Assembly: GCA_902812345.1 (NCBI GenBank)
Contig: CADDZM010000001.1
Span: forward strand, 1 to 64,000
Origin: Chloroflexota bacterium
GTDB taxonomy: Bacteria; Chloroflexota; Chloroflexia; Chloroheliales; Chloroheliaceae
Direction: 5' to 3'
Length of the DNA: 64,000 nt
In this document: positions 1-64,000 of the stretch, one piece after another
Position numbering within the stretch: position 1 is the stretch's first letter
How the letters are laid out: the number at the start of each line of letters is the position of its first letter
Position numbers and translations under genes: made by a program
The notes under the pieces: generated by a model
Databases searched by the model: none
The model's input: the letters and a program-made list of their open reading frames with translations, nothing else
Told to the model about the DNA's origin: nothing

Positions 1-180
1 GGTTGGGCGGTTGCGAAACCAGCCATGTCCGAGCTTAAAACCAGACTGAAGATTAGTAAAAATGCAAAGGAAACCCTGATAATATCAAAAGAAGAAATTC
101 CCCTGGAAGTTGGCTTAAAGGTTGCGTATGACAGTGCCATTACTGAGTTCTCCTGTTTGGTTTTAGGTCCGGTAGTGTAG
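1..180 (+). CDS. C-terminal end of an unidentified protein (5' truncated by the window)
   Basis: Frame 1 is open from the first base to a TAG at 178-180 and gives 59 residues ending in SCLVLGPVV. It is lysine-rich in the middle (KTRLKISKNAKETLIISKEE). I recognise no family. It may be the tail of a real gene that begins to the left, because the frame is uninterrupted and no alternative gene covers this stretch, but 60 open codons can occur by chance. The 135 bases that follow, up to the next gene, hold a T-run and nothing else I can name. Confidence 0.45.
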   Translation, partial: GWAVAKPAMSELKTRLKISKNAKETLIISKEEIPLEVGLKVAYDSAITEFSCLVLGPVV

Positions 181-315
181 AGGGGATATAAATTTAAATA
201 AGCATCGTCTTAACATAACGCGCCATTCTAATTTACAACCTTTTTTTCTATAACGCAATAGAATTTTATGGTAAGTAAGGGCTATTTTTTTGGCCGGGAC
301 AGGGGATTTGGGCGG

Positions 316-2826
316 TTAAGGGGCGGTTATAAGCCCCTGTTTGATGGCGCTTTCGCGGCCAAGCAGGCCAAGCTGGATAATGTAGGCCGGGTCTTTTTGT
401 TGAGGGAAGTAATCCATACGGCAACGCTCGAAATACTGGGTCATGGTTTTGTTACCAGTGGCGTCGTTTACTTCAAAAGGTTCGCTGATAGGGTAGCCGA
501 GCAAAGCCAGCCCGCCGTTAGCGTCCCAGAAGGTTTTGAAGGGACCGCTCAGCGAATGACCCGTAGTGTCGAAATATTCGGCATTGGCTGGGACCGAAAC
601 GGTTTTACCGGCGCCGGCCAGCCGTTTGAAAGCCGGTTGGTCCGCTAAATCTTTAGCGGCGGCAGCGCCAATCAGGCGCGGTTGGACTTCCAGGCGGGTG
701 CTGGCATACTCGGTATGGTATTCCAGGACTGCACGCTCGAAATACTGGACGGTCTGGCCGTTCTCCTGGAATTCCTCGCTTATCGGCATCCCGAAGATAG
801 GCAAGCCGCCGTTGGCTTCCCAGTAATCTTTGAAAGCCCCGGCCAGGGTATGCCGGGCATCCTGGAAGTAGCGGATATTGGTATCGGTTGGTTTGGCGAC
901 CGGCTGGAAAGCGCCGACAGCCTTTGTTTTACCGGTGAGGCTGTTCGCCAGTTGCTGCGTGAAATCGAAATTCTGGACCACTATACCGGCGTCGCTATTC
1001 AGGATTTGCAAATCGTCGGTAGTCTTGAGGTTATATTTCCTGGATTCGACGACCAGCCGGTATGCGCCGGGCGGAAGGTTGGCGAACTGGTAGCGCCCGG
1101 TCTTGTCGGGGAAGCGCACGTCGCCCGGTTCGAGCGATACGGTCACATCAAGGGCGTCCGGCAGGCCACTGATTATACCGGTGAGGGTGGTATGGTGGCC
1201 GGGATAAAAACTGCCGTCGCGGGTCGCCAGGACGGCCCCAAAGACATCAACCTTGCCCCAGCCCATTTTGAAATTGTAAATGGAAGAGTCGGTCACTCCG
1301 CTTCCAGCCTGGCCGGCGCTGTCGGCCTGAAGCCCGGCTACCGGCGTTAAGGGGGTAGGCTTGACCAGGGGTCCGGCGGTCAGGGTTGGCGCGGCGGTAG
1401 GATTTATTTCCGGCACGGGCGTACTGGCCGGAACTGAGATGCCGGGTACGGCTATGGCGGTTCCTTCCAGGATATTGCGGACCTCACGGTTGGAAAGGTT
1501 CGGGTTAATCGAAAGCATCAGGGCAACGGCCCCACTTACAAAAGGGCAGGCCGAACTGGTCCCCGAACCGAGGGCATAATCCCGGTCGCTGGCCCAGTTC
1601 AGGCTTAAAATATTCTCGCCCGGCGCTACGACTGAAAGATACTGGCCGTAGGTCGAGAAAGAGGCTGGTTTGTCCTGGCTGTCCAAAGCCCCCACGGCAA
1701 TGACGTTATCGAACGCGGCGGGGTAGGTAAATTCTTGCTTGCCTTTGTTGCCCGAAGCCGCCACCAGCACCAGCCCTAGGTTAAAGGCTTTCTCTATTTC
1801 GTCTTCCATTATCCGCGACCGGACCGGGCCGCCGGTACTCATATTGACAACCTGGACAGGCTGGGTGGTGGTGTAGGCCAGGCCCATTGAAAGAGTCGCG
1901 ATACTGCCCCAGCTATCGTAATCAAGGACTTTGACCGAAAGCAGCCGCGAACCCCAGCTAACCCCGGCGATACCCAGGCCATTATTGGTCTGGGCGGCAG
2001 CTATCCCCGCGACATAAGTGCCGTGACCGTTATCGTCCCAGGCGAAGTCGTTGGCCGGTTCCGCGACAAAGTTGCGGCCCCGGTCGGTCATAATCTTGTC
2101 TTTTAAGTCGCTGTGCCCGTAGGCCAGGCCGGTATCGAGAAAAGCGATGGCGATATTACTGGTGCCGGTAGAAATATCCCAGGCTTCAGGCGCGTGGATG
2201 GTTCGCAGGGCCGGTTGTTGGTTCTGGGCGAAATAAGGGTCGTTGGGTTCGAGTGAGAGGCCGAAAATCGGGTAATCCGGCTCGACATAGCGGACAAGGT
2301 CTAACTCCTGGAAAGCAGCAACAGCCTCGTTGAGATTACTTTGGGGGTTAAGTTTCAGCCGCCAGGTGCCGAGTTCGGGGTCAATCGCGTCGGCAGCCCA
2401 CACGCCGAACTTCTGGACGAGCGGTTGGGCGGCAGGCCAGGCTTTTTCGAACTGTTCTGCCGAAAGCCGCTGCCCGATAAGAGCGGACAAAGGTACCTCG
2501 TCCTGGCCGAAAGCGACCGGCTGGAGTGATTTTGCCAGTTCATTTTGAAAAATCTCGCCAAACGGTTCCTCGATACGGATTAAGAGTTCGCCGGGGATTG
2601 GGGCCGGGTTGGAGTTGTAGTCGGTCTGGGGAAGATGATAAACTTTGCCCTGCTGATTCGCAGAAGTAAATAAACCGTTCCCACCGGAGCTAAAAAAATT
2701 CCAGCACAGGGGAGCGATAAGCAAAAGCGATAGAGAGATTGAAAGGGTTAAGGCGCTGGGCCTGCGCGTACGGAGAGCCGGTTTTTGGCTCGCCTTTGAC
2801 GCCTGGGTGGCTCGGCCTTTCGCCAT
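316..2826 (-). CDS. Exported subtilisin-like (S8) serine protease with C-terminal tandem repeat module
   Basis: An 836-residue secreted or membrane-tethered protease. A basic N-terminus and hydrophobic segment (about 24-42) are followed by a prodomain-like region. The S8 catalytic domain shows Asp231 in AFLDTGLA, His268 in DDNGHGTYVAG, the oxyanion Asn360 in AASGN and Ser424 in SGTSSACPFVSG, so it should be active. A Pro/Thr-rich linker (about 465-495) leads to a carboxypeptidase-regulatory-like beta domain (GRYQFANLPPGAYRLVVE). Two copies of a roughly 65-residue module follow, with the signature GGL..FG.PISE.F and QYFER. The same module occurs in the M23 protein at 17.7 kb, which points to a shared cell-surface function. 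The start ATG lies directly upstream of the basic/hydrophobic leader. Identity as an S8 protease is secure; substrate unknown. Confidence 0.93.
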   Translation of the reverse strand: MAKGRATQASKASQKPALRTRRPSALTLSISLSLLLIAPLCWNFFSSGGNGLFTSANQQGKVYHLPQTDYNSNPAPIPGELLIRIEEPFGEIFQNELAKSLQPVAFGQDEVPLSALIGQRLSAEQFEKAWPAAQPLVQKFGVWAADAIDPELGTWRLKLNPQSNLNEAVAAFQELDLVRYVEPDYPIFGLSLEPNDPYFAQNQQPALRTIHAPEAWDISTGTSNIAIAFLDTGLAYGHSDLKDKIMTDRGRNFVAEPANDFAWDDNGHGTYVAGIAAAQTNNGLGIAGVSWGSRLLSVKVLDYDSWGSIATLSMGLAYTTTQPVQVVNMSTGGPVRSRIMEDEIEKAFNLGLVLVAASGNKGKQEFTYPAAFDNVIAVGALDSQDKPASFSTYGQYLSVVAPGENILSLNWASDRDYALGSGTSSACPFVSGAVALMLSINPNLSNREVRNILEGTAIAVPGISVPASTPVPEINPTAAPTLTAGPLVKPTPLTPVAGLQADSAGQAGSGVTDSSIYNFKMGWGKVDVFGAVLATRDGSFYPGHHTTLTGIISGLPDALDVTVSLEPGDVRFPDKTGRYQFANLPPGAYRLVVESRKYNLKTTDDLQILNSDAGIVVQNFDFTQQLANSLTGKTKAVGAFQPVAKPTDTNIRYFQDARHTLAGAFKDYWEANGGLPIFGMPISEEFQENGQTVQYFERAVLEYHTEYASTRLEVQPRLIGAAAAKDLADQPAFKRLAGAGKTVSVPANAEYFDTTGHSLSGPFKTFWDANGGLALLGYPISEPFEVNDATGNKTMTQYFERCRMDYFPQQKDPAYIIQLGLLGRESAIKQGLITAP

Positions 2827-2955
2827 GGGCTTGCCCCCTAACTTACAGCCTTAATGAAAATACTACTCATTAATGCAAATATACAATCTTTAAGTTGCCC
2901 TTGCAAGCTTTTATGGCCCTGGGCCAAAAGTTTAAGCAACTCCTAATCAGAGGTA

Positions 2956-3723
2956 TTAATCCTGGACTTCGGGTTTGGGCTGAGTTATAGTTATGTCAAC
3001 CCAGGAGAGAAAGGTTGCCAGGAACTCGCGCTGGTTATAGTAGGTCTGGTTGGGGTAATTGTCCTGCCCGGCTTTGAGGCCGACCGCGTCAATCCCCAGT
3101 CCGTTACAAAGAAAGAGGGCGCGAGGCAGGTGATAACCCTGGGTTACAAGAATAGCGCTATTGATAGCGAAGTTATGGCTGGCACGGTAGCAACTATCGT
3201 AGGTACGCAACCCGGCGCTGTCGGTGAGGATTTTTGTTTCAGGTACGCCGTTATTAATGGCGTAAGTACGCATCGCGCTGATTTCCAGGCTGGTTACTTC
3301 ATCACCTGTCAGGAGGAGCCTTTCAACTTTCCTGGCCTTATAGAGGGCTATCGCGCCGTCCAACCGGTCCGATAGCATCCAACTCGGCGAGCCGTCGCGG
3401 TTAAGACCGGCCCCGAAGACAATCGCTACCGGGCGGGCCGGGATAGCCGGGACATCAGAATAAATTTTAGATTTGTTGGTAAATTTTATCAGCTCGACAA
3501 TAACGAACGGGCTCAGGACCACGATCAGAACTAAAAGTAAGACCCCTAACAACCGTCTTATAAGGCGGGGGTTTCCGCGGCCAGGGCTAAAGGTAACCCG
3601 GCTGGGGACAGGTTTAACCCGGGAGAGCGTTTCGCGGCGATTAGCAACAGAGTGGTTGTATTCGTTAGATTTTACCGGGATAGTCCCGTTGTGACGATAA
3701 CTTGAAGTTTGCCTTGATTGCAT
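2956..3723 (-). CDS. Membrane protein of the ElyC/SanA/YdcF (DUF218) family
   Basis: A protein of about 255 residues: basic N-terminal stretch, one transmembrane helix (LLGVLLLVLIVVLSPFVIVEL), then a DUF218 domain with the family landmarks VFGAGLNRDGSPS, LLLTGD, DSAGLRTYDSCYRA and LVTQGYHLPRALFLC. E. coli relatives (SanA, ElyC) affect envelope barrier or cell-wall intermediates; the precise reaction is unsettled. I chose the ATG at 3723 because AAGGAG lies just before it. An ATG 30 bases further upstream is also open but has no such site. Likely transcribed alone from the -10 at 3790-3795. Confidence 0.82.
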   Translation of the reverse strand: MQSRQTSSYRHNGTIPVKSNEYNHSVANRRETLSRVKPVPSRVTFSPGRGNPRLIRRLLGVLLLVLIVVLSPFVIVELIKFTNKSKIYSDVPAIPARPVAIVFGAGLNRDGSPSWMLSDRLDGAIALYKARKVERLLLTGDEVTSLEISAMRTYAINNGVPETKILTDSAGLRTYDSCYRASHNFAINSAILVTQGYHLPRALFLCNGLGIDAVGLKAGQDNYPNQTYYNQREFLATFLSWVDITITQPKPEVQD

Positions 3724-3789
3724 TCCTCTCCTTATAGTAGTATCTCCTGTCATCCGTGATTGGCGGGGTGGCTGGCGGTACAGGTTTGT

Positions 3790-3795
3790 ATTATA
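3790..3795 (-). promoter_or_regulatory. Extended -10 promoter element for the DUF218 gene
   Basis: On the minus strand the sequence reads TGTTATAAT, a consensus -10 with an upstream TG. No good -35 is visible. It lies about 70 bases before the chosen start. Confidence 0.45.
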
Positions 3796-3849
3796 ACATG
3801 GGCGTGCTCAGCTTTAAAATCGCTTGTTAAAGTCAGGGCTTATTTATGG

Positions 3850-3855
3850 TATAAT
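3850..3855 (+). promoter_or_regulatory. Extended -10 promoter for efp-accB
   Basis: TGGTATAAT: consensus TATAAT with the extended TG, about 50 bases before efp. The -35 region is poor, as usual for extended -10 promoters. The same TGGTATAAT string precedes ispH, radA and the glycoside hydrolase in this window. Confidence 0.6.
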
Positions 3856-3906
3856 CTGTGACTTGTAAGGATTTTTTATAGAATACTCAGGAGGGAAAAG
3901 TTTTTT

Positions 3907-4464
3907 ATGGTTTCGACCAGCGAAATTCGGCGCGGAATGACTATTGACCTGGATGGTCAATTGCTTAAAATTTTGGAATTTGATCACCAGAAGATTGGTC
4001 GGGGCAGCGCTCAGGTTAAAATTTCTTTCAAAAATTTGCGGACCGGCGCGAACACGGTCAATACCTTCCAGGCTGGCGCTAAATTCAATGACGTCCGTTT
4101 GGAGCGGGAAATAGACCAGTTCCAGTACCAGGATGGCGAAGAATTTCATTTCATGAATACTGAAACCTTCGACCAGGTTGTGCTGCGAGACGACCAGATC
4201 GGTGACGTTAAATATTACATCCGTGAAGGCGATACGGTTGATATTCTAACCTACAACGGCGAGCCTATTGACCTTGAAATCCCGCCTTCCGTGGTTCTCG
4301 AAGTGACCAATACCGAGCCGGGCATCAAGGGTGACACCGCCACCGGCGCTACCAAACACGCCATGACCGAAACCGGTCTGCGGGTGTCGGTTCCGCTATT
4401 TGTTAATACCGGCGACAAAGTGAAAGTTGATACCCGCACGGGTAAATACGTGGAGCGTGCCTAA
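3907..4464 (+). CDS. efp: Translation elongation factor P
   Basis: 185 residues, the normal EF-P length. EF-P binds ribosomes stalled at proline stretches and inserts its domain-I loop next to the P-site tRNA. The KOW-like N-terminal domain, middle OB domain and C-terminal signature (TKHAMTETGLRVSVPLFVNTGD) are all present. The loop tip reads IGRGSA, putting arginine at position 32 where E. coli and Bacillus EF-P carry a modified lysine. An AGGAGG 12 bases upstream supports the start. The gene lies immediately before accB and probably shares its transcript. No EarP, EpmA or YmfI-type modifying enzyme is visible nearby. Confidence 0.97.
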   Translation: MVSTSEIRRGMTIDLDGQLLKILEFDHQKIGRGSAQVKISFKNLRTGANTVNTFQAGAKFNDVRLEREIDQFQYQDGEEFHFMNTETFDQVVLRDDQIGDVKYYIREGDTVDILTYNGEPIDLEIPPSVVLEVTNTEPGIKGDTATGATKHAMTETGLRVSVPLFVNTGDKVKVDTRTGKYVERA

Positions 4465-4465
4465 G

Positions 4466-5164
4466 ATGCCAATACCAGGTTCGCGATCTAACCGCCCTGG
4501 TGGTGGCGGCAGCCAGGAAAACCGTGGTTATCCCCGCCCGAAAGATGAGGGGTTCCAGACCGATAAACGCGCCTACTCGCAAGACCGGCGGCCCACTACT
4601 CCCGGCCCTGCCGAAGAGGGACCGGTTCCCCCCAAACCGGCTGCTGGCAGTTCCGGCGCTTTCACTACCCAGGAAGTACGCGACCTGGTGCAATTGGTTC
4701 TTGAGAACGATATTACCGAGCTGACGCTTGAGCGCGATAACGGGTCACAACGGCTGGTTATCAAGCGCGAACGGCCTGCCCCGGCCCCGGTGATGCTGCC
4801 CGGTCTACCGGCCCAGGCGGCGGGGTTGGCCCCGGCCCAGCTTCCCGAAGTGCCTGTCTCAATGTCGAATAACCCGGCCCCGGCGGCGGCTATCCCCGAC
4901 CCCGGCGCGCCGCCCCAGGACTCCTTCCACAAAGTCGTCGCCCCGATGGTCGGCACCTTTTACCGCTCTCCCGACCCCAAGGAAGCGCCCTTTGTCCAGG
5001 AAGGCGATATGGTCGAGCGGGACCAGGTTATCGGCATCATCGAAGCGATGAAAATCATGAACGAAATCAAGAGCGATCACGGCGGGCGTTGCATGCGCGT
5101 TTCAGTTGAAAACGGCCAGCCGGTCGAGTACGGGCAGACCTTAATGCTGCTAGAACCGGCCTAA
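4466..5164 (+). CDS. accB: Biotin carboxyl carrier protein of acetyl-CoA carboxylase
   Basis: Carries biotin for acetyl-CoA carboxylase, the first step of fatty-acid synthesis. The C-terminal biotinyl domain has the EAMKIMNEI motif; the biotinylated lysine is residue 196 of 232. A family-typical N-terminal segment (TTQEVRDLVQLVLENDITE) precedes a Pro/Ala-rich linker. The first 60 or so residues form an unusually long, Pro/Gly-rich, probably disordered extension. I place the start at the ATG one base after the efp stop (GGAG nine bases upstream); a GTG inside efp at 4427 is open but would overlap efp. accC is not adjacent, so the biotin carboxylase must be elsewhere. Confidence 0.93.
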   Translation: MPIPGSRSNRPGGGGSQENRGYPRPKDEGFQTDKRAYSQDRRPTTPGPAEEGPVPPKPAAGSSGAFTTQEVRDLVQLVLENDITELTLERDNGSQRLVIKRERPAPAPVMLPGLPAQAAGLAPAQLPEVPVSMSNNPAPAAAIPDPGAPPQDSFHKVVAPMVGTFYRSPDPKEAPFVQEGDMVERDQVIGIIEAMKIMNEIKSDHGGRCMRVSVENGQPVEYGQTLMLLEPA

Positions 5165-5267
5165 AAGAGCCTGGCTGCCGCAAAGGTTTGCTTCTAACGG
5201 CTGTCCTTGCTTAAAATAAAGGAGTGAAGTCGCTCTTTTAATCCGACATTCAACCGGAAGGTGACAG

Positions 5268-6056
5268 ATGCCTTACGCAAAGGTAAATGACCTGGAAATT
5301 TATTACGAGCTGCACGGGCCGGAAGGCGCGGAGCTGCTCGTTTTATTTAACGGCGCTTTTGGAGTCGTGGGGAAAGATAGTGATTGGAGCAGCCAGCTAG
5401 AACGTTTAGCCCAGGAATACCGGGTGCTGGCGTTTGAACACCGGGGCCACGGTCGCACCCATAATCCGGTCGGGAAGTTTACGGACTACGCCGAACTGGC
5501 CGAGGACGCGGTTGGTCTGCTGCGCTCTTTGAATATCTCAAAAGCCATCCTCGCCGGGTTTAGCGACGGCGGAATAACCCTGCTCGAACTGGCCCGGCGG
5601 CACCCTGAGATGATCGTGAACATGGTCGTTGTTGGCACTAATTATTACAACGACGCGGACTGCCTGAAAGCTGTGGAAACGCTTACGCCGGAGAATATCG
5701 AGCAGAGTTACCCGGATTGGGCCTCCACCCTGCAAGAACAACACGGCAGCCAGGGGCCAGGTTACTGGAAAGAGTTAGCCCGCCAACTGCGGGAGATGTG
5801 GCTGAAATATCCCAACATTTCCCGGGAAGATTTGAGCCGGATAACAGTACCGGCCCTGGTAATGAGCGGGCAGTTTGACCATTTTGGCAGTATCCAGCAG
5901 ACACTCGACATTCACCGTTCCATCAAAGGCAGTGAGGTTTGTATCGTGCCGGGCGCGTCGCACCCGGTGTTAAGCCAGCGTCCTGAAATTACAAGCCTGC
6001 TTATCCTGGATTACCTGGCCCGCCAGCGCAAGCACCGTATGCGAGCGCCGAAATAA
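5268..6056 (+). CDS. Alpha/beta-hydrolase fold protein
   Basis: 262 residues with a complete alpha/beta-hydrolase triad: nucleophile Ser99 in GFSDGG, acid Asp204 in GQFDHF and His232 in GASHPV. EHRGHGRT is the usual HG-type motif after strand 4. No signal peptide, so cytoplasmic. GGAAGGTG precedes the ATG. The substrate cannot be told from sequence; the family includes esterases, haloperoxidase-like enzymes and C-C bond hydrolases. It is on the same strand as accB but 100 bases away, so co-transcription is uncertain. Confidence 0.85.
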   Translation: MPYAKVNDLEIYYELHGPEGAELLVLFNGAFGVVGKDSDWSSQLERLAQEYRVLAFEHRGHGRTHNPVGKFTDYAELAEDAVGLLRSLNISKAILAGFSDGGITLLELARRHPEMIVNMVVVGTNYYNDADCLKAVETLTPENIEQSYPDWASTLQEQHGSQGPGYWKELARQLREMWLKYPNISREDLSRITVPALVMSGQFDHFGSIQQTLDIHRSIKGSEVCIVPGASHPVLSQRPEITSLLILDYLARQRKHRMRAPK

Positions 6057-6095
6057 AACCGGGCAAACAGTTTCTTAGTTTAACTTTCCTGGAAT

Positions 6096-6230
6096 TTATC
6101 CCTCAAAACAAACAGTTATCCCAAACAATCGAAGTTTTAAACCGAAGTCCCAGGTATAATTTGGGAAAACCAGGGATAAATGGGGATAAATTGGGTAAAA
6201 AAGTGGAAAAGTAGGCATTAATGGGGATAA
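6096..6230. repeat. Cluster of five GGGATAA/TTATCCC motifs around the xseA promoter
   Basis: TTATCCC occurs at 6096 and 6116, and GGGATAA at 6173, 6183 and 6224. The copies flank a TATAAT at 6155-6160, inverted relative to each other on the two sides. The stretch is much more AT-rich than the genes around it. This is iterated enough to be a protein-binding region, but I recognise no known regulator. Confidence 0.5.
6155..6160 (+). promoter_or_regulatory. Probable -10 element for xseA
   Basis: TATAAT about 100 bases upstream of xseA, within the GGGATAA cluster. No clear -35. Confidence 0.4.
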
Positions 6231-6262
6231 CTCCAGCAAAAAATGGGGAAATTTTGGCTTAA

Positions 6263-7462
6263 ATGGAAATTTATTCGGTAACAGAAGCACTGTATTATTT
6301 AAAGATAAAGCTGGATTGCGACGAGCATCTCAGTGATTTGTGGATGCAGGGCGAGGTTTCGGGGTGCAGTCCCACCTCCGGCGGCCACTACTTTTTCACG
6401 CTTAAAGACGGCACCGGGCAGATGTCGTGTGTCCTGTTCAGGCAAACCGCCTTACGGCAGAGCCATCTGCCGCGCAACGGTACGAACTATATTATGCATG
6501 GCCGCATGGATGTTTACGAATCCAACGGTAAATTACAGTTCTACGTGGACCAGATCCAACCGGCCGGGGTTGGCCGCCTGCACCTGGAATTTGAGGCTCT
6601 CAAACGACGGTTGGAGGCGGAGGGTCTTTTCGCGCCCGAACGCAAACGCCCGCTCCCGGCCCGGCCAAAAACCATCGGGATTGTAACTTCGCCGACCGCC
6701 GCCGCTTTCCAGGATATTTTAAATGTGCTGGGAAGGCGTTTTCCTCTCGCTCACCTGATTTTATCGCCGACCCAGGTGCAGGGCGATACCGCACCGCCTC
6801 AAATCGTGCGAGCCCTCGCCGCGCTTAACGAGCTTGAAGAAGTGGAAGTGATTATCGTCGCCAGGGGTGGCGGTTCGCTCGAAGATTTGTGGGCTTTCAA
6901 CGACGAGCGGGTGGCGCGGGCCATTTTTGCCAGCCGTATCCCGGTCGTGACCGGCGTCGGCCACGAAATAGATTACACTATCGTGGATTATGTGTCGGAT
7001 TTACGCGCCCCTACGCCAAGCGCTGCCGCCGAACTGGTCGCGCCGCACCTGGACGAACTGCGTGACGAAGTCCGTAACCTGGCCGACCGGGTCTATATCG
7101 CGCTTCAGGCTAAAGTGGACGAGGACAAGAACGAGCTTGAAAGCGTCAACCGCCGGTTATTGTTGTCGTCCCCGGTGGCAAGGATTGCGGCCATTCGCCG
7201 CCGCCTCACCGAGGTAAAGGAACGCAACGCCATGCAACTCGGCCATTCACTTGAACTGTGCCAGGCCCGCGTGAGTGCCGTTTCAAGCCGGCTCAAAGTG
7301 CTAAATCCCAACCAGATTCTCGAACGCGGTTATGCTATCGTCAGCCGCGAAAAGGATGGGCAGGTCGTTACCGACGCCAGGCAGGTCCGGGCCGGCGAGG
7401 ACTTGCAGGTGCGGGTTAAGGGCGGCACTTTCGGGGTTAAGGCTGTAAAAGATGTCAATTAA
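6263..7462 (+). CDS. xseA: Exodeoxyribonuclease VII large subunit
   Basis: 399 residues, normal for XseA. The N-terminal OB-fold domain (about 1-100; YSVTEALYYLKIKL, GEVSG.....GHYFFTLKD) precedes the conserved catalytic core with PKTIGIVTSPTAAAFQDIL, VARGGGSLEDLWAFNDE and PVVTGVGHEIDYTIVDYVSD. A coiled-coil-like stretch and the C-terminal NPNQILERGYAIV motif follow. Exonuclease VII degrades single-stranded DNA in repair and needs several copies of the small subunit XseB. No xseB-like frame follows; the next element is a terminator. A weak GGGG upstream is the only ribosome-binding candidate. Confidence 0.95.
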   Translation: MEIYSVTEALYYLKIKLDCDEHLSDLWMQGEVSGCSPTSGGHYFFTLKDGTGQMSCVLFRQTALRQSHLPRNGTNYIMHGRMDVYESNGKLQFYVDQIQPAGVGRLHLEFEALKRRLEAEGLFAPERKRPLPARPKTIGIVTSPTAAAFQDILNVLGRRFPLAHLILSPTQVQGDTAPPQIVRALAALNELEEVEVIIVARGGGSLEDLWAFNDERVARAIFASRIPVVTGVGHEIDYTIVDYVSDLRAPTPSAAAELVAPHLDELRDEVRNLADRVYIALQAKVDEDKNELESVNRRLLLSSPVARIAAIRRRLTEVKERNAMQLGHSLELCQARVSAVSSRLKVLNPNQILERGYAIVSREKDGQVVTDARQVRAGEDLQVRVKGGTFGVKAVKDVN

Positions 7463-7554
7463 CGGAGAGTCTTCGCTAGTGCAAAAAACTTGATTGAGCT
7501 TTCTCGTGATTTTGGTAAGCCGCTAAATGAGTTTAAAGACTATACTGAAAGAAA

Positions 7555-7581
7555 AGGCCCGGTTTTAGCCGGGCTTTTAAA
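7555..7581. terminator. Bidirectional terminator between xseA and the histidine kinase
   Basis: AAAGGCCCGG and CCGGGCTTTT form a GC-rich stem around TTTTAG, with a T-run on both strands. It lies between two convergent genes and can serve both. Confidence 0.8.
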
Positions 7582-7600
7582 ATTGTTTGGGGGAAATCCT

Positions 7601-8794
7601 TTAAGCATCAGGGTCAACCGGCAGGATAATATTAAAGCGGAGGCCGCCGCCCGAAGGTAAGTCGGCCCAGATTTGGCCCCGGTGCGCTTCTACAATTTTC
7701 TGGGTGATATAAAGACCGAACCCCGAACCTTTAATACCGGCGGCCTGGGCCTTCGCGGTTCTGAACTGGCGCTGGAACAAATTCTTTAGGTCGGCTTCTT
7801 CAACACCCATGCCGTAGTCGCGGACCTGCAAGAAGACCATATCACCGGGCAGGCTGCTCAACTTTACTTCAACAATTTTTTTCGTGCCGGGTGAATATTT
7901 TACGGCGTTATCCAGCAGGTTACGCACGACCTGACCCAGCCTCGTTTCATCTCCCCGGATAGTTAGTTCCGCCGGGATTTCCGTCTTAAAAGTGGCGTCA
8001 GGGGCCGCCGCTTTTTGTTCCGCCACGGTTGTCGAAATAAGCCGGGCCAGGTCCACTTCGGAGGGTTCCAGTACAAAATTGCCTGATTCGATGCGGCCTA
8101 CATCGAGCAAAACATCCGTTAAATGACTGGCTTTGCGGACATCGTTCACCAGGTTATCCAGCATTGTTGCCAGTTCGGGGCTAACGTTTTCCCGTCTGGC
8201 GTGGCGGGTAGCCAGGTGCGCCCGGAGTTGAAGGGCCGTCAGAGGCTGGCGCAAATCGTGGGCGGCAATGGTTATGATGTCGTTAAGCGTGTTAATCTCG
8301 GCCTGTTTGGTGTGTCTTTCGGCCTCGGCTTCCATCTCATAGGCTACTAACTGTGAAAGCAAATTAAAAATCGTAACATTATTTTCGTTCAGGTTCGCGT
8401 CAAAAGGCACTACATCCAGGGCGCAAAGAACCCCAAAGTAGCGGCCATCCCGCAGCGTCAGAGGTACCGCGATATAATTTTCCACGTTATACATAGATAC
8501 AGCTATATGAGTGCCGAATAAAGGATGAAGCTTAGCCTGGTTAATCATTACCGGGGCTCTGGTAGTGCGAACCACGTTGCAAAAAGTGGTTTCCACTTCA
8601 AGCTGGTCGCCCGGTTTGAGGCCAAAGTTAGCTTCATCCAGCACCGCGCAGCAGGTCCAGGATTCTTCGGTTACGCGGGCTACCAGGGAAATCCGCAGTC
8701 CTGTGGTATAGGCTAACACTCGTAAAATATGTTGAATAGCCTCGGTATGGCTTAGAAAGGCGATATCATCGCTCATCAAATCAGTTTCAATCAT
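7601..8794 (-). CDS. GAF-domain sensor histidine kinase
   Basis: About 397 residues with no transmembrane segment, so a soluble sensor. A GAF domain fills roughly residues 15-155. The dimerisation domain has the H-box AAHDLRQPL with phospho-acceptor His179. The ATPase domain has the N box NLLDNAVKYSP, the G1 box RDYGMGV and the G2 box GSGFGLYI. All catalytic boxes look intact. The signal sensed is unknown, and no response regulator lies beside it (an orphan kinase here). I prefer the ATG at 8794, where GAF homology begins; the frame is open upstream to 8917, but those residues are Cys/Phe-rich and look like untranslated leader. The start is uncertain because its ribosome-binding site is weak. 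Confidence 0.88.
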   Translation of the reverse strand: MIETDLMSDDIAFLSHTEAIQHILRVLAYTTGLRISLVARVTEESWTCCAVLDEANFGLKPGDQLEVETTFCNVVRTTRAPVMINQAKLHPLFGTHIAVSMYNVENYIAVPLTLRDGRYFGVLCALDVVPFDANLNENNVTIFNLLSQLVAYEMEAEAERHTKQAEINTLNDIITIAAHDLRQPLTALQLRAHLATRHARRENVSPELATMLDNLVNDVRKASHLTDVLLDVGRIESGNFVLEPSEVDLARLISTTVAEQKAAAPDATFKTEIPAELTIRGDETRLGQVVRNLLDNAVKYSPGTKKIVEVKLSSLPGDMVFLQVRDYGMGVEEADLKNLFQRQFRTAKAQAAGIKGSGFGLYITQKIVEAHRGQIWADLPSGGGLRFNIILPVDPDA

Positions 8795-8920
8795 TAAACT
8801 TATCCCAGGTGAGGTGCAAAAGAGCCCATGGAAAATAATTGAACAGTAAAATTTCCGAGTTCCGAACTTAGTAGCATATTGTAACGCGAAAGGATTAAAT
8901 AAACAATTGTTAAACATAAC

Positions 8921-8948
8921 AAAAAGGCAACCCTGAGGCTGCCTTTTC
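8921..8948 (-). terminator. Terminator of clpC
   Basis: AAAAGGCA and TGCCTTTT form an 8-bp stem 25 bases after the clpC stop, with a T-run on the minus strand. Confidence 0.75.
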
Positions 8949-8972
8949 TAATTTTTGCGCTAAAACTTTAGT

Positions 8973-11498
8973 TTACGCTTCAACCGGTTCGCCACCCTCA
9001 GCGTCGGGAGCGGGCAGAGCGCCTGCCGGACCCGCCGGTAAAGCAGCCATTTCGCTTTCCAGCGAAACCGGGATAAGCTTGAACTGGTCGTCTTCTGCGT
9101 CTATGATGACCTTGCTATGCGGCTGAATACTCTGGCTGAGGATACCCTCGGCCAGCCGGTCTTCAAGCTCGTTCTGGATAACGCGGCGTAACGGACGCGC
9201 CCCATACTGCTTGTCGTACCCCTTCTTGGCAATCAGGTCCATGGCCGGTTCGGTAATTTCCAGCGTGATGTCCTGCTCGATAAGCTGGACCTGGACCCGC
9301 TTGAGCAGCAAGTTTACAATCTGGCGAATCTCGGTCGAAGTCAACTGGTGGAAGACAATAATATCGTCAATACGGTTGAGGAACTCTGGCCGGAACATTC
9401 TTTTTAGTTCGTCCCGGACTTTGTTCTGCATGGCCGTGTAGTCGTTCGCAGCTTGCTTCGATTCGTCGGTATTGGTCTTGAAGCCCGGCCCCATACTGTT
9501 GCGGCTGATGAATTCCGCCCCAACGTTCGAGGTCATAATGATAATCGTGTTGCGGAAGTCCACCCGGCGGCCTTTGGCGTCGCTCAAATAGCCGTCTTCC
9601 AGGATTTGCAGCAACATGTTGAAGGCTTCGGGGTGGGCTTTCTCGATTTCGTCGAGCAGCACGACCGAGTAGCTCTTGCGGCGGACCGCTTCGGTTAACT
9701 GGCCGCCTTCTTCGTAGCCGATGTAGCCGGGAGGCGCACCTACCAGACGGCTGACGTTATGGCGTTCCATGAACTCGCTCATGTCTATTTTAATCAGCGA
9801 CTGCTCGCTGCCAAACATGAACTCGGCCAGGGCTTTCGCCAGTTCAGTTTTACCGACACCGGTCGGACCCAGGAACATGAAGGAGCCAATCGGCCGTTTG
9901 GGGTCTTTAACACCCGCGCGGCTGCGCTGGACGGCCTTCGCGATTTTATCAATCGCTTCTTCCTGGCCGATGATGCGTTTGTGCAGTTCCTCGCGCATCT
10001 TAAGCAGGCGTTCGCTTTCCTCGCCCGCGATGCGCATTAGCGGAATGCCGGTCCACATCGAAACGATTTCAGCAATGTCTTCCTCGGTCACGTAAGGCTT
10101 TTCGCCTTCCTGCTGGTTCTCCCACTTGGATTCCATTTCGGTAATCCGTTCGCGGAGGCGGTCTTCGCGGTCCCGCAGGTCAGCCGCTAACTCGAACTGT
10201 TGGGCCGAGATAGCCGCTTCTTTTTCCTTGCGGATGCTGTCCAGCCCGCGCAGGGCTTCTTTCAGGGTTGGCGGACTGCTGCTCCGGTGCATGCGCACGC
10301 GGCTGGCGGACTCGTCAATCAGGTCAATGGCCTTGTCAGGCAGGAAGCGGTCGGTCACATAACGGGCCGCCAGTTCCGCCGCTGCTTTGAGAGCTTCATC
10401 GGTGATAATCAGGCGGTGGTGGTCTTCGTAGCGGCTCTTGATACCCCGTAGAATCTGGACGGTATCTTCAACGCTCGGCTCATCCACCTGGACCGGCTGG
10501 AAACGGCGTTCCAGGGCGGCGTCACGCTCGATATACTTGCGGTACTCGTCGAGGGTCGTCGCGCCGATAGTCTGCAACTCGCCGCGTGAAAGGGCCGGTT
10601 TGAGGATGTTAGCCGCGTCAACCGCGCCTTCCGCCGCGCCCGCCCCTACCAGGGTGTGCAATTCGTCAATAAAAAGGATAGCCCCGGTGTTTTTCACCTC
10701 GGCGACGACCTTTTTAAGGCGTTCTTCAAACTCACCGCGATACTTGGTCCCGGCGACGAGCGCGCCGATATCTAGAGCCAAAAGGCGTTTGTTGAGAAGG
10801 TTTTCCGGCACATCGCCGCTGACGATACGCTGGGCCAGACCTTCCACGATAGCGGTCTTGCCGACGCCCGGTTCCCCGATAAGGGCCGGGTTGTTCTTGG
10901 TACGGCGGGATAGAATCTGAACGACCCGCTCGATTTCTTTTTTACGGCCAATCACCGGGTCCAGCCGGTCCTGGCGGGCCTGTTCGGTCAAGTCCACGCC
11001 CATAGCGTCCACAAAAGGCGTGGCGCTGGACTGTTTGGGCTGGCTGCTGTAGGTGCTCTGGTTGAGAACCTGAATAACCTGCTGGCGGACCTTTTCAAGG
11101 CTGACGCCCAGGCTTTCAAGCACGCCCGCGGCGATGCCTTCTCCTTCGCGGACAAGTCCGAGGAGTAAATGTTCGGTTCCGATATAGTGGTGGTTGAGGC
11201 GTCGCGCTTCGTCAACGGCCAGTTCTATAACTTTTTTAGCGCGTGGCGTCAGACCGATTTCGCCCATTACGGCGCGGTCACCACGACCGATAATAAATTC
11301 AACGGCGGAGCGGACTTTGTGAAGTTCTACCCCCAGATTATTGAGGACGCGGGCCGCAACTCCATCACCCTCGCGCACCAGACCGAGCAACAGGTGTTCG
11401 GTGCCGATATAATTGTGGTTGAAGCGTTGGGCTTCTTCCTGGGCCAGCGTCAGGACCTTGCGAGCCCGTTCAGTAAATTTTTCGAACCTATCTGACAT
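8973..11498 (-). CDS. clpC: ClpC-type AAA+ unfoldase of the Clp protease
   Basis: 841 residues. Two Clp N-repeats (to about 145) bind substrate or adaptors. The first AAA+ module has Walker A GEPGVGKT (208-215) and Walker [15 protein letters not shown]. The linker carries a UVR-like helix ([18 protein letters not shown]), diagnostic of ClpC over ClpB. The second AAA+ module has [14 protein letters not shown] and [16 protein letters not shown] loop downstream of the second module is a candidate ClpP-docking loop. ClpC unfolds proteins into ClpP; no clpP is in the window. The start is the ATG at 11498, preceded by GGGAG. The GTG at 11513 overlaps that ribosome-binding site and is unlikely. The next gene upstream encodes a second copy of the N-domain alone. 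Confidence 0.97.
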
Positions 11499-12064
11499 AG
11501 ATTTCTCTCCCACTAGAGTTAACAGGCAATTTTGCCCTGCCTTCCGCCTTGCTAAGGCCTAGCACAAGCAAACGAATGAATCCAGTTATTGAGATTTGTT
11601 TTTCAAAAAGTGTCCAGCTTTTTGCGATTAAAAAGGCTTTCTACTGTAGAACTTGGCTTTACTTTGAGAATTTCTAAATGGCTGTGTTTACTATAGAAAG
11701 AGGCTAAAAGGAAAAATGGTGTTGGCCCTTTTCCACTCCTGGAACAAGCCCTTTGCTTCAATCAACATCGGTTAAAGTGTTCTTAAGGCTTATTTCAGGT
11801 ATTGTACCACAACTGTAAACAAACTTCCGGGCTGCTTTGTTAGTAAAGTGTTAGAAACAAATCATCTTTGGAAACAGAGTATGGTGCAAATCACCCGGTT
11901 TGCCAGGAGGCCTTGCTCCTTTATTTTCTCGCAAGAAACGTTCCTTTACCAGAGGCTAATAGGTGTTTTCGTCTGCTACTTTAGGCCCTTTTTTTTGTGC
12001 TTACCGCCGGGCATCCTTCTGGCGCAAGCCGCTCTTTTATTAAAACGGCCAAACGGTGGAAAGG
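11499..12064. other. 566-base intergenic region upstream of clpC
   Basis: AT-rich, with stop codons in all frames apart from short spurious frames. It must hold the clpC promoter, but I see no convincing -35/-10 pair. A near-palindrome CTTGCTAAGGCCTAGCACAAG at 11548-11568 and GGCAA-tt-TTGCC at 11525-11536 lie within 70 bases of the clpC start and could be operators. Neither matches CIRCE, CtsR or HAIR consensus. I find no RNA gene. Confidence 0.4.
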
Positions 12065-12538
12065 TTAATTGCCATTTTGGTCAATAGTCTGCTTAACCCG
12101 CTGGCGCGTTTCTTCCAGTTCGACATTCAGGCTTTTAAGTACCCCGGCGGCGATGCCTTCACCCTCAGCCACCAGGCCCAAAAGAAGGTGTTCCGGGCCG
12201 ATATAATCACAGTTCATTAGTCGCGCTTGGTCAAAGGTCAACTCGATAACTGTTCTGGCACGTGGCGTTAAGCCGATTTCGCCCATTACGGCGCGGTCGC
12301 CACGACCGATAATAAACTCGACGGCGGAGCGGATTTTTAGAAGCGGCACACCCATATCGGTTAAGATTTGCGCGGCCATGCTGGTATCGTCCCGCGTCAG
12401 GCCGAGCAAGATATGTTCGGTGCCTATGAAGCGCTGATTGTGGCGTTGGGCTTCTTCCTGCGCTCGCGTCAGAACTTTGCGAGCGCTTTCGTTATATTTT
12501 TCGAACCTGTCTGGAAATTTGTTGAGTCTGTCTGGCAT
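12065..12538 (-). CDS. Stand-alone Clp N-domain protein (ClpC N-terminus paralogue)
   Basis: 157 residues made only of two Clp N-repeats (ARKVLTRAQEEAQRHNQRFI and [15 protein letters not shown]), with no AAA+ module. It closely copies the N-terminus of the neighbouring ClpC, and the DNA itself is very similar around GCCCATTACGGCGCGGTC, pointing to tandem duplication and trimming. It keeps AAGGGG before its ATG, so it is expressed rather than a remnant. Known family: ClpC N-domains bind adaptors and substrates. A free copy could act as an adaptor, a decoy or a regulator of ClpC; that role is inference. Confidence 0.88.
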   Translation of the reverse strand: MPDRLNKFPDRFEKYNESARKVLTRAQEEAQRHNQRFIGTEHILLGLTRDDTSMAAQILTDMGVPLLKIRSAVEFIIGRGDRAVMGEIGLTPRARTVIELTFDQARLMNCDYIGPEHLLLGLVAEGEGIAAGVLKSLNVELEETRQRVKQTIDQNGN

Positions 12539-12630
12539 AAGTTCCCCTTTCTTTAGTTCACTCTCCTTGCACTTTCCTTATTGATTCAAGTATACCTCGC
12601 TTATAAAATTATGAAACATATTACAGGATA

Positions 12631-12658
12631 TTGACATATCAAAATGACGTGCTAAAAT
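12631..12658 (+). promoter_or_regulatory. Promoter of the ArsR-type regulator
   Basis: TTGACA (12631-12636), a 16-base spacer and TAAAAT (12653-12658). A strong sigma-70-type promoter about 65 bases before the TTG start. Confidence 0.75.
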
Positions 12659-12694
12659 TACAGCACGTAATAAAAATGCTTTACGTGTTGTAAA
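12647..12694. promoter_or_regulatory. Two inverted-repeat operator candidates over the regulator promoter
   Basis: ACGTGCT (12647-12653) and AGCACGT (12662-12668) form a perfect 7-bp-arm inverted repeat that covers the -10. A second, TTTAC-N5-GTAAA, is at 12680-12694. Placement over the -10 and transcript start fits autorepression by the encoded winged-helix protein. Confidence 0.65.
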
Positions 12695-12723
12695 AGTAGT
12701 ATACCAAGAATTGGAAAGAGAAT

Positions 12724-13359
12724 TTGGCCGACCTGACAAAAGACACCGAAGAATTGCCGATTTTGCCGAACGATGTACCGGTAACGATGCCTGAATTGCC
12801 CTTGCGCCTGACGATTAACACGTTTGAGCAATTCAAGGCAATAAGTGACCCGATGCGGATGCGAATTTTACGCATTATCCAGCATCAACCGGCGACCGCA
12901 AAGCAACTGGCCGACCGCCTGGAGGCAACGCCTGGGGCCATCGGCCATCACCTGAACGTGCTTGAAACGGCAGGACTGGCCCAGGTGGTAGCTTTGCGGG
13001 TAACACGAGGCATTATCGCCCGGTACTACACCCGGACAGCCCGGGTTTTTATATACGAAATGCCCCAGGAGTTTTTTGAGCCGGGTACGGTTAGCCTTGA
13101 GTTTTTGACCGATGCCCGTGACGAACTGGCCGACGCTACCCTGGACTATAAGGAAGACACTACCGTTTATAGCGGCTTTCCGCACGCCCGGCTTTCCAAA
13201 GAAAGAGCAGACGAGTTCTCGGCCCGGTTGCAAAACCTGGCCGACGAATTTTTGCAAGAGCCGGACGACCCGGAGGGCGAAGTTTACGGGCTGTCTATAG
13301 CCTTGTTTAAAGCCCCGGCCTGGCAGACTCTAATCAAAGATAAAGATAAAGAAGAATAA
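12724..13359 (+). CDS. ArsR-type winged helix-turn-helix transcriptional regulator
   Basis: 211 residues. The HTH region (about 40-105) reads PMRMRILRIIQHQPATAKQL, then PGAIGHHLNVLETAGL, the recognition-helix pattern of ArsR/HTH_20 proteins. No metal-binding CxC motif is visible in the helix, so a metal is not indicated as ligand. The C-terminal half is acidic and of unknown fold. Translation starts at TTG with GAAAGAG upstream. Palindromes over its own promoter suggest autoregulation. The MFS exporter follows 155 bases downstream and may be its target, as in many regulator-transporter pairs. Confidence 0.85.
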   Translation: MADLTKDTEELPILPNDVPVTMPELPLRLTINTFEQFKAISDPMRMRILRIIQHQPATAKQLADRLEATPGAIGHHLNVLETAGLAQVVALRVTRGIIARYYTRTARVFIYEMPQEFFEPGTVSLEFLTDARDELADATLDYKEDTTVYSGFPHARLSKERADEFSARLQNLADEFLQEPDDPEGEVYGLSIALFKAPAWQTLIKDKDKEE

Positions 13360-13374
13360 AAAGAAGAATAATTT

Positions 13375-13450
13375 GACTTTCACTTTCGAACCGGAAAACC
13401 TTCAGGATATAAGAAAACCCATAATAAGTGTTTCAACTGAAAGTCCTGAA
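13375..13450. repeat. Hairpin repeat element, copy A
   Basis: GACTTTCA (13375-13382) pairs with TGAAAGTC (13438-13445). Within the loop TTCAGGA (13401) is complementary to TCCTGAA (13444-13450), which overlaps the 3' arm. It shares GAAAAC, CAGGATA, GTTTCAA and GAAAGTCCT in the same order with copy B at 17.6 kb. It lies between the regulator and the MFS gene and is non-coding. Confidence 0.6.
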
Positions 13451-13514
13451 TAAGTAACGCAGTAGCAATTTAACCGGAATTCCCCGGTCCTGTTTGTAAA
13501 ATGGGGGTTTATTT

Positions 13515-14816
13515 ATGCATGCAAAATTTACCGGTCTCTGGCGGCACCCCGACTTTCTAAAACTCTGGTCGGGTGAAACTATTTCTCTTTTCGGGACGCA
13601 GATAACAGCCCTGGCCCTGCCGCTCACCGCCGCCCTGGTCCTGAAGGTAAGCCCGGCGGAGATGGGTTTCCTGGCTACGGTGGAATTTTTGCCGTTTTTA
13701 TTTTTGAGCCTGTTCGCCGGGGTTTGGGTGGATCGCCTGACCCGCCGCCCTATCCTCATTATTGCCGATATCGGGCGGGGTATATTGCTCGGAACGATAC
13801 AGGCCGCTTTCTTCCTGAACGTTCTAAGTATCGAACTGCTCTATGTGGTCGGCCTTTTAACCGGGGTAATGACGGTCTTTTTCGACTTAGCCTATATGTC
13901 GTATCTCCCGGCCCTGATCGAGCGGGGCCAGCTTGTCGAGGGTAACGGCAAGCTGGAAATCAGCCGTTCGACAGCTCAGATAAGTGGACCGGGCCTTGCG
14001 GGGGCGCTGGTCCAGCTTGTATCTGGTCCGGTGGCGATACTGCTAGACGCTATTTCTTATTTCGTCTCGGCTTTATTTATCGGCCTGATTAAAAAGCCGG
14101 AAGTCAAGGAGGTGCGTCCTTTCACCCACAAGAAAAGTATCTGGCGCGAGATTGGTGAGGGACTGGGTGTAGTCTTTGGCAATCCTATTTTACGCTCAAT
14201 CGCGGCGTGTACCGGAACCAATAATTTTTTCAGTAATATTCTTATGGTCGTCTTTACCCTGTATATGGTTAACGAATTGCGGCTCGAACCGGCCGTTATT
14301 GGACTTATTTTTGCAATTAGCAGCATCGGTTCGTTAGTGGGAGCTTTTGGAGCCAACCGGGCCGCCCTACGCTTTGGCCTTGGTTGGGCTATCATCGGTT
14401 CGTCAGCCATAAGTTTTATAGATTTACTAATTCCGCTAACCGGCCCTGGCAGCCCGCTGACCATTCCGTTTTTAATTGTGGCTTTATTTTTAGCTACTTT
14501 AGGTTCTACTGTTTACAACATCAACCAGGTCAGTTTGCGGCAGGCGATTACACCCGACCGCCTGCAAGGCCGCATGAACGCCAGCATGCGCTTTGTGGTC
14601 TGGGGCACTATCCCGGTCGGCTCTTTGATTGGTGGTTTTTTAGGGCAAACCTTCGGCCTGCGCGCCACCCTCTTAATCGGCGCGTTAGGCGTGTCGCTGT
14701 CCTTTTTGTGGGTTCTATTTTCGCCGGTCCGCCATCTCAAGGAGCAGCCCAAACCGCTCGAGGAAGAAGCCGTTGACGAGCTCGAAACTCTTACCCTCAC
14801 CTCTAACGGCCAGTAA
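13515..14816 (+). CDS. MFS transporter, EntS-like drug/siderophore exporter type
   Basis: 433 residues with about 12 hydrophobic segments and the MFS loop motif after helix 2 (GVWVDRLTRRPILI). The opening FTGLWRHPDFLKLWSGETISLFGTQ is typical of the EntS/MFS_3 group of exporters. The inner-membrane substrate is unknown. GGGGG lies ten bases before the ATG. It follows an ArsR-type regulator in the same direction and ends at a strong terminator, so the two form a likely regulator-exporter unit. Confidence 0.9.
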   Translation: MHAKFTGLWRHPDFLKLWSGETISLFGTQITALALPLTAALVLKVSPAEMGFLATVEFLPFLFLSLFAGVWVDRLTRRPILIIADIGRGILLGTIQAAFFLNVLSIELLYVVGLLTGVMTVFFDLAYMSYLPALIERGQLVEGNGKLEISRSTAQISGPGLAGALVQLVSGPVAILLDAISYFVSALFIGLIKKPEVKEVRPFTHKKSIWREIGEGLGVVFGNPILRSIAACTGTNNFFSNILMVVFTLYMVNELRLEPAVIGLIFAISSIGSLVGAFGANRAALRFGLGWAIIGSSAISFIDLLIPLTGPGSPLTIPFLIVALFLATLGSTVYNINQVSLRQAITPDRLQGRMNASMRFVVWGTIPVGSLIGGFLGQTFGLRATLLIGALGVSLSFLWVLFSPVRHLKEQPKPLEEEAVDELETLTLTSNGQ

Positions 14817-14851
14817 AGAAAAATTCCCACTACGTCTTTAGGTTTTACTTC

Positions 14852-14894
14852 AATAAAAGGCAGGGCCAGTTCTTCACCGGCCCTGCCTTTTATT
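14852..14894. terminator. Bidirectional terminator between MFS gene and rpsA
   Basis: AATAAAAGGCAGGGCC and GGCCCTGCCTTTTATT form a perfect 16-bp stem with T-runs on both strands, between convergent genes. Confidence 0.9.
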
Positions 14895-14908
14895 TTACTT
14901 AGAAACGA

Positions 14909-16186
14909 CTAGGCGGAAGCGCCGACCGCTTCTTTCTCGCGTTCTGCCTCGGCTTCGACGGTGCCGTCGTAGTCAGGAGCGGCCTTGCGGATGGAAAGAC
15001 CCATCCGGCGGCGCTGCGGGTCGAGGGTTAACAGGCGGACGTTTACCACGTCGCCTTCCTTAACCACGCTGCTGGGGTGCTGCACCCGCTCTTCCGAAAG
15101 CTCGGAGACGTGGATTAAGCCTTCGATGCCGTCCGCAATGCGGGCGAAAGCGCCGAAGTTCGCCACCTGGGTAATGGTAGCCTCCAGGATTTGGCCCGGC
15201 GTGTAGGTCGCGGCAATCTGGCTCCAGGGCTCGGCCTGAGTCCGTTTGATTGACAGGGCGACTTTCTTGCGGTTCTCGTCCACGTTCAACACGTAGACTT
15301 TAATCCGGTCGCCCGGTTTAACCAGTTCGCCCGGATGGTTGACGCGGCTCCACGACATTTCACTAAGGTGGACCAAACCGTCAAGGCCGCCGATGTCCAC
15401 GAAAGCGCCAAAGTCGCAAATGGTTGTAACCACCCCGTCGCGGACCTGTCCGGCTTCCAGTTCGGTGAGCAGGCGTTCTTTCTGAGCGTCACGCTTCTCC
15501 TGGGTGGCCTGGCGTTCCGAGAGAATCAGGCGGTTGCGGCCCCGGTCAATTTCGATAATCTTGAGCGGGATTTTGGTGCCCACCAGGCGGGCCAGTTCGG
15601 CTTGCTTGACAGCGTCCGGGCCGTTACCGATGCCGCTAACCTGGGAACTCGGTACAAAACCGCGCACCCCATCCAATTCAACCAGCAGACCGCCTTTGTT
15701 GAAGCCGACGACCTCTCCCTGGACGATTTCGTTCGCTTCGGAAAGAACCTGCAAATTGCGCCAGACTTTTTCAAGGCGAGCTTTATCAACCGATAGGACG
15801 GTATAACCTTCCTGGTTCTGGGACTGTACTACAAATACCAGCAGCGAGTCGCCGATGTGCAAGCCTTCGACTTCCTCGGCGCTGAGCGTCTGGAACTCGC
15901 GGTTGGGCACGATACCTTCGCTTTTAGAGCCGATATCTACCAGCATTTCCTCGTGGTCCTTGAACATTACGGTTCCTTCCAGAACCTGTCCATATTCAAA
16001 GGTACGCGGGCGGCTGGCCGGGTCGTTAAGCAACTGTTCCATCAAGGAAACCGGGCCGGTTTCGTCCAGTTCAACTGTAACAGTGGGCAAAGCCTGCCCG
16101 CTGACTTCTGGCAGGGTAACCTGTTCCGAATCGGTGGAAGCGCCGGCTTCGTGGGGATTGGTAACAATTTCTTCGATACTATTCAT
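14909..16186 (-). CDS. rpsA: 30S ribosomal protein S1 homologue (four S1 domains)
   Basis: 425 residues with four S1 RNA-binding repeats starting near 63, 148, 235 and 320; for example GQVRDGVVTTICDFGAFVDI and GQILEATITQVANFGAFARI. Four repeats, rather than the six of E. coli, is normal for many non-proteobacterial S1 proteins. The N-terminal 60 residues and the acidic Ala/Glu tail are low complexity. It assists mRNA binding by the small subunit. Transcription is likely from the strong promoter at 16405-16433, giving a leader of about 210 bases that can fold into two nested stems; autoregulation through it is plausible. Confidence 0.94.
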   Translation of the reverse strand: MNSIEEIVTNPHEAGASTDSEQVTLPEVSGQALPTVTVELDETGPVSLMEQLLNDPASRPRTFEYGQVLEGTVMFKDHEEMLVDIGSKSEGIVPNREFQTLSAEEVEGLHIGDSLLVFVVQSQNQEGYTVLSVDKARLEKVWRNLQVLSEANEIVQGEVVGFNKGGLLVELDGVRGFVPSSQVSGIGNGPDAVKQAELARLVGTKIPLKIIEIDRGRNRLILSERQATQEKRDAQKERLLTELEAGQVRDGVVTTICDFGAFVDIGGLDGLVHLSEMSWSRVNHPGELVKPGDRIKVYVLNVDENRKKVALSIKRTQAEPWSQIAATYTPGQILEATITQVANFGAFARIADGIEGLIHVSELSEERVQHPSSVVKEGDVVNVRLLTLDPQRRRMGLSIRKAAPDYDGTVEAEAEREKEAVGASA

Positions 16187-16270
16187 GCCTTAAAAATTAC
16201 CTCTTATCAAATTTGAGACGAACTTAAACTGGCTGGCGGGCGTGTTTGGGATTTGCCCGGTCCTTTAGCT

Positions 16271-16379
16271 GCGTTTTGAATGAATGGGGGAATAGGTCCA
16301 GCCATAACACACAATCAAGCTTGCCCGGCATTTCCGTGTGGTAAGCCAGCGAAGCAAGCTTGACAGAGGCTCAAAACGC
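16271..16379 (-). ncRNA. Foldable 5' leader of rpsA
   Basis: Outer arms GCGTTTTGA (16271-16279) and TCAAAACGC (16371-16379) enclose inner arms TCAAGCTTGC (16315-16324) and GCAAGCTTGA (16354-16363). Both pairings are perfect (9 and 10 bp). The structure sits inside the transcript between the promoter and the start codon. It has no T-run, so it is not a plain terminator. Ribosomal-protein leaders often bind their own product, but no known leader family is recognised here. Confidence 0.6.
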
Positions 16380-16404
16380 CCAGATTATTCTATCTCAGAA
16401 GGGT

Positions 16405-16433
16405 ATTATACTCCTTTGAGGTCAGCATGGCAA
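16405..16433 (-). promoter_or_regulatory. Promoter of rpsA
   Basis: On the minus strand TTGCCA, a 17-base spacer, then TATAAT: the best -35/-10 pair in the window, ahead of the rpsA leader. Confidence 0.8.
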
Positions 16434-16461
16434 GGCAAAATTATGTAAACTAAAAGTAGCT

Positions 16462-16483
16462 CTTAGCCTTTAAAAGGGCTAAG
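16462..16483 (-). terminator. Possible terminator downstream of the acidic protein gene
   Basis: CTTAGCC and GGCTAAG form a 7-bp stem. On the minus strand a short T-run follows nine bases later. It separates the upstream gene from the rpsA promoter, but the U-tract is weak. Confidence 0.4.
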
Positions 16484-16543
16484 GCCGGTTGCCGCTAATA
16501 AAGATAGGAAAAAGCCGATTTTGACCGGTTAACAAGAAAAAAC

Positions 16544-16936
16544 TCAGGTTAAATCTTCGTCCTCATCTAAATCTTCGTCGTCAAGGTCGTCTTCATCTAA
16601 ATCTTCCAGGTCATCCTCGTCATCGAGGTCTCCCTCGGTATCTTCGTCCAGGTAGGGGTCTTCATCGGTAAAGAAGCCCATTTCGGTCCCGGTATAGACC
16701 CAGACGTTGAGGTCTTCGCGTTTTACCGTCGCGCTGGCAACCAGGGTGGTATCTATTTCATCAATAACGCCTGCTACCTCGGTCTCGCTCAATTCTCGTT
16801 CGAGGACAATCGTGGCGTAGACTTTCTCGGTCGCGAAATGCAGGTCTACCCGCCCGATGCGAGTGTCCTGGTCCATTATGGTGTAACCTTCGCTGCTGTT
16901 CGTCCGAAATTGCCGCATGAAAACGTAAAGGCTCAT
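16544..16936 (-). CDS. Conserved-looking small protein with acidic tail, function unknown
   Basis: 130 residues. The first 90 look folded, with alternating hydrophobic strands (RVDLHFATEKVYATIVLERE). The last 35 are almost entirely Asp, Glu and Leu. I do not recognise the family. AAGGAG ten bases before the ATG supports real translation. It lies between a NYN nuclease gene and rpsA on the same strand. The acidic tail could bind basic partners such as ribosomal or nucleoid proteins; that is a guess. Confidence 0.7.
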   Translation of the reverse strand: MSLYVFMRQFRTNSSEGYTIMDQDTRIGRVDLHFATEKVYATIVLERELSETEVAGVIDEIDTTLVASATVKREDLNVWVYTGTEMGFFTDEDPYLDEDTEGDLDDEDDLEDLDEDDLDDEDLDEDEDLT

Positions 16937-17050
16937 ACCGGGTTTCTCCTTCGCTGTTTTGAGAGCAGATAAAGCTGCGAACTTGCCGTGCTATTGAGCT
17001 AAAGGGTAGCACAGTCGAGGAACCTTGTCCAGAACGAACGGTTTTCCTAT

Positions 17051-17575
17051 TTACCAGTAGACATCGTCACCGGGGCCTTTTTTTCGGCTGTTTTTGGGGA
17101 GACGTTTGGCCGGGCCGCGTTTTTTGGTGGAATTGTTCCAGCCGGAGCCATCTTCGTCCTGAGCGGGGGTCTGCTGCCTGGCTTTGTTGTGGCTCTGACG
17201 TCTCTTGAGGTTGCCGGAACTTTGCCCGGCCTCGCGGGCGGCGTCTTTCAGTTCCCAGTCTCGTGAAATTACCTTGACTTCTTGCTCGTTGGAGTAGGTG
17301 AGGACCAACCGCTTGATAACATCATCGGCGGTTTCGCCCAGTTTGCTATAGACTATGACCAGGCGGCCCCGGCGCTGGCGGGTTTCCACAGGCTGGCCGC
17401 CCTGGTGTCCATCAAAGACAATCGTAATCGAGCGGGCATTTTTAAGACCGGCGGCGTTGTCCACCCGTTTGATAACCCCTTCGCGGGCGTACTCCAACCC
17501 GTGGCGCATAAACATGGCCAGTTCCGGGTCGGTCTTCATCAGGTTGTAGCCGTCAATAATAAAATGCCAGGTCAT
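17051..17575 (-). CDS. NYN-domain ribonuclease, YacP/Rae1 family
   Basis: 174 residues. The NYN (PIN-like) fold is shown by FIIDGYNLMKT at the N-terminus, ITIVFDGHQGG, IVYSKLGETADDVIKRLV and VKVISRDWELKDAAR, which supply the acidic metal-binding residues (Asp8, the DG of VFDG, DD and D of SRDW). Bacillus Rae1 is a ribosome-associated endoribonuclease of this family. The basic 55-residue C-terminal tail (KKRGPAKRLPKNSRKKGPG) likely binds RNA. Its leader region contains hairpin element copy B. Confidence 0.87.
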   Translation of the reverse strand: MTWHFIIDGYNLMKTDPELAMFMRHGLEYAREGVIKRVDNAAGLKNARSITIVFDGHQGGQPVETRQRRGRLVIVYSKLGETADDVIKRLVLTYSNEQEVKVISRDWELKDAAREAGQSSGNLKRRQSHNKARQQTPAQDEDGSGWNNSTKKRGPAKRLPKNSRKKGPGDDVYW

Positions 17576-17586
17576 ATCTTTATCAC

Positions 17587-17665
17587 GACTTTCGCTTTGA
17601 CCCTGAGAAAACTCCAGGATAGGACATAATTAAACTCAAAAGATTGTTTCAAGCGAAAGTCCTAT
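17587..17665. repeat. Hairpin repeat element, copy B
   Basis: GACTTTCGCTT (17587-17597) pairs perfectly with AAGCGAAAGTC (17651-17661). ATAGGAC (17619-17625) is complementary to GTCCTAT (17659-17665). It aligns with copy A at 13.4 kb and keeps the stem while changing an A-T pair to G-C. It lies just upstream of the NYN gene and downstream of the M23 gene. Confidence 0.6.
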
Positions 17666-17670
17666 GTATG

Positions 17671-19203
17671 TTAAAACCCTGCGGTCCAGGGCGCGATATT
17701 CAAAACATTATTCTCGGCGGAAGCAATAAAACTCCGGGCTACCCATTCCTGCGGGTCAATGCCGGTCGAACCGATACGCATTTCCCAGTGGAGATGCGGC
17801 CCGGTGGAAAGTCCGGTGGTGCCGACATAGCCAATCAGGTCACCCTGGTTGAGGACATCACCCACTTTCGCGACGATACGCGACTGGTGGAAATAAGCCG
17901 TGTGCAAGCCCAGACCGTGGTCGAGAATGACGATGCCGCCCCGCACCTTCTGGAACTCGGCCAGCACCACCCGGCCTTTCTGAGGCGCGAGGATAGTCGT
18001 CCCGGCTGGCACGGCAATGTCCAGGGCTTCGTGGACCTCGTAGCCGCCCCCGACATAGTTGCGGCGGCTGCCAAAGGTGGTTGTGATGATGCCTTTGACC
18101 GGAAGCGGCCAGCTAAACTTGCCGGTCCAGAGCTTGTCGGGTGTGACCGTGTTGTAGAACCCGAAGTCGCGGGCGCGTTCGGCGGCCTGCTCCTGTTCGG
18201 TGCCAAGCCCGGCCTCAACGGTCGGGTCAAGGGTCACGGTCTGCTGTTCGAAGTTCCCCGGCTTGATGGCGATAGTCTGCTCAAAGCGGCGCACGACCCC
18301 GCTGGCGTCCCGGATTTCCGTCACCAACTTGCGCGGGGTCAGGGGAGTATCGGTGGCGACCCCGGTCACGCCAACCAGGGTATCGCCCTCCTTCACAAAG
18401 TTGATTTTTACGCCGGCCAGACTGCTGCCCAGGAAGGTACCGCCGGTCGCGGTTATGGTTATTTGCAAAGCACGACCCTGGGTCAGGCTTTCGGCTTCCG
18501 GTTGGACCCGAAAAGCCTGGGGCAGGGTTCGCCCGGTCGCGGTCAGGCTATTGGTCCCCAGCAAGCCAGATTCGACCTCGTAAGGCGTGCCTTTATTTTC
18601 AGGGTGATATTCCAGCCTGGCCCGCTCGAAGTACTGGACCAGAAAGCCGCCTTCCTGGAAATCCTCGCTTATCGGGTAACCGTAAATTGCCAGGCCGCCC
18701 TTACTTTCCCAGTACGAGCGGAAAGTATTGGCTAGAAAATGATGCGTTTCGTTGAAATAAAGTTCTCCCGGCTGCCCGGCGGACGCGGGTACGTCTGGGA
18801 AAACCCGGTTGCCCGTGACCTGACGGCCGAGCAAGCCAAGTTCGACCTCGTAGAAAGTGCCCTTGAATTCAGGGTGATACTCGAAGCGGTTGCGCTCGAA
18901 ATACTGGACAGTATAGGTCTTGCCGTCGGCGGGGTTTTGTTCCTGAAATTCCTCGGTCAGAGGTAGGCCAAACTGAGCCAGTCCGCCGTATTTCGCCCAG
19001 TAGTTGTGAAAGATGGCGCTGACATAGTGGCCGGTTTCAGGGTAATAAGTTCTATTCGGGTCCGGGGCGGTTGGCGGCGGTTGGGTGGTGACCGGGTCAG
19101 CGGCAAGAGCGGTCCGGGTTTGTAGAAAGGCCGGGCTGCACGACAAAATTATTATCAAGCAAAGCCAGAGGCTTGCCGTTAAACCAAACCGCTTTAACGC
19201 CAT
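17671..19203 (-). CDS. Secreted M23-family metallopeptidase with two N-terminal repeat modules
   Basis: 510 residues. A signal peptide (basic start, LTASLWLCLIIILS, cleavage region near TALA) leads to two copies of the module GGL..FG.P(L/I)(T/S)E.F......QYFER.R.EYHPE found also in the S8 protease. A beta-rich middle domain follows. The C-terminal M23/LytM domain keeps the zinc motifs HEALDIA and HLHWE plus the intervening His of LGLHTAYFHQ, so it should cut peptidoglycan cross-bridges or peptides outside the cell. The start is the ATG at 19203 (AAGGG upstream), directly before the signal peptide. Two different protease families sharing this module suggests a common surface-targeting role. Confidence 0.92.
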   Translation of the reverse strand: MALKRFGLTASLWLCLIIILSCSPAFLQTRTALAADPVTTQPPPTAPDPNRTYYPETGHYVSAIFHNYWAKYGGLAQFGLPLTEEFQEQNPADGKTYTVQYFERNRFEYHPEFKGTFYEVELGLLGRQVTGNRVFPDVPASAGQPGELYFNETHHFLANTFRSYWESKGGLAIYGYPISEDFQEGGFLVQYFERARLEYHPENKGTPYEVESGLLGTNSLTATGRTLPQAFRVQPEAESLTQGRALQITITATGGTFLGSSLAGVKINFVKEGDTLVGVTGVATDTPLTPRKLVTEIRDASGVVRRFEQTIAIKPGNFEQQTVTLDPTVEAGLGTEQEQAAERARDFGFYNTVTPDKLWTGKFSWPLPVKGIITTTFGSRRNYVGGGYEVHEALDIAVPAGTTILAPQKGRVVLAEFQKVRGGIVILDHGLGLHTAYFHQSRIVAKVGDVLNQGDLIGYVGTTGLSTGPHLHWEMRIGSTGIDPQEWVARSFIASAENNVLNIAPWTAGF

Positions 19204-19358
19204 AAGAAATACCCTTTCGTTAAACGCAAGACTTTGAACGTTTGCCCATAAAGGGCACGTGGAAAACACTTTTAAGGTTGTGCCTAAAACTACTGCTGTC
19301 TAAACTATAAACGTTTCTCCTGTTGCCCGGTGACGCCCGAAATTCTAACCGCTTACTT

Positions 19359-21305
19359 TCAACGAAACTTCACCCTGGCATCGCCGACCCGGCGAGTGAT
19401 TTTCTGCTCGTCGAGATATTCCAAAAAGCTCTGGACCGGCTTTCGGCTGGCGTTGAACATATCGCGCACCTCGGCCAGGGCGATTTGGCCCTGTTGGTCC
19501 AGCTTTTCCAGGACAGCTTTCAACATAAAGTCGTAAGTTTCACCCAGGAAGTACGCTCCATCTCCGACCCGCTTGAGGTCGCCGCTATCCGTCAGGGCGG
19601 CGACGATGTTCGGGTCGGTGCCGAGGTCAGTCACATTCGGCGGCGTGAAAGGACTCTGGCGAAAGGCGGCCAGTAAGTTGTCAGCCTGTTTTTGCTGGGC
19701 CGGGTTAAACTTCACCTCGAAACCGGGCAGAGCGAGCGCCGCGTTACCCGCCGAAGTGGTTTCAACCAGTCCATTTTCGCTTAAGAGGCGGGTCACCATG
19801 AAGTTGTAGGTCTTGGCGCTGGCGATACCCAGGCGGCTTTTGAGTTCATCCCGGTTCATGCCGCGTTTAAGGGGGAACTGGCCGTGAAACTGCTTTACAA
19901 GACCAATAGCCCGTTCTTTCAACTCCTGCCAGGCTGTCTCGCTTATCACCGCCTGGCTGGGAGCAAGGACAACCGCCTCACCCGCTTTAAGGGCTTGCTC
20001 TTTTGTAGTGGCGTCATCGGACAGCAGGAGGACGCTGCGCTGTTTTACAAGGCCAGCCAGGGCTTCCTGGGCCGCTTTCAACTCCATTTTGGTCTCTTCA
20101 GCGACGGCCCGGACATCGCGGGGCAGGCGCGGGGCCGTGTTGAGCTTTTGCAAAATAATTTCGGCGGGAGCGCCTTTTTCCAGCGTTTTAAGGTTTTGCA
20201 ATATCTCTTCCTGGAAACGCTTATGGCGGCGCGGGTGCGGGTCAATCACCACGCCCCCGGCGATAGTCTGGCTGGGCGAGGGCAGGCGCAGGATAAAGCG
20301 GTCGCCTTTAGCGACGGCCAGCGGTTCGCTCAAACGGGCCTGGACCAGGCCGCTCTCGCCGGGCGTCAACTTTGGTTTATCCAGGGTTGTTATTCCCGCG
20401 ACGGCTTCGGCGGAACCCATAAATAAATCCCAGCGAGTATTTTGCCCTAATTCAACCGGTGAATTTTGGAGCATATCCACTCGTAAATCGAGCCGGTCGG
20501 TCGCGTCCAGCCAACCGGGTACGGTCAGGACCATGCCCCGGCGTAGTTCACCGACTTCCAATCCTGAGAGGTTGACCGCGACCCGGTTACCGGGCAGGGC
20601 TGTTTCAGCTTTGGTTTTGTGCATCTGGATACCGCGTATGCGGCTGCGGAGGTTGCCGGGCTGAATTTCTATCTCCTGCCCGACACTGAGCTTGCCGTCA
20701 ATAAGCGTCCCGGTCACGACCGTTCCGAAGCCGCTCACGCTGAAAACGCGGTCAATTGGCAGGCGAGGCCGCCCCAGGTCGGACCGGACGGGTACATCAT
20801 CGAGCACTTTGTCCAGGGCCGCCAGGAGTTCGGGCAAACCCTGGCCGGTCCGGGCGGAAACCGGCAGTATCGGAGCGTTCACCAGGCCGGGCGGGCCATT
20901 TTTAAGACCTTCGCGCACTTCCTCGGTCATAAGCTCCAGCCATTCCTGGTCCACCATGTCGCACTTGGTCAGCGCCACCAGGCCGCGCTCGATCTGGAGC
21001 AGTTTTAGAATATCCAGATGCTCCTGGGTCTGAGGCATAATCCCTTCGTCGGCGGCAATCACCAGCAAAGCCGCGTCAATCCCGCCAACTCCGGCCAGCA
21101 TATTTTTGATAAAGCGTTCGTGTCCTGGCACGTCAATAATAGAGATTTCCCGGCCGCCGGGCAGTTTCAGCCAGGCGAAACCGAGGTCAATCGTCATTTC
21201 GCGCCGCTTTTCTTCTTCCAGGCGGTCGGGGTCAATGCCGGTCAGGGCTTTTATCAGGGTGCTTTTGCCGTGGTCCACGTGCCCGGCCGTACCAATTACA
21301 TACAA
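19359..21305 (-). CDS. selB: Selenocysteine-specific elongation factor
   Basis: 648 residues, normal for SelB. The GTPase domain has G1 GHVDHGKS, G2 REMTIDLGFA, G3 DVPGHE and G4 TKCD. EF-Tu-like domains II and III follow, then C-terminal winged helices (QFHGQFPLKRGMNRDELKSRL) that bind the SECIS hairpin. SelB delivers Sec-tRNA to recoded UGA codons. The start codon is TTG; no in-frame ATG fits. No selA, selD or tRNA-Sec is visible in the window. Confidence 0.95.
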   Translation of the reverse strand: MYVIGTAGHVDHGKSTLIKALTGIDPDRLEEEKRREMTIDLGFAWLKLPGGREISIIDVPGHERFIKNMLAGVGGIDAALLVIAADEGIMPQTQEHLDILKLLQIERGLVALTKCDMVDQEWLELMTEEVREGLKNGPPGLVNAPILPVSARTGQGLPELLAALDKVLDDVPVRSDLGRPRLPIDRVFSVSGFGTVVTGTLIDGKLSVGQEIEIQPGNLRSRIRGIQMHKTKAETALPGNRVAVNLSGLEVGELRRGMVLTVPGWLDATDRLDLRVDMLQNSPVELGQNTRWDLFMGSAEAVAGITTLDKPKLTPGESGLVQARLSEPLAVAKGDRFILRLPSPSQTIAGGVVIDPHPRRHKRFQEEILQNLKTLEKGAPAEIILQKLNTAPRLPRDVRAVAEETKMELKAAQEALAGLVKQRSVLLLSDDATTKEQALKAGEAVVLAPSQAVISETAWQELKERAIGLVKQFHGQFPLKRGMNRDELKSRLGIASAKTYNFMVTRLLSENGLVETTSAGNAALALPGFEVKFNPAQQKQADNLLAAFRQSPFTPPNVTDLGTDPNIVAALTDSGDLKRVGDGAYFLGETYDFMLKAVLEKLDQQGQIALAEVRDMFNASRKPVQSFLEYLDEQKITRRVGDARVKFR

Positions 21306-21467
21306 TGCAGGTCTTATCCTTCCCAGGGTTATTTTTCAGCTTGTGACAATAAAGTGAGTATAACCGTCCGGTCGCCGGATTGGCAAGACCGCGCCTGTTA
21401 TAGAATAAATTAATGAAAAATACCCCTAACTTCACGGGTGAGGGCGGCTAAAGTTTGTGAAAAATGG

Positions 21468-21473
21468 TATAAT
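21468..21473 (+). promoter_or_regulatory. Extended -10 promoter for ispH
   Basis: TGGTATAAT about 90 bases before ispH; same extended form as at efp. No good -35. Confidence 0.55.
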
Positions 21474-21559
21474 GGAGCTGTAAGATAGTTAGCAATTCCG
21501 GCATCTTGTTGCAATAAATTAAGCCGGGAGAAAGGCTTTAAGGGGTAAGTTTTTCGAGC

Positions 21560-22450
21560 ATGGAAATCAAGCTGGCAAGGGAAATGGGCTTTTGTTTTGG
21601 GGTCCGCAAGGCCATTCAACTGGTCGAAAAGGAAGCCCAGGGGCGCGGCCTAAACCCGAATATCACTACCTTTGGGCAGTTGGTGCATAATCCGGTCGTA
21701 GTCAACCACATGGCTAAATTAGGAGTTAGTAATGTGGATACCCGCGAGATGGCACAGGTGCAGGACGGCATGATTGCCTTCACCGCCCACGGCGTCGCGC
21801 CCCAGGTGATTGAAGAAGCCAGGGAACGCGGCCTGGAAATCCTCGACGCGACCTGTCCGCTCGTAACCCTTATCCAGCAGTCCGCCCGCGAGATGGTTGA
21901 CCAGGGTTTTAAAGTTATCGTTTACGGCGACAAGAACCACCCCGAAGTGAAAAGCATCGTGGGTTGGGCCGGGAAAGATACCATCGCCACGATGGAGTTT
22001 GAAGAAATCAAGGACATGCGCCCGCCCAAACGGCTGGGGATTGTCAGCCAGAGTACCCAGATTCTGGAGCATTTCAAGCATTTTGTGGCCCAGGTCAACG
22101 ACCAGTTTCTCGGCAAGACCAAAGAAATCAAGGTCCACAACACCATTTGCGCCCCGACCACTCATCTGCAAAGCTCGGCCCAGGAATTGGCCCAGGAGTG
22201 TGAGGTAATGGTTGTTATTGGCGGGAAAAAGAGCGCCAACACCGCTCACCTGCGCGATATTTGCGAGGCTGAAGGCGCGCGGACTTACAAGATTGAGGGG
22301 CCGGACGAACTTGACCCGGCCTGGTTCGAGGGAGTGCAGACTGTCGGCGTCACTGCCGGAGCCAGCACCCCGGACGAAAGCATTGAAGCCGTGGTCGCCC
22401 GGCTAAAGGCGTTTGACCTGTTAAAACAGGTCCAGGAAAACAAAAACTAA
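21560..22450 (+). CDS. ispH: 4-hydroxy-3-methylbut-2-enyl diphosphate reductase
   Basis: 296 residues. Last step of the MEP isoprenoid pathway, reducing HMBPP to IPP and DMAPP with a [4Fe-4S] cluster. The three cluster cysteines are in MGFCFGVRKA (Cys12), DATCPLV and NTICAPT. FTAHGVAP, NTAHLRDICE and GVTAGASTP are family signatures. Monocistronic: a promoter lies upstream and a terminator hairpin overlaps the convergent trmD end. Other MEP genes are not in the window. Confidence 0.97.
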   Translation: MEIKLAREMGFCFGVRKAIQLVEKEAQGRGLNPNITTFGQLVHNPVVVNHMAKLGVSNVDTREMAQVQDGMIAFTAHGVAPQVIEEARERGLEILDATCPLVTLIQQSAREMVDQGFKVIVYGDKNHPEVKSIVGWAGKDTIATMEFEEIKDMRPPKRLGIVSQSTQILEHFKHFVAQVNDQFLGKTKEIKVHNTICAPTTHLQSSAQELAQECEVMVVIGGKKSANTAHLRDICEAEGARTYKIEGPDELDPAWFEGVQTVGVTAGASTPDESIEAVVARLKAFDLLKQVQENKN

Positions 22451-22478
22451 AGCCGCCAAGCGCCTGTTTTTGCTACGA

Positions 22479-22513
22479 GAGCCAGGGTTTCACTAACTGT
22501 GACCCTGGCTTTC
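22479..22513. terminator. Terminator shared by ispH and trmD
   Basis: AGCCAGGGT and ACCCTGGCT form a 9-bp stem followed by a T-rich run on the plus strand. The 3' half lies inside the last codons of trmD. Confidence 0.7.
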
Positions 22514-23275
22514 TTCTTCCTCGCGTACCTGCTCCAGCAGCTTTCTTTCTTTTATGTCAAGCTGAGGTTCCAGTTTTGCCAGCAAATCGGAGCGGCGTTG
22601 GAGGGTTCGGCGCAGTGACTCTTTGAAACGCCACTCGGCCACTTTTGCGTGATGGCCCGAAACCAGGATGTCCGGCACCGTCCAACCCCGGAAGTTAGCC
22701 GGGCGAGTGTAATGCGGATATTCGAGCAAAGGCCGGGAGTGCGACTCCTCGCCGGGTGACTCTTCGGCCAGCACTTCGGGGACCAACCGAGCCACAGCGT
22801 CCACGATAACCATCGCGGCCAGTTCGCCGCCCGTCAGGACGAAATCCCCGACGCTGACTTCCCTGGTAACGGCGTAGCGGACTATCCGTTCGTCCAGACC
22901 TTCGTAGTGGCCGCAGACCAGGGCCAGGCGCGGGTAAGCCGCCAGTTCCTGGGCCATAGCCTGGTCAAAAACCTGCCCCTGCGGGCTCATTAACAGAATC
23001 GGAAAATCGGGCGGCGGGGCGGGTTCTTCCGCCGTGCCGAGTTGAACCCCTAAACCTTCCTCAATTGCCCCAAAGATTGCTTCGGGCCGGAAGACCATCC
23101 CCGCGCCGCCGCCGTAGGGATAATCGTCCACCTGTTTATGGCGGCCCAGACCCCAGTCCCGGATGTTGTGAGTATGAAACTCTATGAGCCCCTGGTTGAC
23201 GGCCCGCCCCAGGATACTTTCGCCCAGAACAGGTTCAAACATCCCGGGGAAAAGGGTCAGAATATCGAATCGCAT
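22493..23275 (-). CDS. trmD: tRNA (guanine37-N1)-methyltransferase
   Basis: 260 residues. Methylates G37 next to the anticodon using S-adenosylmethionine, preventing frameshifts. The trefoil-knot SPOUT signatures are [13 protein letters not shown] and [20 protein letters not shown] and YPHYTRP are also diagnostic. I start at the ATG 25 bases after the ltaE stop, where the conserved [13 protein letters not shown] begins; the frame is open further upstream into ltaE but lacks homology. trmD is usually with rpsP-rimM-rplS; here it follows rpe-ltaE. Confidence 0.95.
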
Positions 23276-23300
23276 CTTGCTTTTGCCTCGTTTTGCCCGG

Positions 23301-24329
23301 CTACCCGGCCAGGCTCGCGATAACGCTAAGGGTCTTTTCGAGGTCGGCCCGGTCCACGTCATTGTGAAAGACGAAGCGCAGGCGGCGCGGTCCGGCCGCT
23401 CCCACCAGAACACCGTTCGCTTTCAATCTGGCGACCCAATCGGCGGCAGTCCCGGCTTTTTCGGTCAGGTTAGCCGCAACTATATTGGTCTGGACCGTCT
23501 CTAAATCCACCTCGAACCCGTCCACCAGGGCCAGGCTCTCGGCGAAGCGGTGGGCGTGGTAGTGGTCTTCTTCCAGGCGCTGGGACATCTCGGTGAGCGC
23601 GATAATCCCGGCCGCCGCCAGTACCCCGGCCTGGCGCATTCCGCCGCCCAGCATTTTGCGCATCCGGCGAGCTTTACCTATAAATTCTTTCCTGCCAACC
23701 ACGACCGAGCCGACCGGTGCAGCCAGCCCTTTTGAAAGGCAGAATTGGACCGAATCCAGATTCTCGACCAGTTGCTTGACCGGGATTTCTAAATAAGTCG
23801 CGGCATTAAAAACTCGTGCGCCGTCCAGGTGGACCGGGATACCCCGGCTGTGGGCGACCCGGCACAATTCGTCAATCTGGGCTTTACTCAAGACGGTGCC
23901 GCCTGCGCGGTTATGGGTATTTTCCAGGCACAGTAAACCCGTCGGAGCAAAGTGAATATCGGGCGTGCGAATAGCCGCCGCGACCAGATTCGGGTCAATC
24001 ATGCCCATGCGGTCGTTGGGCAGGGTGTGATAGACCAGCCCGCCTGCCACGGACGCGCCGCCCGCTTCATAATAGAAAACGTGTGAGTTGTCGCCCAACA
24101 AAATCTCCTGGCCGCGCTCGCAGTGAGCCAGCACCGAAACGAGGTTGCCCATTGTCCCGGTCGGGACAAACAGGGCCGCTTCCTTGCCCATCGTTTCAGC
24201 CGCCAACTCCTGCAAACGGTTAATTGTAGGGTCTTCCTGGTACACATCGTCGCCAACTTCAGCCTGGGCCATAGCCTGGCGCATCGCCTCGGTCGGTTTT
24301 GTTACAGTATCGCTCCGCAAATCAATCAT
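23301..24329 (-). CDS. ltaE: Low-specificity L-threonine aldolase
   Basis: 342 residues, PLP-dependent fold type I. Opens with [12 protein letters not shown], the aldolase signature. The Schiff-base lysine is Lys200 in [12 protein letters not shown], and HLDGARVFN holds the PLP-contacting Asp/Arg. It splits L-threonine and allo-threonine to glycine and acetaldehyde. The start overlaps the rpe stop by one base (TAATG), so the two are translationally coupled. Confidence 0.93.
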
Positions 24330-25000
24330 TATCTCAAAGCCTCTCTAAGTTTTGCCATCGCCTCGCCTACGGTTTCTTTGTCGTTAAAGACTGCCGTCCC
24401 GGCTACAATCACGTCCGCCCCAGCCTCGGCAATTTCCCGGATATTATTGCCCTTCGCGCCGCCGTCAACCTCGATTTCCAGTTGCGGGTTGTACAGATTT
24501 GCCATTTTGCGCATGCGCTGTATTTTGTTGGTGGTGCTTTCAATATAACTCTGCCCGCCAAAACCCGGATTGACGCTCATCAGCAGCACCCGGCCCAGGT
24601 CCGGCAGAATTTCTTCCAGCATTATAATAGGTGTGGCCGGGTTTAGGACGACCCCGGCCCGGCAGCCCAGGGCCGTGATGCGCTGGACGGTCCGGTGCAG
24701 GTGTTTCACGGCCTCAAAGTGGACCATTATGACGGTTGCCCCGGCTTTTGCAAAATCTTCCAGGTAGCGGTCGGGGTCTTCAATCATTAAATGGACATCC
24801 ATCGGTACCTTCGTGACCCGCGATAGGGCTTCCAGCACCATCGGCCCCATTGTAATATTTGGCACGAATATACCATCCATTACATCAAAATGGATATAAT
24901 CGGCCCCGGCCTCTTCAGCCGCCTTGACTTGTTCGCCCAACCTGGCAAAATCGGCTGAGAGAATGGACGGCGCGATTTTTACCCTTGATAAGTCTGTCAT
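24329..25000 (-). CDS. rpe: Ribulose-phosphate 3-epimerase
   Basis: 223 residues. Interconverts ribulose-5-phosphate and xylulose-5-phosphate in the pentose phosphate pathway. The TIM-barrel signatures are APSILSADFARL, HFDVMDGIFVPNIT (metal His/Asp), MDVHLMIEDP, SVNPGFGGQ and EVDGGAKG. The ATG at 25000 has GAGG five bases upstream and begins the conserved region; an ATG at 25024 lacks a ribosome-binding site. Confidence 0.95.
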   Translation of the reverse strand: MTDLSRVKIAPSILSADFARLGEQVKAAEEAGADYIHFDVMDGIFVPNITMGPMVLEALSRVTKVPMDVHLMIEDPDRYLEDFAKAGATVIMVHFEAVKHLHRTVQRITALGCRAGVVLNPATPIIMLEEILPDLGRVLLMSVNPGFGGQSYIESTTNKIQRMRKMANLYNPQLEIEVDGGAKGNNIREIAEAGADVIVAGTAVFNDKETVGEAMAKLREALR

Positions 25001-25044
25001 TCCAACCTCATATAATATATTCATATTGTTGTATTAATTTATTC

Positions 25045-25050
25045 ATTATA
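25045..25050 (-). promoter_or_regulatory. Probable -10 element for rpe-ltaE-trmD
   Basis: TATAAT on the minus strand, overlapping the stop codon of the ABC permease gene, about 45 bases before rpe. No clear -35. Confidence 0.4.
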
Positions 25051-26569
25051 CCGTTCCTCCGGTCAGCCAGCAGCCGATGGTCGGGGTGATATTGGCCTCT
25101 ATTATAGCCGCAATCAGCAATAATGGCACAATCAGACCCAACAGCTTTATATAATTTACGATGGCAAACTGGAAACTCTGGCCGATGCTCATTCCAGCAG
25201 GCGGGGCAATCAGCGAAGTGCTAATCTTCAGCGCGGCAGCGATACCCAGGATAGCGGCGGGTAATTCGAACAGACCGTGAGGGAGAATAAACCCGGCCAG
25301 AAGCGGCCATGGGTTAAGGCTTAACTGGAAGAAGAAGCCGAGAACAAAGCCGACCGGCCCGGTAGAAACTATCAGGAGAAGGATACCGGCAACACCAAGG
25401 CTGATAATTGAAAGGCCGCTCCCAATCAGCACCGAAACCGTATTGTTGATAAAAAGACCCTGCCAGGTGATGCCCTGAAAACCGTTGATACTGATACTGT
25501 TTATCCCGTTGGGCTGGCAAATCGGGTTCTGGGTTCCGCCGAGGCTATCACCCAGGTTCAGGCTGTCGCGGAACTCCTGCACCACCGGCCAGTAAGAGAC
25601 CCAGATAGAGACGACTATCCCGCCCACTATAGCAGCAAGTACTACCAGGGCAGGCGCTCGGTAGAGGCCGACCAGTTGAGGAATATCGTGCCGGTAGAAA
25701 CGCCAGGGTGTCCAGCGAAGGCCGGTCTTTTGGTGGGCCAGGGCTTCCCGGGGAGTGCGCTTGAAGAAATAGCCGAAGCCGCGCAGGATTCCTTTGAAGC
25801 TAACATTGTCCCCTTCCCTGGCAATAATTTCCTCGCGGTTGAAAATCTTCACGCCCGCCCGTATCAGCAGCAGCAGAATAACTAAAAGCACCAGCAGCAT
25901 GAAGTAAAGGCCAATCTGCAAATTGTTAAGTAGAAGGACCGCTTCAAACTGGACGCACAGGCTCATTGGCAAAATGATAAAACTTGCCATAATATTAGCG
26001 GCCCGGACGCTGGTGGTGTGGGTGCTGACCAGGACTGACCCGGCCACCATTACCAGAGCCTGCACGATATTCAAAGCCAGGAAGGTTAGTAGCAAACCAG
26101 GCTCGACCGGAAAAGGCTGGCCCATCAGGGTAAAGACCAGGCCAAAACTGAGCGAAGCAAAGATACTGGCGAGAACCGTCGGTAAAGTCGCGGCCAGGTA
26201 CTTACCCAGGAATAATTCAAAGTCAGTCAGGGGGGCGCTCATCAGAGCTTCCAGGCTGTTGCGCTCTTTCTCACCCACAAAAGTTTCCAGGGCAATCACC
26301 AGGCAAAACGACATCGGCAGGAACCCGATAGCCAGTGTCGTAAAAGGCAACAGGCGGTCGTAGAAAGTTGCGCGGCCCAGATTTCTTATTAGATCAGGGC
26401 TAAGTATGTTCAGGATAGCCGCCAATATAATAGGAAGAATGATAACAAGGGTAATAATCGGAGATAACACTCGCCAGTCGCGTAAGGTGTCGCGTAACTC
26501 GCGCCGAGTGACAATGAGGGCTCTTGAAATGGATGAACGCGTTCCAGGAAAAAGTTCAACCTGGCTCAC
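25046..26569 (-). CDS. ABC-2 type permease fused to a SpoIIM-like membrane domain
   Basis: 507 residues. The N-terminal half (about 1-250) is an ABC-2/NatB-like permease: RRELRDTLRDWRVLSPIITL, FVGEKERNSLEALMSAPL and about six helices. The C-terminal half (about 290-500) resembles the SpoIIM family, with GFILPHGLFELPAAILGIAAALK as landmark. Both halves are membrane domains, and the joined form looks unusual. Start is GTG overlapping the ATPase stop (GTGA), so the pair is coupled. It probably exports a substrate with the ATPase at 26566; the substrate is unknown. Confidence 0.85.
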   Translation of the reverse strand: MSQVELFPGTRSSISRALIVTRRELRDTLRDWRVLSPIITLVIILPIILAAILNILSPDLIRNLGRATFYDRLLPFTTLAIGFLPMSFCLVIALETFVGEKERNSLEALMSAPLTDFELFLGKYLAATLPTVLASIFASLSFGLVFTLMGQPFPVEPGLLLTFLALNIVQALVMVAGSVLVSTHTTSVRAANIMASFIILPMSLCVQFEAVLLLNNLQIGLYFMLLVLLVILLLLIRAGVKIFNREEIIAREGDNVSFKGILRGFGYFFKRTPREALAHQKTGLRWTPWRFYRHDIPQLVGLYRAPALVVLAAIVGGIVVSIWVSYWPVVQEFRDSLNLGDSLGGTQNPICQPNGINSISINGFQGITWQGLFINNTVSVLIGSGLSIISLGVAGILLLIVSTGPVGFVLGFFFQLSLNPWPLLAGFILPHGLFELPAAILGIAAALKISTSLIAPPAGMSIGQSFQFAIVNYIKLLGLIVPLLLIAAIIEANITPTIGCWLTGGTV

Positions 26570-27633
26570 ATTTTCCCTACCTTTCTACTGTTTCTACTGG
26601 TTTTAGTAATTTCTTTTAGCATAGATTGCTCGACTTCGTCCCGGTTGTGTTCGGCTGCGAACCCTTCACCGGCTATCTTAAGATAAACCGATTCAAGGCT
26701 GCGGGAGACCTGGCTTAGAGTTACGACGCTCAGGCCGCTTTCGAGCAAACGCTTCAGGACAACCGGGTTAGTCGCGGCGGGTTCGGCGGTCTCATAGACG
26801 AAACCGTTAGCAAAGGTTTCCAGCACTTTCAGGTGGGGTAGCGTTATTACTGCCTGGGGAATCTCGTCCAGGGGTTGGTTAAGCTCCACGCGATAATGCG
26901 GCGCGCCCAAAAGACTTTGCTTTAGCTGTTCAGCGGTGCCTTCAATAATAATCTCGCCTTTACGAATAATGGCAATCCTGTCGGCCAGTTGTTCCGCTTC
27001 GGCCAGGTTATGCGTGCAAAGAATGATAGCCCGTTGTGACTGCTTCAAATCGTTGATGGCATCGCGGACTATCCTGGCGCTAAAGGGGTCCATCGCGCTG
27101 GTCGGCTCATCTAGGAAAAGTACCTTTGGCTCGTGTATAAGCGCCCGGATAAGCGCGGCTTTCTGGCGCATGCCTTTGCTGTATTGACCCATCCGCAGTT
27201 GCCGCGTATCCCACAAATCAAAGTGCTTTAGCAACTCTTCGCTACGTTCTTTAAGGAGTTTTGGCGGCACCCTTTGTAGTTCCCCAAAAAACTGCAAATA
27301 TTCCAACACGCGCATCCGGTTGTATAGGCCGGGTTGTTCGGTCAGGTGCCCGATAATCTTTCTTACTTCCAGCGGTTGCCTGACAGTATCGAACCCTCCT
27401 ATACGGGCCTGCCCGCTGGTAGGGGTAAGGATAGCTGCTAGCATCCTGGTAGTGGTGGTTTTGCCCGCACCGTTATGTCCCAGCAAAGCCAGGATTTGCC
27501 CCGCCTCTACCTTCAGTGAAACCCCTTTTACAGCCTGGAATTCGCCGAACTCCTTTAACAGGTTTACGGCCTCGATCAGGGGCGGGGAACTATCGGAAGC
27601 CGGGACAAATTCTAATAAATCCAGAGATGCCAT
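26566..27633 (-). CDS. ABC transporter ATP-binding protein (ABC-2/CcmA type)
   Basis: 355 residues. Walker A GHNGAGKTTTTRML, Q-loop LTEQPGLYNRM, ABC signature YSKGMRQKAALIRAL (a degenerate LSGGQ usual in NatA-like proteins), Walker B VLFLDEPTSAMD and H-loop LCTHN. The C-terminal 120 residues form an extra domain of the DrrA/NatA type. It energises the downstream permease, whose start overlaps its stop by four bases. Confidence 0.92.
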   Translation of the reverse strand: MASLDLLEFVPASDSSPPLIEAVNLLKEFGEFQAVKGVSLKVEAGQILALLGHNGAGKTTTTRMLAAILTPTSGQARIGGFDTVRQPLEVRKIIGHLTEQPGLYNRMRVLEYLQFFGELQRVPPKLLKERSEELLKHFDLWDTRQLRMGQYSKGMRQKAALIRALIHEPKVLFLDEPTSAMDPFSARIVRDAINDLKQSQRAIILCTHNLAEAEQLADRIAIIRKGEIIIEGTAEQLKQSLLGAPHYRVELNQPLDEIPQAVITLPHLKVLETFANGFVYETAEPAATNPVVLKRLLESGLSVVTLSQVSRSLESVYLKIAGEGFAAEHNRDEVEQSMLKEITKTSRNSRKVGKM

Positions 27634-27712
27634 AAAACTACTTTCTTTTGTAGGTAAACGAAGCCAGGCGTTACTGGCTTAGACCCAAATAGTCTGAGAA
27701 ACGGCTCAGATA

Positions 27713-27741
27713 ATTATAGGGCTTAAAGGCAAGCCCACAAA
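27713..27741 (-). promoter_or_regulatory. Candidate promoter of the ABC exporter operon
   Basis: Minus strand TTTGTG, 17 bases, TATAAT. The -10 is perfect; the -35 is weak. Two small hairpins (CTGAG/CTCAG and AGAC/GTCT) lie just downstream in the leader. Confidence 0.4.
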
Positions 27742-27762
27742 GTAGGACTTTTGGTTCAAAAT

Positions 27763-27794
27763 AAAAAGCCCTGTCGCAAGGGACAGAGCTTTTT
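27763..27794 (-). terminator. Terminator of the glycoside hydrolase gene
   Basis: AAAAAGCcCTGTC and GGACAGaGCTTTTT form a GC-rich stem flanked by A/T runs, 15 bases after the stop. Confidence 0.8.
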
Positions 27795-27809
27795 GAAACC
27801 TGCTAAATA

Positions 27810-29381
27810 CTAGGGTCTGCGGCGTTGGGTAAACAACCAGGCAGCCAGACCGCCGCCGGCAACTATCACCAGTATACCGCCGATAATAATTGGTAAGGCC
27901 GATCCGCTATCACCGGGGGTAACCGGAGATGCAACCGCGCCAGCGGGCAAGGGAGTGCTGGTAGCCCTGGGTTGAGGCTGACCCGGAGTTGCAGTTGGTA
28001 CAACCCGGGCTGCAACTGTAGCCGTGGAACCGGCCGAACCAACCGTGGTGCCGCTTGTCCCAATTCCACTGGAAGTTGTTACAGCCGGCGCAAGGGCGGT
28101 ACTTGACGGAACGACCGGGGCTGAATCTGCCGGTAAGGGTGTAGATGTGATTGGTACAATTGGCGTACCCTGGGCTGGCGTTGGCTGATTGTGGGCCTTC
28201 AGGTAGTTAGTCGCGCTTGTCTGAACCTCCTTATAAACCGGCTTTTCAACAAAATCTTTGGTTACCATCTGGAAATATTGCTCCGAAGCGTCATCTGGGA
28301 TATCCCCCACCTGGCGGAAGAACCAGACGAAAATAACCCCTGACCACGGCCAATTCTTTTTGGCGTAGTCAATACCCTGGACCGTCCAGTCAGCTTGCTG
28401 CTGTTCGGTCACCCGGCCCCAGGTCAATCTATCGGCGGGCATAGAAGGGGGTGAAGCATTCCAGCCGTATTCGTTAAACCAGACTGCCTTGTTAGTGTCA
28501 CCGTTTTTGACCATCACGTTGTGGAGAAGTTCCACCCGGCGATAATTCAAGACTTTAGGGTCAGGCGCGGCCTCCGGCGGAAATTCCAGGCCGTAAGCAT
28601 TGGCTGGCATAATATCGAAGTAATCTTTCGCCCCGGCTTTGTACATCTGGTCCAGGTAGGTCAGCTCACTCAGGTTGATATTTTCTTCAAGGGTGATTGC
28701 CAGGGGAGCGGCCATAACCTTTACATTCGGGTCAGTGGCCTTGACCGCCTTGTATGCCACCTTGAGCATATCTACATAAGCCACGGGGTTGACCTTTTTG
28801 GTAGGTTCCCACTCGCGTTCAAGGTTTGGCTCATTCCACACACTAATATATTGAACCTTACCTTTATAGTGCTGCACGAAAGCTTTCAAGAAGTCGGCGT
28901 AATCCTGGTAATTAGCCGGGTGACCGCCCGGGACTCCACCCGCCGGGTTCGCCCAGGCCGGGGTCTGGTCAATCCTGGCTACAATCTGGATACCATACTT
29001 GTTTGCCAGGTCTACAATCTCATCGAATTTCTGCCAGCCTGACTTCTTGTTTTTGTCGTCGTTGAAATAACCTTTTTTAAACTCTATTTCATTCCAGGGG
29101 AAAAGTTGCTTGATCCACTTGATACCGGCCTGGCTAATCATCTGCAGGGTCCGGTCTTTTTTCCAATATTCAACTTCCTTGTCAAGAAAAGTGTTGGTGC
29201 CATACGGGTCAATATCTGTATTGGGGATAGCGGCAGCCGGGGCCTGGGGTCCAACCGCCTGGGCTGGGGGCGGGGCTACCAGAAAAAGGGAAGCAAGCAA
29301 GACCTGGGACAAAAGCATCATCGTAAAAACAAGGGCTACCATCTTTAACCGCTTGTTTTTTGGTGTGTAAAACAAATTCAC
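27810..29381 (-). CDS. Cell-surface glycoside hydrolase-like protein (clan GH-A barrel)
   Basis: 523 residues. A signal peptide (VALVFTMMLLSQVLLASLFL, cleavage near AQA) leads to a (beta/alpha)8-type domain. Probable acid/base Glu184 is in VWNEPN and nucleophile Glu304 in WFNEYGW, the arrangement of clan GH-A glycosidases such as GH39 or GH5. A long Thr/Pro/Ser-rich stalk (about 400-485) is followed by a C-terminal transmembrane helix and RRRP, so it is anchored outside the cell. The exact GH family and sugar cannot be read from sequence. Start is GTG with AAAGGAG well placed. Confidence 0.82.
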   Translation of the reverse strand: MNLFYTPKNKRLKMVALVFTMMLLSQVLLASLFLVAPPPAQAVGPQAPAAAIPNTDIDPYGTNTFLDKEVEYWKKDRTLQMISQAGIKWIKQLFPWNEIEFKKGYFNDDKNKKSGWQKFDEIVDLANKYGIQIVARIDQTPAWANPAGGVPGGHPANYQDYADFLKAFVQHYKGKVQYISVWNEPNLEREWEPTKKVNPVAYVDMLKVAYKAVKATDPNVKVMAAPLAITLEENINLSELTYLDQMYKAGAKDYFDIMPANAYGLEFPPEAAPDPKVLNYRRVELLHNVMVKNGDTNKAVWFNEYGWNASPPSMPADRLTWGRVTEQQQADWTVQGIDYAKKNWPWSGVIFVWFFRQVGDIPDDASEQYFQMVTKDFVEKPVYKEVQTSATNYLKAHNQPTPAQGTPIVPITSTPLPADSAPVVPSSTALAPAVTTSSGIGTSGTTVGSAGSTATVAARVVPTATPGQPQPRATSTPLPAGAVASPVTPGDSGSALPIIIGGILVIVAGGGLAAWLFTQRRRP

Positions 29382-29474
29382 AAGACTCCTTTCAACAAAC
29401 CCTTAGCAGGGAATGTTCTTTTACCAACCCAAATGGGAACTAAAATGGAAAAGTTCGGCTCACAAAGTGTCGTC

Positions 29475-29480
29475 ATTATA
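29475..29480 (-). promoter_or_regulatory. Extended -10 promoter of the glycoside hydrolase gene
   Basis: Minus strand TGGTATAATG, about 95 bases before the GTG start. No clear -35. Confidence 0.5.
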
Positions 29481-29514
29481 CCATAATCCTGAGGAGGCTA
29501 AATCTCTTAAAACA

Positions 29515-29530
29515 TGTTTCACGTGGAACA
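29515..29530. other. parS site 1 (ParB-binding centromere sequence)
   Basis: TGTTTCACGTGGAACA. Its reverse complement equals the Bacillus parS consensus TGTTNCACGTGAAACA at every fixed position. It lies in a 344-base intergenic region between divergent genes, where two such sites would not be expected by chance. Confidence 0.85.
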
Positions 29531-29621
29531 TGCTTGATAAACCAAAAGGAATTGCGTGGTAAGAAGAAAGTTGTACGTAAAACAAAGCGGGGGGATTGGG
29601 TCGTAAGTGTATACCCGCCCA

Positions 29622-29637
29622 TGTTTCACGTGGAACA
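29622..29637. other. parS site 2 within a 32-base palindrome
   Basis: An identical 16-mer, TGTTTCACGTGGAACA, 107 bases from site 1 and in the same orientation. It is embedded in a 32-base near-palindrome (29614-29645) whose arms CCCGCCCATGTT/AACATGGGCGGG match exactly. Confidence 0.85.
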
Positions 29638-29674
29638 TGGGCGGGTAATCAGAACGCCTTATTGCCTCAGATGC

Positions 29675-29680
29675 TATAAT
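29675..29680 (+). promoter_or_regulatory. Extended -10 promoter for the 29.7 kb gene
   Basis: TGCTATAAT about 45 bases before the ATG at 29726. It lies 38 bases from parS site 2, so ParB binding might affect it. Confidence 0.5.
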
Positions 29681-29725
29681 AAACCGCAGACAATATGATA
29701 AAACTTTTTAGTTGCAGGAAGCCTG

Positions 29726-30484
29726 ATGCCGGATTTGAAAATCACAAAACTTGGTTCGCGACTGGTCCAGCCGCGCATAGATGAAGGTGAATCCTCCTTA
29801 TTAGCCAGAGCTTTTCGGACCCGCCTTCTCGAAGACGCTGCCCCCGACCCGGCCCTGCTCTATCCTAAAAAACCTGGTAAAGTCCGGGTGGCCGTCTTTA
29901 ACGATACCAGCGAAAAGTTTAGAACCGTTATAAGGCGCATCGCTCTTACCGTAATTGCGCCGGTTGTGGCTTTACTCATAATCGGTTTTATTGTCCTCTC
30001 AACCATAAATCAACCGAAGCTCAGCTTACCCATCGAAACCGAGTCTGTTGTGCTGGGGGATGTTCCGGTTCCGGCGGGGGTCCGTCCGATAGAACGGGCT
30101 ACTCTCTATTCTCCCAGCCAGTTTATTGATGTATACTTAAACCAGGTGCTGCCTAATTATTCCGACCAGTTCAAGTCGGCTGCCTCTTATATTGGTCCGA
30201 ATTCGCAGGATGAATTAAACGCCTTTTACAATACCAGGTTGCTTCAGACCAAATCGTTACGCTGGCAAACTTATGGCAAACCGGCTACCTATAATATAAC
30301 TTTCACCAGCCTTTATGTCAGGGCTTTAAGTTCACAGGTTCCTGGTTCAATTGAAGCTCTCGTGGTGCAGTTCGAGCCGGTTAGCGTCGGTATTTTGAAA
30401 CAAGACCCTGCCTATTATGATAAGCAGGCTAAATTAGGCGAAACAGTTATTATTTTATCCAAAGCATGGCTTACGCCACGTTAG
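29726..30484 (+). CDS. Single-pass membrane protein of unknown function
   Basis: 252 residues: a basic cytoplasmic N-terminus of about 75 residues, one transmembrane helix (IALTVIAPVVALLIIGFIVL) and an extracytoplasmic domain of about 150 residues with Tyr/Gln-rich stretches (FIDVYLNQVLPNYSDQFKSA). I recognise no family. AGGAAG six bases before the ATG supports the start. It is the first gene right of the parS pair and probably shares a transcript with the next gene. Confidence 0.72.
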   Translation: MPDLKITKLGSRLVQPRIDEGESSLLARAFRTRLLEDAAPDPALLYPKKPGKVRVAVFNDTSEKFRTVIRRIALTVIAPVVALLIIGFIVLSTINQPKLSLPIETESVVLGDVPVPAGVRPIERATLYSPSQFIDVYLNQVLPNYSDQFKSAASYIGPNSQDELNAFYNTRLLQTKSLRWQTYGKPATYNITFTSLYVRALSSQVPGSIEALVVQFEPVSVGILKQDPAYYDKQAKLGETVIILSKAWLTPR

Positions 30485-30552
30485 TAGTTCCTGGTCTTTG
30501 TTCGACAACTCTTCGGGGAAGTTGAAAGCAGAATTGGAAAAGGGAGTAAATT

Positions 30553-31260
30553 TTGAAAACTATTTTTGGATTTTTAACAGGAGCCGTTGTTGGCGCGGGT
30601 GGTCTGTTTGGTTTAAGAAAAGTTCTAAAGATGGTGGACAACACCGAAGTTACCGCTTCACCAGGTGCCGCCAGCCCTGGAGGTGCGGGTTCTTCTGGCC
30701 TTCACAAGAGTCCTTTGAAGACGCAGGAGGCGCCGGATACCCTTATGACACCAGGCGCCACTACCCGTGTTTCAGTTGATTTGGAAAAAGCCCAGGAAGC
30801 AGAGAACAATCCTGAAGAGCTTGTTAGTATGGTTGGAGAACCGGTCGACCGGCACCAGGAACCTGTTGCGGCTGTCGAAAGCGACCCGGAAGCGGTTACA
30901 CCACGCTCCGAAAGCGCCGAGAACGCTATACCAGATAATATAGTGGTAAAACCGGCTAATACCTCTTCTCCTACCCGACCCAAAGACTCGGATAAAGCCG
31001 CTAGTTCAGAAATTAACGCAGTAAAAAATCCTGCCACAACTTCCCGCTCTCCACAGGGAGATGATTTCAGGGTTATTATGGATATTGGCCCGGTCTTTAA
31101 TCAGAAACTGCGTGACGCGGGTATCAAAAGTTTTAGTGATTTAGTTAAACTTACCCCGGCCCAGATCGAGGAAAAGACTGGCATTCCTGCCGAAAGAATC
31201 GAACGTGGGCGGTGGCTTGAACAGGTCAGGGAAATAATGGCGAGTGAGGCCAGAGAATAA
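30553..31260 (+). CDS. Membrane-anchored protein with C-terminal helix-hairpin-helix domain
   Basis: 235 residues. A Gly-rich hydrophobic N-terminus (TIFGFLTGAVVGAGGLFGL) looks like an anchor. The middle (30-170) is a low-complexity acidic/Ser/Pro linker. The last 60 residues (DIGPVFNQKLRDAGIKSFSD, then TPAQIEEKTGIPAERI) form a helix-hairpin-helix pair of the kind found at the end of DUF4332 and ribosomal L21-type fusions, which bind DNA or RNA. Start is TTG with AAGGGAG; no ATG is available. It may tether nucleic acid to the membrane; that is inference. Confidence 0.75.
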   Translation: MKTIFGFLTGAVVGAGGLFGLRKVLKMVDNTEVTASPGAASPGGAGSSGLHKSPLKTQEAPDTLMTPGATTRVSVDLEKAQEAENNPEELVSMVGEPVDRHQEPVAAVESDPEAVTPRSESAENAIPDNIVVKPANTSSPTRPKDSDKAASSEINAVKNPATTSRSPQGDDFRVIMDIGPVFNQKLRDAGIKSFSDLVKLTPAQIEEKTGIPAERIERGRWLEQVREIMASEARE

Positions 31261-31273
31261 ATCGGTTTTTCCG

Positions 31274-31323
31274 CTGGCAAACAAGAGGAGCGGTTTTCTC
31301 GAACCGCTCCTCTTGTTTGCCAG
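31274..31323. terminator. Very long bidirectional terminator hairpin
   Basis: A perfect 22-bp stem, CTGGCAAACAAGAGGAGCGG plus TT on the 5' side, with a six-base loop TTCTCG. It separates convergent genes. U-tracts are short on both sides, so termination is likely but not certain. Confidence 0.65.
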
Positions 31324-31338
31324 GTTATTTCTTAAAGA

Positions 31339-31554
31339 TTAATGGCGTTCGGCTAAAATCTTCTCAATGGCTTCCAATTCCGCCTGCTTCTTATCTATTT
31401 CCACCCGTGTATAATCGGCAACTGGTATCATCGCAGCCTTTACGGACATGCGGTACTGCTCGTCTAGTTGGCTAATAGTCTTGCGATACCCATCAGCTAA
31501 GGATTGCAAGCGGTCGCTGGGTAGCTGTCTTATCTTCTCAATATAATCTTCCAT
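31339..31554 (-). CDS. Small helical protein of unknown function
   Basis: About 71 residues from the ATG at 31554 (AGGA nine bases upstream); the frame is open nine codons further to 31581. Predicted mostly helical with a heptad-like pattern (EIDKKQAELEAIEKILAERH). I do not recognise it. It lies downstream of radA and may be read from its own promoter (TATAAT on the minus strand near 31610). Confidence 0.6.
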   Translation of the reverse strand: MEDYIEKIRQLPSDRLQSLADGYRKTISQLDEQYRMSVKAAMIPVADYTRVEIDKKQAELEAIEKILAERH

Positions 31555-31610
31555 AACAGATTTCCTACCATATCTTCTCAATCAAAGAAGCTTCTCAGAA
31601 TTATCAACAA

Positions 31611-31653
31611 TTATACACAAAAGTATCCACATTGTTACGAACAATGTGGATAC
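31611..31653. other. DnaA-box-like cluster forming an inverted repeat
   Basis: TTATACACA (31611-31619) matches the DnaA box TTATNCACA exactly. GTATCCACA (31623-31631) and its inverted copy TGTGGATAC (31645-31653) each match TTATCCACA at 8 of 9 positions. The last two are the ends of a perfect 14-bp inverted repeat (31623-31636 / 31640-31653, loop ACG). The hairpin may instead be the radA terminator (four Ts follow on the minus strand). Confidence 0.5.
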
Positions 31654-31692
31654 GCTAACACGCAATTAGAAATTTCCAGATGGCCTCCGACC

Positions 31693-33333
31693 TTAAAAAT
31701 CGTCAAGATTATACCCTTCGATTTCCTCTCCAAATTCGTCCACCACCGGCCCAATGTTACCTGCCGGGGCAGCTACCGGTGCTTCTGGCTGACTCCGCCG
31801 GCGCCCTTTCCGGTCAGATTTCTCGCTGTTGTCCGCCTCTTTCGGCACCAGGGCGTATTCAAGGGCGTCTTGCAAGGTCGCTGCTCCATAGGCCTGTAAG
31901 CCGGGTGGTAATGGTAAAGGCCGCCCGTTAGCTGTCGCACTGCGCGGATAGACTGCCCTGGTAAATCCAAGTTTGGCTGCTTCGGCTAAACGCCGCTCCA
32001 GTTGGTTGACCATTCGTATTTCGCCGTTAAGACCGACCTCGCCAATTAAAACCGTGTTTGGGTCTATTTCCGCTTCGTGGTAGGACGAGACAATCACCGC
32101 CGCAACGCTTAAATCCGCCGCCGGTTCCGTCACTTTAAGTCCACCAACTACGTTCACATATACATCCTGGTTTCCGAGCGGTACACCCAGGCGTTTACTC
32201 AAAACCGCGGTTAACAACAGCAGGCGGTTCATATCAATACCATTGGTGGCCCGGCGCGGCATCCCGGTGTAACATTGGCTGCACAACGCCTGCACTTCTA
32301 CCAGGATTGGCCGGGTACCTTCAAGGGTTACGGCAACCCCTGAACCGGGCGCGCCCTTGATGCGTTCGGCCAGGAAAGCCTGGCTTGGATTGCTTACCTC
32401 GACCATTCCATCGCCGCTCATTTCAAAGACGCCGACTTCGTTAGTCGAGCCAAAACGGTTCTTCACGCCGCGCAAAAGCCGGTACTGGTGAAAACGGTCG
32501 CCTTCCAGGTATAACACGGCATCCACCATGTGTTCCAGGACGCGCGGCCCGGCAATATTGCCTTCTTTGGTGACGTGTCCGACCAGGAAAATAGGAATAG
32601 CCCGTTTCTTCGCCAGCCGCATCAGGGTCGCGGCGCACTCTCGTACCTGGGTCACGCTACCGGCGGCAGCAGTCATTTCAGCCCCAATTCCTTCGTCCCA
32701 GAGACCCAGGCCAAAGCCTAAACCCTGGTCTTCATCACCGGCGTTACGTTCTTTGTGAGAAAGATAGACCGTTTGAATAGAGTCGATTACCACCAGGGAT
32801 GGTTTCATCTGTTCGATATGGTCAAGGATAAGATTTAGATTGGTCTCGCTTAGCAGGTACAGTTCCTTGGGAGCCAGACCCAAACGGTGCGCCCGCAACT
32901 TGATCTGGTCGGCTGACTCTTCAGCGGAAACGTACAGCACCGAGCCGGTCGATTCAGCCAGGGCCGCCGTTACCTGTAACAGCAGCGTAGATTTACCAAT
33001 GCCAGGGTCGCCACTGATAAGGGTCAGGGAACCCGGTACGATACCACCGCCCATTACCCGGTCAAACTCACCGATAGGGACGGTAATACGTTTGAAGTTC
33101 TCGGTCTCCATTGTGGCGATACTGCGGGGCCGGTTACCTGATTTGGCTGCGCCGTTTTTCCCTTCTCCATCCAGCCCGCTTCCGGTTCTGAAGTTAATTG
33201 CCTTCTCAGGAGCTTTGATAGTTTCGTTAAAGCTGTTAAACTCGTTACATTCCGGGCAGCGCCCCATCCATTTATAACTCTCGTAACTACACTTGCTGCA
33301 TGTATAGACTACGCGTGGTCGCCCTTTTGCCAT
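31693..33333 (-). CDS. radA: DNA repair protein RadA (Sms)
   Basis: 546 residues. The N-terminal C4 zinc finger has Cys12, 15, 26 and 29 (YTCSKC...GRCPEC). The RecA-like ATPase has Walker A GDPGIGKS (108-115), the RadA-specific KNRFG motif (GVKNRFGSTNEVG) and the C-terminal Lon-protease-like domain (NVVGGLKVTEPAADLSVA). It promotes branch migration in recombinational repair. It is some 90 residues longer than the usual 450-460. Part of the extra length is a spacer after the zinc finger (about 35-75) and part a charged C-terminal tail (from about 497) ending GYNLDDF. GGAGAGGATAGGA precedes the ATG. Confidence 0.95.
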   Translation of the reverse strand: MAKGRPRVVYTCSKCSYESYKWMGRCPECNEFNSFNETIKAPEKAINFRTGSGLDGEGKNGAAKSGNRPRSIATMETENFKRITVPIGEFDRVMGGGIVPGSLTLISGDPGIGKSTLLLQVTAALAESTGSVLYVSAEESADQIKLRAHRLGLAPKELYLLSETNLNLILDHIEQMKPSLVVIDSIQTVYLSHKERNAGDEDQGLGFGLGLWDEGIGAEMTAAAGSVTQVRECAATLMRLAKKRAIPIFLVGHVTKEGNIAGPRVLEHMVDAVLYLEGDRFHQYRLLRGVKNRFGSTNEVGVFEMSGDGMVEVSNPSQAFLAERIKGAPGSGVAVTLEGTRPILVEVQALCSQCYTGMPRRATNGIDMNRLLLLTAVLSKRLGVPLGNQDVYVNVVGGLKVTEPAADLSVAAVIVSSYHEAEIDPNTVLIGEVGLNGEIRMVNQLERRLAEAAKLGFTRAVYPRSATANGRPLPLPPGLQAYGAATLQDALEYALVPKEADNSEKSDRKGRRRSQPEAPVAAPAGNIGPVVDEFGEEIEGYNLDDF

Positions 33334-33374
33334 TCCTATCCTCTCCCATACTATTTAGAACTTTAGTTCAATAT

Positions 33375-33380
33375 ATTATA
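33375..33380 (-). promoter_or_regulatory. Extended -10 promoter of radA
   Basis: Minus strand TATGGTATAAT, about 40 bases before radA. Confidence 0.55.
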
Positions 33381-33446
33381 CCATATATTTTCTACTACAG
33401 CTCAACTTACTTGACATAACTAAAAAGCTCTTTTAACTCTTTAAAT

Positions 33447-33475
33447 AAGGTGGGAAATAAAAAAAGGCCACCTTA
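33447..33475 (-). terminator. Terminator downstream of rdgB
   Basis: TAAGGTGG and CCACCTTA form an 8-bp stem after the rdgB stop, but the longest T-run on the minus strand is in the loop, so the call is tentative. Confidence 0.45.
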
Positions 33476-33517
33476 AAGATGTCCCTCACGCTTATTAGTA
33501 TTTATTGCCCGTATGGG

Positions 33518-34126
33518 CTATGGGCGCACGTATTTTTTGATGAAAGGCCGGATGCGGGTAACAGCGTTGCCCCGGTGGCTGTACAAATCCTTCTCGGTGC
33601 CGCTTAACTCGGCAAGGGTGCGGTTGGCCGTTTTCACCACAAAAATCGGGTCATAGCCGAAACCGTTGGTGCCGCGCTGCTGCCGGGTAATAAACCCCTC
33701 GCAAAAGCCGTTCTCGACTTTCAAAATCTCGCCCGCTGGATTAGCAAAAGCGACCGCCGCCACAAACCGGGCGGTTAGCTGCTCGTCAGGCAAGTCCGGG
33801 GGTAGTTTAGAAAGAAGGAAATTTATCCGATCCTGGTCGGTCTTGCCTTCCCCGGCGAAGCGTTTGGAAAATACGCCGGGTTGGCCGTCCAGGGCGTCCA
33901 CTTCAAGGCCGGAATCATCCGCCAGGGCGAGAAGATGGGCCGCCTGGGCGTACTGGACCGCTTTAAGAACAGCGTTTTCCTCAAAAGTACTGCCGGTCTC
34001 CTCGACACCAAAGTCAGCAGGCAGACCGGCTTCCAGCGGTGTCACCAATTCAAGATCGGGCAAGTTGAGCAAAGTACGCATCTCGGCTAGCTTGCCCGGG
34101 TTATTGGTCGCCACCAGTAACTTCAT
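33518..34126 (-). CDS. rdgB: Non-canonical purine NTP pyrophosphatase (RdgB/HAM1)
   Basis: 202 residues. Hydrolyses dITP, XTP and similar to the monophosphate, keeping deaminated purines out of DNA. Signatures: MKLLVATNNPGKLAEM, ADDSGLEVDALDGQPGVFS (with the catalytic Asp) and GTNGFGYDPIF. It starts two bases after the stop of the M24 peptidase gene, so translation is probably coupled. Confidence 0.95.
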   Translation of the reverse strand: MKLLVATNNPGKLAEMRTLLNLPDLELVTPLEAGLPADFGVEETGSTFEENAVLKAVQYAQAAHLLALADDSGLEVDALDGQPGVFSKRFAGEGKTDQDRINFLLSKLPPDLPDEQLTARFVAAVAFANPAGEILKVENGFCEGFITRQQRGTNGFGYDPIFVVKTANRTLAELSGTEKDLYSHRGNAVTRIRPFIKKYVRP

Positions 34127-34128
34127 TC

Positions 34129-35253
34129 TTATTTGACCCGGACGTAATCGTGAGTGCTGAGGTTGATATTTTCTTCCCCATCCTCGGTAACGATGGCGAT
34201 ATCCTCAATCCGCACGCCGAATCGCCCTGGCAGGTAAATGCCCGGTTCGATACTGAAGGCCATGCCCGGTTCCAACGTCAGGCTGTTGCCGCCTACGATA
34301 TACGGTTCTTCATGGACTTCCATTCCAATGCCGTGACCGGTGCGGTGGACGAAATATTGACCGTACCTGCCTTCGGTAATGACCTGGCGGGCGGCAGCAT
34401 CCACTGATTCACAGGAAACACCGGGCCGGGCCTGTTTATGTCCGGCGGCTCGCGCCTGGTTGACCAGGTTATAGACTTTCTCGAAATCGGGGTCGGGTGT
34501 GCCGCCTTCGACCAGGACGGTCCTGGTCATATCGCTGCAATAGCCCTTATAGGCGCCGCCGAAATCCAGGACAACCACATCACCCGGCTCGATAACCCGG
34601 TCGCCGGTATGGTGATGAGGCTGCGCGCCGTTAGGGCCGCTCCCTACAATGCAGAAGAGCATTTTTTCCTGGCCGTACTTCAAAAGCAGGCCGTTAATAT
34701 CGCCCATAAGCTCACGCTCGGTCCGGCCGCTGAATTGCAATTTCACAATGTCCGTGAAGGCTTTATCGGCGATAGCGGCGGCATCCTTGAGCAGTTGCCC
34801 TTCTTCGGCGGACTTGATGATACGCAGCGCCTTCAAAACCTCGCTGGCTCTGGACCACTCTGCATCCGGCAGCACTTTTTGCAACTCCAGCAGGAACATA
34901 CTCCAGAGTTGATTGCCGACCGCCGCTTTGACCGGGCCGGAGGCCGAGCCGACCAGTTGGTGCAGGCGGCCCTGTGGGCCTTCCGCGTCGGTCCAGTCCA
35001 ACAGTTCGAAGAAGCCCGCGTATTTGCTGGTCGCCAGTTTTTCGAGGGCCGGGACAATCATGGCCGGTTCGCCCTTCTGGGCAATGACCATCAGCATCAT
35101 GCGTTCGTTATCCATGCCCGGCGTGCCAATGAGGTATTGCAGGTCCGCGCCCGGCCCTATGAAAAGATAATCTATGCCCTTTTCGGCCATCACCTCTTTG
35201 GCCCGCTGGTAGCGCTCCTGGTAAATGTTAGAATTTGTTACCGTCGCAGACAT
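34129..35253 (-). CDS. pepP: M24 family Xaa-Pro aminopeptidase
   Basis: 374 residues. The creatinase-like N-terminal domain (to about 130) precedes the pita-bread catalytic domain. Metal ligands are visible in VVLDFGGAYKGYCSDMTRT (two Asp), HRTGHGIGMEVHEEP (His) and MAFSIEPGIYL and GVRIEDIAIV (two Glu). Cytoplasmic dinuclear-metal enzyme removing N-terminal residues before proline. AAGGAG is eight bases before the ATG. Forms an operon with rdgB and perhaps with the S41 gene 60 bases upstream. The pepP/pepQ assignment is not resolved. Confidence 0.9.
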   Translation of the reverse strand: MSATVTNSNIYQERYQRAKEVMAEKGIDYLFIGPGADLQYLIGTPGMDNERMMLMVIAQKGEPAMIVPALEKLATSKYAGFFELLDWTDAEGPQGRLHQLVGSASGPVKAAVGNQLWSMFLLELQKVLPDAEWSRASEVLKALRIIKSAEEGQLLKDAAAIADKAFTDIVKLQFSGRTERELMGDINGLLLKYGQEKMLFCIVGSGPNGAQPHHHTGDRVIEPGDVVVLDFGGAYKGYCSDMTRTVLVEGGTPDPDFEKVYNLVNQARAAGHKQARPGVSCESVDAAARQVITEGRYGQYFVHRTGHGIGMEVHEEPYIVGGNSLTLEPGMAFSIEPGIYLPGRFGVRIEDIAIVTEDGEENINLSTHDYVRVK

Positions 35254-35313
35254 TCCGCATCTCCTTTTATAAGTAAGCAGTTATTTCGTTTTTCGTGCTT
35301 TGGGTCGTGCTAT

Positions 35314-36852
35314 TTACTTGGTTAAAGCTTTAATCGCCGCGTCCAGTTGGCTATCATTGCCCTGACTGAGCTGCTGCAAATCCAATCCGTCCGGCTGGTC
35401 CGGCTCAACTCCGGGGATAATGCTTTCCGGCTTTTGCGGGTCTGAAATCGCCCGGTAGAGGGTTATATTGAGCAAGGAATTGTCGTCCAGGCCAATTGGC
35501 GAAGAAGCATTGAGACACCCGGCGGTGGCATCACCCACAAGAGCCCCACGTTTGGCGTGCTGGATGGCGTAAGCCATGATTTCAGCCTCCCCTGAAGTGC
35601 CGCTATCAACCAGCACCGACACCGGCTTGTTGATAGCTTTGATATTTGAAACACTGGGCATGGGGAACGGCCCGTAGATGTGCTGGTTATTCTGGTCCTG
35701 GCGGCTGCCGTTCAGATAAACCAGTTCGTCACCGCTCATAAAATAGCTCAAGACATTCTGGACCAGGGTTATGCTGCCCTGGCTATTGCCCCGCAGGTCC
35801 AGCACATAGCCCGTCACCCCGGCCTTTTCAAAGTCATTTATCCAGGTCATTATGGTATTGGTGAGCGTTCCCGACTGGTTCTGGGTTGCCAGCGGAAACT
35901 GGTTGAACCGGATATAGGCGATATTGCTATTAATGGTAGCCCGCTCCATCGGCGGCACCTGGAAGGTATCGCGGGTGATGTCTATACTCTGGGTCGAGGC
36001 GCTGTTAGCCCGGTGAATGGTCAGGCTAACTTTAGACCCGGCTTGCCGGGTGCCCTGTAAAAGCTGAATGACCTGGTCGCCGGTTTTGCTAGAAAGATCC
36101 TGGCCGTCAATCGCCAGAATCTGGTCGCCCATTTTCAGGCCCGCTTTTTCGGCAGGGCTGCCTGTAATGGCCCGCACTACCAGGTGAACATTACCGTTGG
36201 TGGCGGTCCCACTTTGCAAGTTTATACCGATACCCACTATCGAAGCCTGGCCGGTGCGCTGGGCGAAATAGCTCTGGGCAATTGTAGCCGGGTAATAGGT
36301 GGTCTCGCAGTCCTGAAGCGAACTGGTCGCCCCGGACAGGGCAAAGGTTTCAAGCTGGTCCTCGGTTACTTTACCCTGGTACTTAGCCAGCACCAGCGAG
36401 TAAGCCTGGAGAAAAAGGCTCCAGTTCGCGTCGTCCTTATCGGTGAACTGGGGCAACTGGACTTTAGCCTGGGGATCTATGCCGGATTTTTGCAGCCCGA
36501 CCTCGATTGACCGCAAACCTACTTCATATATATCGGCGCTTGATATTGGCTGGAAATAGTTATCAAGCAAGTCCTGGAAGGCTGTTTTCAACACATCGCC
36601 TTTAGTAACCTGCAAACCGCCGGGGACCGCCGGAAGGCTTGGCCTGGGAGTTGCCGTAGGTGGCTCGGCGAGGGTTGGCCGGGGGGCTTGTGTGGGCGTA
36701 GACGAAGCAGCCACGGTGCTGGTAGGGTCCGGCGGCAGGGTTGGATAACCGTTATAGGTAGTACAACCGGCCAGCATAACCCCCAGCAGGCTCACCGGGA
36801 GCAGCAGAGCTAAACGTTTCAGGGACGAACGGGCGCGGAAGTTTTGGAGCAT
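35314..36852 (-). CDS. S41-family C-terminal-processing-like peptidase, lipoprotein
   Basis: 512 residues. A lipoprotein signal with lipobox LAGC (Cys30) and a Pro/Thr stalk (about 40-75) place it outside the membrane. A PDZ domain (VVRAITGSPAEKAGLKMGDQ) precedes the S41 core with LDLRGNSQGS and the Ser motif VDSGTSGEAEIMAYA. Where CtpA-type enzymes have the catalytic lysine (usually TFGKG), this protein reads DATAGCLNASSP, with no lysine. It therefore either uses a tricorn-like mechanism or is inactive. AAGGTG is seven bases before the ATG. Confidence 0.85.
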   Translation of the reverse strand: MLQNFRARSSLKRLALLLPVSLLGVMLAGCTTYNGYPTLPPDPTSTVAASSTPTQAPRPTLAEPPTATPRPSLPAVPGGLQVTKGDVLKTAFQDLLDNYFQPISSADIYEVGLRSIEVGLQKSGIDPQAKVQLPQFTDKDDANWSLFLQAYSLVLAKYQGKVTEDQLETFALSGATSSLQDCETTYYPATIAQSYFAQRTGQASIVGIGINLQSGTATNGNVHLVVRAITGSPAEKAGLKMGDQILAIDGQDLSSKTGDQVIQLLQGTRQAGSKVSLTIHRANSASTQSIDITRDTFQVPPMERATINSNIAYIRFNQFPLATQNQSGTLTNTIMTWINDFEKAGVTGYVLDLRGNSQGSITLVQNVLSYFMSGDELVYLNGSRQDQNNQHIYGPFPMPSVSNIKAINKPVSVLVDSGTSGEAEIMAYAIQHAKRGALVGDATAGCLNASSPIGLDDNSLLNITLYRAISDPQKPESIIPGVEPDQPDGLDLQQLSQGNDSQLDAAIKALTK

Positions 36853-36894
36853 AGACAGGCACCTTAATTCTCAGGAAAATGACAATTCTTACCT

Positions 36895-36924
36895 ATTATA
36901 CTCTATGGCTTTCGCCGCCTGCAA
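36895..36924 (-). promoter_or_regulatory. Promoter of the S41 peptidase gene
   Basis: Minus strand TTGCAG, 18-base spacer, TATAAT; about 45 bases before the ATG. Confidence 0.65.
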
Positions 36925-36970
36925 CGGCACTCAGAACGCCTCTTAAAACCTTATTCGGTGCGAATAGACC

Positions 36971-37002
36971 CTGTTAAAATCATTCAAGTTCTGTTAAAAT
37001 CA
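36971..37002. promoter_or_regulatory. Two direct repeats in the S41-nuo divergent region
   Basis: CTGTTAAAATCA occurs at 36971-36982 and 36991-37002, a period of exactly 20 bases (two helical turns), as expected for a dimeric activator or repressor. It lies about 120 bases upstream of the nuo -35 and 50 upstream of the S41 -35. The rest of the 395-base region holds the two promoters and nothing else I can name. Confidence 0.5.
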
Positions 37003-37122
37003 AAACGTGTAACAGGAGAAACAAAAACGGTCGTAAGCCGGTCTGGCAAAGGGGTTATAAACCAAAAATGGCAGGTATAACTCTAATAACCCTTTAAGAA
37101 AACGTTCTTCAACTGCTTTCCA

Positions 37123-37151
37123 TTGCGTGTGTAACTGGCCTATGCTATAAT
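37123..37151 (+). promoter_or_regulatory. Promoter of the nuo operon
   Basis: TTGCGT (37123-37128), 17-base spacer, TATAAT (37146-37151), with extended TG. The leader before nuoA is about 90 bases. Confidence 0.7.
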
Positions 37152-37247
37152 TCCAACGCGAGATTGTTCCATAAGTAACGAACTTTTCACACCGGGACAA
37201 TTTGTTGTGACGGAACCGAAGCGAACAAACACTACAAGGTGAACCGT

Positions 37248-37646
37248 ATGATTCCAAATTCTTTACAAGATTTCAATTTGGGCTATATCTCGGTGATTAT
37301 TTTCATGATAGTTGTCGCGGTAGCCGGTTCCACGCTTATTTCGCTGGGTATTCTTATCCGGCCCAAGCGCCCCAGCCCCATGAAGTCTATCCCCTACGAA
37401 AGCGGTGTCCCGCCGGTAGGCCGCGCCAGGGAACGTTACAGCATTCGGTTCTATATTATCGCGATGCTCTTCGTCCTGTTCGACATTGAAGCCCTGTTTC
37501 TATACCCCTGGGCCATCAACTACGATGGGTTTGTCCGCCGGGGAGACGGCGTCTTTATCCTGGTTGAAATGTTGTTATTTATCTTCATGATCCTGTTAGG
37601 CTACGTATATGCCTGGAAAAAAGGAGCCTTAGATTGGGTCTTTTAG
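37248..37646 (+). CDS. nuoA: NADH-quinone oxidoreductase subunit A
   Basis: 132 residues with three transmembrane helices. Family signature MKSIPYESGVPPVGRARERYSIRFY followed by LFDIEALFLYPWA. The ATG at 37248 has AAGGTG seven bases upstream; the GTG at 37239 overlaps that site. First gene of the nuo operon; overlaps nuoB by 13 bases. Confidence 0.95.
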   Translation: MIPNSLQDFNLGYISVIIFMIVVAVAGSTLISLGILIRPKRPSPMKSIPYESGVPPVGRARERYSIRFYIIAMLFVLFDIEALFLYPWAINYDGFVRRGDGVFILVEMLLFIFMILLGYVYAWKKGALDWVF

Positions 37647-38287
37647 AAAATAAATTTAAGGATAGCCTCATCACAACAACGGTTGATTCGCTGTTAAACT
37701 GGGGCCAGGAAAAAGCCATGTACCCGCTGCTATTGGGTACGGCCTGTTGTGGTATTGAAATGATGGCGGTTGGGTACAGCCGCTTTGACTTCCTCGAACG
37801 CTACGGCATGCTCTTCCGTTTCTCACCGCGCCAGTCCGACGTGATGATGGTCGCGGGGACCGTTACCAAGAAAATGGCCCCGGTTATCAAAGCCGTCTAC
37901 GACCAGATGAGCGACCCGAAGTATGTTATCGCGGTCGGTTCCTGCGCAATTAGCGGCAATATTTACAAAAGCTATAGCACTCTGCAAGGGGTAGACCGGA
38001 TAGTCCCGGTAGATGTTTATATCCCGGGCTGCCCGCCCATTCCGGAAGCTTTTGGTTATGGCATTATCGAATTGCAAAAGATAATTGCGGCCCGCCGGGT
38101 TATTCGCAAGCAGGCCGTCACTCCCGAACCAGGGGCGCAGCCTAGAACGAATGTGCACGAAATTCTTCGCCCCGGCCATATCAAATTGCCTACCGCCCAG
38201 GACTATGCCGCGCACCTGGACGATGATATTTCCAATCAGGAGCAGGACGGGTTGTTAGAGTCGGGGTCGGGCCGTCGCCGGGAATAA
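37634..38287 (+). CDS. nuoB: NADH-quinone oxidoreductase subunit B
   Basis: 217 residues. Holds cluster N2, the last electron carrier before quinone, through Cys38/Cys39 (GTACCGIEMM), Cys104 (VGSCAISG) and Cys133 (IPGCPP). Start is TTG with AAGGAG eight bases upstream, inside nuoA. The C-terminal 60 residues (after IIAARRVI) are a poorly conserved hydrophilic tail. Confidence 0.96.
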   Translation: MGLLENKFKDSLITTTVDSLLNWGQEKAMYPLLLGTACCGIEMMAVGYSRFDFLERYGMLFRFSPRQSDVMMVAGTVTKKMAPVIKAVYDQMSDPKYVIAVGSCAISGNIYKSYSTLQGVDRIVPVDVYIPGCPPIPEAFGYGIIELQKIIAARRVIRKQAVTPEPGAQPRTNVHEILRPGHIKLPTAQDYAAHLDDDISNQEQDGLLESGSGRRRE

Positions 38288-38308
38288 TACAGTTTAGAGG
38301 AAATTCAG

Positions 38309-38776
38309 ATGCCGATACAGGAAAGCCTCCAGGTTGTAGTAAAAAAGCTCCAGGATAAGTTTGGCGACTCCATCCTGAGCGTCCAGGAATTCCGCGATGA
38401 GGTAACGGTCCGGTTTAAGCCGCAGGTCTGGTTAGAGGCGCACCGCTTTCTTAAAGAAGACGAGGACTGCGCTTTCAACATGCTCATTGACGAGACTGCC
38501 GCCGACTATCCCTTGCGCCAGGAGCGTTTTGATGTCATTACGCACCTGCTGTCGCTGGGCAAGGCCCACCGTTTGCGGGTGAAGACCCAGACTGCGGAAC
38601 ATATCCCATCTCTCTACCCGGTCTGGAAGACTGCGAACTGGCTGGAACGCGAAGCCTACGACCTCTTCGGGGTTATCTACGACGGGCATCCCGACTTGCG
38701 CCGGATTCTACTTACCGAAGACTGGGAAGGCTTCCCGCTTCGCAAGGATTATCCGATTGAAGGTTACGACATCTAG
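38309..38776 (+). CDS. nuoC: NADH-quinone oxidoreductase subunit C
   Basis: 155 residues, peripheral-arm subunit. Signature [44 protein letters not shown] precedes the ATG. Confidence 0.95.
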
Positions 38777-38887
38777 GTTTTAAACAACGAACAAAAGTAA
38801 AGGTATCGGAAGACCGGGCCGGTGGTAAAAGTTGACCGGGCGGCCAAAATTAAACACTTAACTGATTTGTGCGGCAGGGAAACAGCA

Positions 38888-40102
38888 ATGTCACAAACAC
38901 CTACTAATGAGCATACCGAGACTCACCGGCAAAGTAGCGAACGCCGGATGCGCCTCAACATGGGGCCGCAACACCCTTCCACTCACGGGGTCTTGCAAAT
39001 AGTCCTTGACCTGGAAGGCGAGGTAGTGATGCGGTGCGACCCGGTCCCCGGCTATTTGCATCGCGGCACCGAAAAGCTGGCCGAGGAACGCTACTATAAC
39101 CAGATTATTCCGCTCACCGACCGCCTCGACTACGTTTCCGCTTTCAATAATAATGTGGCCTTTGTGATGCCGGTCGAAAAGCTGCTCGGCATCGAAATAC
39201 CCGAACGCGCCATGTGGATCCGGGTAATCCTCATGGAGTTACAGCGTATCGCCAGCCATCTTATCTGGTATGGTACGTCGCTTATGGACCTCGGCGCGGT
39301 GACGGCTTTCCTTTACGCTATGCGCGAACGCGAACTAATCCTCGACATTTTTGAAATGGCCTGCGGCGCTCGCCTGACCTACTCCTACTGCCGGGTCGGC
39401 GGTTTGCTGTCGGATGTGCCGCCCGGCTTTGAGGAAAAGGTTGCGGAATTCGTCAAGGCTTTCCCGAAAGCCTGGAAAGAATATACCGACCTCGTTTCCA
39501 AGAACCCTATTTTCATGGACCGCACCATGGGCGTCGGGGTTGTCACACCGGAAGACGCTATAGATATGGGCCTGACCGGGCCGTCCCTGCGCGGTAGCGG
39601 CGTGGACTGGGATATTCGCAAGAACGAGCCGTATTACGGCTACGACCTGCTTGATTTCGCTATCCCCCTCGGCACCAAAGGCGATTGCTATGACCGCTAC
39701 CTGTGCCGCATGGAAGAGATGCTCCAAAGCAACCGGATTGTCGAACAGGCTTTGAAGTTCCTTAAACCGGGACCGGTGAAGGTGGATGACCCGAAAATTG
39801 CCCTGCCTCCTAAAGAACTCTCGATGAGCCAGGCCGAAGCGATGCAGCGGCACTTCTACCAGGTCATTCACGGCTTTAATGTGCCGGTGGGCGAGACTTA
39901 TGGCAAAATTGAAGGCTCTAAAGGTGAACTGGGCTTTTATATTATCAGCGACGGTTCCAGCCACCCCTACCGCATGAAAATTCGCGCTCCCAGCTTCGTG
40001 AACTTGCAGTCTTTACCCTTGATGACCGAAGGCCGGATGGTTTCGGACGTTATTACCTGCATTGGTACGATTGACATCGTGCTCGGCGAAGTAGACCGTT
40101 AG
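38888..40102 (+). CDS. nuoD: NADH-quinone oxidoreductase subunit D
   Basis: 404 residues, quinone-site subunit of the 49-kDa family. LNMGPQHPSTHGVLQI provides the quinone-contacting His; PVPGYLHRGTEKL and the C-terminal DVITCIGTIDIVLGEVDR are invariant. Start at ATG 38888 (AGGGA upstream); the frame is open to a GTG at 38822 but with no homology. Not fused to nuoC. Confidence 0.96.
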   Translation: MSQTPTNEHTETHRQSSERRMRLNMGPQHPSTHGVLQIVLDLEGEVVMRCDPVPGYLHRGTEKLAEERYYNQIIPLTDRLDYVSAFNNNVAFVMPVEKLLGIEIPERAMWIRVILMELQRIASHLIWYGTSLMDLGAVTAFLYAMRERELILDIFEMACGARLTYSYCRVGGLLSDVPPGFEEKVAEFVKAFPKAWKEYTDLVSKNPIFMDRTMGVGVVTPEDAIDMGLTGPSLRGSGVDWDIRKNEPYYGYDLLDFAIPLGTKGDCYDRYLCRMEEMLQSNRIVEQALKFLKPGPVKVDDPKIALPPKELSMSQAEAMQRHFYQVIHGFNVPVGETYGKIEGSKGELGFYIISDGSSHPYRMKIRAPSFVNLQSLPLMTEGRMVSDVITCIGTIDIVLGEVDR

Positions 40103-40116
40103 CCCAAAGGAACCGT

Positions 40117-40171
40117 AGCCCCGGCCCGGTCATTTTGACTGTGACTTCTCTGGGCCAGCCCGGCCGGGGCT
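40117..40171 (+). other. Intercistronic hairpin between nuoD and nuoH
   Basis: AGCCCCGGCC and GGCCGGGGCT are a perfect 10-bp inverted repeat 35 bases apart, with no T-run after. It may stabilise mRNA ends or reduce read-through into the membrane-arm genes. Confidence 0.45.
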
Positions 40172-40207
40172 TCTAATTACTTAAACAGGAAGAGAAGAAT
40201 CAAAGAT

Positions 40208-41320
40208 ATGCTCTCACCTGCTCACTTTTTTGAGATCGGGGCCGCACCGACCGTTGCACCCGACCAGGCGGTAAACCCTCAGACCGACCCTTTTATCTGG
40301 TTTTTGCAGACCTTTATCACGCTCTTTATTATTATGAACGTGGTACTGATTATTATGGCTTACCAGACCTGGGCGGAACGCAAGGTTATGGCCCGCATGC
40401 AGTTGCGCTACGGCCCGAACCAGACCGGCCCGGCCGGTCTCTTGCAGCCGATTGCCGATGCTGTAAAAATGCTCGGTAAAGAATATATTATTCCTCGCGA
40501 CGCTGATAGACCGGTCTTCCTTATGGCCCCAATCATGAGCTTTATCCCCGCGGTAGCGGCTTTCGCCGTGATACCCTGGGGCGACGCTCGTAGCGAAGGC
40601 TTGCTGGGCGGCTGGATTCGCCCGGCTATCGCCAACCTGAACGTCGGTATCCTCTACATGCTGGCGCTTAGTTCGGTCGGCGTTTACGGGATTATTATGG
40701 CCGGCTATTCGAGCGGTAACAAATATTCGATGCTCGGGAGCCTGCGTTCGAGCGGGCAGGTCGTTTCCTACGAACTGACGCTGGGCCTCTCGCTAATGGG
40801 TGTCCTTATCCAGGCCGGTACGCTTAACCTGAACGATATCGTGCGCCAGCAACAGGCTAGCATCTGGTATATCTTTCCGCAGTTCTTCGGGTTTGTGGTC
40901 TTTCTCATAAGCGGTATCGCGGAAACCAACCGCAACCCCTTTGACTTACCGGAAGCCGAGTCCGAACTGGTCGCCGGGTTTCACCTGGAATATAGCGGGA
41001 TGAGTTTTGGCCTCTTTTACCTGGCTGAATACATCAGCATGAACGCCATCGCAGCCCTGGCCGCGATAATGTTCTTTGGCGGGTGGGCGCCACCGTTCGA
41101 CATCGCCCCGTTCAACTGGATACCCGGCCCTATCTGGCTCTTTATAAAGTTTTCTTTCTTCCTGTTTTTATACTACTGGATCAGGTCAACTTTGCCGCGT
41201 TTCCGCTACGACCAGTTAATGGGCCTGGTCTGGAAAATACTTTTCCCGATAGCCCTCGCCAACCTCGTCATAACTGCCGTTGTAAAGCTGGTAGGTATTT
41301 CGATGGGCTGGTGGGTATAG
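40208..41320 (+). CDS. nuoH: NADH-quinone oxidoreductase subunit H
   Basis: 370 residues, eight or so helices; links quinone chamber and membrane arm. Signatures WAERKVMARMQLRYGPNQTG, IAETNRNPFDLPEAESELVAG and EYSGMSFGLFYLAEY. The N-terminus adds about 30 residues before the first helix. Confidence 0.96.
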   Translation: MLSPAHFFEIGAAPTVAPDQAVNPQTDPFIWFLQTFITLFIIMNVVLIIMAYQTWAERKVMARMQLRYGPNQTGPAGLLQPIADAVKMLGKEYIIPRDADRPVFLMAPIMSFIPAVAAFAVIPWGDARSEGLLGGWIRPAIANLNVGILYMLALSSVGVYGIIMAGYSSGNKYSMLGSLRSSGQVVSYELTLGLSLMGVLIQAGTLNLNDIVRQQQASIWYIFPQFFGFVVFLISGIAETNRNPFDLPEAESELVAGFHLEYSGMSFGLFYLAEYISMNAIAALAAIMFFGGWAPPFDIAPFNWIPGPIWLFIKFSFFLFLYYWIRSTLPRFRYDQLMGLVWKILFPIALANLVITAVVKLVGISMGWWV

Positions 41321-41473
41321 CGCCGTTTTGCCGGTGCGTTTTTGTGAATCGTGGGCCTCAGAATTGCGGTAACAAGCGTTAAAAGGCCCGCCGGATAGTA
41401 GCAGACCCGCCAGTGATAAGAGACAGGACACCAATAGAACCATTTCATGCGCAAGCCTGTGAAGGAGTAGAGA

Positions 41474-42364
41474 ATGCTCAGTGGATTAAATGAAATAGGC
41501 CGGGGCATGGGCGTGACCTTGAAGAACTTCTTCAAGAAACCGCTCACCGTCCAGTACCCCAAACATATGCGCAACTTCCATCCCCGCTTCCGGGGCGCGG
41601 TAGGCTTTGTGCGCGACCAGGATACCGGCAAGGAACGCTGCGTCGGCTGCGGGCTTTGCTCGGCGGTGTGTCCGGCCAACTGCCTGACCGTGGTCCCTGG
41701 CGTTGATGAAGTCGGTATCCGCAACGCTAAAATTTACCTGTATGATATGAGCCGGTGCGTCTTTTGCGGGATGTGCGTGGAGGTTTGCCCCGAACTGGCC
41801 CTGGTAATGACTCATGAGTTCGAACTGGCCGTCACCGACCGCAGCGAGTTAGTGCTGGATACTGAGGCCATGTTGAAACTGGCCGACCGCGAACTGGAAC
41901 GGACCGGGCAGGCTATCGAAGAACCAGGCTTCCCGGCTATTACCGATGCCCCGAGCGGTTTCGCCCGCCACGACGAACTCGACCCCCGCATCCAGCGCGG
42001 CAACTTCCAGAGCCACCAGCCTTTGTTCGGTACGGCCCCGCACGGCTACCCGATGCCGTATAGCGATTACCTGAAGAAGGTCGAGACCGGCAAGCCTCTG
42101 GCCCAGGGCAACCTGCCCCCGGTCCTGCGTGAGATTCAAAACCAGTATCTGCCGGAAGACCGACAGATGCCGCTGCCCAAGCCTGCCCTGACCCAGGCCG
42201 CGGAAAAGAAGACCATCCGGACACATCTCCTGACAGGCGCCGCTGACCCGGTACGCGAGCACGACATCAGAGAGGACAATCCGGGGCGGATTTTTGACAC
42301 CGGCAAGCGCGGCTCAAAGGACTCGGAAAAAATGAACCCTAAGCCTAACCAAAACCTGAAATAG
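41474..42364 (+). CDS. nuoI: NADH-quinone oxidoreductase subunit I with long C-terminal extension
   Basis: 296 residues. Two [4Fe-4S] ferredoxin motifs: Cys56/59/62/66 (CVGCGLCSAVC) and Cys95/98/101/105 (CVFCGMCVEVC). Typical NuoI is 160-220 residues; here 150 residues follow the clusters, Pro/Arg/Asp-rich and without recognised domain. GAAGGAGTAGAGA precedes the ATG. The 153 bases between nuoH and nuoI hold nothing I can name. Confidence 0.95.
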   Translation: MLSGLNEIGRGMGVTLKNFFKKPLTVQYPKHMRNFHPRFRGAVGFVRDQDTGKERCVGCGLCSAVCPANCLTVVPGVDEVGIRNAKIYLYDMSRCVFCGMCVEVCPELALVMTHEFELAVTDRSELVLDTEAMLKLADRELERTGQAIEEPGFPAITDAPSGFARHDELDPRIQRGNFQSHQPLFGTAPHGYPMPYSDYLKKVETGKPLAQGNLPPVLREIQNQYLPEDRQMPLPKPALTQAAEKKTIRTHLLTGAADPVREHDIREDNPGRIFDTGKRGSKDSEKMNPKPNQNLK

Positions 42365-42449
42365 GTTGGGAAGGTTTTTAATCTTCAGGTCCGAATGTAC
42401 GAAACGAACTGCTCAGAGCTTAATTTAACTAGAGATTAGGAATTAAAAA

Positions 42450-43238
42450 ATGGTGCTTGAGCAAATAATCTTCATTGGGCTGGCGGTACTGGCAACTTTG
42501 TCGGCCATTGGGATGATTTCCATGAAAGACCCGGTCCACTCGGCCCTGCTGCTGGTCTTTACATTCTTCAACCTGGCCGCAATTTACCTGCTGATGGGCG
42601 CGGAATTTATCGCGGCGGTCCAGGTGCTGGTTTACGCCGGGGCGATTATAGTGCTGTTCCTGTTCGTGATGATGCTTTTACAGGTCCGGCCCGGCCCCAG
42701 CTTTTACAAGCTACGCTTTTTCCAGAGCCGTATCGGGCCGGTTATAGCCCTGGTCTTCCTGGTTGAAGTGCTGCTGGTGACTTTCTCGGCAAGTTTCGCC
42801 CTCAATGGCGGCAAGATTACCGATGGCGCAAACACCCAGGCCGCTCAGATGGCTGCTTCGGTCCGCTACTCCACCGAAGGGGTGGTCCCGACCGCCGATG
42901 CCGCCGGGAATACCGTAGGGGGTAGCGGCATTGGCCTGCACGAAAACGTCACGAGCGGCCACAGCGCCCTGCTAGGCAAAGAACTGTACAGTACTTTCCT
43001 GTATCCTTTTGAAATCGCGTCCTTACTGCTGTTGGTTGCGGCTATCGGGGCGATTGTAATTGCCCGGCGCACTCTTGAACACGATACGGGTGACGAGGAT
43101 ACGCCGACCGAGGTCGCCCGCGGCATCAGCCTGGCCGGTCCAATGCCGGGTAGCCCCCAGGCCGTTGAGATGGAAGAACTCATTAAGAGCACCCGGAACA
43201 CTAAAGACGAGGAACGCCGGGTCATTTTAAAGAAATAA
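42450..43238 (+). CDS. nuoJ: NADH-quinone oxidoreductase subunit J
   Basis: 262 residues, five helices. LMGAEFIAAVQVLVYAGAI carries the pi-bulge helix 3. Between helices 4 and 5 is an insertion of about 55 residues (TDGANTQAAQMAASV...), longer than usual. The C-terminal 60 residues are charged. Confidence 0.93.
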   Translation: MVLEQIIFIGLAVLATLSAIGMISMKDPVHSALLLVFTFFNLAAIYLLMGAEFIAAVQVLVYAGAIIVLFLFVMMLLQVRPGPSFYKLRFFQSRIGPVIALVFLVEVLLVTFSASFALNGGKITDGANTQAAQMAASVRYSTEGVVPTADAAGNTVGGSGIGLHENVTSGHSALLGKELYSTFLYPFEIASLLLLVAAIGAIVIARRTLEHDTGDEDTPTEVARGISLAGPMPGSPQAVEMEELIKSTRNTKDEERRVILKK

Positions 43239-43251
43239 GGCGAGGTTAAAA

Positions 43252-43563
43252 ATGATACCCGTAGCCTGGTATTTAATCCTGAGTGGTGTGCTGTTCTCGA
43301 TTGGCTTAGCCGGTGTGCTAATACGGCGCAACGTGCTGGTTATCTTTATGTGCGTCGAACTCATGATGAACGCCGTAAATATCAGCCTGCTGGCCTTCGC
43401 GCGCTCCTTCAAAAACGGCCTCAACTTCACCGGAGACGCTTTTGTAATCTTCGTAGTTACTGTGGCAGCGTCCGAAGCGGCGGTGGGTCTTGCCATCATC
43501 GTCAGCCTGTCCCGCCAGAGTGACTCGGTGGACGCCGACCAGATAGATTTGCTCAAAGAATAA
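43252..43563 (+). CDS. nuoK: NADH-quinone oxidoreductase subunit K
   Basis: 103 residues, three helices, proton-channel subunit of the MrpC family. The conserved Glu of CVELMMNAVN and the second Glu of VAASEAAVGLAI are present. Starts 13 bases after nuoJ. Confidence 0.95.
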   Translation: MIPVAWYLILSGVLFSIGLAGVLIRRNVLVIFMCVELMMNAVNISLLAFARSFKNGLNFTGDAFVIFVVTVAASEAAVGLAIIVSLSRQSDSVDADQIDLLKE

Positions 43564-43574
43564 AATTTCCCGGG

Positions 43575-43603
43575 GAAGAACCAGGAAACTGAAAAGGTTC
43601 TTC
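43575..43603 (+). other. Intercistronic hairpin between nuoK and nuoL
   Basis: GAAGAACC and GGTTCTTC are an 8-bp inverted repeat. A second, imperfect one (GGCCTGGG/CCCAGGGCC) is at about 43643-43670. No T-run follows either. Confidence 0.35.
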
Positions 43604-43692
43604 TCGCTCGCCCGCGCAGTTATGAGGCGAATTAAAAGTCGGCCTGGGGAAGCTCATCCCAGGGCCAATACCAAAATTCCCTAGAGGTAGGA

Positions 43693-46254
43693 ATGACGGC
43701 TAAAGATATAGAAAGCATTCTCTGGCTAATCCCGGCGATACCCCTGGCGGCAGCCCTCCTTAACGGCCTGCTGAGTATCCTCTTCCTGAGAAGCAAACCC
43801 AAGCAATCGTTGAGCGGCGGCCAGAGGGCGGTCCGGGGCGCGACCTCGGCTATCGGTATCGCGGCGATACTTTCAGCCCTGGTTATCTCCATAATCGGTC
43901 TTAGCTTTCTGCTAAGCCAACCCGCCCCGGCGGAACCGGTCGAACACACCGCTACCCAGCAAGTGGCCCAGGCTAACGACGGCAGCAGTGCCAAGTTAGC
44001 GGCCCCGGCTTTGCAAGCTACCGGCTCGACCGAGCAAGCCAATCCTCGCCGGATTGAGGTCCAGAAGGTTTACACCTGGATACCGAGTGGCGATTTACAG
44101 GTAAATCTTGGCTTCCTGATTGACCCACTGACCGCGATGATGCTGGTGGTCGTCAATACGATTAGCCTCCTGGTGCATATTTTCAGCACCGGCTATATGA
44201 AAGAGGATAACGGCTACCACCGCTTCTTTACCTACCTGCCCTTCTTTACCTTTAGCATGATTATGCTGGTAATGTCGAACAACTTCCTCTTGCTCTACGT
44301 CTTCTGGGAAGCCGTGGGCTTGAGCAGTTACCTCTTAATCGGCTTCTGGTTCAGCAAGAAATACGACTGGGGCCGCCTCCTGCCGCCCGCCTCAGGCGTC
44401 AAGGCTTTCGTGGTTAACCGCATCGGTGACTTTGGCTTTAGCCTCGGCATTATGTGGATTTTCGTTACGATGCTGGGTACGGTCGGCAGCGATTACGCCG
44501 CGAAGCATAATATCACCGGCATCTGGGACCGCCTGAACTACGCGAACGTTTTCGGGGCTTTTAACGAGGCTATCGCCAACAACGCCCTGAGCGGTACAGC
44601 CCTGACTTTTATCTGTATCCTGCTCTTTATGGGTGCGATGGGTAAATCGGCCCAGGTCCCGCTTCACGTCTGGTTGCCGGACGCGATGGCCGGCCCGACC
44701 CCGGTTTCGGCCCTCATCCATGCCGCGACAATGGTCACGGCGGGTGTGTATATGGTGGGCCGGGTTAGCCCGCTCTTCTCCCACACCAATGAGGCCATGC
44801 TGGTAATTTCAATTATCGGCATCGTGACCGCTTTCTTCGGAAGCACCGTCGGCTGCACTCAGAAAGACATCAAAGCGGTTATGGCTTACTCGACGGTTAG
44901 CCAGTTAGGGTACATGTTCTTCGCCCTGGGTGTCTTCGGCTGGGTGGCGGCTTTCTTCCACCTGATGACCCACGCCTTCTTCAAAGGGCTGCTCTTTCTC
45001 GGTTGCGGCTCGGTTATTCACGCCAACGAGGAAACCATTCACGAGGGCTTCCACACCATCCAGCACAACGCCCAGGATTGGGCGCGCCGCCGCTTCCCCG
45101 ACGACCCGCAAAGGGCCGATGAAGTCGGTTTCGAGCTTTTCGAGGCGGCGGAACACGCTATCGAGTATGGGGTGGACAAAAACAGCAAAAACGAACTGTT
45201 GCGGATGGGCCTCGACCCCCAGAACATGGACTACATGGGAAACCTGGGCAAAGGCATGAAGATAACCGCCATCAGTATGACCTTTGGGGCGGCAGCCCTG
45301 GCCGGTATCCCGTTTACGGCAGGGTTCTGGAGCAAAGACGATATTCTGGGTATAACCTTCTCTCGCGGGGCCGAAAACAGCTTTGATTATGTGATTTACG
45401 CCCTCGGTATTTTCGCGGCCCTGCTGACGGCGTTCTACAGCTTCAGGATGATTTTCTCGGTCTTCTTTGGTAAAGAGTTCAGGCTGCCCGCCGCAATGAA
45501 TACCCTGGCCTATGAGGGAATGCGGCGCAAAGCAACCGAACTCGGTATCGCTAACTTCAACCCGGCTGAAATCGTGAATTTCGTAGACGGTTACGACCCG
45601 GCTAATGCCGCCGCTGCTGCCCACACTCACGGCGAAGCTGAAACCGCCCACAGCCACGGGCCAAATGTTCCGCTGGCCGTGGTCGAGAGTCCCTTAAATA
45701 TGAGCTTGCCGCTGGCTTTCCTGGCTTTTATGAGTATCGCGACCGGTTATATCGGTTTGCCCGGTGCCATTTTTGGCGAAAGCCCTCTTGAAAAATTCCT
45801 GAATGGTTCGTTCGGCCCTGCCCTGGCGGTCAAGCCGCTCCCGGTGGAAAGCGCCAGCACAACCACCATTCTGCTGGTCTTCTCCGGCCTTGTTGCTCTC
45901 GCCGGGGTATTCATCGCCTATCTGATGTATCACCGTAACCGGGCCACGCTTCCCGTACGAGCGGGAAAACTGGCCGGGCCGCTCTACGCCTTCTCTCGCA
46001 ATAAATGGTACTGGGACGAGGTCTACAACCTGCTGGTTGTCCAGGCCGGGTTGCTGACCATGCGCGGTCTTAGCATGTTCGACAAGTATGTGATTGACGG
46101 GGCGGTCAACGGGGTGGCCTGGCTGACAAAGCAGAGCGCCCGCCAGTTACGCAAAGTCCAGACCGGCTTTGTGGGTAACTACGCTTTCTATATGGCGATT
46201 GGACTCGTGCTGATTGTAGCCCTGTTCTACGTCACAAACGGTATTAAGTTCTAA
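43693..46254 (+). CDS. nuoL: NADH-quinone oxidoreductase subunit L
   Basis: 853 residues, the largest antiporter-like subunit; typical NuoL is 610-670. Core signatures: FWEAVGLSSYLLIGFW, the key lysine in MGKSAQVPLHVWLPDAMAGP, HAATMVTAGVYM, and the C-terminal lateral helix. Two insertions explain the extra length. One is about 60-70 charged residues after SVIHANEETIHEG, where other NuoL have a short loop. The other is a His-rich loop near residue 640-660 (AHTHGEAETAHSHG). GAGGTAGGA precedes the ATG. Confidence 0.95.
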   Translation: MTAKDIESILWLIPAIPLAAALLNGLLSILFLRSKPKQSLSGGQRAVRGATSAIGIAAILSALVISIIGLSFLLSQPAPAEPVEHTATQQVAQANDGSSAKLAAPALQATGSTEQANPRRIEVQKVYTWIPSGDLQVNLGFLIDPLTAMMLVVVNTISLLVHIFSTGYMKEDNGYHRFFTYLPFFTFSMIMLVMSNNFLLLYVFWEAVGLSSYLLIGFWFSKKYDWGRLLPPASGVKAFVVNRIGDFGFSLGIMWIFVTMLGTVGSDYAAKHNITGIWDRLNYANVFGAFNEAIANNALSGTALTFICILLFMGAMGKSAQVPLHVWLPDAMAGPTPVSALIHAATMVTAGVYMVGRVSPLFSHTNEAMLVISIIGIVTAFFGSTVGCTQKDIKAVMAYSTVSQLGYMFFALGVFGWVAAFFHLMTHAFFKGLLFLGCGSVIHANEETIHEGFHTIQHNAQDWARRRFPDDPQRADEVGFELFEAAEHAIEYGVDKNSKNELLRMGLDPQNMDYMGNLGKGMKITAISMTFGAAALAGIPFTAGFWSKDDILGITFSRGAENSFDYVIYALGIFAALLTAFYSFRMIFSVFFGKEFRLPAAMNTLAYEGMRRKATELGIANFNPAEIVNFVDGYDPANAAAAAHTHGEAETAHSHGPNVPLAVVESPLNMSLPLAFLAFMSIATGYIGLPGAIFGESPLEKFLNGSFGPALAVKPLPVESASTTTILLVFSGLVALAGVFIAYLMYHRNRATLPVRAGKLAGPLYAFSRNKWYWDEVYNLLVVQAGLLTMRGLSMFDKYVIDGAVNGVAWLTKQSARQLRKVQTGFVGNYAFYMAIGLVLIVALFYVTNGIKF

Positions 46255-46286
46255 GAGGCGAAAGTCCTAAAAAAGAGAAAGAAATC

Positions 46287-48164
46287 ATGCTTTCTGTAAT
46301 GACTTACATACCGCTGATTGGAGCGGTGATAATAGCGGTCCTGCCAACGAAAAATCCAAACGCTTTTCGCTGGATTGCTTTGCTCACGACTCTCATTAAC
46401 TTTGGGCTGTCACTCTACACGACCCTGGGCTTTAACCGGGGCCAACCGGGCTACCAGTTCGAGGAAAAAGCCAACTGGATCGGCTCTATCGGGGCGGGTT
46501 ACCACATGGGCGTGGACGGGGTGTCGGTCCTGATGGTCCAACTCAACGCCTTGCTTTTCGTGACAGCGGTCCTGGCAAGCTGGTTCTCCATCCAGAAGCG
46601 CGTCCGCGAATATTTCGTGGCCTTGCTGATTTTGAACATAGGGCTGGTCGGGGTCTTTTGCGCCCTCGACTTCTTCCTGTTCTACATTTTCTGGGAACTG
46701 GTCCTGATTCCAATGGCGATTCTAATCGGGGTCTGGGGTGGCGCGAACCGCATTTACGCGGCTTACAAGTTCTTCATCTATACCCTGGTTGGCAGCTTGC
46801 TCATGCTGGTGGCGATTATCGCCCTTTACTTCCAGGCCCAACCGCTGGTCGGCTATTTCACCCTGGATATAGTCGAAATCACCAACGCAACCGCCGGCCA
46901 TCCACTTAACTATACCTTCCAGATTCTGGCTTTCCTGGCCTTTGGCTCGGCTTTCGCCATCAAGGTGCCGTTGTGGCCGTTCCATACCTGGCTGCCCGAT
47001 GCCCATACCGAAGCCCCGACCGCAGGGAGCGTCATCCTGGCCGGGACGATGTTAAAAATGGGCTGCTACGGCTTTATCCGCTTCAACCTGCCGCTTTTCC
47101 CGGATGCCAGCAAAGACCTGGCGCCCCTGATGATTGCCCTGGCGATTATCGCGATTATTTACGGCGCGATGGTAGCCCTGGTTCAGCCGGACATGAAAAA
47201 GCTGGTGGCCTATTCCTCGGTGAGCCACATGGGTTTTGTTATCCTGGGCCTGTTCGCTTTCGCTTACGGCCTGGGCGGCAGTTCCGGCACGACCACCAAC
47301 GCGCTGCTTTTGCATAACTCCCAGGCTTTTGAAGGCGCGGTCTTCGTGATGTTCGCCCACGGTCTGTTGACCGGCGGCCTCTTTTTAGGCGTTGGCGTGA
47401 TTTACGAACGGACGCATACCAGGGATATTAAGACAATTCAAAACACCACCCGTGTTGCCAGCCGCATGCCGGTCTACGCCACTATTTTCTTGCTGTATGC
47501 GATGGGTTCGATTGGCTTGCCGGGTATAGCCGGGTTCGTGGGAGAATTCCTCGTCATGCAGGGCGCGTTCAGGGTCAACGGTTGGCTGTCCTTCGCAACC
47601 TCCTTTGTGATTATCTTTGCCGCAGTTTACCTGCTCTGGATGTACCAGCGGGTCTTCTTTGGCAAGATTGGCGACTACGACCCGGCGGTTGCGTTGAGCC
47701 ACGGCGCGGGACACAGCGAACATACCCCGGATACTGCCGCCACTAACCAATCGGGTATGGCCGTTGGCGCGGATAACTCGGCTCACGGCGAACACGGTCT
47801 GCCGATGCCGGCCAGCGAGAAATACGGTAGCGGCGCCGGGCCGGATACCAACCGCGTCGGCACCGATACCTTACCGGAAAAAGGCTCCACTCACGCCACA
47901 CCTGCCGCAGGACACGATACGGGCCACAATACTACTCGCGGCCACCATACCGACCCGGACATCCTGGCGAACGGGGCAAAGTTCCCTGACCTGAACCTGC
48001 CGGAAGGGCTGGCCCTGATTCCGATGGGTATCCTGTCCGTGCTAGTGGGGGTGGTTCCGGCCCTGGTATTGGACTTCCTGACAACCAGCGGAAGCAACCT
48101 GGCCGTTACGATGGTGGAACATTCCGATAAAGTGGCGGCAATTGTGCAGTTGGTTGGTAAGTAA
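46287..48164 (+). CDS. nuoM: NADH-quinone oxidoreductase subunit M
   Basis: 625 residues; typical NuoM is about 500. Signatures: GVDGVSVLMVQLNALLF, FWELVLIPMAILIGVWG and the key lysine in AIKVPLWPFHTWLPDAHTEAP. A hydrophilic insertion of about 85 residues (about 471-558) before the last helix is rich in His and Gly (GAGHSEHTPD, GHDTGHNTTRGHHTD). The stop lies in a run of AAGT tetranucleotides. Confidence 0.95.
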   Translation: MLSVMTYIPLIGAVIIAVLPTKNPNAFRWIALLTTLINFGLSLYTTLGFNRGQPGYQFEEKANWIGSIGAGYHMGVDGVSVLMVQLNALLFVTAVLASWFSIQKRVREYFVALLILNIGLVGVFCALDFFLFYIFWELVLIPMAILIGVWGGANRIYAAYKFFIYTLVGSLLMLVAIIALYFQAQPLVGYFTLDIVEITNATAGHPLNYTFQILAFLAFGSAFAIKVPLWPFHTWLPDAHTEAPTAGSVILAGTMLKMGCYGFIRFNLPLFPDASKDLAPLMIALAIIAIIYGAMVALVQPDMKKLVAYSSVSHMGFVILGLFAFAYGLGGSSGTTTNALLLHNSQAFEGAVFVMFAHGLLTGGLFLGVGVIYERTHTRDIKTIQNTTRVASRMPVYATIFLLYAMGSIGLPGIAGFVGEFLVMQGAFRVNGWLSFATSFVIIFAAVYLLWMYQRVFFGKIGDYDPAVALSHGAGHSEHTPDTAATNQSGMAVGADNSAHGEHGLPMPASEKYGSGAGPDTNRVGTDTLPEKGSTHATPAAGHDTGHNTTRGHHTDPDILANGAKFPDLNLPEGLALIPMGILSVLVGVVPALVLDFLTTSGSNLAVTMVEHSDKVAAIVQLVGK

Positions 48165-48178
48165 GTAAGTAAGTAAGT
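48160..48178. repeat. AAGT tetranucleotide run at the nuoM stop
   Basis: GTAAGTAAGTAAGTAAGTA: four and a half AAGT units. The first in-frame TAA is the nuoM stop, so changes in unit number leave the coding region intact. Confidence 0.7.
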
Positions 48179-48212
48179 ATTTAAACTTTAACCCGAACAG
48201 GGAGCGAAAAAA

Positions 48213-49772
48213 GTGTCTTTATTAACACACACTTTGCTACAAATATCTACCGTTAAGCCTTCCTTCACCGGAGACGATTTGTACCGGGTTTTGCCGGAAT
48301 TAATCGTGCTGGTGATGGCGGTGCTGGTGGTAATACTTGATTTATTCCTGCCATTTCGTTCCCGGCCCGCCCTGGGCTACCTGGCAATCCTGGGATACGC
48401 CGGTGCGCTCGTCGCCGCCGGGTTCCTCTTCTACTACGACAACCCGACTAAAACTTCTTTTGGCGGGATGTTTGTCCGGGACAATTTCAGTTCGTTCTTT
48501 GAAATTGTCTTTCTGGTCAGCGGTATCCTGGTGGTGCTGGTTACGCCCAGTTACTCTCTCAAACGGGGTATTCCGCTCGGCGAGACTTATGCCATTCAGG
48601 CTTTCTCGGTCCTGGGTATGATGATTGTGGCCGCTTCAGGCGACCTGATGGTGATTTTCGTCGGCATCGAACTGACCTCGATTTGCAGTTATCTCCTGAC
48701 CGGTTTTGCCCGCTCCGACCCAGGCTCGGCGGAAGGCTCTCTGAAATATTTCTTACTCGGCATCTTCGCGACGGCAATACTGGTTTACGGGATGGCCTGG
48801 ACCTTTGGCATTACCGGCTCGACCAACCTGGTCGCAATCAGCCAGAGCATTACCCGGAATAACTTGAGCGGTGACGCCGGTCTGACCCTCGGTATGCTCT
48901 TGATGGTGGTCGGTTTCGGCTTCAAAATAGCGGCGGTGCCCTTCCATTTATGGACTCCTGACGCTTATGAAGGCGCTCCAACGCCGGTCGCGGCTTTCAT
49001 GTCGGTTGGGCCAAAGGCGGCCGGGTTCGCGGCCCTGTTACGGGTTCTAATCCAGGGCTTACCGACCCTGGCGGTGCAGTGGTCCGTCATAATTGCGGTC
49101 CTGGCCGTCCTGACTATGACCCTCGGTAACGTGGTCGCGATAGCCCAGAACAGCGTCAAGCGTATGCTGGCTTACTCCTCAATAGCCCACACCGGCTATA
49201 TAATGGTCGGCCTTGCCGCTTACCTGAACACCAGTTCGCCCGACAAGCAAAATGACGCTATTTCTTCGGTCCTGATTTACTCGCTAATCTATGTCTTTAT
49301 GAACATGGGCGCGTTTGGCGTGCTGATTTACGTCCAGAACCGCCAGGGCGGGGCCGAGGTAAATAGCTTTGATGGCCTGGCCCAATGGGCGCCCGGGATT
49401 GCCCTCGCGATGGCCTGGTTTATGCTGTCGCTGACCGGTATCCCGCCGACGGGCGGCTTCCTGGGCAAGTTCTACGTCTTCCGGGCGGCCATTGATAACG
49501 GCTATACCTGGCTGGCAATCGTGGGCGTTATAAACAGCGCCGTTTCGGCCTTCTTCTACCTGCGAGTTATTTACTCGATGTACTTTAATCCGATTGCGGA
49601 TGAAGATAAGGCCAGGCTCCAGCCGACCAAAGCCGGTTTTATCGCGGCTGGCGTGGTGATTGCCAGTATTGCCCTGTTGCTGCTTGGCATCGTTCCCGGT
49701 CCGGCCCTCGACCTCGCCCGTGACGGCGCAGACCCGCTAATCCAGGGGGTCAGGACCGCTACCGGTCGCTAA
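48213..49772 (+). CDS. nuoN: NADH-quinone oxidoreductase subunit N
   Basis: 519 residues, 14 or so helices. FVGIELTSICSYLLTGFAR, the key lysine in FKIAAVPFHLWTPDAYEGAP and YSSIAHTGYIMVGLAAY are diagnostic. Start is GTG with AGGGAG ten bases upstream. Last gene of the operon; nuoE, nuoF and nuoG are absent. Confidence 0.95.
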   Translation: MSLLTHTLLQISTVKPSFTGDDLYRVLPELIVLVMAVLVVILDLFLPFRSRPALGYLAILGYAGALVAAGFLFYYDNPTKTSFGGMFVRDNFSSFFEIVFLVSGILVVLVTPSYSLKRGIPLGETYAIQAFSVLGMMIVAASGDLMVIFVGIELTSICSYLLTGFARSDPGSAEGSLKYFLLGIFATAILVYGMAWTFGITGSTNLVAISQSITRNNLSGDAGLTLGMLLMVVGFGFKIAAVPFHLWTPDAYEGAPTPVAAFMSVGPKAAGFAALLRVLIQGLPTLAVQWSVIIAVLAVLTMTLGNVVAIAQNSVKRMLAYSSIAHTGYIMVGLAAYLNTSSPDKQNDAISSVLIYSLIYVFMNMGAFGVLIYVQNRQGGAEVNSFDGLAQWAPGIALAMAWFMLSLTGIPPTGGFLGKFYVFRAAIDNGYTWLAIVGVINSAVSAFFYLRVIYSMYFNPIADEDKARLQPTKAGFIAAGVVIASIALLLLGIVPGPALDLARDGADPLIQGVRTATGR

Positions 49773-49792
49773 ATTCAATTCAAAAGAAATAG

Positions 49793-49818
49793 AAAGAGGC
49801 AAATTGCTTGCCTCTTTT
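49793..49818 (+). terminator. Terminator of the nuo operon
   Basis: AAAGAGGCAA and TTGCCTCTTT form a perfect 10-bp stem with T-rich 3' side, 20 bases after nuoN. Confidence 0.85.
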
Positions 49819-49946
49819 ACTTTAGTAGTGGATTTTGAAGCGTTGGGGCCAGGTGGAAAGGGCATAATTAGAAGTAGCTGGATTATAAGGGCTGAAGAAG
49901 ATTTTCCCAGACTTGTTACCTGCTATGTTTTGTAAGGAGAAAAAGA

Positions 49947-50165
49947 ATGCCTGGTCAATTGAATTTATTTGATGTTGTAGCCTTGCCGGAAGATATAAGT
50001 GAAAAGGGACTTAACCGGGGTCAGGTTGGAACCATTGTCGAAGAACTTGATGAAGGATTTTATGAAGTAGAATTTAGCGACAATCAAGGTCGAACCTACG
50101 CCCGGTTAGCAATCCCGGGTGCGAAACTTCTAGTACTTTATTACCAACCTCTTAAAGTAGCCTGA
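49947..50165 (+). CDS. DUF4926-like small protein
   Basis: 72 residues, matching the DUF4926 pattern: LFDVVALPEDISEKGLNRGQ, VGTIVEELDEGFYEVEFSD and GRTYARLAIP. Function unknown; a small beta-barrel is likely. In other genomes such proteins are often near toxin-antitoxin or mobile genes. TAAGGAG precedes the ATG. Confidence 0.8.
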   Translation: MPGQLNLFDVVALPEDISEKGLNRGQVGTIVEELDEGFYEVEFSDNQGRTYARLAIPGAKLLVLYYQPLKVA

Positions 50166-50264
50166 ATTAGGGGATGACCTGTAATAATATAGAATAATTT
50201 TCTCACAGGGTAAAAATTATCTTCCTTAATTTATTTGAAAGGAATAAGTAATGAGGAGAAACGG

Positions 50265-50534
50265 ATGAATCCAACTAAAATGGTATTAGAGATAGCAGAT
50301 ATAACCGGATTTATTGTTGTTTTTGGCTCCGTTCCATTAGTCCTCAAACGCTTTCAAAGGTTAAATTTAAGTTTTCGGCTGCTGTATGATGGTCTTTTTA
50401 TACTCCTTTTTGCCGGGTTGTTCCTTGCAACTTCTCCCGTATTTGATAAGCTACCGGGACTGCTAGAGTTCGTTGGGTTTGCGGTAATCCTGGCTACTTT
50501 TAACTGGTACGTTAAAAATACGGCCACAAAGTAA
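50265..50534 (+). CDS. Small membrane protein, unknown
   Basis: 89 residues with about three hydrophobic segments (ITGFIVVFGSVPLVL, GLFILLFAGLFLATS, FVGFAVILATFNWYV). GAGGAG is well spaced before the ATG. Its stop overlaps the next start (TAATG), so the two are coupled. More AT-rich than the surrounding genes. No family recognised. Confidence 0.65.
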   Translation: MNPTKMVLEIADITGFIVVFGSVPLVLKRFQRLNLSFRLLYDGLFILLFAGLFLATSPVFDKLPGLLEFVGFAVILATFNWYVKNTATK

Positions 50535-51166
50535 TGAAACATGGCTCAATCTTCTGGGTAGTGAATTACATAAAATCGCAGCGGGACAGCGAAACCCGTT
50601 ACACAATTGACCTTTATTTGCTGCGGCTCGGTTACGACGCCGGGACCATTGAGGATGCCTGGCAAATTGCCGGGCTGCGGTTGGAAAGCAAAAAGCCGTC
50701 CTTCTTTAAGTATCTTTTCCCGGTTACGGCCCTTTGCAGTTTGCTTAGCTGGGTTTGTTTGACCTTGTCATGGTATACATCTTCTGATGGAGCAATTCAT
50801 TCTGTCCTGATTTATACTCCAAAATTTTATGAATATATTTACTACCCTTCTTTCAACTCAGCTTTTCTATATTTCATGCTGATTTTTTGGGGAATAAATT
50901 GCTTTTTAGGGCTTTTTATCCAATATAGTGGCAGTCAAATTTTTTTGAAACTCTTTCCAGCGGCTCTGAACTTTAACTTTTTATTTATTTCTGCTGCCCT
51001 TGCGTTTGATGGTTTTCTCATCTTACAGTTACATAACTGGTTAGTTTGGCAAGGACCGGTCTTCCTTACTTTGATTTTGCTAATTGCCTTGACCTGTACT
51101 TTATTAGAATTGAAATATGCACCAAAGAAAATCGAAATAATTCTCCCCGCTCATCCCTCCCAATAA
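50534..51166 (+). CDS. Integral membrane protein, unknown
   Basis: 210 residues. A short cytoplasmic helical region (YIKSQRDSETRYTIDLYLLRLG) resembles the small N-terminal domains that precede membrane spans in SHOCT-like proteins. About five hydrophobic segments follow, rich in Phe, Leu and Tyr. Coupled to the 89-residue membrane protein, so the two may form a complex. Function unknown; AT-rich. Confidence 0.65.
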   Translation: MKHGSIFWVVNYIKSQRDSETRYTIDLYLLRLGYDAGTIEDAWQIAGLRLESKKPSFFKYLFPVTALCSLLSWVCLTLSWYTSSDGAIHSVLIYTPKFYEYIYYPSFNSAFLYFMLIFWGINCFLGLFIQYSGSQIFLKLFPAALNFNFLFISAALAFDGFLILQLHNWLVWQGPVFLTLILLIALTCTLLELKYAPKKIEIILPAHPSQ

Positions 51167-51278
51167 ATTTCGGATAAAATTTCCATGTATAAAACCTCTT
51201 TCTCTATTGAACAAATCCCCCAATAGTGCTACCCTTTTAGCCTGTGGTAAGGCTATGATGCGCTGGAAAAGGAGAATT

Positions 51279-51668
51279 ATGGGTTATCTAAAAGGAATAC
51301 TGCACGCGAATTTAACGATTGCGCCCGGTGACGAGGCTATCGAGCAAGCCCACCGGTTTTACGTGGACTTGCTGGGCCTGGGTGTGCTGGACCGGCCACC
51401 TGAAACCGACAACTTTACGCCCGGTTTCTGGCTGGACTGCGGCAACGGTCAGCAAATTCATATCAGTTCCGAACCGCACCCCGAAACTTATAACGGGCCG
51501 AGCAAGCGCCACACCGCTTTCCAGGTAAGCAACCTGGCCGGGCTGAAGGCCGCCCTCGAAGCCGCCGGGGTAGAAGTGCAGGTGCAAGACCAGCAGTTCG
51601 CGGGAATGAGCCGGATTTTCGCTCGCGACCCCTGGGGTAACGGCCTGGAACTGGTTGAATATTTTTAG
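51279..51668 (+). CDS. VOC-superfamily (glyoxalase-like) protein
   Basis: 129 residues. The betaalphabetabetabeta fold is suggested by HANLTIAPGDEAIEQAHRFYVD, HTAFQVSNLAGLKAALEAAG and RIFARDPWGNGLELVEYF, the last supplying the usual metal Glu. Might be a lyase, dioxygenase or drug-binding protein. The ATG at 51279 has AAAAGGAG; the frame is open upstream but without homology. Confidence 0.85.
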   Translation: MGYLKGILHANLTIAPGDEAIEQAHRFYVDLLGLGVLDRPPETDNFTPGFWLDCGNGQQIHISSEPHPETYNGPSKRHTAFQVSNLAGLKAALEAAGVEVQVQDQQFAGMSRIFARDPWGNGLELVEYF

Positions 51669-51710
51669 ATTGTTTAATATATAACAATCTAAGGCTAGTT
51701 GAGATAGAAA

Positions 51711-52634
51711 ATGAAACTTGCTGTAGTTACCGCCGGGGCGATAGGCGGTTATTTTGGCGGTTTGCTGGCTGCGTCTGGCGCGGAAATAACTTTTGTAGCC
51801 AGGGGCGCGCATTTGCAGGTTTTGCAGCAGACCGGCCTCGTTTTGAAAAAACCGGACGGGGAGTTACACCTGACGCCCGGCCAGTACCGGGTCACGGATA
51901 ACGCCGCCCAGGCCGTCCGGGGTGCGGGTATGGTGCTGTTCGCTGTAAAGTCTTACGACACGCACGCGGTCGCTCTGTCTCTTCTGGCGGGGTTGGGCGA
52001 AACGGTGCCGGTCCTTTCGTTGCAGAATGGGGTCGAGAACGAAGAAGTGCTGGCGGCGTTGGTCGAACCGCGCCGCACTGCCGGGGGTGTGGCCTACGTC
52101 CTCGCCAGGTTATCCGCGCCAGGCGAAATAACGGCGGACAACACCGGGCGGTTGGCCGTGGCAGCTTACAGCATGGCCGGTGGCCCGGTCGCGCACCTGG
52201 ACGAATTCGCCGGTTTGTGCCAGGCCGCCAATATTCCACTCGAAAAGACAGGCGATATTGCAAAGCTCAAATGGAGTAAGCTGGTCTTTAACAGCGCCCT
52301 GAACGGCTGGACCGCTTACCGTAATACGACGCTGGACCGGGTGCTGGCCGAGCCGGAAGACCGCCAGGGTTATGAGGAAACGCTCCGCGAAACTTTCGAG
52401 GTAGCTATAGCTTTAGGCGTCAATCTTGACCCTGGTATTGTCGAGCAGACCATGGCGCGGTCGTTGCGGTTGGGCGCGGCGGGTAGTTCGATGCTAACCG
52501 ACCGGGAGATGGGCCGCCGCCTGGAGTTTGAGGCACTTAACGGTTATGTGGCCCGCAAAGGCCGCGAACTTGGCATACCGACGCCCTACAACGCTCTGCT
52601 GGCCCGCGAACTGGCCTCAGTGAACCCAATCTAA
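51711..52634 (+). CDS. panE: 2-dehydropantoate 2-reductase-like protein
   Basis: 307 residues. The NADPH Rossmann motif is TAGAIGGYFGGLLA; FAVKSYDT and QNGVENEE are conserved, and the catalytic Lys is in KLKWSKLVFNSALN. Ketopantoate reductase makes pantoate for coenzyme A. Paralogues act on other 2-oxo acids, and no other pan gene is near, so the substrate is probable, not proven. Confidence 0.88.
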   Translation: MKLAVVTAGAIGGYFGGLLAASGAEITFVARGAHLQVLQQTGLVLKKPDGELHLTPGQYRVTDNAAQAVRGAGMVLFAVKSYDTHAVALSLLAGLGETVPVLSLQNGVENEEVLAALVEPRRTAGGVAYVLARLSAPGEITADNTGRLAVAAYSMAGGPVAHLDEFAGLCQAANIPLEKTGDIAKLKWSKLVFNSALNGWTAYRNTTLDRVLAEPEDRQGYEETLRETFEVAIALGVNLDPGIVEQTMARSLRLGAAGSSMLTDREMGRRLEFEALNGYVARKGRELGIPTPYNALLARELASVNPI

Positions 52635-52706
52635 AAATAAGCGGTAATTGCCGGATATTGAAAAATTGCCTTACATTCAATCTACGGAATTTCAGCGGTA
52701 TGGGTT

Positions 52707-53420
52707 TTACTCGTGGGTTTTGGAACGGATAAGCTCGATTAAGCGTTTGGATACAGCCGGGTTAGGGCTGGCGGGCAGGTAAGCCTCGAACTGGTCGGCC
52801 AGTTGGCGCATGGATGGGCCGAGCGCGCCATCTTTATCCAGTTCGAGCGCCGACTCCACATCTCCCAGGCCCACTTCGTAAAGCTCCGGGTAGTGGCGGG
52901 CCAGGGCGAAAGCCAGGTTAGCCCTGGCAAGATAGTGGTTAGGCCGGTCGGGTTCCATCTCTATTACCGAGGTCATATCCCGCAGGGCGTCCACCGCCAT
53001 GCCTTTGTTGGTAAAAAAAGAGGCCCGGTTGAGTAAATTCTGGGCGGTGCGGTCCAGTTCGAGCGCGTCATTAAGGTCGCCCAGGGCGGCAGCATCTTTA
53101 CCCAGGGCCAGGTTTACCACGCTGCGGCTGGAATACAGGGTGGCCGTCGGGGCAATCTGGATGGCGGCGGAATAGTCGGCCAGGGCTTCCTCGTAGCGCC
53201 CCAGTTCAAAGAGAATTCTGCCCCGGTTCCAGTAGTTATCCGCTTCTTCAGGGTCTAGCCGCACGGCCTGGCTGATATATTCGACCGCTTTCGGGTAATT
53301 TCCCGCCTGCAAAAGAAGTATCGCAGCCCGGTTCCAACTGTGGGGCGATTGGGGGTCTTTCGCGACCTCGGCCTCGGCTTCGGCCAGCCCGGCCCGGTCC
53401 TCGTTCTGGTTCTCCGGCAT
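52707..53420 (-). CDS. Tetratricopeptide-repeat protein
   Basis: 237 residues with about five TPR units: NRAAILLLQAGNYPKAVEYI, NRGRILFELGRYEEALADYS and SVVNLALGKDAAALGDLNDA are three of them. Soluble scaffold with unknown partners. GAGAGG precedes the ATG. Confidence 0.88.
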   Translation of the reverse strand: MPENQNEDRAGLAEAEAEVAKDPQSPHSWNRAAILLLQAGNYPKAVEYISQAVRLDPEEADNYWNRGRILFELGRYEEALADYSAAIQIAPTATLYSSRSVVNLALGKDAAALGDLNDALELDRTAQNLLNRASFFTNKGMAVDALRDMTSVIEMEPDRPNHYLARANLAFALARHYPELYEVGLGDVESALELDKDGALGPSMRQLADQFEAYLPASPNPAVSKRLIELIRSKTHE

Positions 53421-53487
53421 TTGCCTCTCTCTTTTTATTTATTTCCCGTTCAATATCCAATGTTTTACGTTCAACGGCTATTTTGGC

Positions 53488-53517
53488 ATGTTACATTTGG
53501 TAGAATTTCTGTGTCAA
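53488..53517 (-). promoter_or_regulatory. Promoter of the TPR gene
   Basis: Minus strand TTGACA, 18-base spacer, TAACAT: perfect -35, weaker -10, about 70 bases before the start. Confidence 0.6.
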
Positions 53518-53524
53518 ATAGGTA

Positions 53525-53552
53525 TTGTCCTGAGAATTTATGAAGGTATAAT
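53525..53552 (+). promoter_or_regulatory. Candidate promoter of the PolX gene
   Basis: TTGTCC, 16-base spacer, TATAAT; 65 bases before the start. The -10 is perfect and the -35 weak. Confidence 0.45.
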
Positions 53553-53617
53553 AGTAAGGCGCTCAAAAGTTAATTGGTTAGCTGAATGTGTTGGGTCGCG
53601 GGGAAGGCTGGAAGAAG

Positions 53618-55348
53618 ATGACTAACGAGGATTTTGCCAGGGTTTTCATGCTTATTGGCGATTTGATGGAACTTAAAGGCGAGAACGTATTTAAGATTTC
53701 AGCATATCGCAAAGCCGCCGACACAATGCTCAATGCCCCTGAAGATGTCGCTACGCTCTGGAAAGAAAACCGGGTGATGGAACTGCCCGGCGTGGGCGAG
53801 GCTATCGCCGGGAAAATTGACGAACTGATGCGCACCGGACATTTGAAATTTCTCGAACGGTTGGAAGAAGAAGTGCCGCCCGACCTGGTGACGCTGCTAC
53901 AGGTGCCGGGCATCGGCTCGAAAACGGCCATGCTCCTTTACAAGCACCTGGGCATCAAGGGTCTGGGCGAACTCGAACAGGCCGCCAGGGAAGGCCGAGT
54001 TGCCACGGTCCCCGGTATGGGTGAGAAGAAACAGGACGCTCTCCTGAAGAGTATCGAGGCGCTTCACCGGCGCGGCGAGAATAAGACTTTGCTGGGGATT
54101 GCGCTGCCCTGCGCCCGCCAGCTTATGATGGACATGATAAAGGTTGACCCGAACATCAAACAGGTATTGCCTGTCGGGGCGGTCCGGCGCGGCGAGGAAA
54201 CAATGGAGACGGTCAGCGTGGTGGCTTCCACCGATGATACCTACGAGACTTTGCAGCATTTCAAGAAGCTGCCGGTTGTTGATGAGATTTTGCGGGAGCG
54301 CGACTACAAGGTGGAGGCCCGGCTTAAAAACGGCCTGAAAGTTGAGTTTATCGCCTGCTTCCCGGAGCAACTGGCAACGACCCTCGTTATGACTACCGGC
54401 ACCGATGAACACCGCCGCCAGTTGCGCGACATAGCCCGCCTGAAGGGTTACGAGCTAAGTATGGGCGGGTTTATCAAGGGTGACGAAATCTGGACCGCTC
54501 ACGACGAGGAAGAAGTCTTTCGCCACCTCGATTTGCCTTACATTCCACCCGAACTGCGCAAGGGTAACGGCGAAATCCAGGCCGTTCAGCAGGGTGAAAT
54601 GGCCCTCGACCTTGTAACTCTGGACGATATTAAAGGTGACTTGCACAGCCATTCGACCTGGAGTGACGGCACGGCCACGATTGAGGCGATGGCGCGGGCG
54701 GCGGCGGTGCGGGGCTATCGCTATCTTCTCCTGACCGACCACACCAAGAGCCTGGGCATCGTGCGCGGCCTGACCGAGGAAAAGCTGTGGCAGCAGCAGG
54801 CCGAAATCGCCCGCGTAAACGAAGTGTTGAGCGGCGAAGGCTTCAACTTCAAGCTGTTAAGCGGGGCTGAAGTTGAAATTAAGGCCGACGGCACGCTTGA
54901 TTTCAGTGACGAAGTGCTGGCGAAAATGGATATTGTAGTCTGCTCGTTGCATAGCAGTTTGCGCCAGGAGCGGGAAAAGATAACCGAACGCTTGATTCAA
55001 GCGATGAGTAACCCGAACGTTGATATAATCGCGCACCCGACCGGGCGTATCATTAACAACCGCGAACCGGCTGACCTGGATATGGGGCAGGTTTTCAAAG
55101 CAGCGCATGAAACCGGCACGGCCCTGGAAATCAACAGCGGTCCGGACCGCCTCGACCTTAAAGCCGAGCACGTCCAGGAAGCTCTTGAAGAAGGCGTAAA
55201 GCTGGTTATCAGCAGCGATTCGCACTCGGTCAGCGGCCTGGCGATGCTGGAATACGGCGTGATTACGGCCCGGCGGGGTGGCGCAAGAGCGTCCGAGATT
55301 TTAAATACTCTTGAACTTGACCAGCTTCTTGCCCAATTAAAGCGCTAA
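53618..55348 (+). CDS. polX: PolX-family protein with PHP nuclease domain and degenerate polymerase site
   Basis: 576 residues with bacterial PolX architecture. Helix-hairpin-helix regions include MELPGVGEAIAGKI, LLQVPGIGSKTAMLL and VATVPGMGEKKQDAL. A nucleotidyltransferase palm follows. The C-terminal PHP domain is intact: DLHSHSTWSDG (His343, His345, Asp350), LTDH (His375), GAEVE (Glu418), CSLHSS (His445), AHPTGR and SSDSHSV. In the palm the usual GD.D of active enzymes reads METVS, giving Thr198 and Ser200 in place of both catalytic Asp; the third Asp is replaced by Glu243 (VEFIAC). Polymerase activity is probably lost, leaving a PHP 3'-5' exonuclease or AP-endonuclease-like repair enzyme. 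The start at 53618 follows GGAAG; upstream GTG/TTG are less likely. It overlaps the convergent glycosyltransferase stop by four bases. Confidence 0.92.
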   Translation: MTNEDFARVFMLIGDLMELKGENVFKISAYRKAADTMLNAPEDVATLWKENRVMELPGVGEAIAGKIDELMRTGHLKFLERLEEEVPPDLVTLLQVPGIGSKTAMLLYKHLGIKGLGELEQAAREGRVATVPGMGEKKQDALLKSIEALHRRGENKTLLGIALPCARQLMMDMIKVDPNIKQVLPVGAVRRGEETMETVSVVASTDDTYETLQHFKKLPVVDEILRERDYKVEARLKNGLKVEFIACFPEQLATTLVMTTGTDEHRRQLRDIARLKGYELSMGGFIKGDEIWTAHDEEEVFRHLDLPYIPPELRKGNGEIQAVQQGEMALDLVTLDDIKGDLHSHSTWSDGTATIEAMARAAAVRGYRYLLLTDHTKSLGIVRGLTEEKLWQQQAEIARVNEVLSGEGFNFKLLSGAEVEIKADGTLDFSDEVLAKMDIVVCSLHSSLRQEREKITERLIQAMSNPNVDIIAHPTGRIINNREPADLDMGQVFKAAHETGTALEINSGPDRLDLKAEHVQEALEEGVKLVISSDSHSVSGLAMLEYGVITARRGGARASEILNTLELDQLLAQLKR

Positions 55349-56613
55349 AATATGCCCTGGTATAAATCCTCTAGGGGCTTTACCAGTGTGTCCCAGGTGT
55401 ATTCCGTCTCAAGCCAGCCCGCGCTTAACCTGCCAAAATCTTTTCTTTCTTCTTTGGACAGACCGGCCATTTGAACTACTGCCTCGGCAAAGGCTTCGTT
55501 ATCGCCGGGCGCGACCAGCCTACCGCCTTTTCCGTTTTGCAGGTAATTCGGCAGTTCGCCGACGGTCTCGGTAACGACCGGCGGACCCGCCATCAGCAAA
55601 TCGAGAAATTTGGCCGAGCAGCGCGAACGGTTTATCAGGTTGTCGTCGAAAGGGTAGAGGGCAATATCGCCGCAACCCAGGACCGCGGGCAATTCTTGTA
55701 GTGTAACCGTGCCGGTCTGGCTAATTTTGGGGGTTAGCCCATGCGCCCGAGCCAGTTCCATAAAGCGAGCATCTTCACCGTGAAAGCCGCTACCCACCAC
55801 CAGCAGGTGGGTTTGCGCGGCCTTTTCCGGCGGCAACTTTTCCAGCACCAGCCGGAAAATCTCTAATAAACGCTCCATCTTAAATTCCACGAAGCGGGTG
55901 TAGGCTAGCAGCACCAGGTTTTCATCCAAGAAACCCAGTTTTTTTCTTTGTTCTCGGGCCGCCCCGCCAACTTCCAGGTCGCGCCACCCGGCGTATTTTT
56001 TGGGCGAAACGCCGTTTGGCAAATAAAGCACCCTGGCTGGGTCTACCCCGAAGCCCCAGGCCTGCGTCTGGAGGGTACGGCTTGCCACCGTAACGGCGGC
56101 AGCCCGGCGCGGTAAGTCGCGCTCCTGCCAGGCAAACAGCCTTTTTTGCAAGAAAGAATAGAGCAGCAGGTCGTTGTAACCGCCCGGCCCTTCCCAATCG
56201 TCCGTATCCAGCACAAAAGGGCGGCGGGCGAGGGAAAGCAGCAGGGCGGCCAGACCGCTAAAAGCTTTTGGCTTGAAAACGTGGATAATATCCGGTTTGA
56301 AAGACACCGCCGCCGAAACGAGCCGGACTGGCAGGCGTAACGGTTGCGGACCACGCCGGACCGGCACGAAAAGCAGTTCCACGCCGTTGACAGTTTCCAG
56401 GCGGTTTTTGGTCAGAAGGCGGTCTGATGACCCCACCGGGTCGTCCCAGGGCGGCACGATAACTCGCACCCGGTGGCCGCGCCGGACCAACGCCTCGGCG
56501 ATAGGCAGCACCCGGGCGGCGGTGGTCCCCTTGGTTTTTAGGCCAAAAGGAGCTACCAGGCAAATTTTCAGGCTGCCTTTAGTAGGGGTTGATTTTGGCT
56601 GGACGGTCGTCAT
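55345..56613 (-). CDS. Family 4 glycosyltransferase
   Basis: 422 residues with a GT-B fold: VAPFGLKTKGTTAARVLPIA at the N-terminus, DTDDWEGPGG in the first domain, YLPNGVSPKKYAG at the interdomain crossing and YTRFVEFKMERLLEIF plus NLINRSRCSAKFLDLL in the nucleotide-sugar-binding second domain. Cytoplasmic. Acceptor unknown; it is alone, not in a polysaccharide cluster. Confidence 0.87.
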   Translation of the reverse strand: MTTVQPKSTPTKGSLKICLVAPFGLKTKGTTAARVLPIAEALVRRGHRVRVIVPPWDDPVGSSDRLLTKNRLETVNGVELLFVPVRRGPQPLRLPVRLVSAAVSFKPDIIHVFKPKAFSGLAALLLSLARRPFVLDTDDWEGPGGYNDLLLYSFLQKRLFAWQERDLPRRAAAVTVASRTLQTQAWGFGVDPARVLYLPNGVSPKKYAGWRDLEVGGAAREQRKKLGFLDENLVLLAYTRFVEFKMERLLEIFRLVLEKLPPEKAAQTHLLVVGSGFHGEDARFMELARAHGLTPKISQTGTVTLQELPAVLGCGDIALYPFDDNLINRSRCSAKFLDLLMAGPPVVTETVGELPNYLQNGKGGRLVAPGDNEAFAEAVVQMAGLSKEERKDFGRLSAGWLETEYTWDTLVKPLEDLYQGIF

Positions 56614-56751
56614 AAGACCTATTTTAACCTAAAGTCAGCCCAACTCCAAAACCCGGCAGAAATAAACATTTTGAATTGCGCTCTGGCATTTAATGGTGGT
56701 AAAGGTGCTAATCTAAAATGGGCCAGGTAAATAATTCCTTAGAAAGGCGAG

Positions 56752-57699
56752 ATGGACCGGCAAGAAATAGTTGTTTCAGAAATGATGCGCCAGAAGGTAG
56801 CGACCCTGGGCGAAACGGGCGAGCAATGGCTGATGGCCCTGCCTGCCCTTGTGGAAGAAATAGCGCAGGACTGGCAGCTAGAAGTGGGCGAAAGCCTTCT
56901 CGGCGGCTCAGAGGCTTTTGTAGCCCGCGCCACGACCATTGACGGCTTCCAGGCTGTCATTAAGGTCGCCATGCCGCCCGCCGAAGGGAATACCGTATTT
57001 GCCAGCGAAATAACCGGTTTAAAACTTGCCAACGGGCGCGGCTATGTCCGGTTGCTTCGCTCGGACCTGGACCGCCGGGCGCTTTTGCTGGAAGCCCTCG
57101 GCCCCAGTTTGCAAGATATGGGTCTTTCCAGCCGGGCGCAAATCGAGATTATCTGCGCCACCCTGCGCGAATCGTGGGTACGCGTACCGCTCGACACCGG
57201 GCTTTTCAATGAGGAAAAAGCAGCCCAATGGCACACAAAATTTATCGGCAGTTTGTGGCAGCAACTTGGAGAACCCTGCTCCCGGCGAGCCTTCGAAACC
57301 GCCCTGCTTTTTACCGAGAATCGCGCCAGGGCTTACGACCCGGCTACAGCCGTCCTCGTACATGGTGACGCCCACAGCGGCAACACTCTTCAAACCCTCA
57401 CCGAGGGTAGCGGGACGCGCTCGTTCAAGCTGATTGACCCGGATGGACTGGCCGCCGGACCGGCCTGTGACCTGGGCGTCCTGATGCGGGATTGGTTGGA
57501 CGAACTGCTGCCCGACCCGCTAAAACTCGGCCTCGAACGGCGCGACCTGCTGTCCCGCCTGACCGGGGCCGACCCGCAAGCGGTCTGGGAGTGGGGGTTT
57601 ATCCAGACCATGTCAACCGGTCTGCTGATGTTGCGGATAGGCGCGACCGGTCAGGGCCGGACAATGCTGCAAGTTGTCGAGGCGTGGTCCCGGGCTTAA
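56752..57699 (+). CDS. APH(6)/hydroxyurea-phosphotransferase-like kinase
   Basis: 315 residues. Catalytic loop VLVHGDAHSGNTL and metal motif KLIDPDGLAAGPACDLGVLM match the aminoglycoside/hydroxyurea kinase group (streptomycin 6-kinase relatives). The ATP-binding N-lobe is GGSEAFVARA...AVIKVA. Such proteins phosphorylate streptomycin or small molecules. A chromosomal copy without mobile genes does not prove resistance. Short spacing from AAAGG to the ATG. Confidence 0.85.
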   Translation: MDRQEIVVSEMMRQKVATLGETGEQWLMALPALVEEIAQDWQLEVGESLLGGSEAFVARATTIDGFQAVIKVAMPPAEGNTVFASEITGLKLANGRGYVRLLRSDLDRRALLLEALGPSLQDMGLSSRAQIEIICATLRESWVRVPLDTGLFNEEKAAQWHTKFIGSLWQQLGEPCSRRAFETALLFTENRARAYDPATAVLVHGDAHSGNTLQTLTEGSGTRSFKLIDPDGLAAGPACDLGVLMRDWLDELLPDPLKLGLERRDLLSRLTGADPQAVWEWGFIQTMSTGLLMLRIGATGQGRTMLQVVEAWSRA

Positions 57700-57704
57700 A
57701 GGTT

Positions 57705-57754
57705 TTTGAAATAAAAAGAGAGGCGTAGTCAAACGCCTCTCTTTTTATTTCAAA
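57705..57754. terminator. Bidirectional terminator with a 22-bp perfect stem
   Basis: Arms 57705-57726 and 57733-57754, including AAAAAGAGAGGCGT and its exact complement; loop AGTCAA. T-runs on both strands; lies between convergent genes. Confidence 0.9.
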
Positions 57755-57772
57755 TCATTTTAAGTGAAAAGT

Positions 57773-59095
57773 TTAGTTGGCAACTGCGCTCACGCCATCG
57801 AGCCGGATATAGGGCAGCCTTAGCGACCCGTAGACCAGTGCAACTTCCTTGCTCAGACCGCCCAGGCTGTTCTTGAGCAGTTCGTAGGTGTTTCCGGCGA
57901 TAGATACATCTTTCACCCGGCCCACCACCTCGCCGTTTTCGATTTTGAAAGCGACATTGACCGGGTTGCTGAACGCCCCGGCCAGGAGGTTGGTCTGGCC
58001 CATGCCCAGCAAACTCTCGACCACCAGCCCTTCCTTGATGTCCTTTATCATTTCCTTGAAAGGAACATCGCCGCCCTTAATCATCGGGTTGTGGAAACTG
58101 GCCCCCGGTTGCCCCAGCAGGCCGCGCTTGCCGTGCCCGGTGCTTTCGGTTTTTGCCTCGCCCGCCGTCTTCAGGTTGTGGAAGTAGCCGGTGAGGACGC
58201 CCTTGTCGAAGAAAGTAATTGGTTTGGTTGGGGTGCCTTCGTCATCCACGCCCGCGCTGCCGGGCCGGTTGGCGACAATCGGCTCATCCACGAAAGTAAT
58301 ACGCGGGTCAATGATTTGTTCGCCGATTTTGCCCGAAAGCGGGCTGACGCCCAGGTGCGCGTTTTTACCGCTTAAACCCAGCATAAATGGATAGAACAGC
58401 AGAATCGAACCGGCCGGGGTAAAGACAACCGGCAGTTCACCGTCCGAAATGCTCAGTTTGACAATCTTCTGGGCCAGGCCGAGTTGCTCCATGACCTTTT
58501 CGGTAAGCCGGTTAAAAGCCTCTTCCGGGGTTACAGCGCTGTGGGCATCGTAGGTCATAAAAACATCGTCGCCCCGCACCTGCTGGATACTGACGCTGCC
58601 GCTCAGCGAAGTCCGGCGGTCTTTCTGGTTTACCCCCTTCGAGTTGGCCAGGTGCTGGTCGTAGCTCGTCCGCGAGAAATCCACCTCGACCATTACCTCG
58701 TCCCGGCTGGTCACGTTCTCGATTTTGGCGGCCAGTTCGCGGCTGTACTCGGAAAGCTCCTGGATGTCCAGCCGGGCCGTTTCGGTGCTGTAGCCGTCAA
58801 AGACCTCGCCCTGGGCGGGCTTCGCAAACTCAAAAGTGGCCTCACCGCCGAACTGGGCCGAAGTCAGGGTTGACTCCAGCAGCTTGTCCTTATCGGTCAG
58901 GTCGGTAGTAGAATAAAAACCCAGCTTGCCGTCCTTGATAGCCCGGATGCTGATACCGCTGGTCTCCTGGACCTCACTGGAGCGCAGTTTCCCGGCCCGG
59001 TAACTGACGTTAACCGACTCCGCCGTAACGGCGAAGGTCTCGACGCTATCAACGTGCGGCTTGATTAAATCTAAAATTTCGTTAGCTCGATCCAT
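57773..59095 (-). CDS. tldE: TldE/PmbA subunit of the TldD-TldE protease
   Basis: 440 residues of the TldD/PmbA fold but without the HExxxH motif, which identifies it as TldE. Features: VSYRAGKLRSSEVQETSGIS at the N-terminus, and the segment ending LGQPGASFHNPMI. With TldD it forms a heterodimeric metalloprotease that trims unfolded peptides; in some hosts it matures ribosomally made peptides or cuts the CcdA antitoxin. AGGAG precedes the ATG. Twelve bases separate it from tldD. Confidence 0.93.
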   Translation of the reverse strand: MDRANEILDLIKPHVDSVETFAVTAESVNVSYRAGKLRSSEVQETSGISIRAIKDGKLGFYSTTDLTDKDKLLESTLTSAQFGGEATFEFAKPAQGEVFDGYSTETARLDIQELSEYSRELAAKIENVTSRDEVMVEVDFSRTSYDQHLANSKGVNQKDRRTSLSGSVSIQQVRGDDVFMTYDAHSAVTPEEAFNRLTEKVMEQLGLAQKIVKLSISDGELPVVFTPAGSILLFYPFMLGLSGKNAHLGVSPLSGKIGEQIIDPRITFVDEPIVANRPGSAGVDDEGTPTKPITFFDKGVLTGYFHNLKTAGEAKTESTGHGKRGLLGQPGASFHNPMIKGGDVPFKEMIKDIKEGLVVESLLGMGQTNLLAGAFSNPVNVAFKIENGEVVGRVKDVSIAGNTYELLKNSLGGLSKEVALVYGSLRLPYIRLDGVSAVAN

Positions 59096-59107
59096 TGGTC
59101 CTTGCTC

Positions 59108-60496
59108 CTATACCGTCATAGCACTGGGCTGCTTGTTGGAATTGCCGCCGATTTGGACGTTCTTAATCCGCACGTGCGGCGAACCCATCCCGACCGGCAG
59201 CGGCGATTGCCCGCCCTTGCCGCAACTTCCGGCGGACCATTCCAGGTCGTTGCCGACCGCTTCGACATCGCCAAGCGTCGTAAAGATATTCCCGGCCATC
59301 ACCACATCTTTGACCATTTCGGCAAGCTGGCCGTCCCGGATCATATAGGCATACTGGCTGCTGAAAGAGAAGTTTTCCATCGCGGTCTGCCCGCCGATAA
59401 AGTCGCAGGCGTACACGCCCAGTTCGATGTCTTTAATCATGTCCTCGAAAGGCGTCTCGCCGTTCTTGATGCAGGTGTTGGTCATGCGGACAATCGGGCT
59501 GTGGCGGTAGTCCATAGCGCGGGCATTCCCGGTAGGTGTCTCGCCGAGTTTGGCGGCAGTTTCGCGGGAGTGGAGCCGCCCGACCAGTTCGCCCTCTTTA
59601 ATCAGGTCGGTTTCGTGGGTCGGGGTGCCTTCGTCGTCGTATTGCATGGTGCCAACCAGGTTCGGGTGGACCCCGCCATCGGACACGTTCAGGATGGACG
59701 GCCCAAAGCGGCGGCCCAACCGCATCATTTCCTGGGCGCGCGGGTTCTGGTCAATGTGGTCGGCCTCAGAGAGGTGGCCGAAGGCTTCGTGCATAAAGAC
59801 CCCGGCCAGAATCTGGTCGAGGATAACGGTGTAGTTCCCGGCCTGGACCGGCTTGGCTTTGAGCATTTCCACGGTGCGCTTGCCGAGGTTGGCGACTTTC
59901 TCTTCCTGGTTGTAGATATTATTGAAGTCCCAGGCGGTAAAGACCCGGTCGAAAGACTGCTGGACGTTCGCGCCGTCACGGGCTACCGCGCTAAAACGCA
60001 GGCTGCCGTAAGGCTTTTCTTGCTTGACATAAGCGCCGTCGCTGTTGGCGTAGTAGGTCGTTACCATCGTATCGCCATAGCTGACGCTGGAATCCTGCAG
60101 GCCGGGGACGGACAGCATGACGCCGTTATAGTGTTCGGTAATTTCCTTTTTAGTAGCGAGGTCCACCTTGCGGAAGTCGTTTTCAAGGTTGATGGACAAC
60201 TCGGCCACGTGGGCATCCAGTTCGGCCAACTTGGTATCACCCTCGCCGAGAGCTTTGGCGCATTCCAGGGCCAGCGCCACGTGGCGGTCGAGTTCGGTCA
60301 GGCTATTAAAAGTGCTGACGCCCCAGTTTCCGTTGTTAAGCACCCGGACGAACCCGCCGACATCGCGCCCGGTATTCACGGTTTCCAGGATTTTGCCGCG
60401 ATAGGCAATACTGGTATTATCTTTGGTTTCGATGCGAATTTCGGTATAATCGGCCTTGCTTTTCCTCAAAGCGTCGGCAATACGGTCTCTCATCAT
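59108..60496 (-). CDS. tldD: TldD metalloprotease subunit
   Basis: About 462 residues. Metal motif HEAFGHLSEAD (HExxxH) plus the downstream Cys-containing region (CDFIGGQ) mark the catalytic subunit. LFMHE-type context and GRLHSRETAAKLGETPTGNAR are conserved. The start is uncertain: ATG at 60496 is my choice; a TTG at 60526 keeps the frame open for ten more codons, but neither has a strong ribosome-binding site. First gene of a tldD-tldE operon. Confidence 0.92.
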   Translation of the reverse strand: MMRDRIADALRKSKADYTEIRIETKDNTSIAYRGKILETVNTGRDVGGFVRVLNNGNWGVSTFNSLTELDRHVALALECAKALGEGDTKLAELDAHVAELSINLENDFRKVDLATKKEITEHYNGVMLSVPGLQDSSVSYGDTMVTTYYANSDGAYVKQEKPYGSLRFSAVARDGANVQQSFDRVFTAWDFNNIYNQEEKVANLGKRTVEMLKAKPVQAGNYTVILDQILAGVFMHEAFGHLSEADHIDQNPRAQEMMRLGRRFGPSILNVSDGGVHPNLVGTMQYDDEGTPTHETDLIKEGELVGRLHSRETAAKLGETPTGNARAMDYRHSPIVRMTNTCIKNGETPFEDMIKDIELGVYACDFIGGQTAMENFSFSSQYAYMIRDGQLAEMVKDVVMAGNIFTTLGDVEAVGNDLEWSAGSCGKGGQSPLPVGMGSPHVRIKNVQIGGNSNKQPSAMTV

Positions 60497-60526
60497 CGGT
60501 TTTAAATCCAGCCTTTCTAAATACAA

Positions 60527-61071
60527 ACAGGCAGTAAGATGGGCCTTTTAATAATAGCTATATCAAGATATTATACTCCAATTATGGGGTAAAAGTTCCC
60601 GTTTAAGCAATTTCAGCTCTTTTTAAGTGGTGTTGGGTGCTTTCTTTGTTCTTAACTATTTAAGAATTGTATTGTGGGTAAACCAACTAGAGATCTGACG
60701 TTTATCTTTAGCCAACTCAGAATTAGAATTATCAGCTATTTTTCCAGAAATAATACATATCTAACCCTTTCACGGCTTGTATACATTCCCAAGTTAAAAA
60801 AGCCATGAATGCTTGATTTATTTGCCGTATTCGTGCTAATCTTGTATATTAAGCTAAACCGCGTGAAGGAAATTACGGTCTTGCTTGTATTCAATTTTGC
60901 AAGTTGTTTTAGTTCGCCAACTGGGTAGTCACTGAAAATACTAGTCAGTTTCGTACCTTTTGTTTAAGGGTATATTGAACTTTGTATTAGGCGAAAGTTT
61001 GCTGATTTGGTGATATTGATAGCAGCAACCTAACTATTTTACGCTCGAGATACAGAAACCGCAGGGTACTA
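60527..61071. other. 545-base AT-rich intergenic region at the island's left edge
   Basis: GC content drops sharply here compared with the tldD side. A -10-like TATAAT on the minus strand (60570-60575) may drive tldD. I see no gene, no tRNA copy and no obvious insertion repeat. The methyltransferase promoter is not clear. Confidence 0.4.
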
Positions 61072-62355
61072 ATGATGATTACTAAATTGCTTGAAACACC
61101 TGTTCAGGGAGCCGATTTAAAAACCAAACCAACCGAAACACTTAATTGTGGTGATTTGTTTGCCGGTGCAGGTGGTTTATCAGTTGGTTTTCATCTTGAA
61201 GGTTTTAATTCGGTTTTTTTCAATGAAATAGATAAAGTTGCTGCCAAAACTTTTAGCTTTAATTTTCCTGATGCCACCTCATTCACATTCCCAATTCAAG
61301 ACCTAACTGCTGAACAAATCCGCAAGGAGAGTTCTTTAGGAGATGAGGAGCTTGATGTAATGGTAGGAGGGCCACCTTGTCAAGGATTTAGCATTAATGC
61401 TCCAGTTCGAAGCACTGAGGATCCACGAAATATTCTTTTTCATCATTATGTCCGATTAGTTTTAGAAGGTATTCGACCAAAGTTTGTAGTTCTTGAGAAT
61501 GTACCTGGATTAGTCTCATTCAATAATGGCAAAACTTTGCAAGATGTTGTTACCGCTTTTGAAAGGGCTGGTTACAAAGTAGTATTTCGTATTTTAAATG
61601 CAGCTCATTATGGAGTGCCAGAAGAACGTTGGCGCTTGGTCTTTATAGGTACACGGCTTTCAGATGTTGAACTATCTTTTCCTTTACCAACACATTACAG
61701 TTTACAAAGGCCCAATTTTACGGGAGGCCGAAGCCATACTTTTCAATATGCTATTGGGAAACCATTACAGCCCAGTTTGTTTTTGGAAGATAAGTTACAG
61801 AAACCAATCACAGTAGGTGAAGCTATCGGGGACTTGCCACACATTGAATCAGGTGGTGGTTCATTAGAAATGGATTATTACCTACCCCCACAAAGTGAAT
61901 ATCAGGCTCTATTGCGAAATCATTCCAAAAGGTTATACAATCATATTTGTTCAGGTGTGAGTGACATCAATATTGAACGTATGAGTCATGTTTTGCCTGG
62001 AGGTTCCTGGCGTGATATACCTCATGATTTACTCCCCCTTGGCATGCAAAGAGCCCGCCGAAGTGACCACACAAAACGTTACGGTAGACTGGACCCTGAA
62101 GGTGTTTCTGGTACGATCCTAACAAAATGCGACCCTCACTGGGGTACAGTCTTTCATTTTAACCAGGATCGGATAATAAGTGTTCGTGAGGCAGCCAGAA
62201 TTCAATCTTTCCCTGATTGGTTTCGTTTCATTGGGACTCGTAGCGACCAGTATCGGCAAGTTGGTAATGCTGTACCACCTCTGTTAGCCCAGGCAATTGG
62301 CAAACATATTAAGAAGCTAATAGAAAACCAAAATTTGGTATCAAAAATTTCCTAA
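61072..62355 (+). CDS. DNA (cytosine-5)-methyltransferase
   Basis: 427 residues. C5-methyltransferase motifs in order: I LFAGAGGLSVGF (29-40), IV GGPPCQGFS with catalytic Cys103, VI LENVPGL, VIII-like AHYGVPEERWR, IX/X REAARIQSFPD and YRQVGNAVPPLLAQ. The variable target-recognition region spans about 225-340. AT-rich, with codon use unlike the nuo or clpC genes. It ends 16 bases before the endonuclease gene, so it is the protecting partner of that enzyme. AGGG precedes the ATG. Confidence 0.93.
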   Translation: MMITKLLETPVQGADLKTKPTETLNCGDLFAGAGGLSVGFHLEGFNSVFFNEIDKVAAKTFSFNFPDATSFTFPIQDLTAEQIRKESSLGDEELDVMVGGPPCQGFSINAPVRSTEDPRNILFHHYVRLVLEGIRPKFVVLENVPGLVSFNNGKTLQDVVTAFERAGYKVVFRILNAAHYGVPEERWRLVFIGTRLSDVELSFPLPTHYSLQRPNFTGGRSHTFQYAIGKPLQPSLFLEDKLQKPITVGEAIGDLPHIESGGGSLEMDYYLPPQSEYQALLRNHSKRLYNHICSGVSDINIERMSHVLPGGSWRDIPHDLLPLGMQRARRSDHTKRYGRLDPEGVSGTILTKCDPHWGTVFHFNQDRIISVREAARIQSFPDWFRFIGTRSDQYRQVGNAVPPLLAQAIGKHIKKLIENQNLVSKIS

Positions 62356-62371
62356 AGGAAAGCGGAAAATT

Positions 62372-63328
62372 ATGCCACGCGCACAAGGAAAAGACCTTTG
62401 TGAACTTTTTGGGTATGCCCCAGATGATGATTCTGCTATTGCTAGAAAACAACGCGATAGCCAAATTTGCCCATTTATTGGAGGCATTTGTATAAAACAC
62501 AGTCACCCACTTCCAGGTGGTAAAATAGATATTTTTGGTTCTTGCAGTGTTGCAAATAAACCAAAAAAAGGAACATTAGAAGAAGTGGTTATTTGTCCTC
62601 AACGTCTTTATGCTAACAGATACGAGGTATTGCAAAGGGTTATTCTAGATGCTGTTGGTGAAGGAATTCCATTCTTCATGGCAGACGAATATAAGCAGTC
62701 GAAACGTTTAGACGCCCTTCCAAGTAATTTTGTGGTACTACTTGGTAAAAATTCAAGTGCTGAAATTTCACTTTCAAAAAGGGATCCTATTACGAATAAG
62801 CTTATAAAACTAAATCTTGATTGGGTTTTTGCACAATTAGTAGATGGTATTTTAACTCAAATAATACCTTGTGAAGTTCAAAGTATTGATATTACGGGTA
62901 ATTATCATGCAAACTGGAAAGCTTATATGACTGAAGCTTCCAGTATTCCAAATTCAAATCATGGATTGAATTGGGCAAATGTCTGGAAAAGATTAATCCC
63001 ACAATTAATCTTGAAAGGTACAGTTGCTGCTAATTCAGAATTATGCAAAAGTGGCAGTTATTTTGTTCTCCCAGAAAGAGTGTACAATCAGTTTGAGAAC
63101 TTAGTTGGGAAAGTTAATCCTGTAAACCTTCCTGGACCAGGCGTACTAACAATAATGACCTATGAATTAGGACCGCTAGTTCCATTTGGTTCCATTCGAT
63201 CATTAGTTCAAAAACGAACAATAAGGATGTTATCTGCCGATTTTTCTATAGCCTTTTCTGCTGGTCACCGTTTGCCATTAGGTTCTCAACTTGACTCAAA
63301 AGTTTTAAGCGTACTGAATGCTCTATAA
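62372..63328 (+). CDS. NotI-like type II restriction endonuclease
   Basis: 318 residues. The pattern matches NotI: four cysteines Cys33 (ICPF), Cys40, Cys58 (GSCSVAN) and Cys75 (VVICPQRL) at spacings like NotI's iron-binding cysteines, then Asp150 (NLDWVFAQ) and Glu168-Val-Gln170 (PCEVQSIDITGNY), equivalent to NotI's D...E-x-Q active site. The rest is highly diverged. The target sequence cannot be read from the protein. Coupled to the upstream methyltransferase; AT-rich. Identity rests on motif alignment from memory, so moderate confidence. Confidence 0.75.
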   Translation: MPRAQGKDLCELFGYAPDDDSAIARKQRDSQICPFIGGICIKHSHPLPGGKIDIFGSCSVANKPKKGTLEEVVICPQRLYANRYEVLQRVILDAVGEGIPFFMADEYKQSKRLDALPSNFVVLLGKNSSAEISLSKRDPITNKLIKLNLDWVFAQLVDGILTQIIPCEVQSIDITGNYHANWKAYMTEASSIPNSNHGLNWANVWKRLIPQLILKGTVAANSELCKSGSYFVLPERVYNQFENLVGKVNPVNLPGPGVLTIMTYELGPLVPFGSIRSLVQKRTIRMLSADFSIAFSAGHRLPLGSQLDSKVLSVLNAL

Positions 63329-63558
63329 TTAATTTAAGCTCTGCAACCCTAAAATTTCCGAATCCGATGGCTATGCACCTTGATAGTTTTGCTTTCTAAC
63401 CTCTCAGATTTGCAGTAGGCGAGCCAACTGTGAAACAGACGGTTGTCCTCAGTTGCCTCGGAATTATTAATAACGGTTGTTTTTCCTGACATAAAAATGC
63501 ACCCCACTTTTTCGAGGAGTGCCATTTGTCACATAGGGAAGCCACAAATAAATAAAAA

Positions 63559-63631
63559 TACGCCCGGCAAGGATCGAACTTGCGACCATCCGCTTAGAAG
63601 GCGGATGCTCTATCCACTGAGCTACGGGCGC
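63559..63631 (-). tRNA. tRNA-Arg (anticodon UCU)
   Basis: Minus strand reads GCGCCCGTAGCTCAGTGGAT..., with anticodon stem-loop CCGCC-TTCTAAG-CGGAT giving UCU, T-arm GTTCGATCC and acceptor end CGGGCGT. First acceptor pair is G-U. CCA is not encoded. 73 bases. Its 3' end faces the restriction-modification genes. Confidence 0.93.
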
Positions 63632-63688
63632 TCTTTTCAGGCTAGATTATATCTTTTTACGCTTTATCTGGCAAGTGTGGTTTAACTT

Positions 63689-64000
63689 TTATCTCGCCAG
63701 TAAGGCCCGAATGCTGTAGCTCCCGGCCTGGCGCATCTTCTCGATGGTGACGTTCTCGTTGCCAAGCGAGGCGTGGACGCCCAGTCCGTCTATGATGCCG
63801 ATTAGCGAGAGGGTCGCCATATCGGGGTCGAGCGAACGGAAGGTGCCCGACCGGATGCCGTCCTCGATAATTGAGCGGATGAGGTTGAACCAGCTTCCAA
63901 AGCGGACCTCGTTGAGGTGGCGCAGATTGGGGTTATTGATGGCTTTTACCCAGAAGGTCAGCGAGATGTACCACTCGCGGCGGTCGTCCGGAGAGTCGGG
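63689..64000 (-). CDS. TetR-family transcriptional regulator, C-terminal part (5' truncated by the window)
   Basis: The frame is open from the right edge to the stop at 63689, 103 residues. IIEDGIRSGTFRSLDPDMAT followed by LIGIIDGLGVHASLGN is the ligand-binding C-domain pattern of TetR/AcrR proteins. The HTH lies outside the window. GC-rich again, like the core genes. Confidence 0.75.
   Translation of the reverse strand, partial: PDSPDDRREWYISLTFWVKAINNPNLRHLNEVRFGSWFNLIRSIIEDGIRSGTFRSLDPDMATLSLIGIIDGLGVHASLGNENVTIEKMRQAGSYSIRALLAR

Follow-up and report, generated by a model that had tools for sequence, protein, structure and literature searches.

Two exact parS sites in a conserved intergenic gap mark a probable origin-proximal centromere in a Chloroheliaceae genome

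parS sites are the DNA handles by which bacteria separate newly copied chromosomes. We analyzed a 64,000-nucleotide stretch (the window) at the start of contig C1 of a Chloroheliaceae draft MAG, and conclude with a probability of about 93% that the intergenic gap at 29382-29725 is the centromere of the main chromosome, with two intact parS sites and one decayed site. We read the cluster as an origin-proximal chromosomal ParABS centromere, a well supported, ordinary system of a known kind, because the parS sites are unique in the genome and conserved in place in three genera, a ParB with parS-type residues is encoded together with ParA and SMC, and dnaA and DnaA boxes lie close to parS in relatives. 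The probable ParB centromere of the original prediction is thus upheld by the only exact copies in the genome, a gap kept in three genera and a single ParB with parS-type residues. In what follows G000 is the genome of the window, G001 and G002 are congeners, and G003 and G004 represent two other genera of the family. The features of the locus are as follows.

27810-29381, minus strand: left flank, protein with a membrane anchor that resembles glycoside hydrolases (weak match to GH10), a conserved neighbour
29382-29725, no strand: intergenic gap holding the parS cluster, with divergent genes on either side; matching gap with three-site clusters in G001-G004
29515-29530, minus strand: parS site 1, exact, TGTTCCACGTGAAACA on the minus strand; matched site in G001 and G002
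29569-29584, plus strand: putative eroded middle parS, AGTTGTACGTAAAACA, 3 mismatches, with distances of 54 and 53 bp to the intact pair
29612-29647, no strand: near-palindrome of 36 nt centred on parS site 2, without a T-run
29622-29637, minus strand: parS site 2, exact, TGTTCCACGTGAAACA on the minus strand
29726-30484, plus strand: right flank, lineage-specific membrane protein without a Pfam family

The two exact 16-mers that had been noticed in the same orientation 107 bases apart were both confirmed. The sequences at 29515-29530 and 29622-29637 are exact copies of TGTTTCACGTGGAACA with identical orientation and a spacing of 107 bp, each is contained in the 20-mer CATGTTTCACGTGGAACATG, and both match the consensus TGTTNCACGTGAAACA exactly on the minus strand. 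The genome-wide pattern search that had been proposed as a check showed that the MAG as a whole (6.72 Mb, 674 contigs) contains no exact parS besides these two, and it found no further parS with 0 or 1 mismatch elsewhere in the MAG. Base composition predicts 0.01 exact copies genome-wide, so the match to the consensus goes beyond chance.

Midway between the intact sites, the sequence at 29569-29584 lies in the alignment opposite the intact middle parS of the congener G001, and the flank AATTGCGTGGTAAG is common to both. Matches to parS with three mismatches number 8 in 64 kb on one strand, and the chance of finding one within the 90-bp interval is therefore about 1%. Because of its midway position and its alignment with the middle site of G001, erosion is a better reading than chance, and this sequence is probably a decayed third parS.

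A three-site parS cluster was found in the matching intergenic gap of 4/4 sampled relatives, which indicates that the sites are kept in place. G001 and G002 each carry three exact parS between the orthologues of 27810-29381 and 29726-30484, and upstream of the 29726-30484 orthologue G003 has three sites in which the GTTTCACGTGAAAC core is perfect and G004 three parS sites that have drifted. We took the latter genome, a closed and multipartite family member, as Ca. Chlorohelix; the order is now Ca. Chloroheliales (formerly 54-19 in GTDB), and chromosome 1 of the published closed Ca. Chlorohelix genome is a circle of 2.96 Mb (PMC10972752). In G002 (C87:93837-93959) all three parS, as a group, have the opposite orientation to those of G000 and G001 while the orientation of the flanking genes is unchanged, which can be read as a block inversion or a concerted change.

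The location of the sites between two divergent genes, a TGnTATAAT-like box upstream of the right-hand gene that is conserved in relatives, and the joint retention of the gap and its neighbouring genes across three genera would also suit operators, through which a regulator (perhaps ParB) controls the divergent genes, with the centromere role absent or secondary. We consider this explanation very improbable. The sites have the canonical parS sequence, there is no other copy in the genome and a parS-type ParB is present; moreover, the other families of the class have parS, in one or a few copies in each genome, and no relative of the right-flank gene was found there, the relatives of this gene being confined to five family members among 41 genomes. 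A search for sigma-70-type promoters over the parS gap gave one weak match, no more than in shuffles.

G000 contains 11 ParB-family genes. None was found on the contig of the window, in line with the earlier remark that parA and parB are not present here. A chromosomal-type ParB is encoded on a separate contig (C2:41837-42880); it has a GRGLSALG start, a GERRW CTP motif, GKSR and GHARALL, the last two being present together in this ParB and in 0/10 of the others. R173 and G201 are conserved in ParBs that read parS, with Q and R in Noc (PMC7383237), and the GKSR/GHARALL residues are the equivalents of R173/G201, so that this is a chromosomal ParB with both the parS-specificity residues and the CTP motif. 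The PDB entries that it matches best are chromosomal ParB and Spo0J, and each relative has one orthologous gene, whose product is 85-91% identical within the genus and about 60% identical within the family. A 25-residue insertion, approximately, in the CTP-binding domain of this protein is also found in G002 and G004 and is absent from the accessory ParBs and from G039, a Chloroflexus chromosome. ParA is encoded next to ParB (C2:43007-43792, ParA family match), and a single full-length SMC gene in G000 provides the condensin partner.

Noc, a paralogous ParB-like protein of nucleoid occlusion, belongs to a related protein family and its binding site (NBS) is of similar length. The window sites, however, have a CACGTG core and miss the NBS consensus TATTTCCCGGGAAATA, and at the two switch positions the C2 ParB carries R and G where Noc has Q and R. 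Neither half of the Noc/NBS pairing, a TATTTCCCGGGAAATA-type site with a Q173/R201 protein, was thus found in the window sites and the C2 ParB, and the reading as Noc binding sites was rejected.

Sites resembling parS with two mismatches contrast with the canonical pair: in G000, an accessory ParB gene is no more than 1.5 kb away from 6/8 of them (p about 7e-13).

C2:76236, C42:8827, C62:10960, C220:2219, C236:7038 and C355:2834: two-mismatch parS variants inside or beside accessory ParB genes

Judging by these sequences, the accessory ParB systems appear to have retained variant sites of their own, distinct from the canonical sites of the window, which would thus leave the canonical pair for the chromosomal ParB.

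The claim that the sites are origin-proximal is borne out in the relatives. In G002 a 192-kb contig (C87) joins dnaA, parS and dnaN, and it is collinear with G000:C182, the dnaA contig, and G000:C1, the contig of the window. These two contigs are unjoined in the draft MAG, which we counted against the centromere reading. The features of G002:C87, where dnaN and ligA were named from their own sequences, are the following.

39.5-39.8 kb: DnaA boxes, just upstream of dnaA
40.3-42.0 kb: dnaA
93.8-94.0 kb: parS
172.1-173.2 kb: dnaN
173.2-175.4 kb: ligA
176.9 kb (176887-176958): tandem DnaA-box cluster

The distance from parS in G002 is thus 52 kb to dnaA and 83 kb to the tandem DnaA-box cluster. 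The latter was found again in G001:C47 (107535), where parS is 89 kb away, and in G000:C106 (4873-4901); its boxes have a 10-bp spacing and lie near dnaN and ligA in G002. This cluster is a candidate alternative oriC besides the boxes upstream of dnaA, and whichever of them is oriC, parS lies 54-89 kb from it. On chromosome 1 of G004 (2,961,161 bp) dnaA is found at 1.4 kb, and 90 kb separate parS from the far end. If the published closure applies, dnaA has parS at 90 kb on one side of it and parB at 93 kb on the other. The location near the replication origin is therefore given by dnaA and DnaA boxes in G002 and G004, and in G000 by synteny only, from which the distance in this genome would be about 55 kb.

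It could also be proposed that the sites lie on a secondary replicon, plasmid or integrated element and not on the main chromosome, since G000 has ten other ParB genes, a parS-like variant occurs within or next to many of these, and the closed genome in the family is a multipartite one. This is even harder to sustain than the operator explanation: housekeeping genes (nuo, radA, clpC and rpe) lie near the parS cluster, the parS contig of G002 bears dnaA and dnaN, the cluster of G004 is on the dnaA chromosome, and the accessory sites differ in sequence from those of the window.

One site had been placed in a near-palindrome of 32 bases; the near-palindrome is indeed there, around site 2, and its length is 36 nt. 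It has a 14-bp stem (z = -6.2 as single-stranded DNA) and no T-run, and is therefore not terminator-like, so a terminator reading was rejected. That the sites are chance matches or a simple hairpin element, as this strong hairpin-forming palindrome might suggest, is refuted by conservation, since the parS sites are kept in place in relatives whereas the hairpin arms are not, and retains almost no probability with two copies 107 bp apart where 0.01 are expected genome-wide.

Two arguments of the original prediction did not stand. The direction of the genes, taken as a sign of replication forks leaving this zone, is a loose trend only and weak evidence of an origin (20.2/26.3 kb of coding sequence leftward on the left of parS and 19.6/30.3 kb rightward on the right). 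GC skew, sampled by 20-kb stretches, gave no usable switch in any of three sequences, the window, G002:C87 and G004 chromosome 1, and its pattern was not significant in G004 and in the Herpetosiphon-like G037. The skew test therefore cannot decide in this family, and we counted the failure of skew to mark an origin here against the centromere reading.

Elsewhere in the window, 25046-26569 encodes an ABC-2 type permease fused with a C-terminal SpoIIM-like domain (Pfam E = 4.6e-20). The stretch 60001-64000 has a GC content of 0.42 vs 0.53 and a probable DNA cytosine methyltransferase at 61072-62355, and is perhaps a restriction-modification island. A GTTNAACGTTNAAC-like palindrome lies at 53461-53476; such palindromes are common among the matches to a loose parS-like pattern genome-wide, which is in excess over a reversed control in G000 (77 vs 27) and G001 (118 vs 31), and they are perhaps the operator of a LacI-type regulon.

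Skew was informative in two chromosomes of the class Chloroflexia. In G039 (5,258,541 bp, taken as Chloroflexus aurantiacus) the skew origin was at 1.95-2.1 Mb (40 stretches; 0/5000 permutations as good), and parS at 1.969 Mb and parAB and DnaA boxes at 1.967 Mb (1.967-1.970 Mb) lie at this origin. dnaA is at 1.5 kb, about 2 Mb from parABS, and the C. aurantiacus genome paper places oriC at twelve o'clock (PMC3150298). In G028 dnaA and parS are 142 kb apart and both fit the skew origin. parS therefore agrees with the skew signal in 2/2 chromosomes and dnaA in 1/2, and since the G039 skew origin is at parABS, about 2 Mb from dnaA, parS can be a better origin marker than dnaA in this class. G039 resembles the window genome in having canonical parS at one genomic place and an orthologous ParB, with parS at the GC-skew minimum; unlike in the window genome, the beginning of its parA reading frame overlaps with parS, and about 2 Mb separate parS from dnaA.

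The exact 16-bp parS, the clustered copies near the origin, the one ParB that combines residues of the R173/G201 type with a GERR CTP motif, the adjoining ParA and SMC are all as in the ParABS of Bacillus subtilis and most bacteria. By homology with that system, ParB would bind and load at the window parS as a CTP-dependent clamp, slide onto the flanking DNA and recruit SMC, and ParA would then move the ParB-DNA complex such that the origin region segregates first. In contrast to that system, the window genome has very few sites, two intact and one decayed, at a single spot, and its parAB operon is unlinked and without a local canonical site. parAB does not adjoin parS; in the genus it is next to nrdR (about 20 kb away in G000:C2 and G001:C77), which in G004 is on chromosome 2, and we counted this against the centromere reading. 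A rep-parABS module, in which another ParAB pair is accompanied by a plasmid-like rep-type gene, lies at C2:70612-76229, approximately 30 kb from the chromosomal parAB, and also in G001:C77. It is conceivable, if rather unlikely, that in this genus the chromosomal parA and parB are on a different replicon from their own dnaA-linked parS; if this were true, one replicon would supply the segregation machinery of the other in trans.

Our literature searches found no paper on parS in Chloroflexi. In all, the centromere reading pins down where the main chromosome has its centromere and origin region in the Chloroheliaceae, a Chloroflexota family that has been little studied and counts a type I reaction-centre phototroph among its members, and makes parS a simple means of placing origins in draft genomes with weak GC skew.

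Follow-up and report, generated by a model that had tools for sequence, protein, structure and literature searches.

A noncanonical polX-like gene was found in the window, a 64,000-nt stretch of DNA from a Chloroflexota genome, and its product very probably works as a Mn2+-dependent PHP nuclease on DNA bound by the protein core, with resynthesis carried out by another polymerase. The evidence collected here comprises the domain make-up, the loss of the polymerase triad and nucleotide pocket, an intact PHP site, purifying selection, and the lack of Ku and ATP-dependent DNA ligase; the exonuclease activity, the absence of synthesis and DNA binding by the core are predicted by analogy with characterized relatives. 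The initial annotation had proposed a nuclease that lost synthesis, which remains the best reading, and the same behavior has been published for noncanonical PolX of Deinococcus (PMC9226535). The gene belongs to this already published class, and the polymerase loss in itself is not a new discovery. What is new is that this member arose independently and lacks the deletions in the palm that are frequent in the class.

By profile match, the open reading frame (ORF) is a full-length bacterial PolX. It matched NCBIfam PRK08609 ("DNA polymerase/3'-5' exonuclease PolX") at 486.8 bits against a curated cut-off of 426 bits, and residues 11-585 aligned to positions 2-568 of the 571 in the profile. The best PDB matches were Thermus PolX (3b0y/3au2), followed by Deinococcus PolX (2w9m). 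The translation start is most likely the ATG at 53618 (MTNEDF...), giving a protein of 576 aa, since the homologues in two congeners begin at the corresponding ATG. A single PolX copy was present in the genome. Genes near it encoded a TPR protein, a glycosyltransferase, ketopantoate reductase, glyoxalase, an APH-like kinase, and a PmbA/TldD pair, and no repair context was seen among these neighbors. The protein encoded at 56752-57699 (+) weakly matched families of aminoglycoside/hydroxyurea phosphotransferases (APH_6_hur). The features of the gene are listed in Table 1.

Table 1. Features of the polX-like gene in the window.
Feature	Position	Strand	Remarks
Noncanonical polX-like gene	53618..55348	+	576 aa from ATG; start in the ORF list, GTG 53588
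N-terminal 8-kDa/HhH region, intact	53618..54067	+	Pfam HHH_8, HHH_5
Palm dNTP-pocket motif GAVRR	54176..54190	+	Thermus: GSARR (Ser to Ala)
T198-V199-S200	54209..54217	+	In place of D.D metal ligands
E243	54344..54346	+	In place of third Asp
MTTGTDEHR	54389..54415	+	In place of dNTP-pocket YLTGSKAHS / HFTGSKEHN
PHP nuclease domain	54638..55345	+	Nine metal ligands HHHEHHEDH; basic-path R477, R482, N506, R511

The pairwise alignment of the window protein with Thermus PolX (3au2) contained no gap from the GSARR motif to the third Asp, and residue numbers are therefore shared by the two proteins. In this numbering the triad changes were D198 to T, D200 to S, and D243 to E, which bears out the earlier claim that all three palm aspartates are replaced, with the precision that E243 is still an acid. 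Among 111 PolX of the canonical class, Asp was found at 198 and 200 in every sequence, and position 243 was Asp in 109 and Glu in 2. The D243E replacement is a conservative change: two acids are truly lost and the third is swapped for another acid, Glu being counted as acidic in the 2022 definition of noncanonical PolX (PMC9226535). The nucleotide pocket was also altered (S188 to A, Y/H258 to M, S262 to T, K263 to D, N/S266 to R). No conserved acid of canonical PolX was found relocated elsewhere in the palm. The Deinococcus control that the initial annotation had suggested is itself polymerase-dead, and 2w9m aligned with A/E/E at the triad. Palm acids that are invariant in the family were detected at E193, E194, and 197 (D/E). 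The first triad position varied within the family (T/M/V/Q), drift that is expected once catalysis is lost, and S200 and E243 were fixed. The palm spanned 95 residues, compared with 94 in Thermus and 81 in Deinococcus, and the fingers/thumb region 74 residues versus 73 in Thermus; by these spans, no deletion of palm or fingers, a frequent and not obligatory feature of noncanonical PolX, was present. The palm fold was assigned by alignment to solved structures; an AlphaFold model built from the window protein and two close relatives had a pLDDT of 47 and was of insufficient quality to be used.

The PHP nonet was complete (9/9 ligands) and the 8-kDa/HhH region was intact, as the initial annotation had stated for the HhH and PHP residues. 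Residues R477, R482, N506, and R511 matched, by motif context, R469, R474, N498, and R503, the Bacillus subtilis PolX residues lying along the path that leads to the PHP site (PMC6616362). At 37 columns conserved in at least 97% of the alignment set, the window protein had no change. Over the whole gene, dN/dS within the genus was 0.049-0.064; the PHP part gave 0.036-0.061 and palm/fingers 0.081-0.099. The dead palm is still under purifying selection and is less constrained than the nuclease part. A role of the dead palm in DNA positioning, suggested at the outset as a possibility, fits this selection and the title of a published Thermus study cited in PMC6616362, according to which the exonuclease activity needs both POLXc and PHP.

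Noncanonical PolX were defined in 2022 as the 27.5% of 2935 non-redundant prokaryotic PolX lacking at least one triad acid, and the full PHP nonet was kept in 98% of them; the PolX of D. radiodurans (AEE) and D. gobiensis (ARE) had no polymerase activity and a strong Mn-dependent 3'-5' exonuclease (PMC9226535). A polymerase survey from 2026 agrees with this description (PMC12926913). The window protein showed three traits of noncanonical PolX as described in 2022 (PMC9226535), namely non-acidic residues in place of at least one palm Asp (T198, S200), a substituted dNTP-binding site (M258, GT for GS at 261-262, D263, R266), and an intact PHP active site (HHHEHHEDH). It resembles the D. radiodurans protein (2w9m) in the substituted Asp triad, degraded pocket, intact nonet, full 8-kDa domain, and single-chain architecture, but has no deletion in the palm or fingers. 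It also differs from the noncanonical main group in its separate origin (p-AU 1.3e-6), and from the noncanonical PolX of the 2022 paper in that its genome has no Ku or ATP-dependent ligase. Compared with canonical PolX of Thermus thermophilus (3au2) and B. subtilis, the protein is collinear throughout, with the same domains and PHP site, but without D198/D200/D243 and the nucleotide-pocket residues. The actinobacterial PolX-like PHP proteins (PMC12926913) have likewise kept the nuclease and lost synthesis; the polymerase domain is missing there, whereas it is retained and conserved in the window PolX.

On the proposed function, the 8-kDa/HhH domains together with the inactive palm-fingers-thumb core would bind gapped, nicked, or frayed DNA. 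The PHP domain with Mn2+ would then strip blocked or mismatched 3' ends and cleave abasic sites, and resynthesis would fall to a separate polymerase, either Pol I or a LigD-type primase-polymerase (Prim-Pol) that the same genomes encode as a stand-alone protein. A literature search found no reported activity of any Chloroflexota PolX.

The two congeners, "Chloroflexi bacterium 54-19" and isolate RYN_336, carried the triads MSE and VSE, so that with TSE in the window the altered state is genus-wide (3 genomes). Sequencing error was ruled out as its source, because the congeners come from other assemblies. To the question whether Chloroflexota share the loss as a clade, which the initial annotation had raised, the answer is no: the altered state spans the genus, but across the phylum it was patchy, with many independent losses. 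Searches of the phylum and of the class supplied 152 Chloroflexota PolX copies for an alignment. A non-acidic triad residue was found in 48 of them, a biased frequency, since the ranking behind the sample was based in part on similarity to the window protein. The PHP nonet was kept in 151/152, counting 8 copies with Gln first, as in Thermus. A phylum tree was built by a quick method, with input restricted to the 8-kDa/HhH and PHP columns to keep the palm from grouping the sequences. On it the canonical/altered label required 14 changes, 11 of these being forced by well supported branches; a more careful 43-row tree gave 9 changes, 8 forced. Such counts give no direction, and the changes are read as losses because regain of the Asp residues and the pocket is implausible. 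In the 43-row tree, the sister of the window genus was L037, a canonical PolX with the triad DDD (support 99/95). Placing every altered sequence in one clade was rejected (p-AU 1.6e-9), as was uniting the window genus with the noncanonical PolX of Deinococcus and four from Alphaproteobacteria (p-AU 1.3e-6), the rows that stood for the noncanonical main cluster, with no Bacteroidetes sequence among them. The altered state of the window genus therefore arose separately from the Deinococcus/Alphaproteobacteria group. In four genomes of one family, canonical and altered copies occurred together.

Another genus of the family encoded a PolX homologue of ~485 aa with the triad QSE (L035:1468-2922, genome G153), which was the most unusual find of the analysis. 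G153 is most likely "Ca. Chlorohelix allophototropha"; L227-S17 of this species belongs to an order that used to be called "54-19" (PMC10972752). The homologue had no N-terminal 8-kDa domain, and an opposite-strand gene ends just upstream. Its PHP site read HHHELHEGH, with the ligands H440 (to L) and D529 (to G) lost and the conserved R477 replaced by C; 7 of the 37 columns conserved in at least 97% of the rest of the set were changed, all 7 in PHP. It was the sole copy with a broken PHP site among the 152 Chloroflexota PolX and appears, from its sequence, to be without any intact catalytic site. In the third genus of the family (G154, genome 94% complete), PolX was not found. A staged history in the order, from polymerase-nuclease through nuclease only (window genus) to no catalytic site (L035), is conceivable and, in our judgment, rather unlikely; the retained palm-thumb core would then be non-catalytic and bind DNA or a partner.

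Ku was not found in the genome of the window or in four relatives of the family (5 genomes, 91-95% complete), nor was an ATP-dependent DNA ligase, and only 2 of the 150 genomes of the class contained Ku. Because the genus lacks both, Ku/LigD end joining does not explain the window PolX. That the protein trims 3' ends for such non-homologous end joining (NHEJ) is accordingly extremely unlikely, even though noncanonical PolX co-occurs with NHEJ genes in published data, where a general NHEJ role was proposed, and a LigD-type Prim-Pol is encoded in the genus; at this completeness a single absence would be weak evidence, but five concordant absences are not. The stand-alone Prim-Pol was detected in 3/3 genomes of the genus (one copy at L178:1456-2565, minus strand; DLD motif read from the copy of the window genome only) and was not found in G153 and G154. 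Its nearest solved relatives were NHEJ polymerases and mycobacterial Prim-PolC; the latter acts in excision repair, where it fills short gaps (PMC7442782). Given the co-occurrence in this one genus, PolX possibly cleans the 3' end and Prim-Pol fills the gap, the hand-over between them being speculative. Within the class, altered PolX was present in 10/13 genomes with stand-alone Prim-Pol versus 21/58 without (Fisher p 0.012, uncorrected for kinship and with one family dominating), which is only a hint of a class-wide link.

The acidic E243 is a point against a nuclease-only reading, as residual Mn2+-dependent activity may persist. That the palm remains a weak or specialized nucleotidyltransferase, using replacement acids (E193/E194/E197, E243), would agree with the invariance of E193, E194, and the acid at 197 in the family and with the selection on the palm; however, Asp198 and Asp200 were invariant in all canonical PolX sampled (partly by class definition), the pocket residues are gone as well, and E194 is frequent in canonical PolX too (73/111). 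Moreover, D. radiodurans PolX (AEE), with two acids left, was inactive in the 2022 assays, though weak activity had been reported earlier (PMC9226535), and we regard a surviving transferase as very improbable. Similarly little probability is given to a decaying gene, on its way out of the family under relaxed selection after the loss of synthesis: the truncated L035 protein and the family genome without PolX point in that direction, but in the window genus all three genes remain intact, and strong purifying selection acts on each of their domains.

The window gene extends noncanonical PolX to Chloroflexota, a phylum that neither the founding paper (PMC9226535) nor the 2026 survey (PMC12926913) names in its main text, where "Chloroflex" did not occur; a literature search on PolX, Chloroflexi, and PHP domain found no paper. 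Loss of synthesis with PHP kept has come about repeatedly, by at least 11 changes on a single tree centered on Chloroflexota, and not mainly as one old event. As Ku is almost absent from the class, the nuclease role is set apart from Ku/LigD end joining. These results support what has been published on many bacterial PolX, namely that selection acts on end processing and not on synthesis.

Other forms of PolX were also observed in the phylum. Nine copies (L009, L012, L013, L015, L018, L023, L024, L026, L028), 8 of them from one family, formed a clade in which the third Asp alone was replaced by Gln (DDQ) and the TGSKDHN pocket was kept; these may be altered polymerases or PolX that have only begun to lose synthesis. 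In viral contigs searched with the PolX profile, only two short matches were obtained, in the fingers/thumb region. Further, four proteins of 332-348 aa (L118, L119, L120, L121) consisted of the PolX polymerase part with a DDD triad and no PHP domain; their genomes (G121, G041, G049, G024) also encoded a separate PolX-like PHP protein elsewhere, apparently a split PolX.
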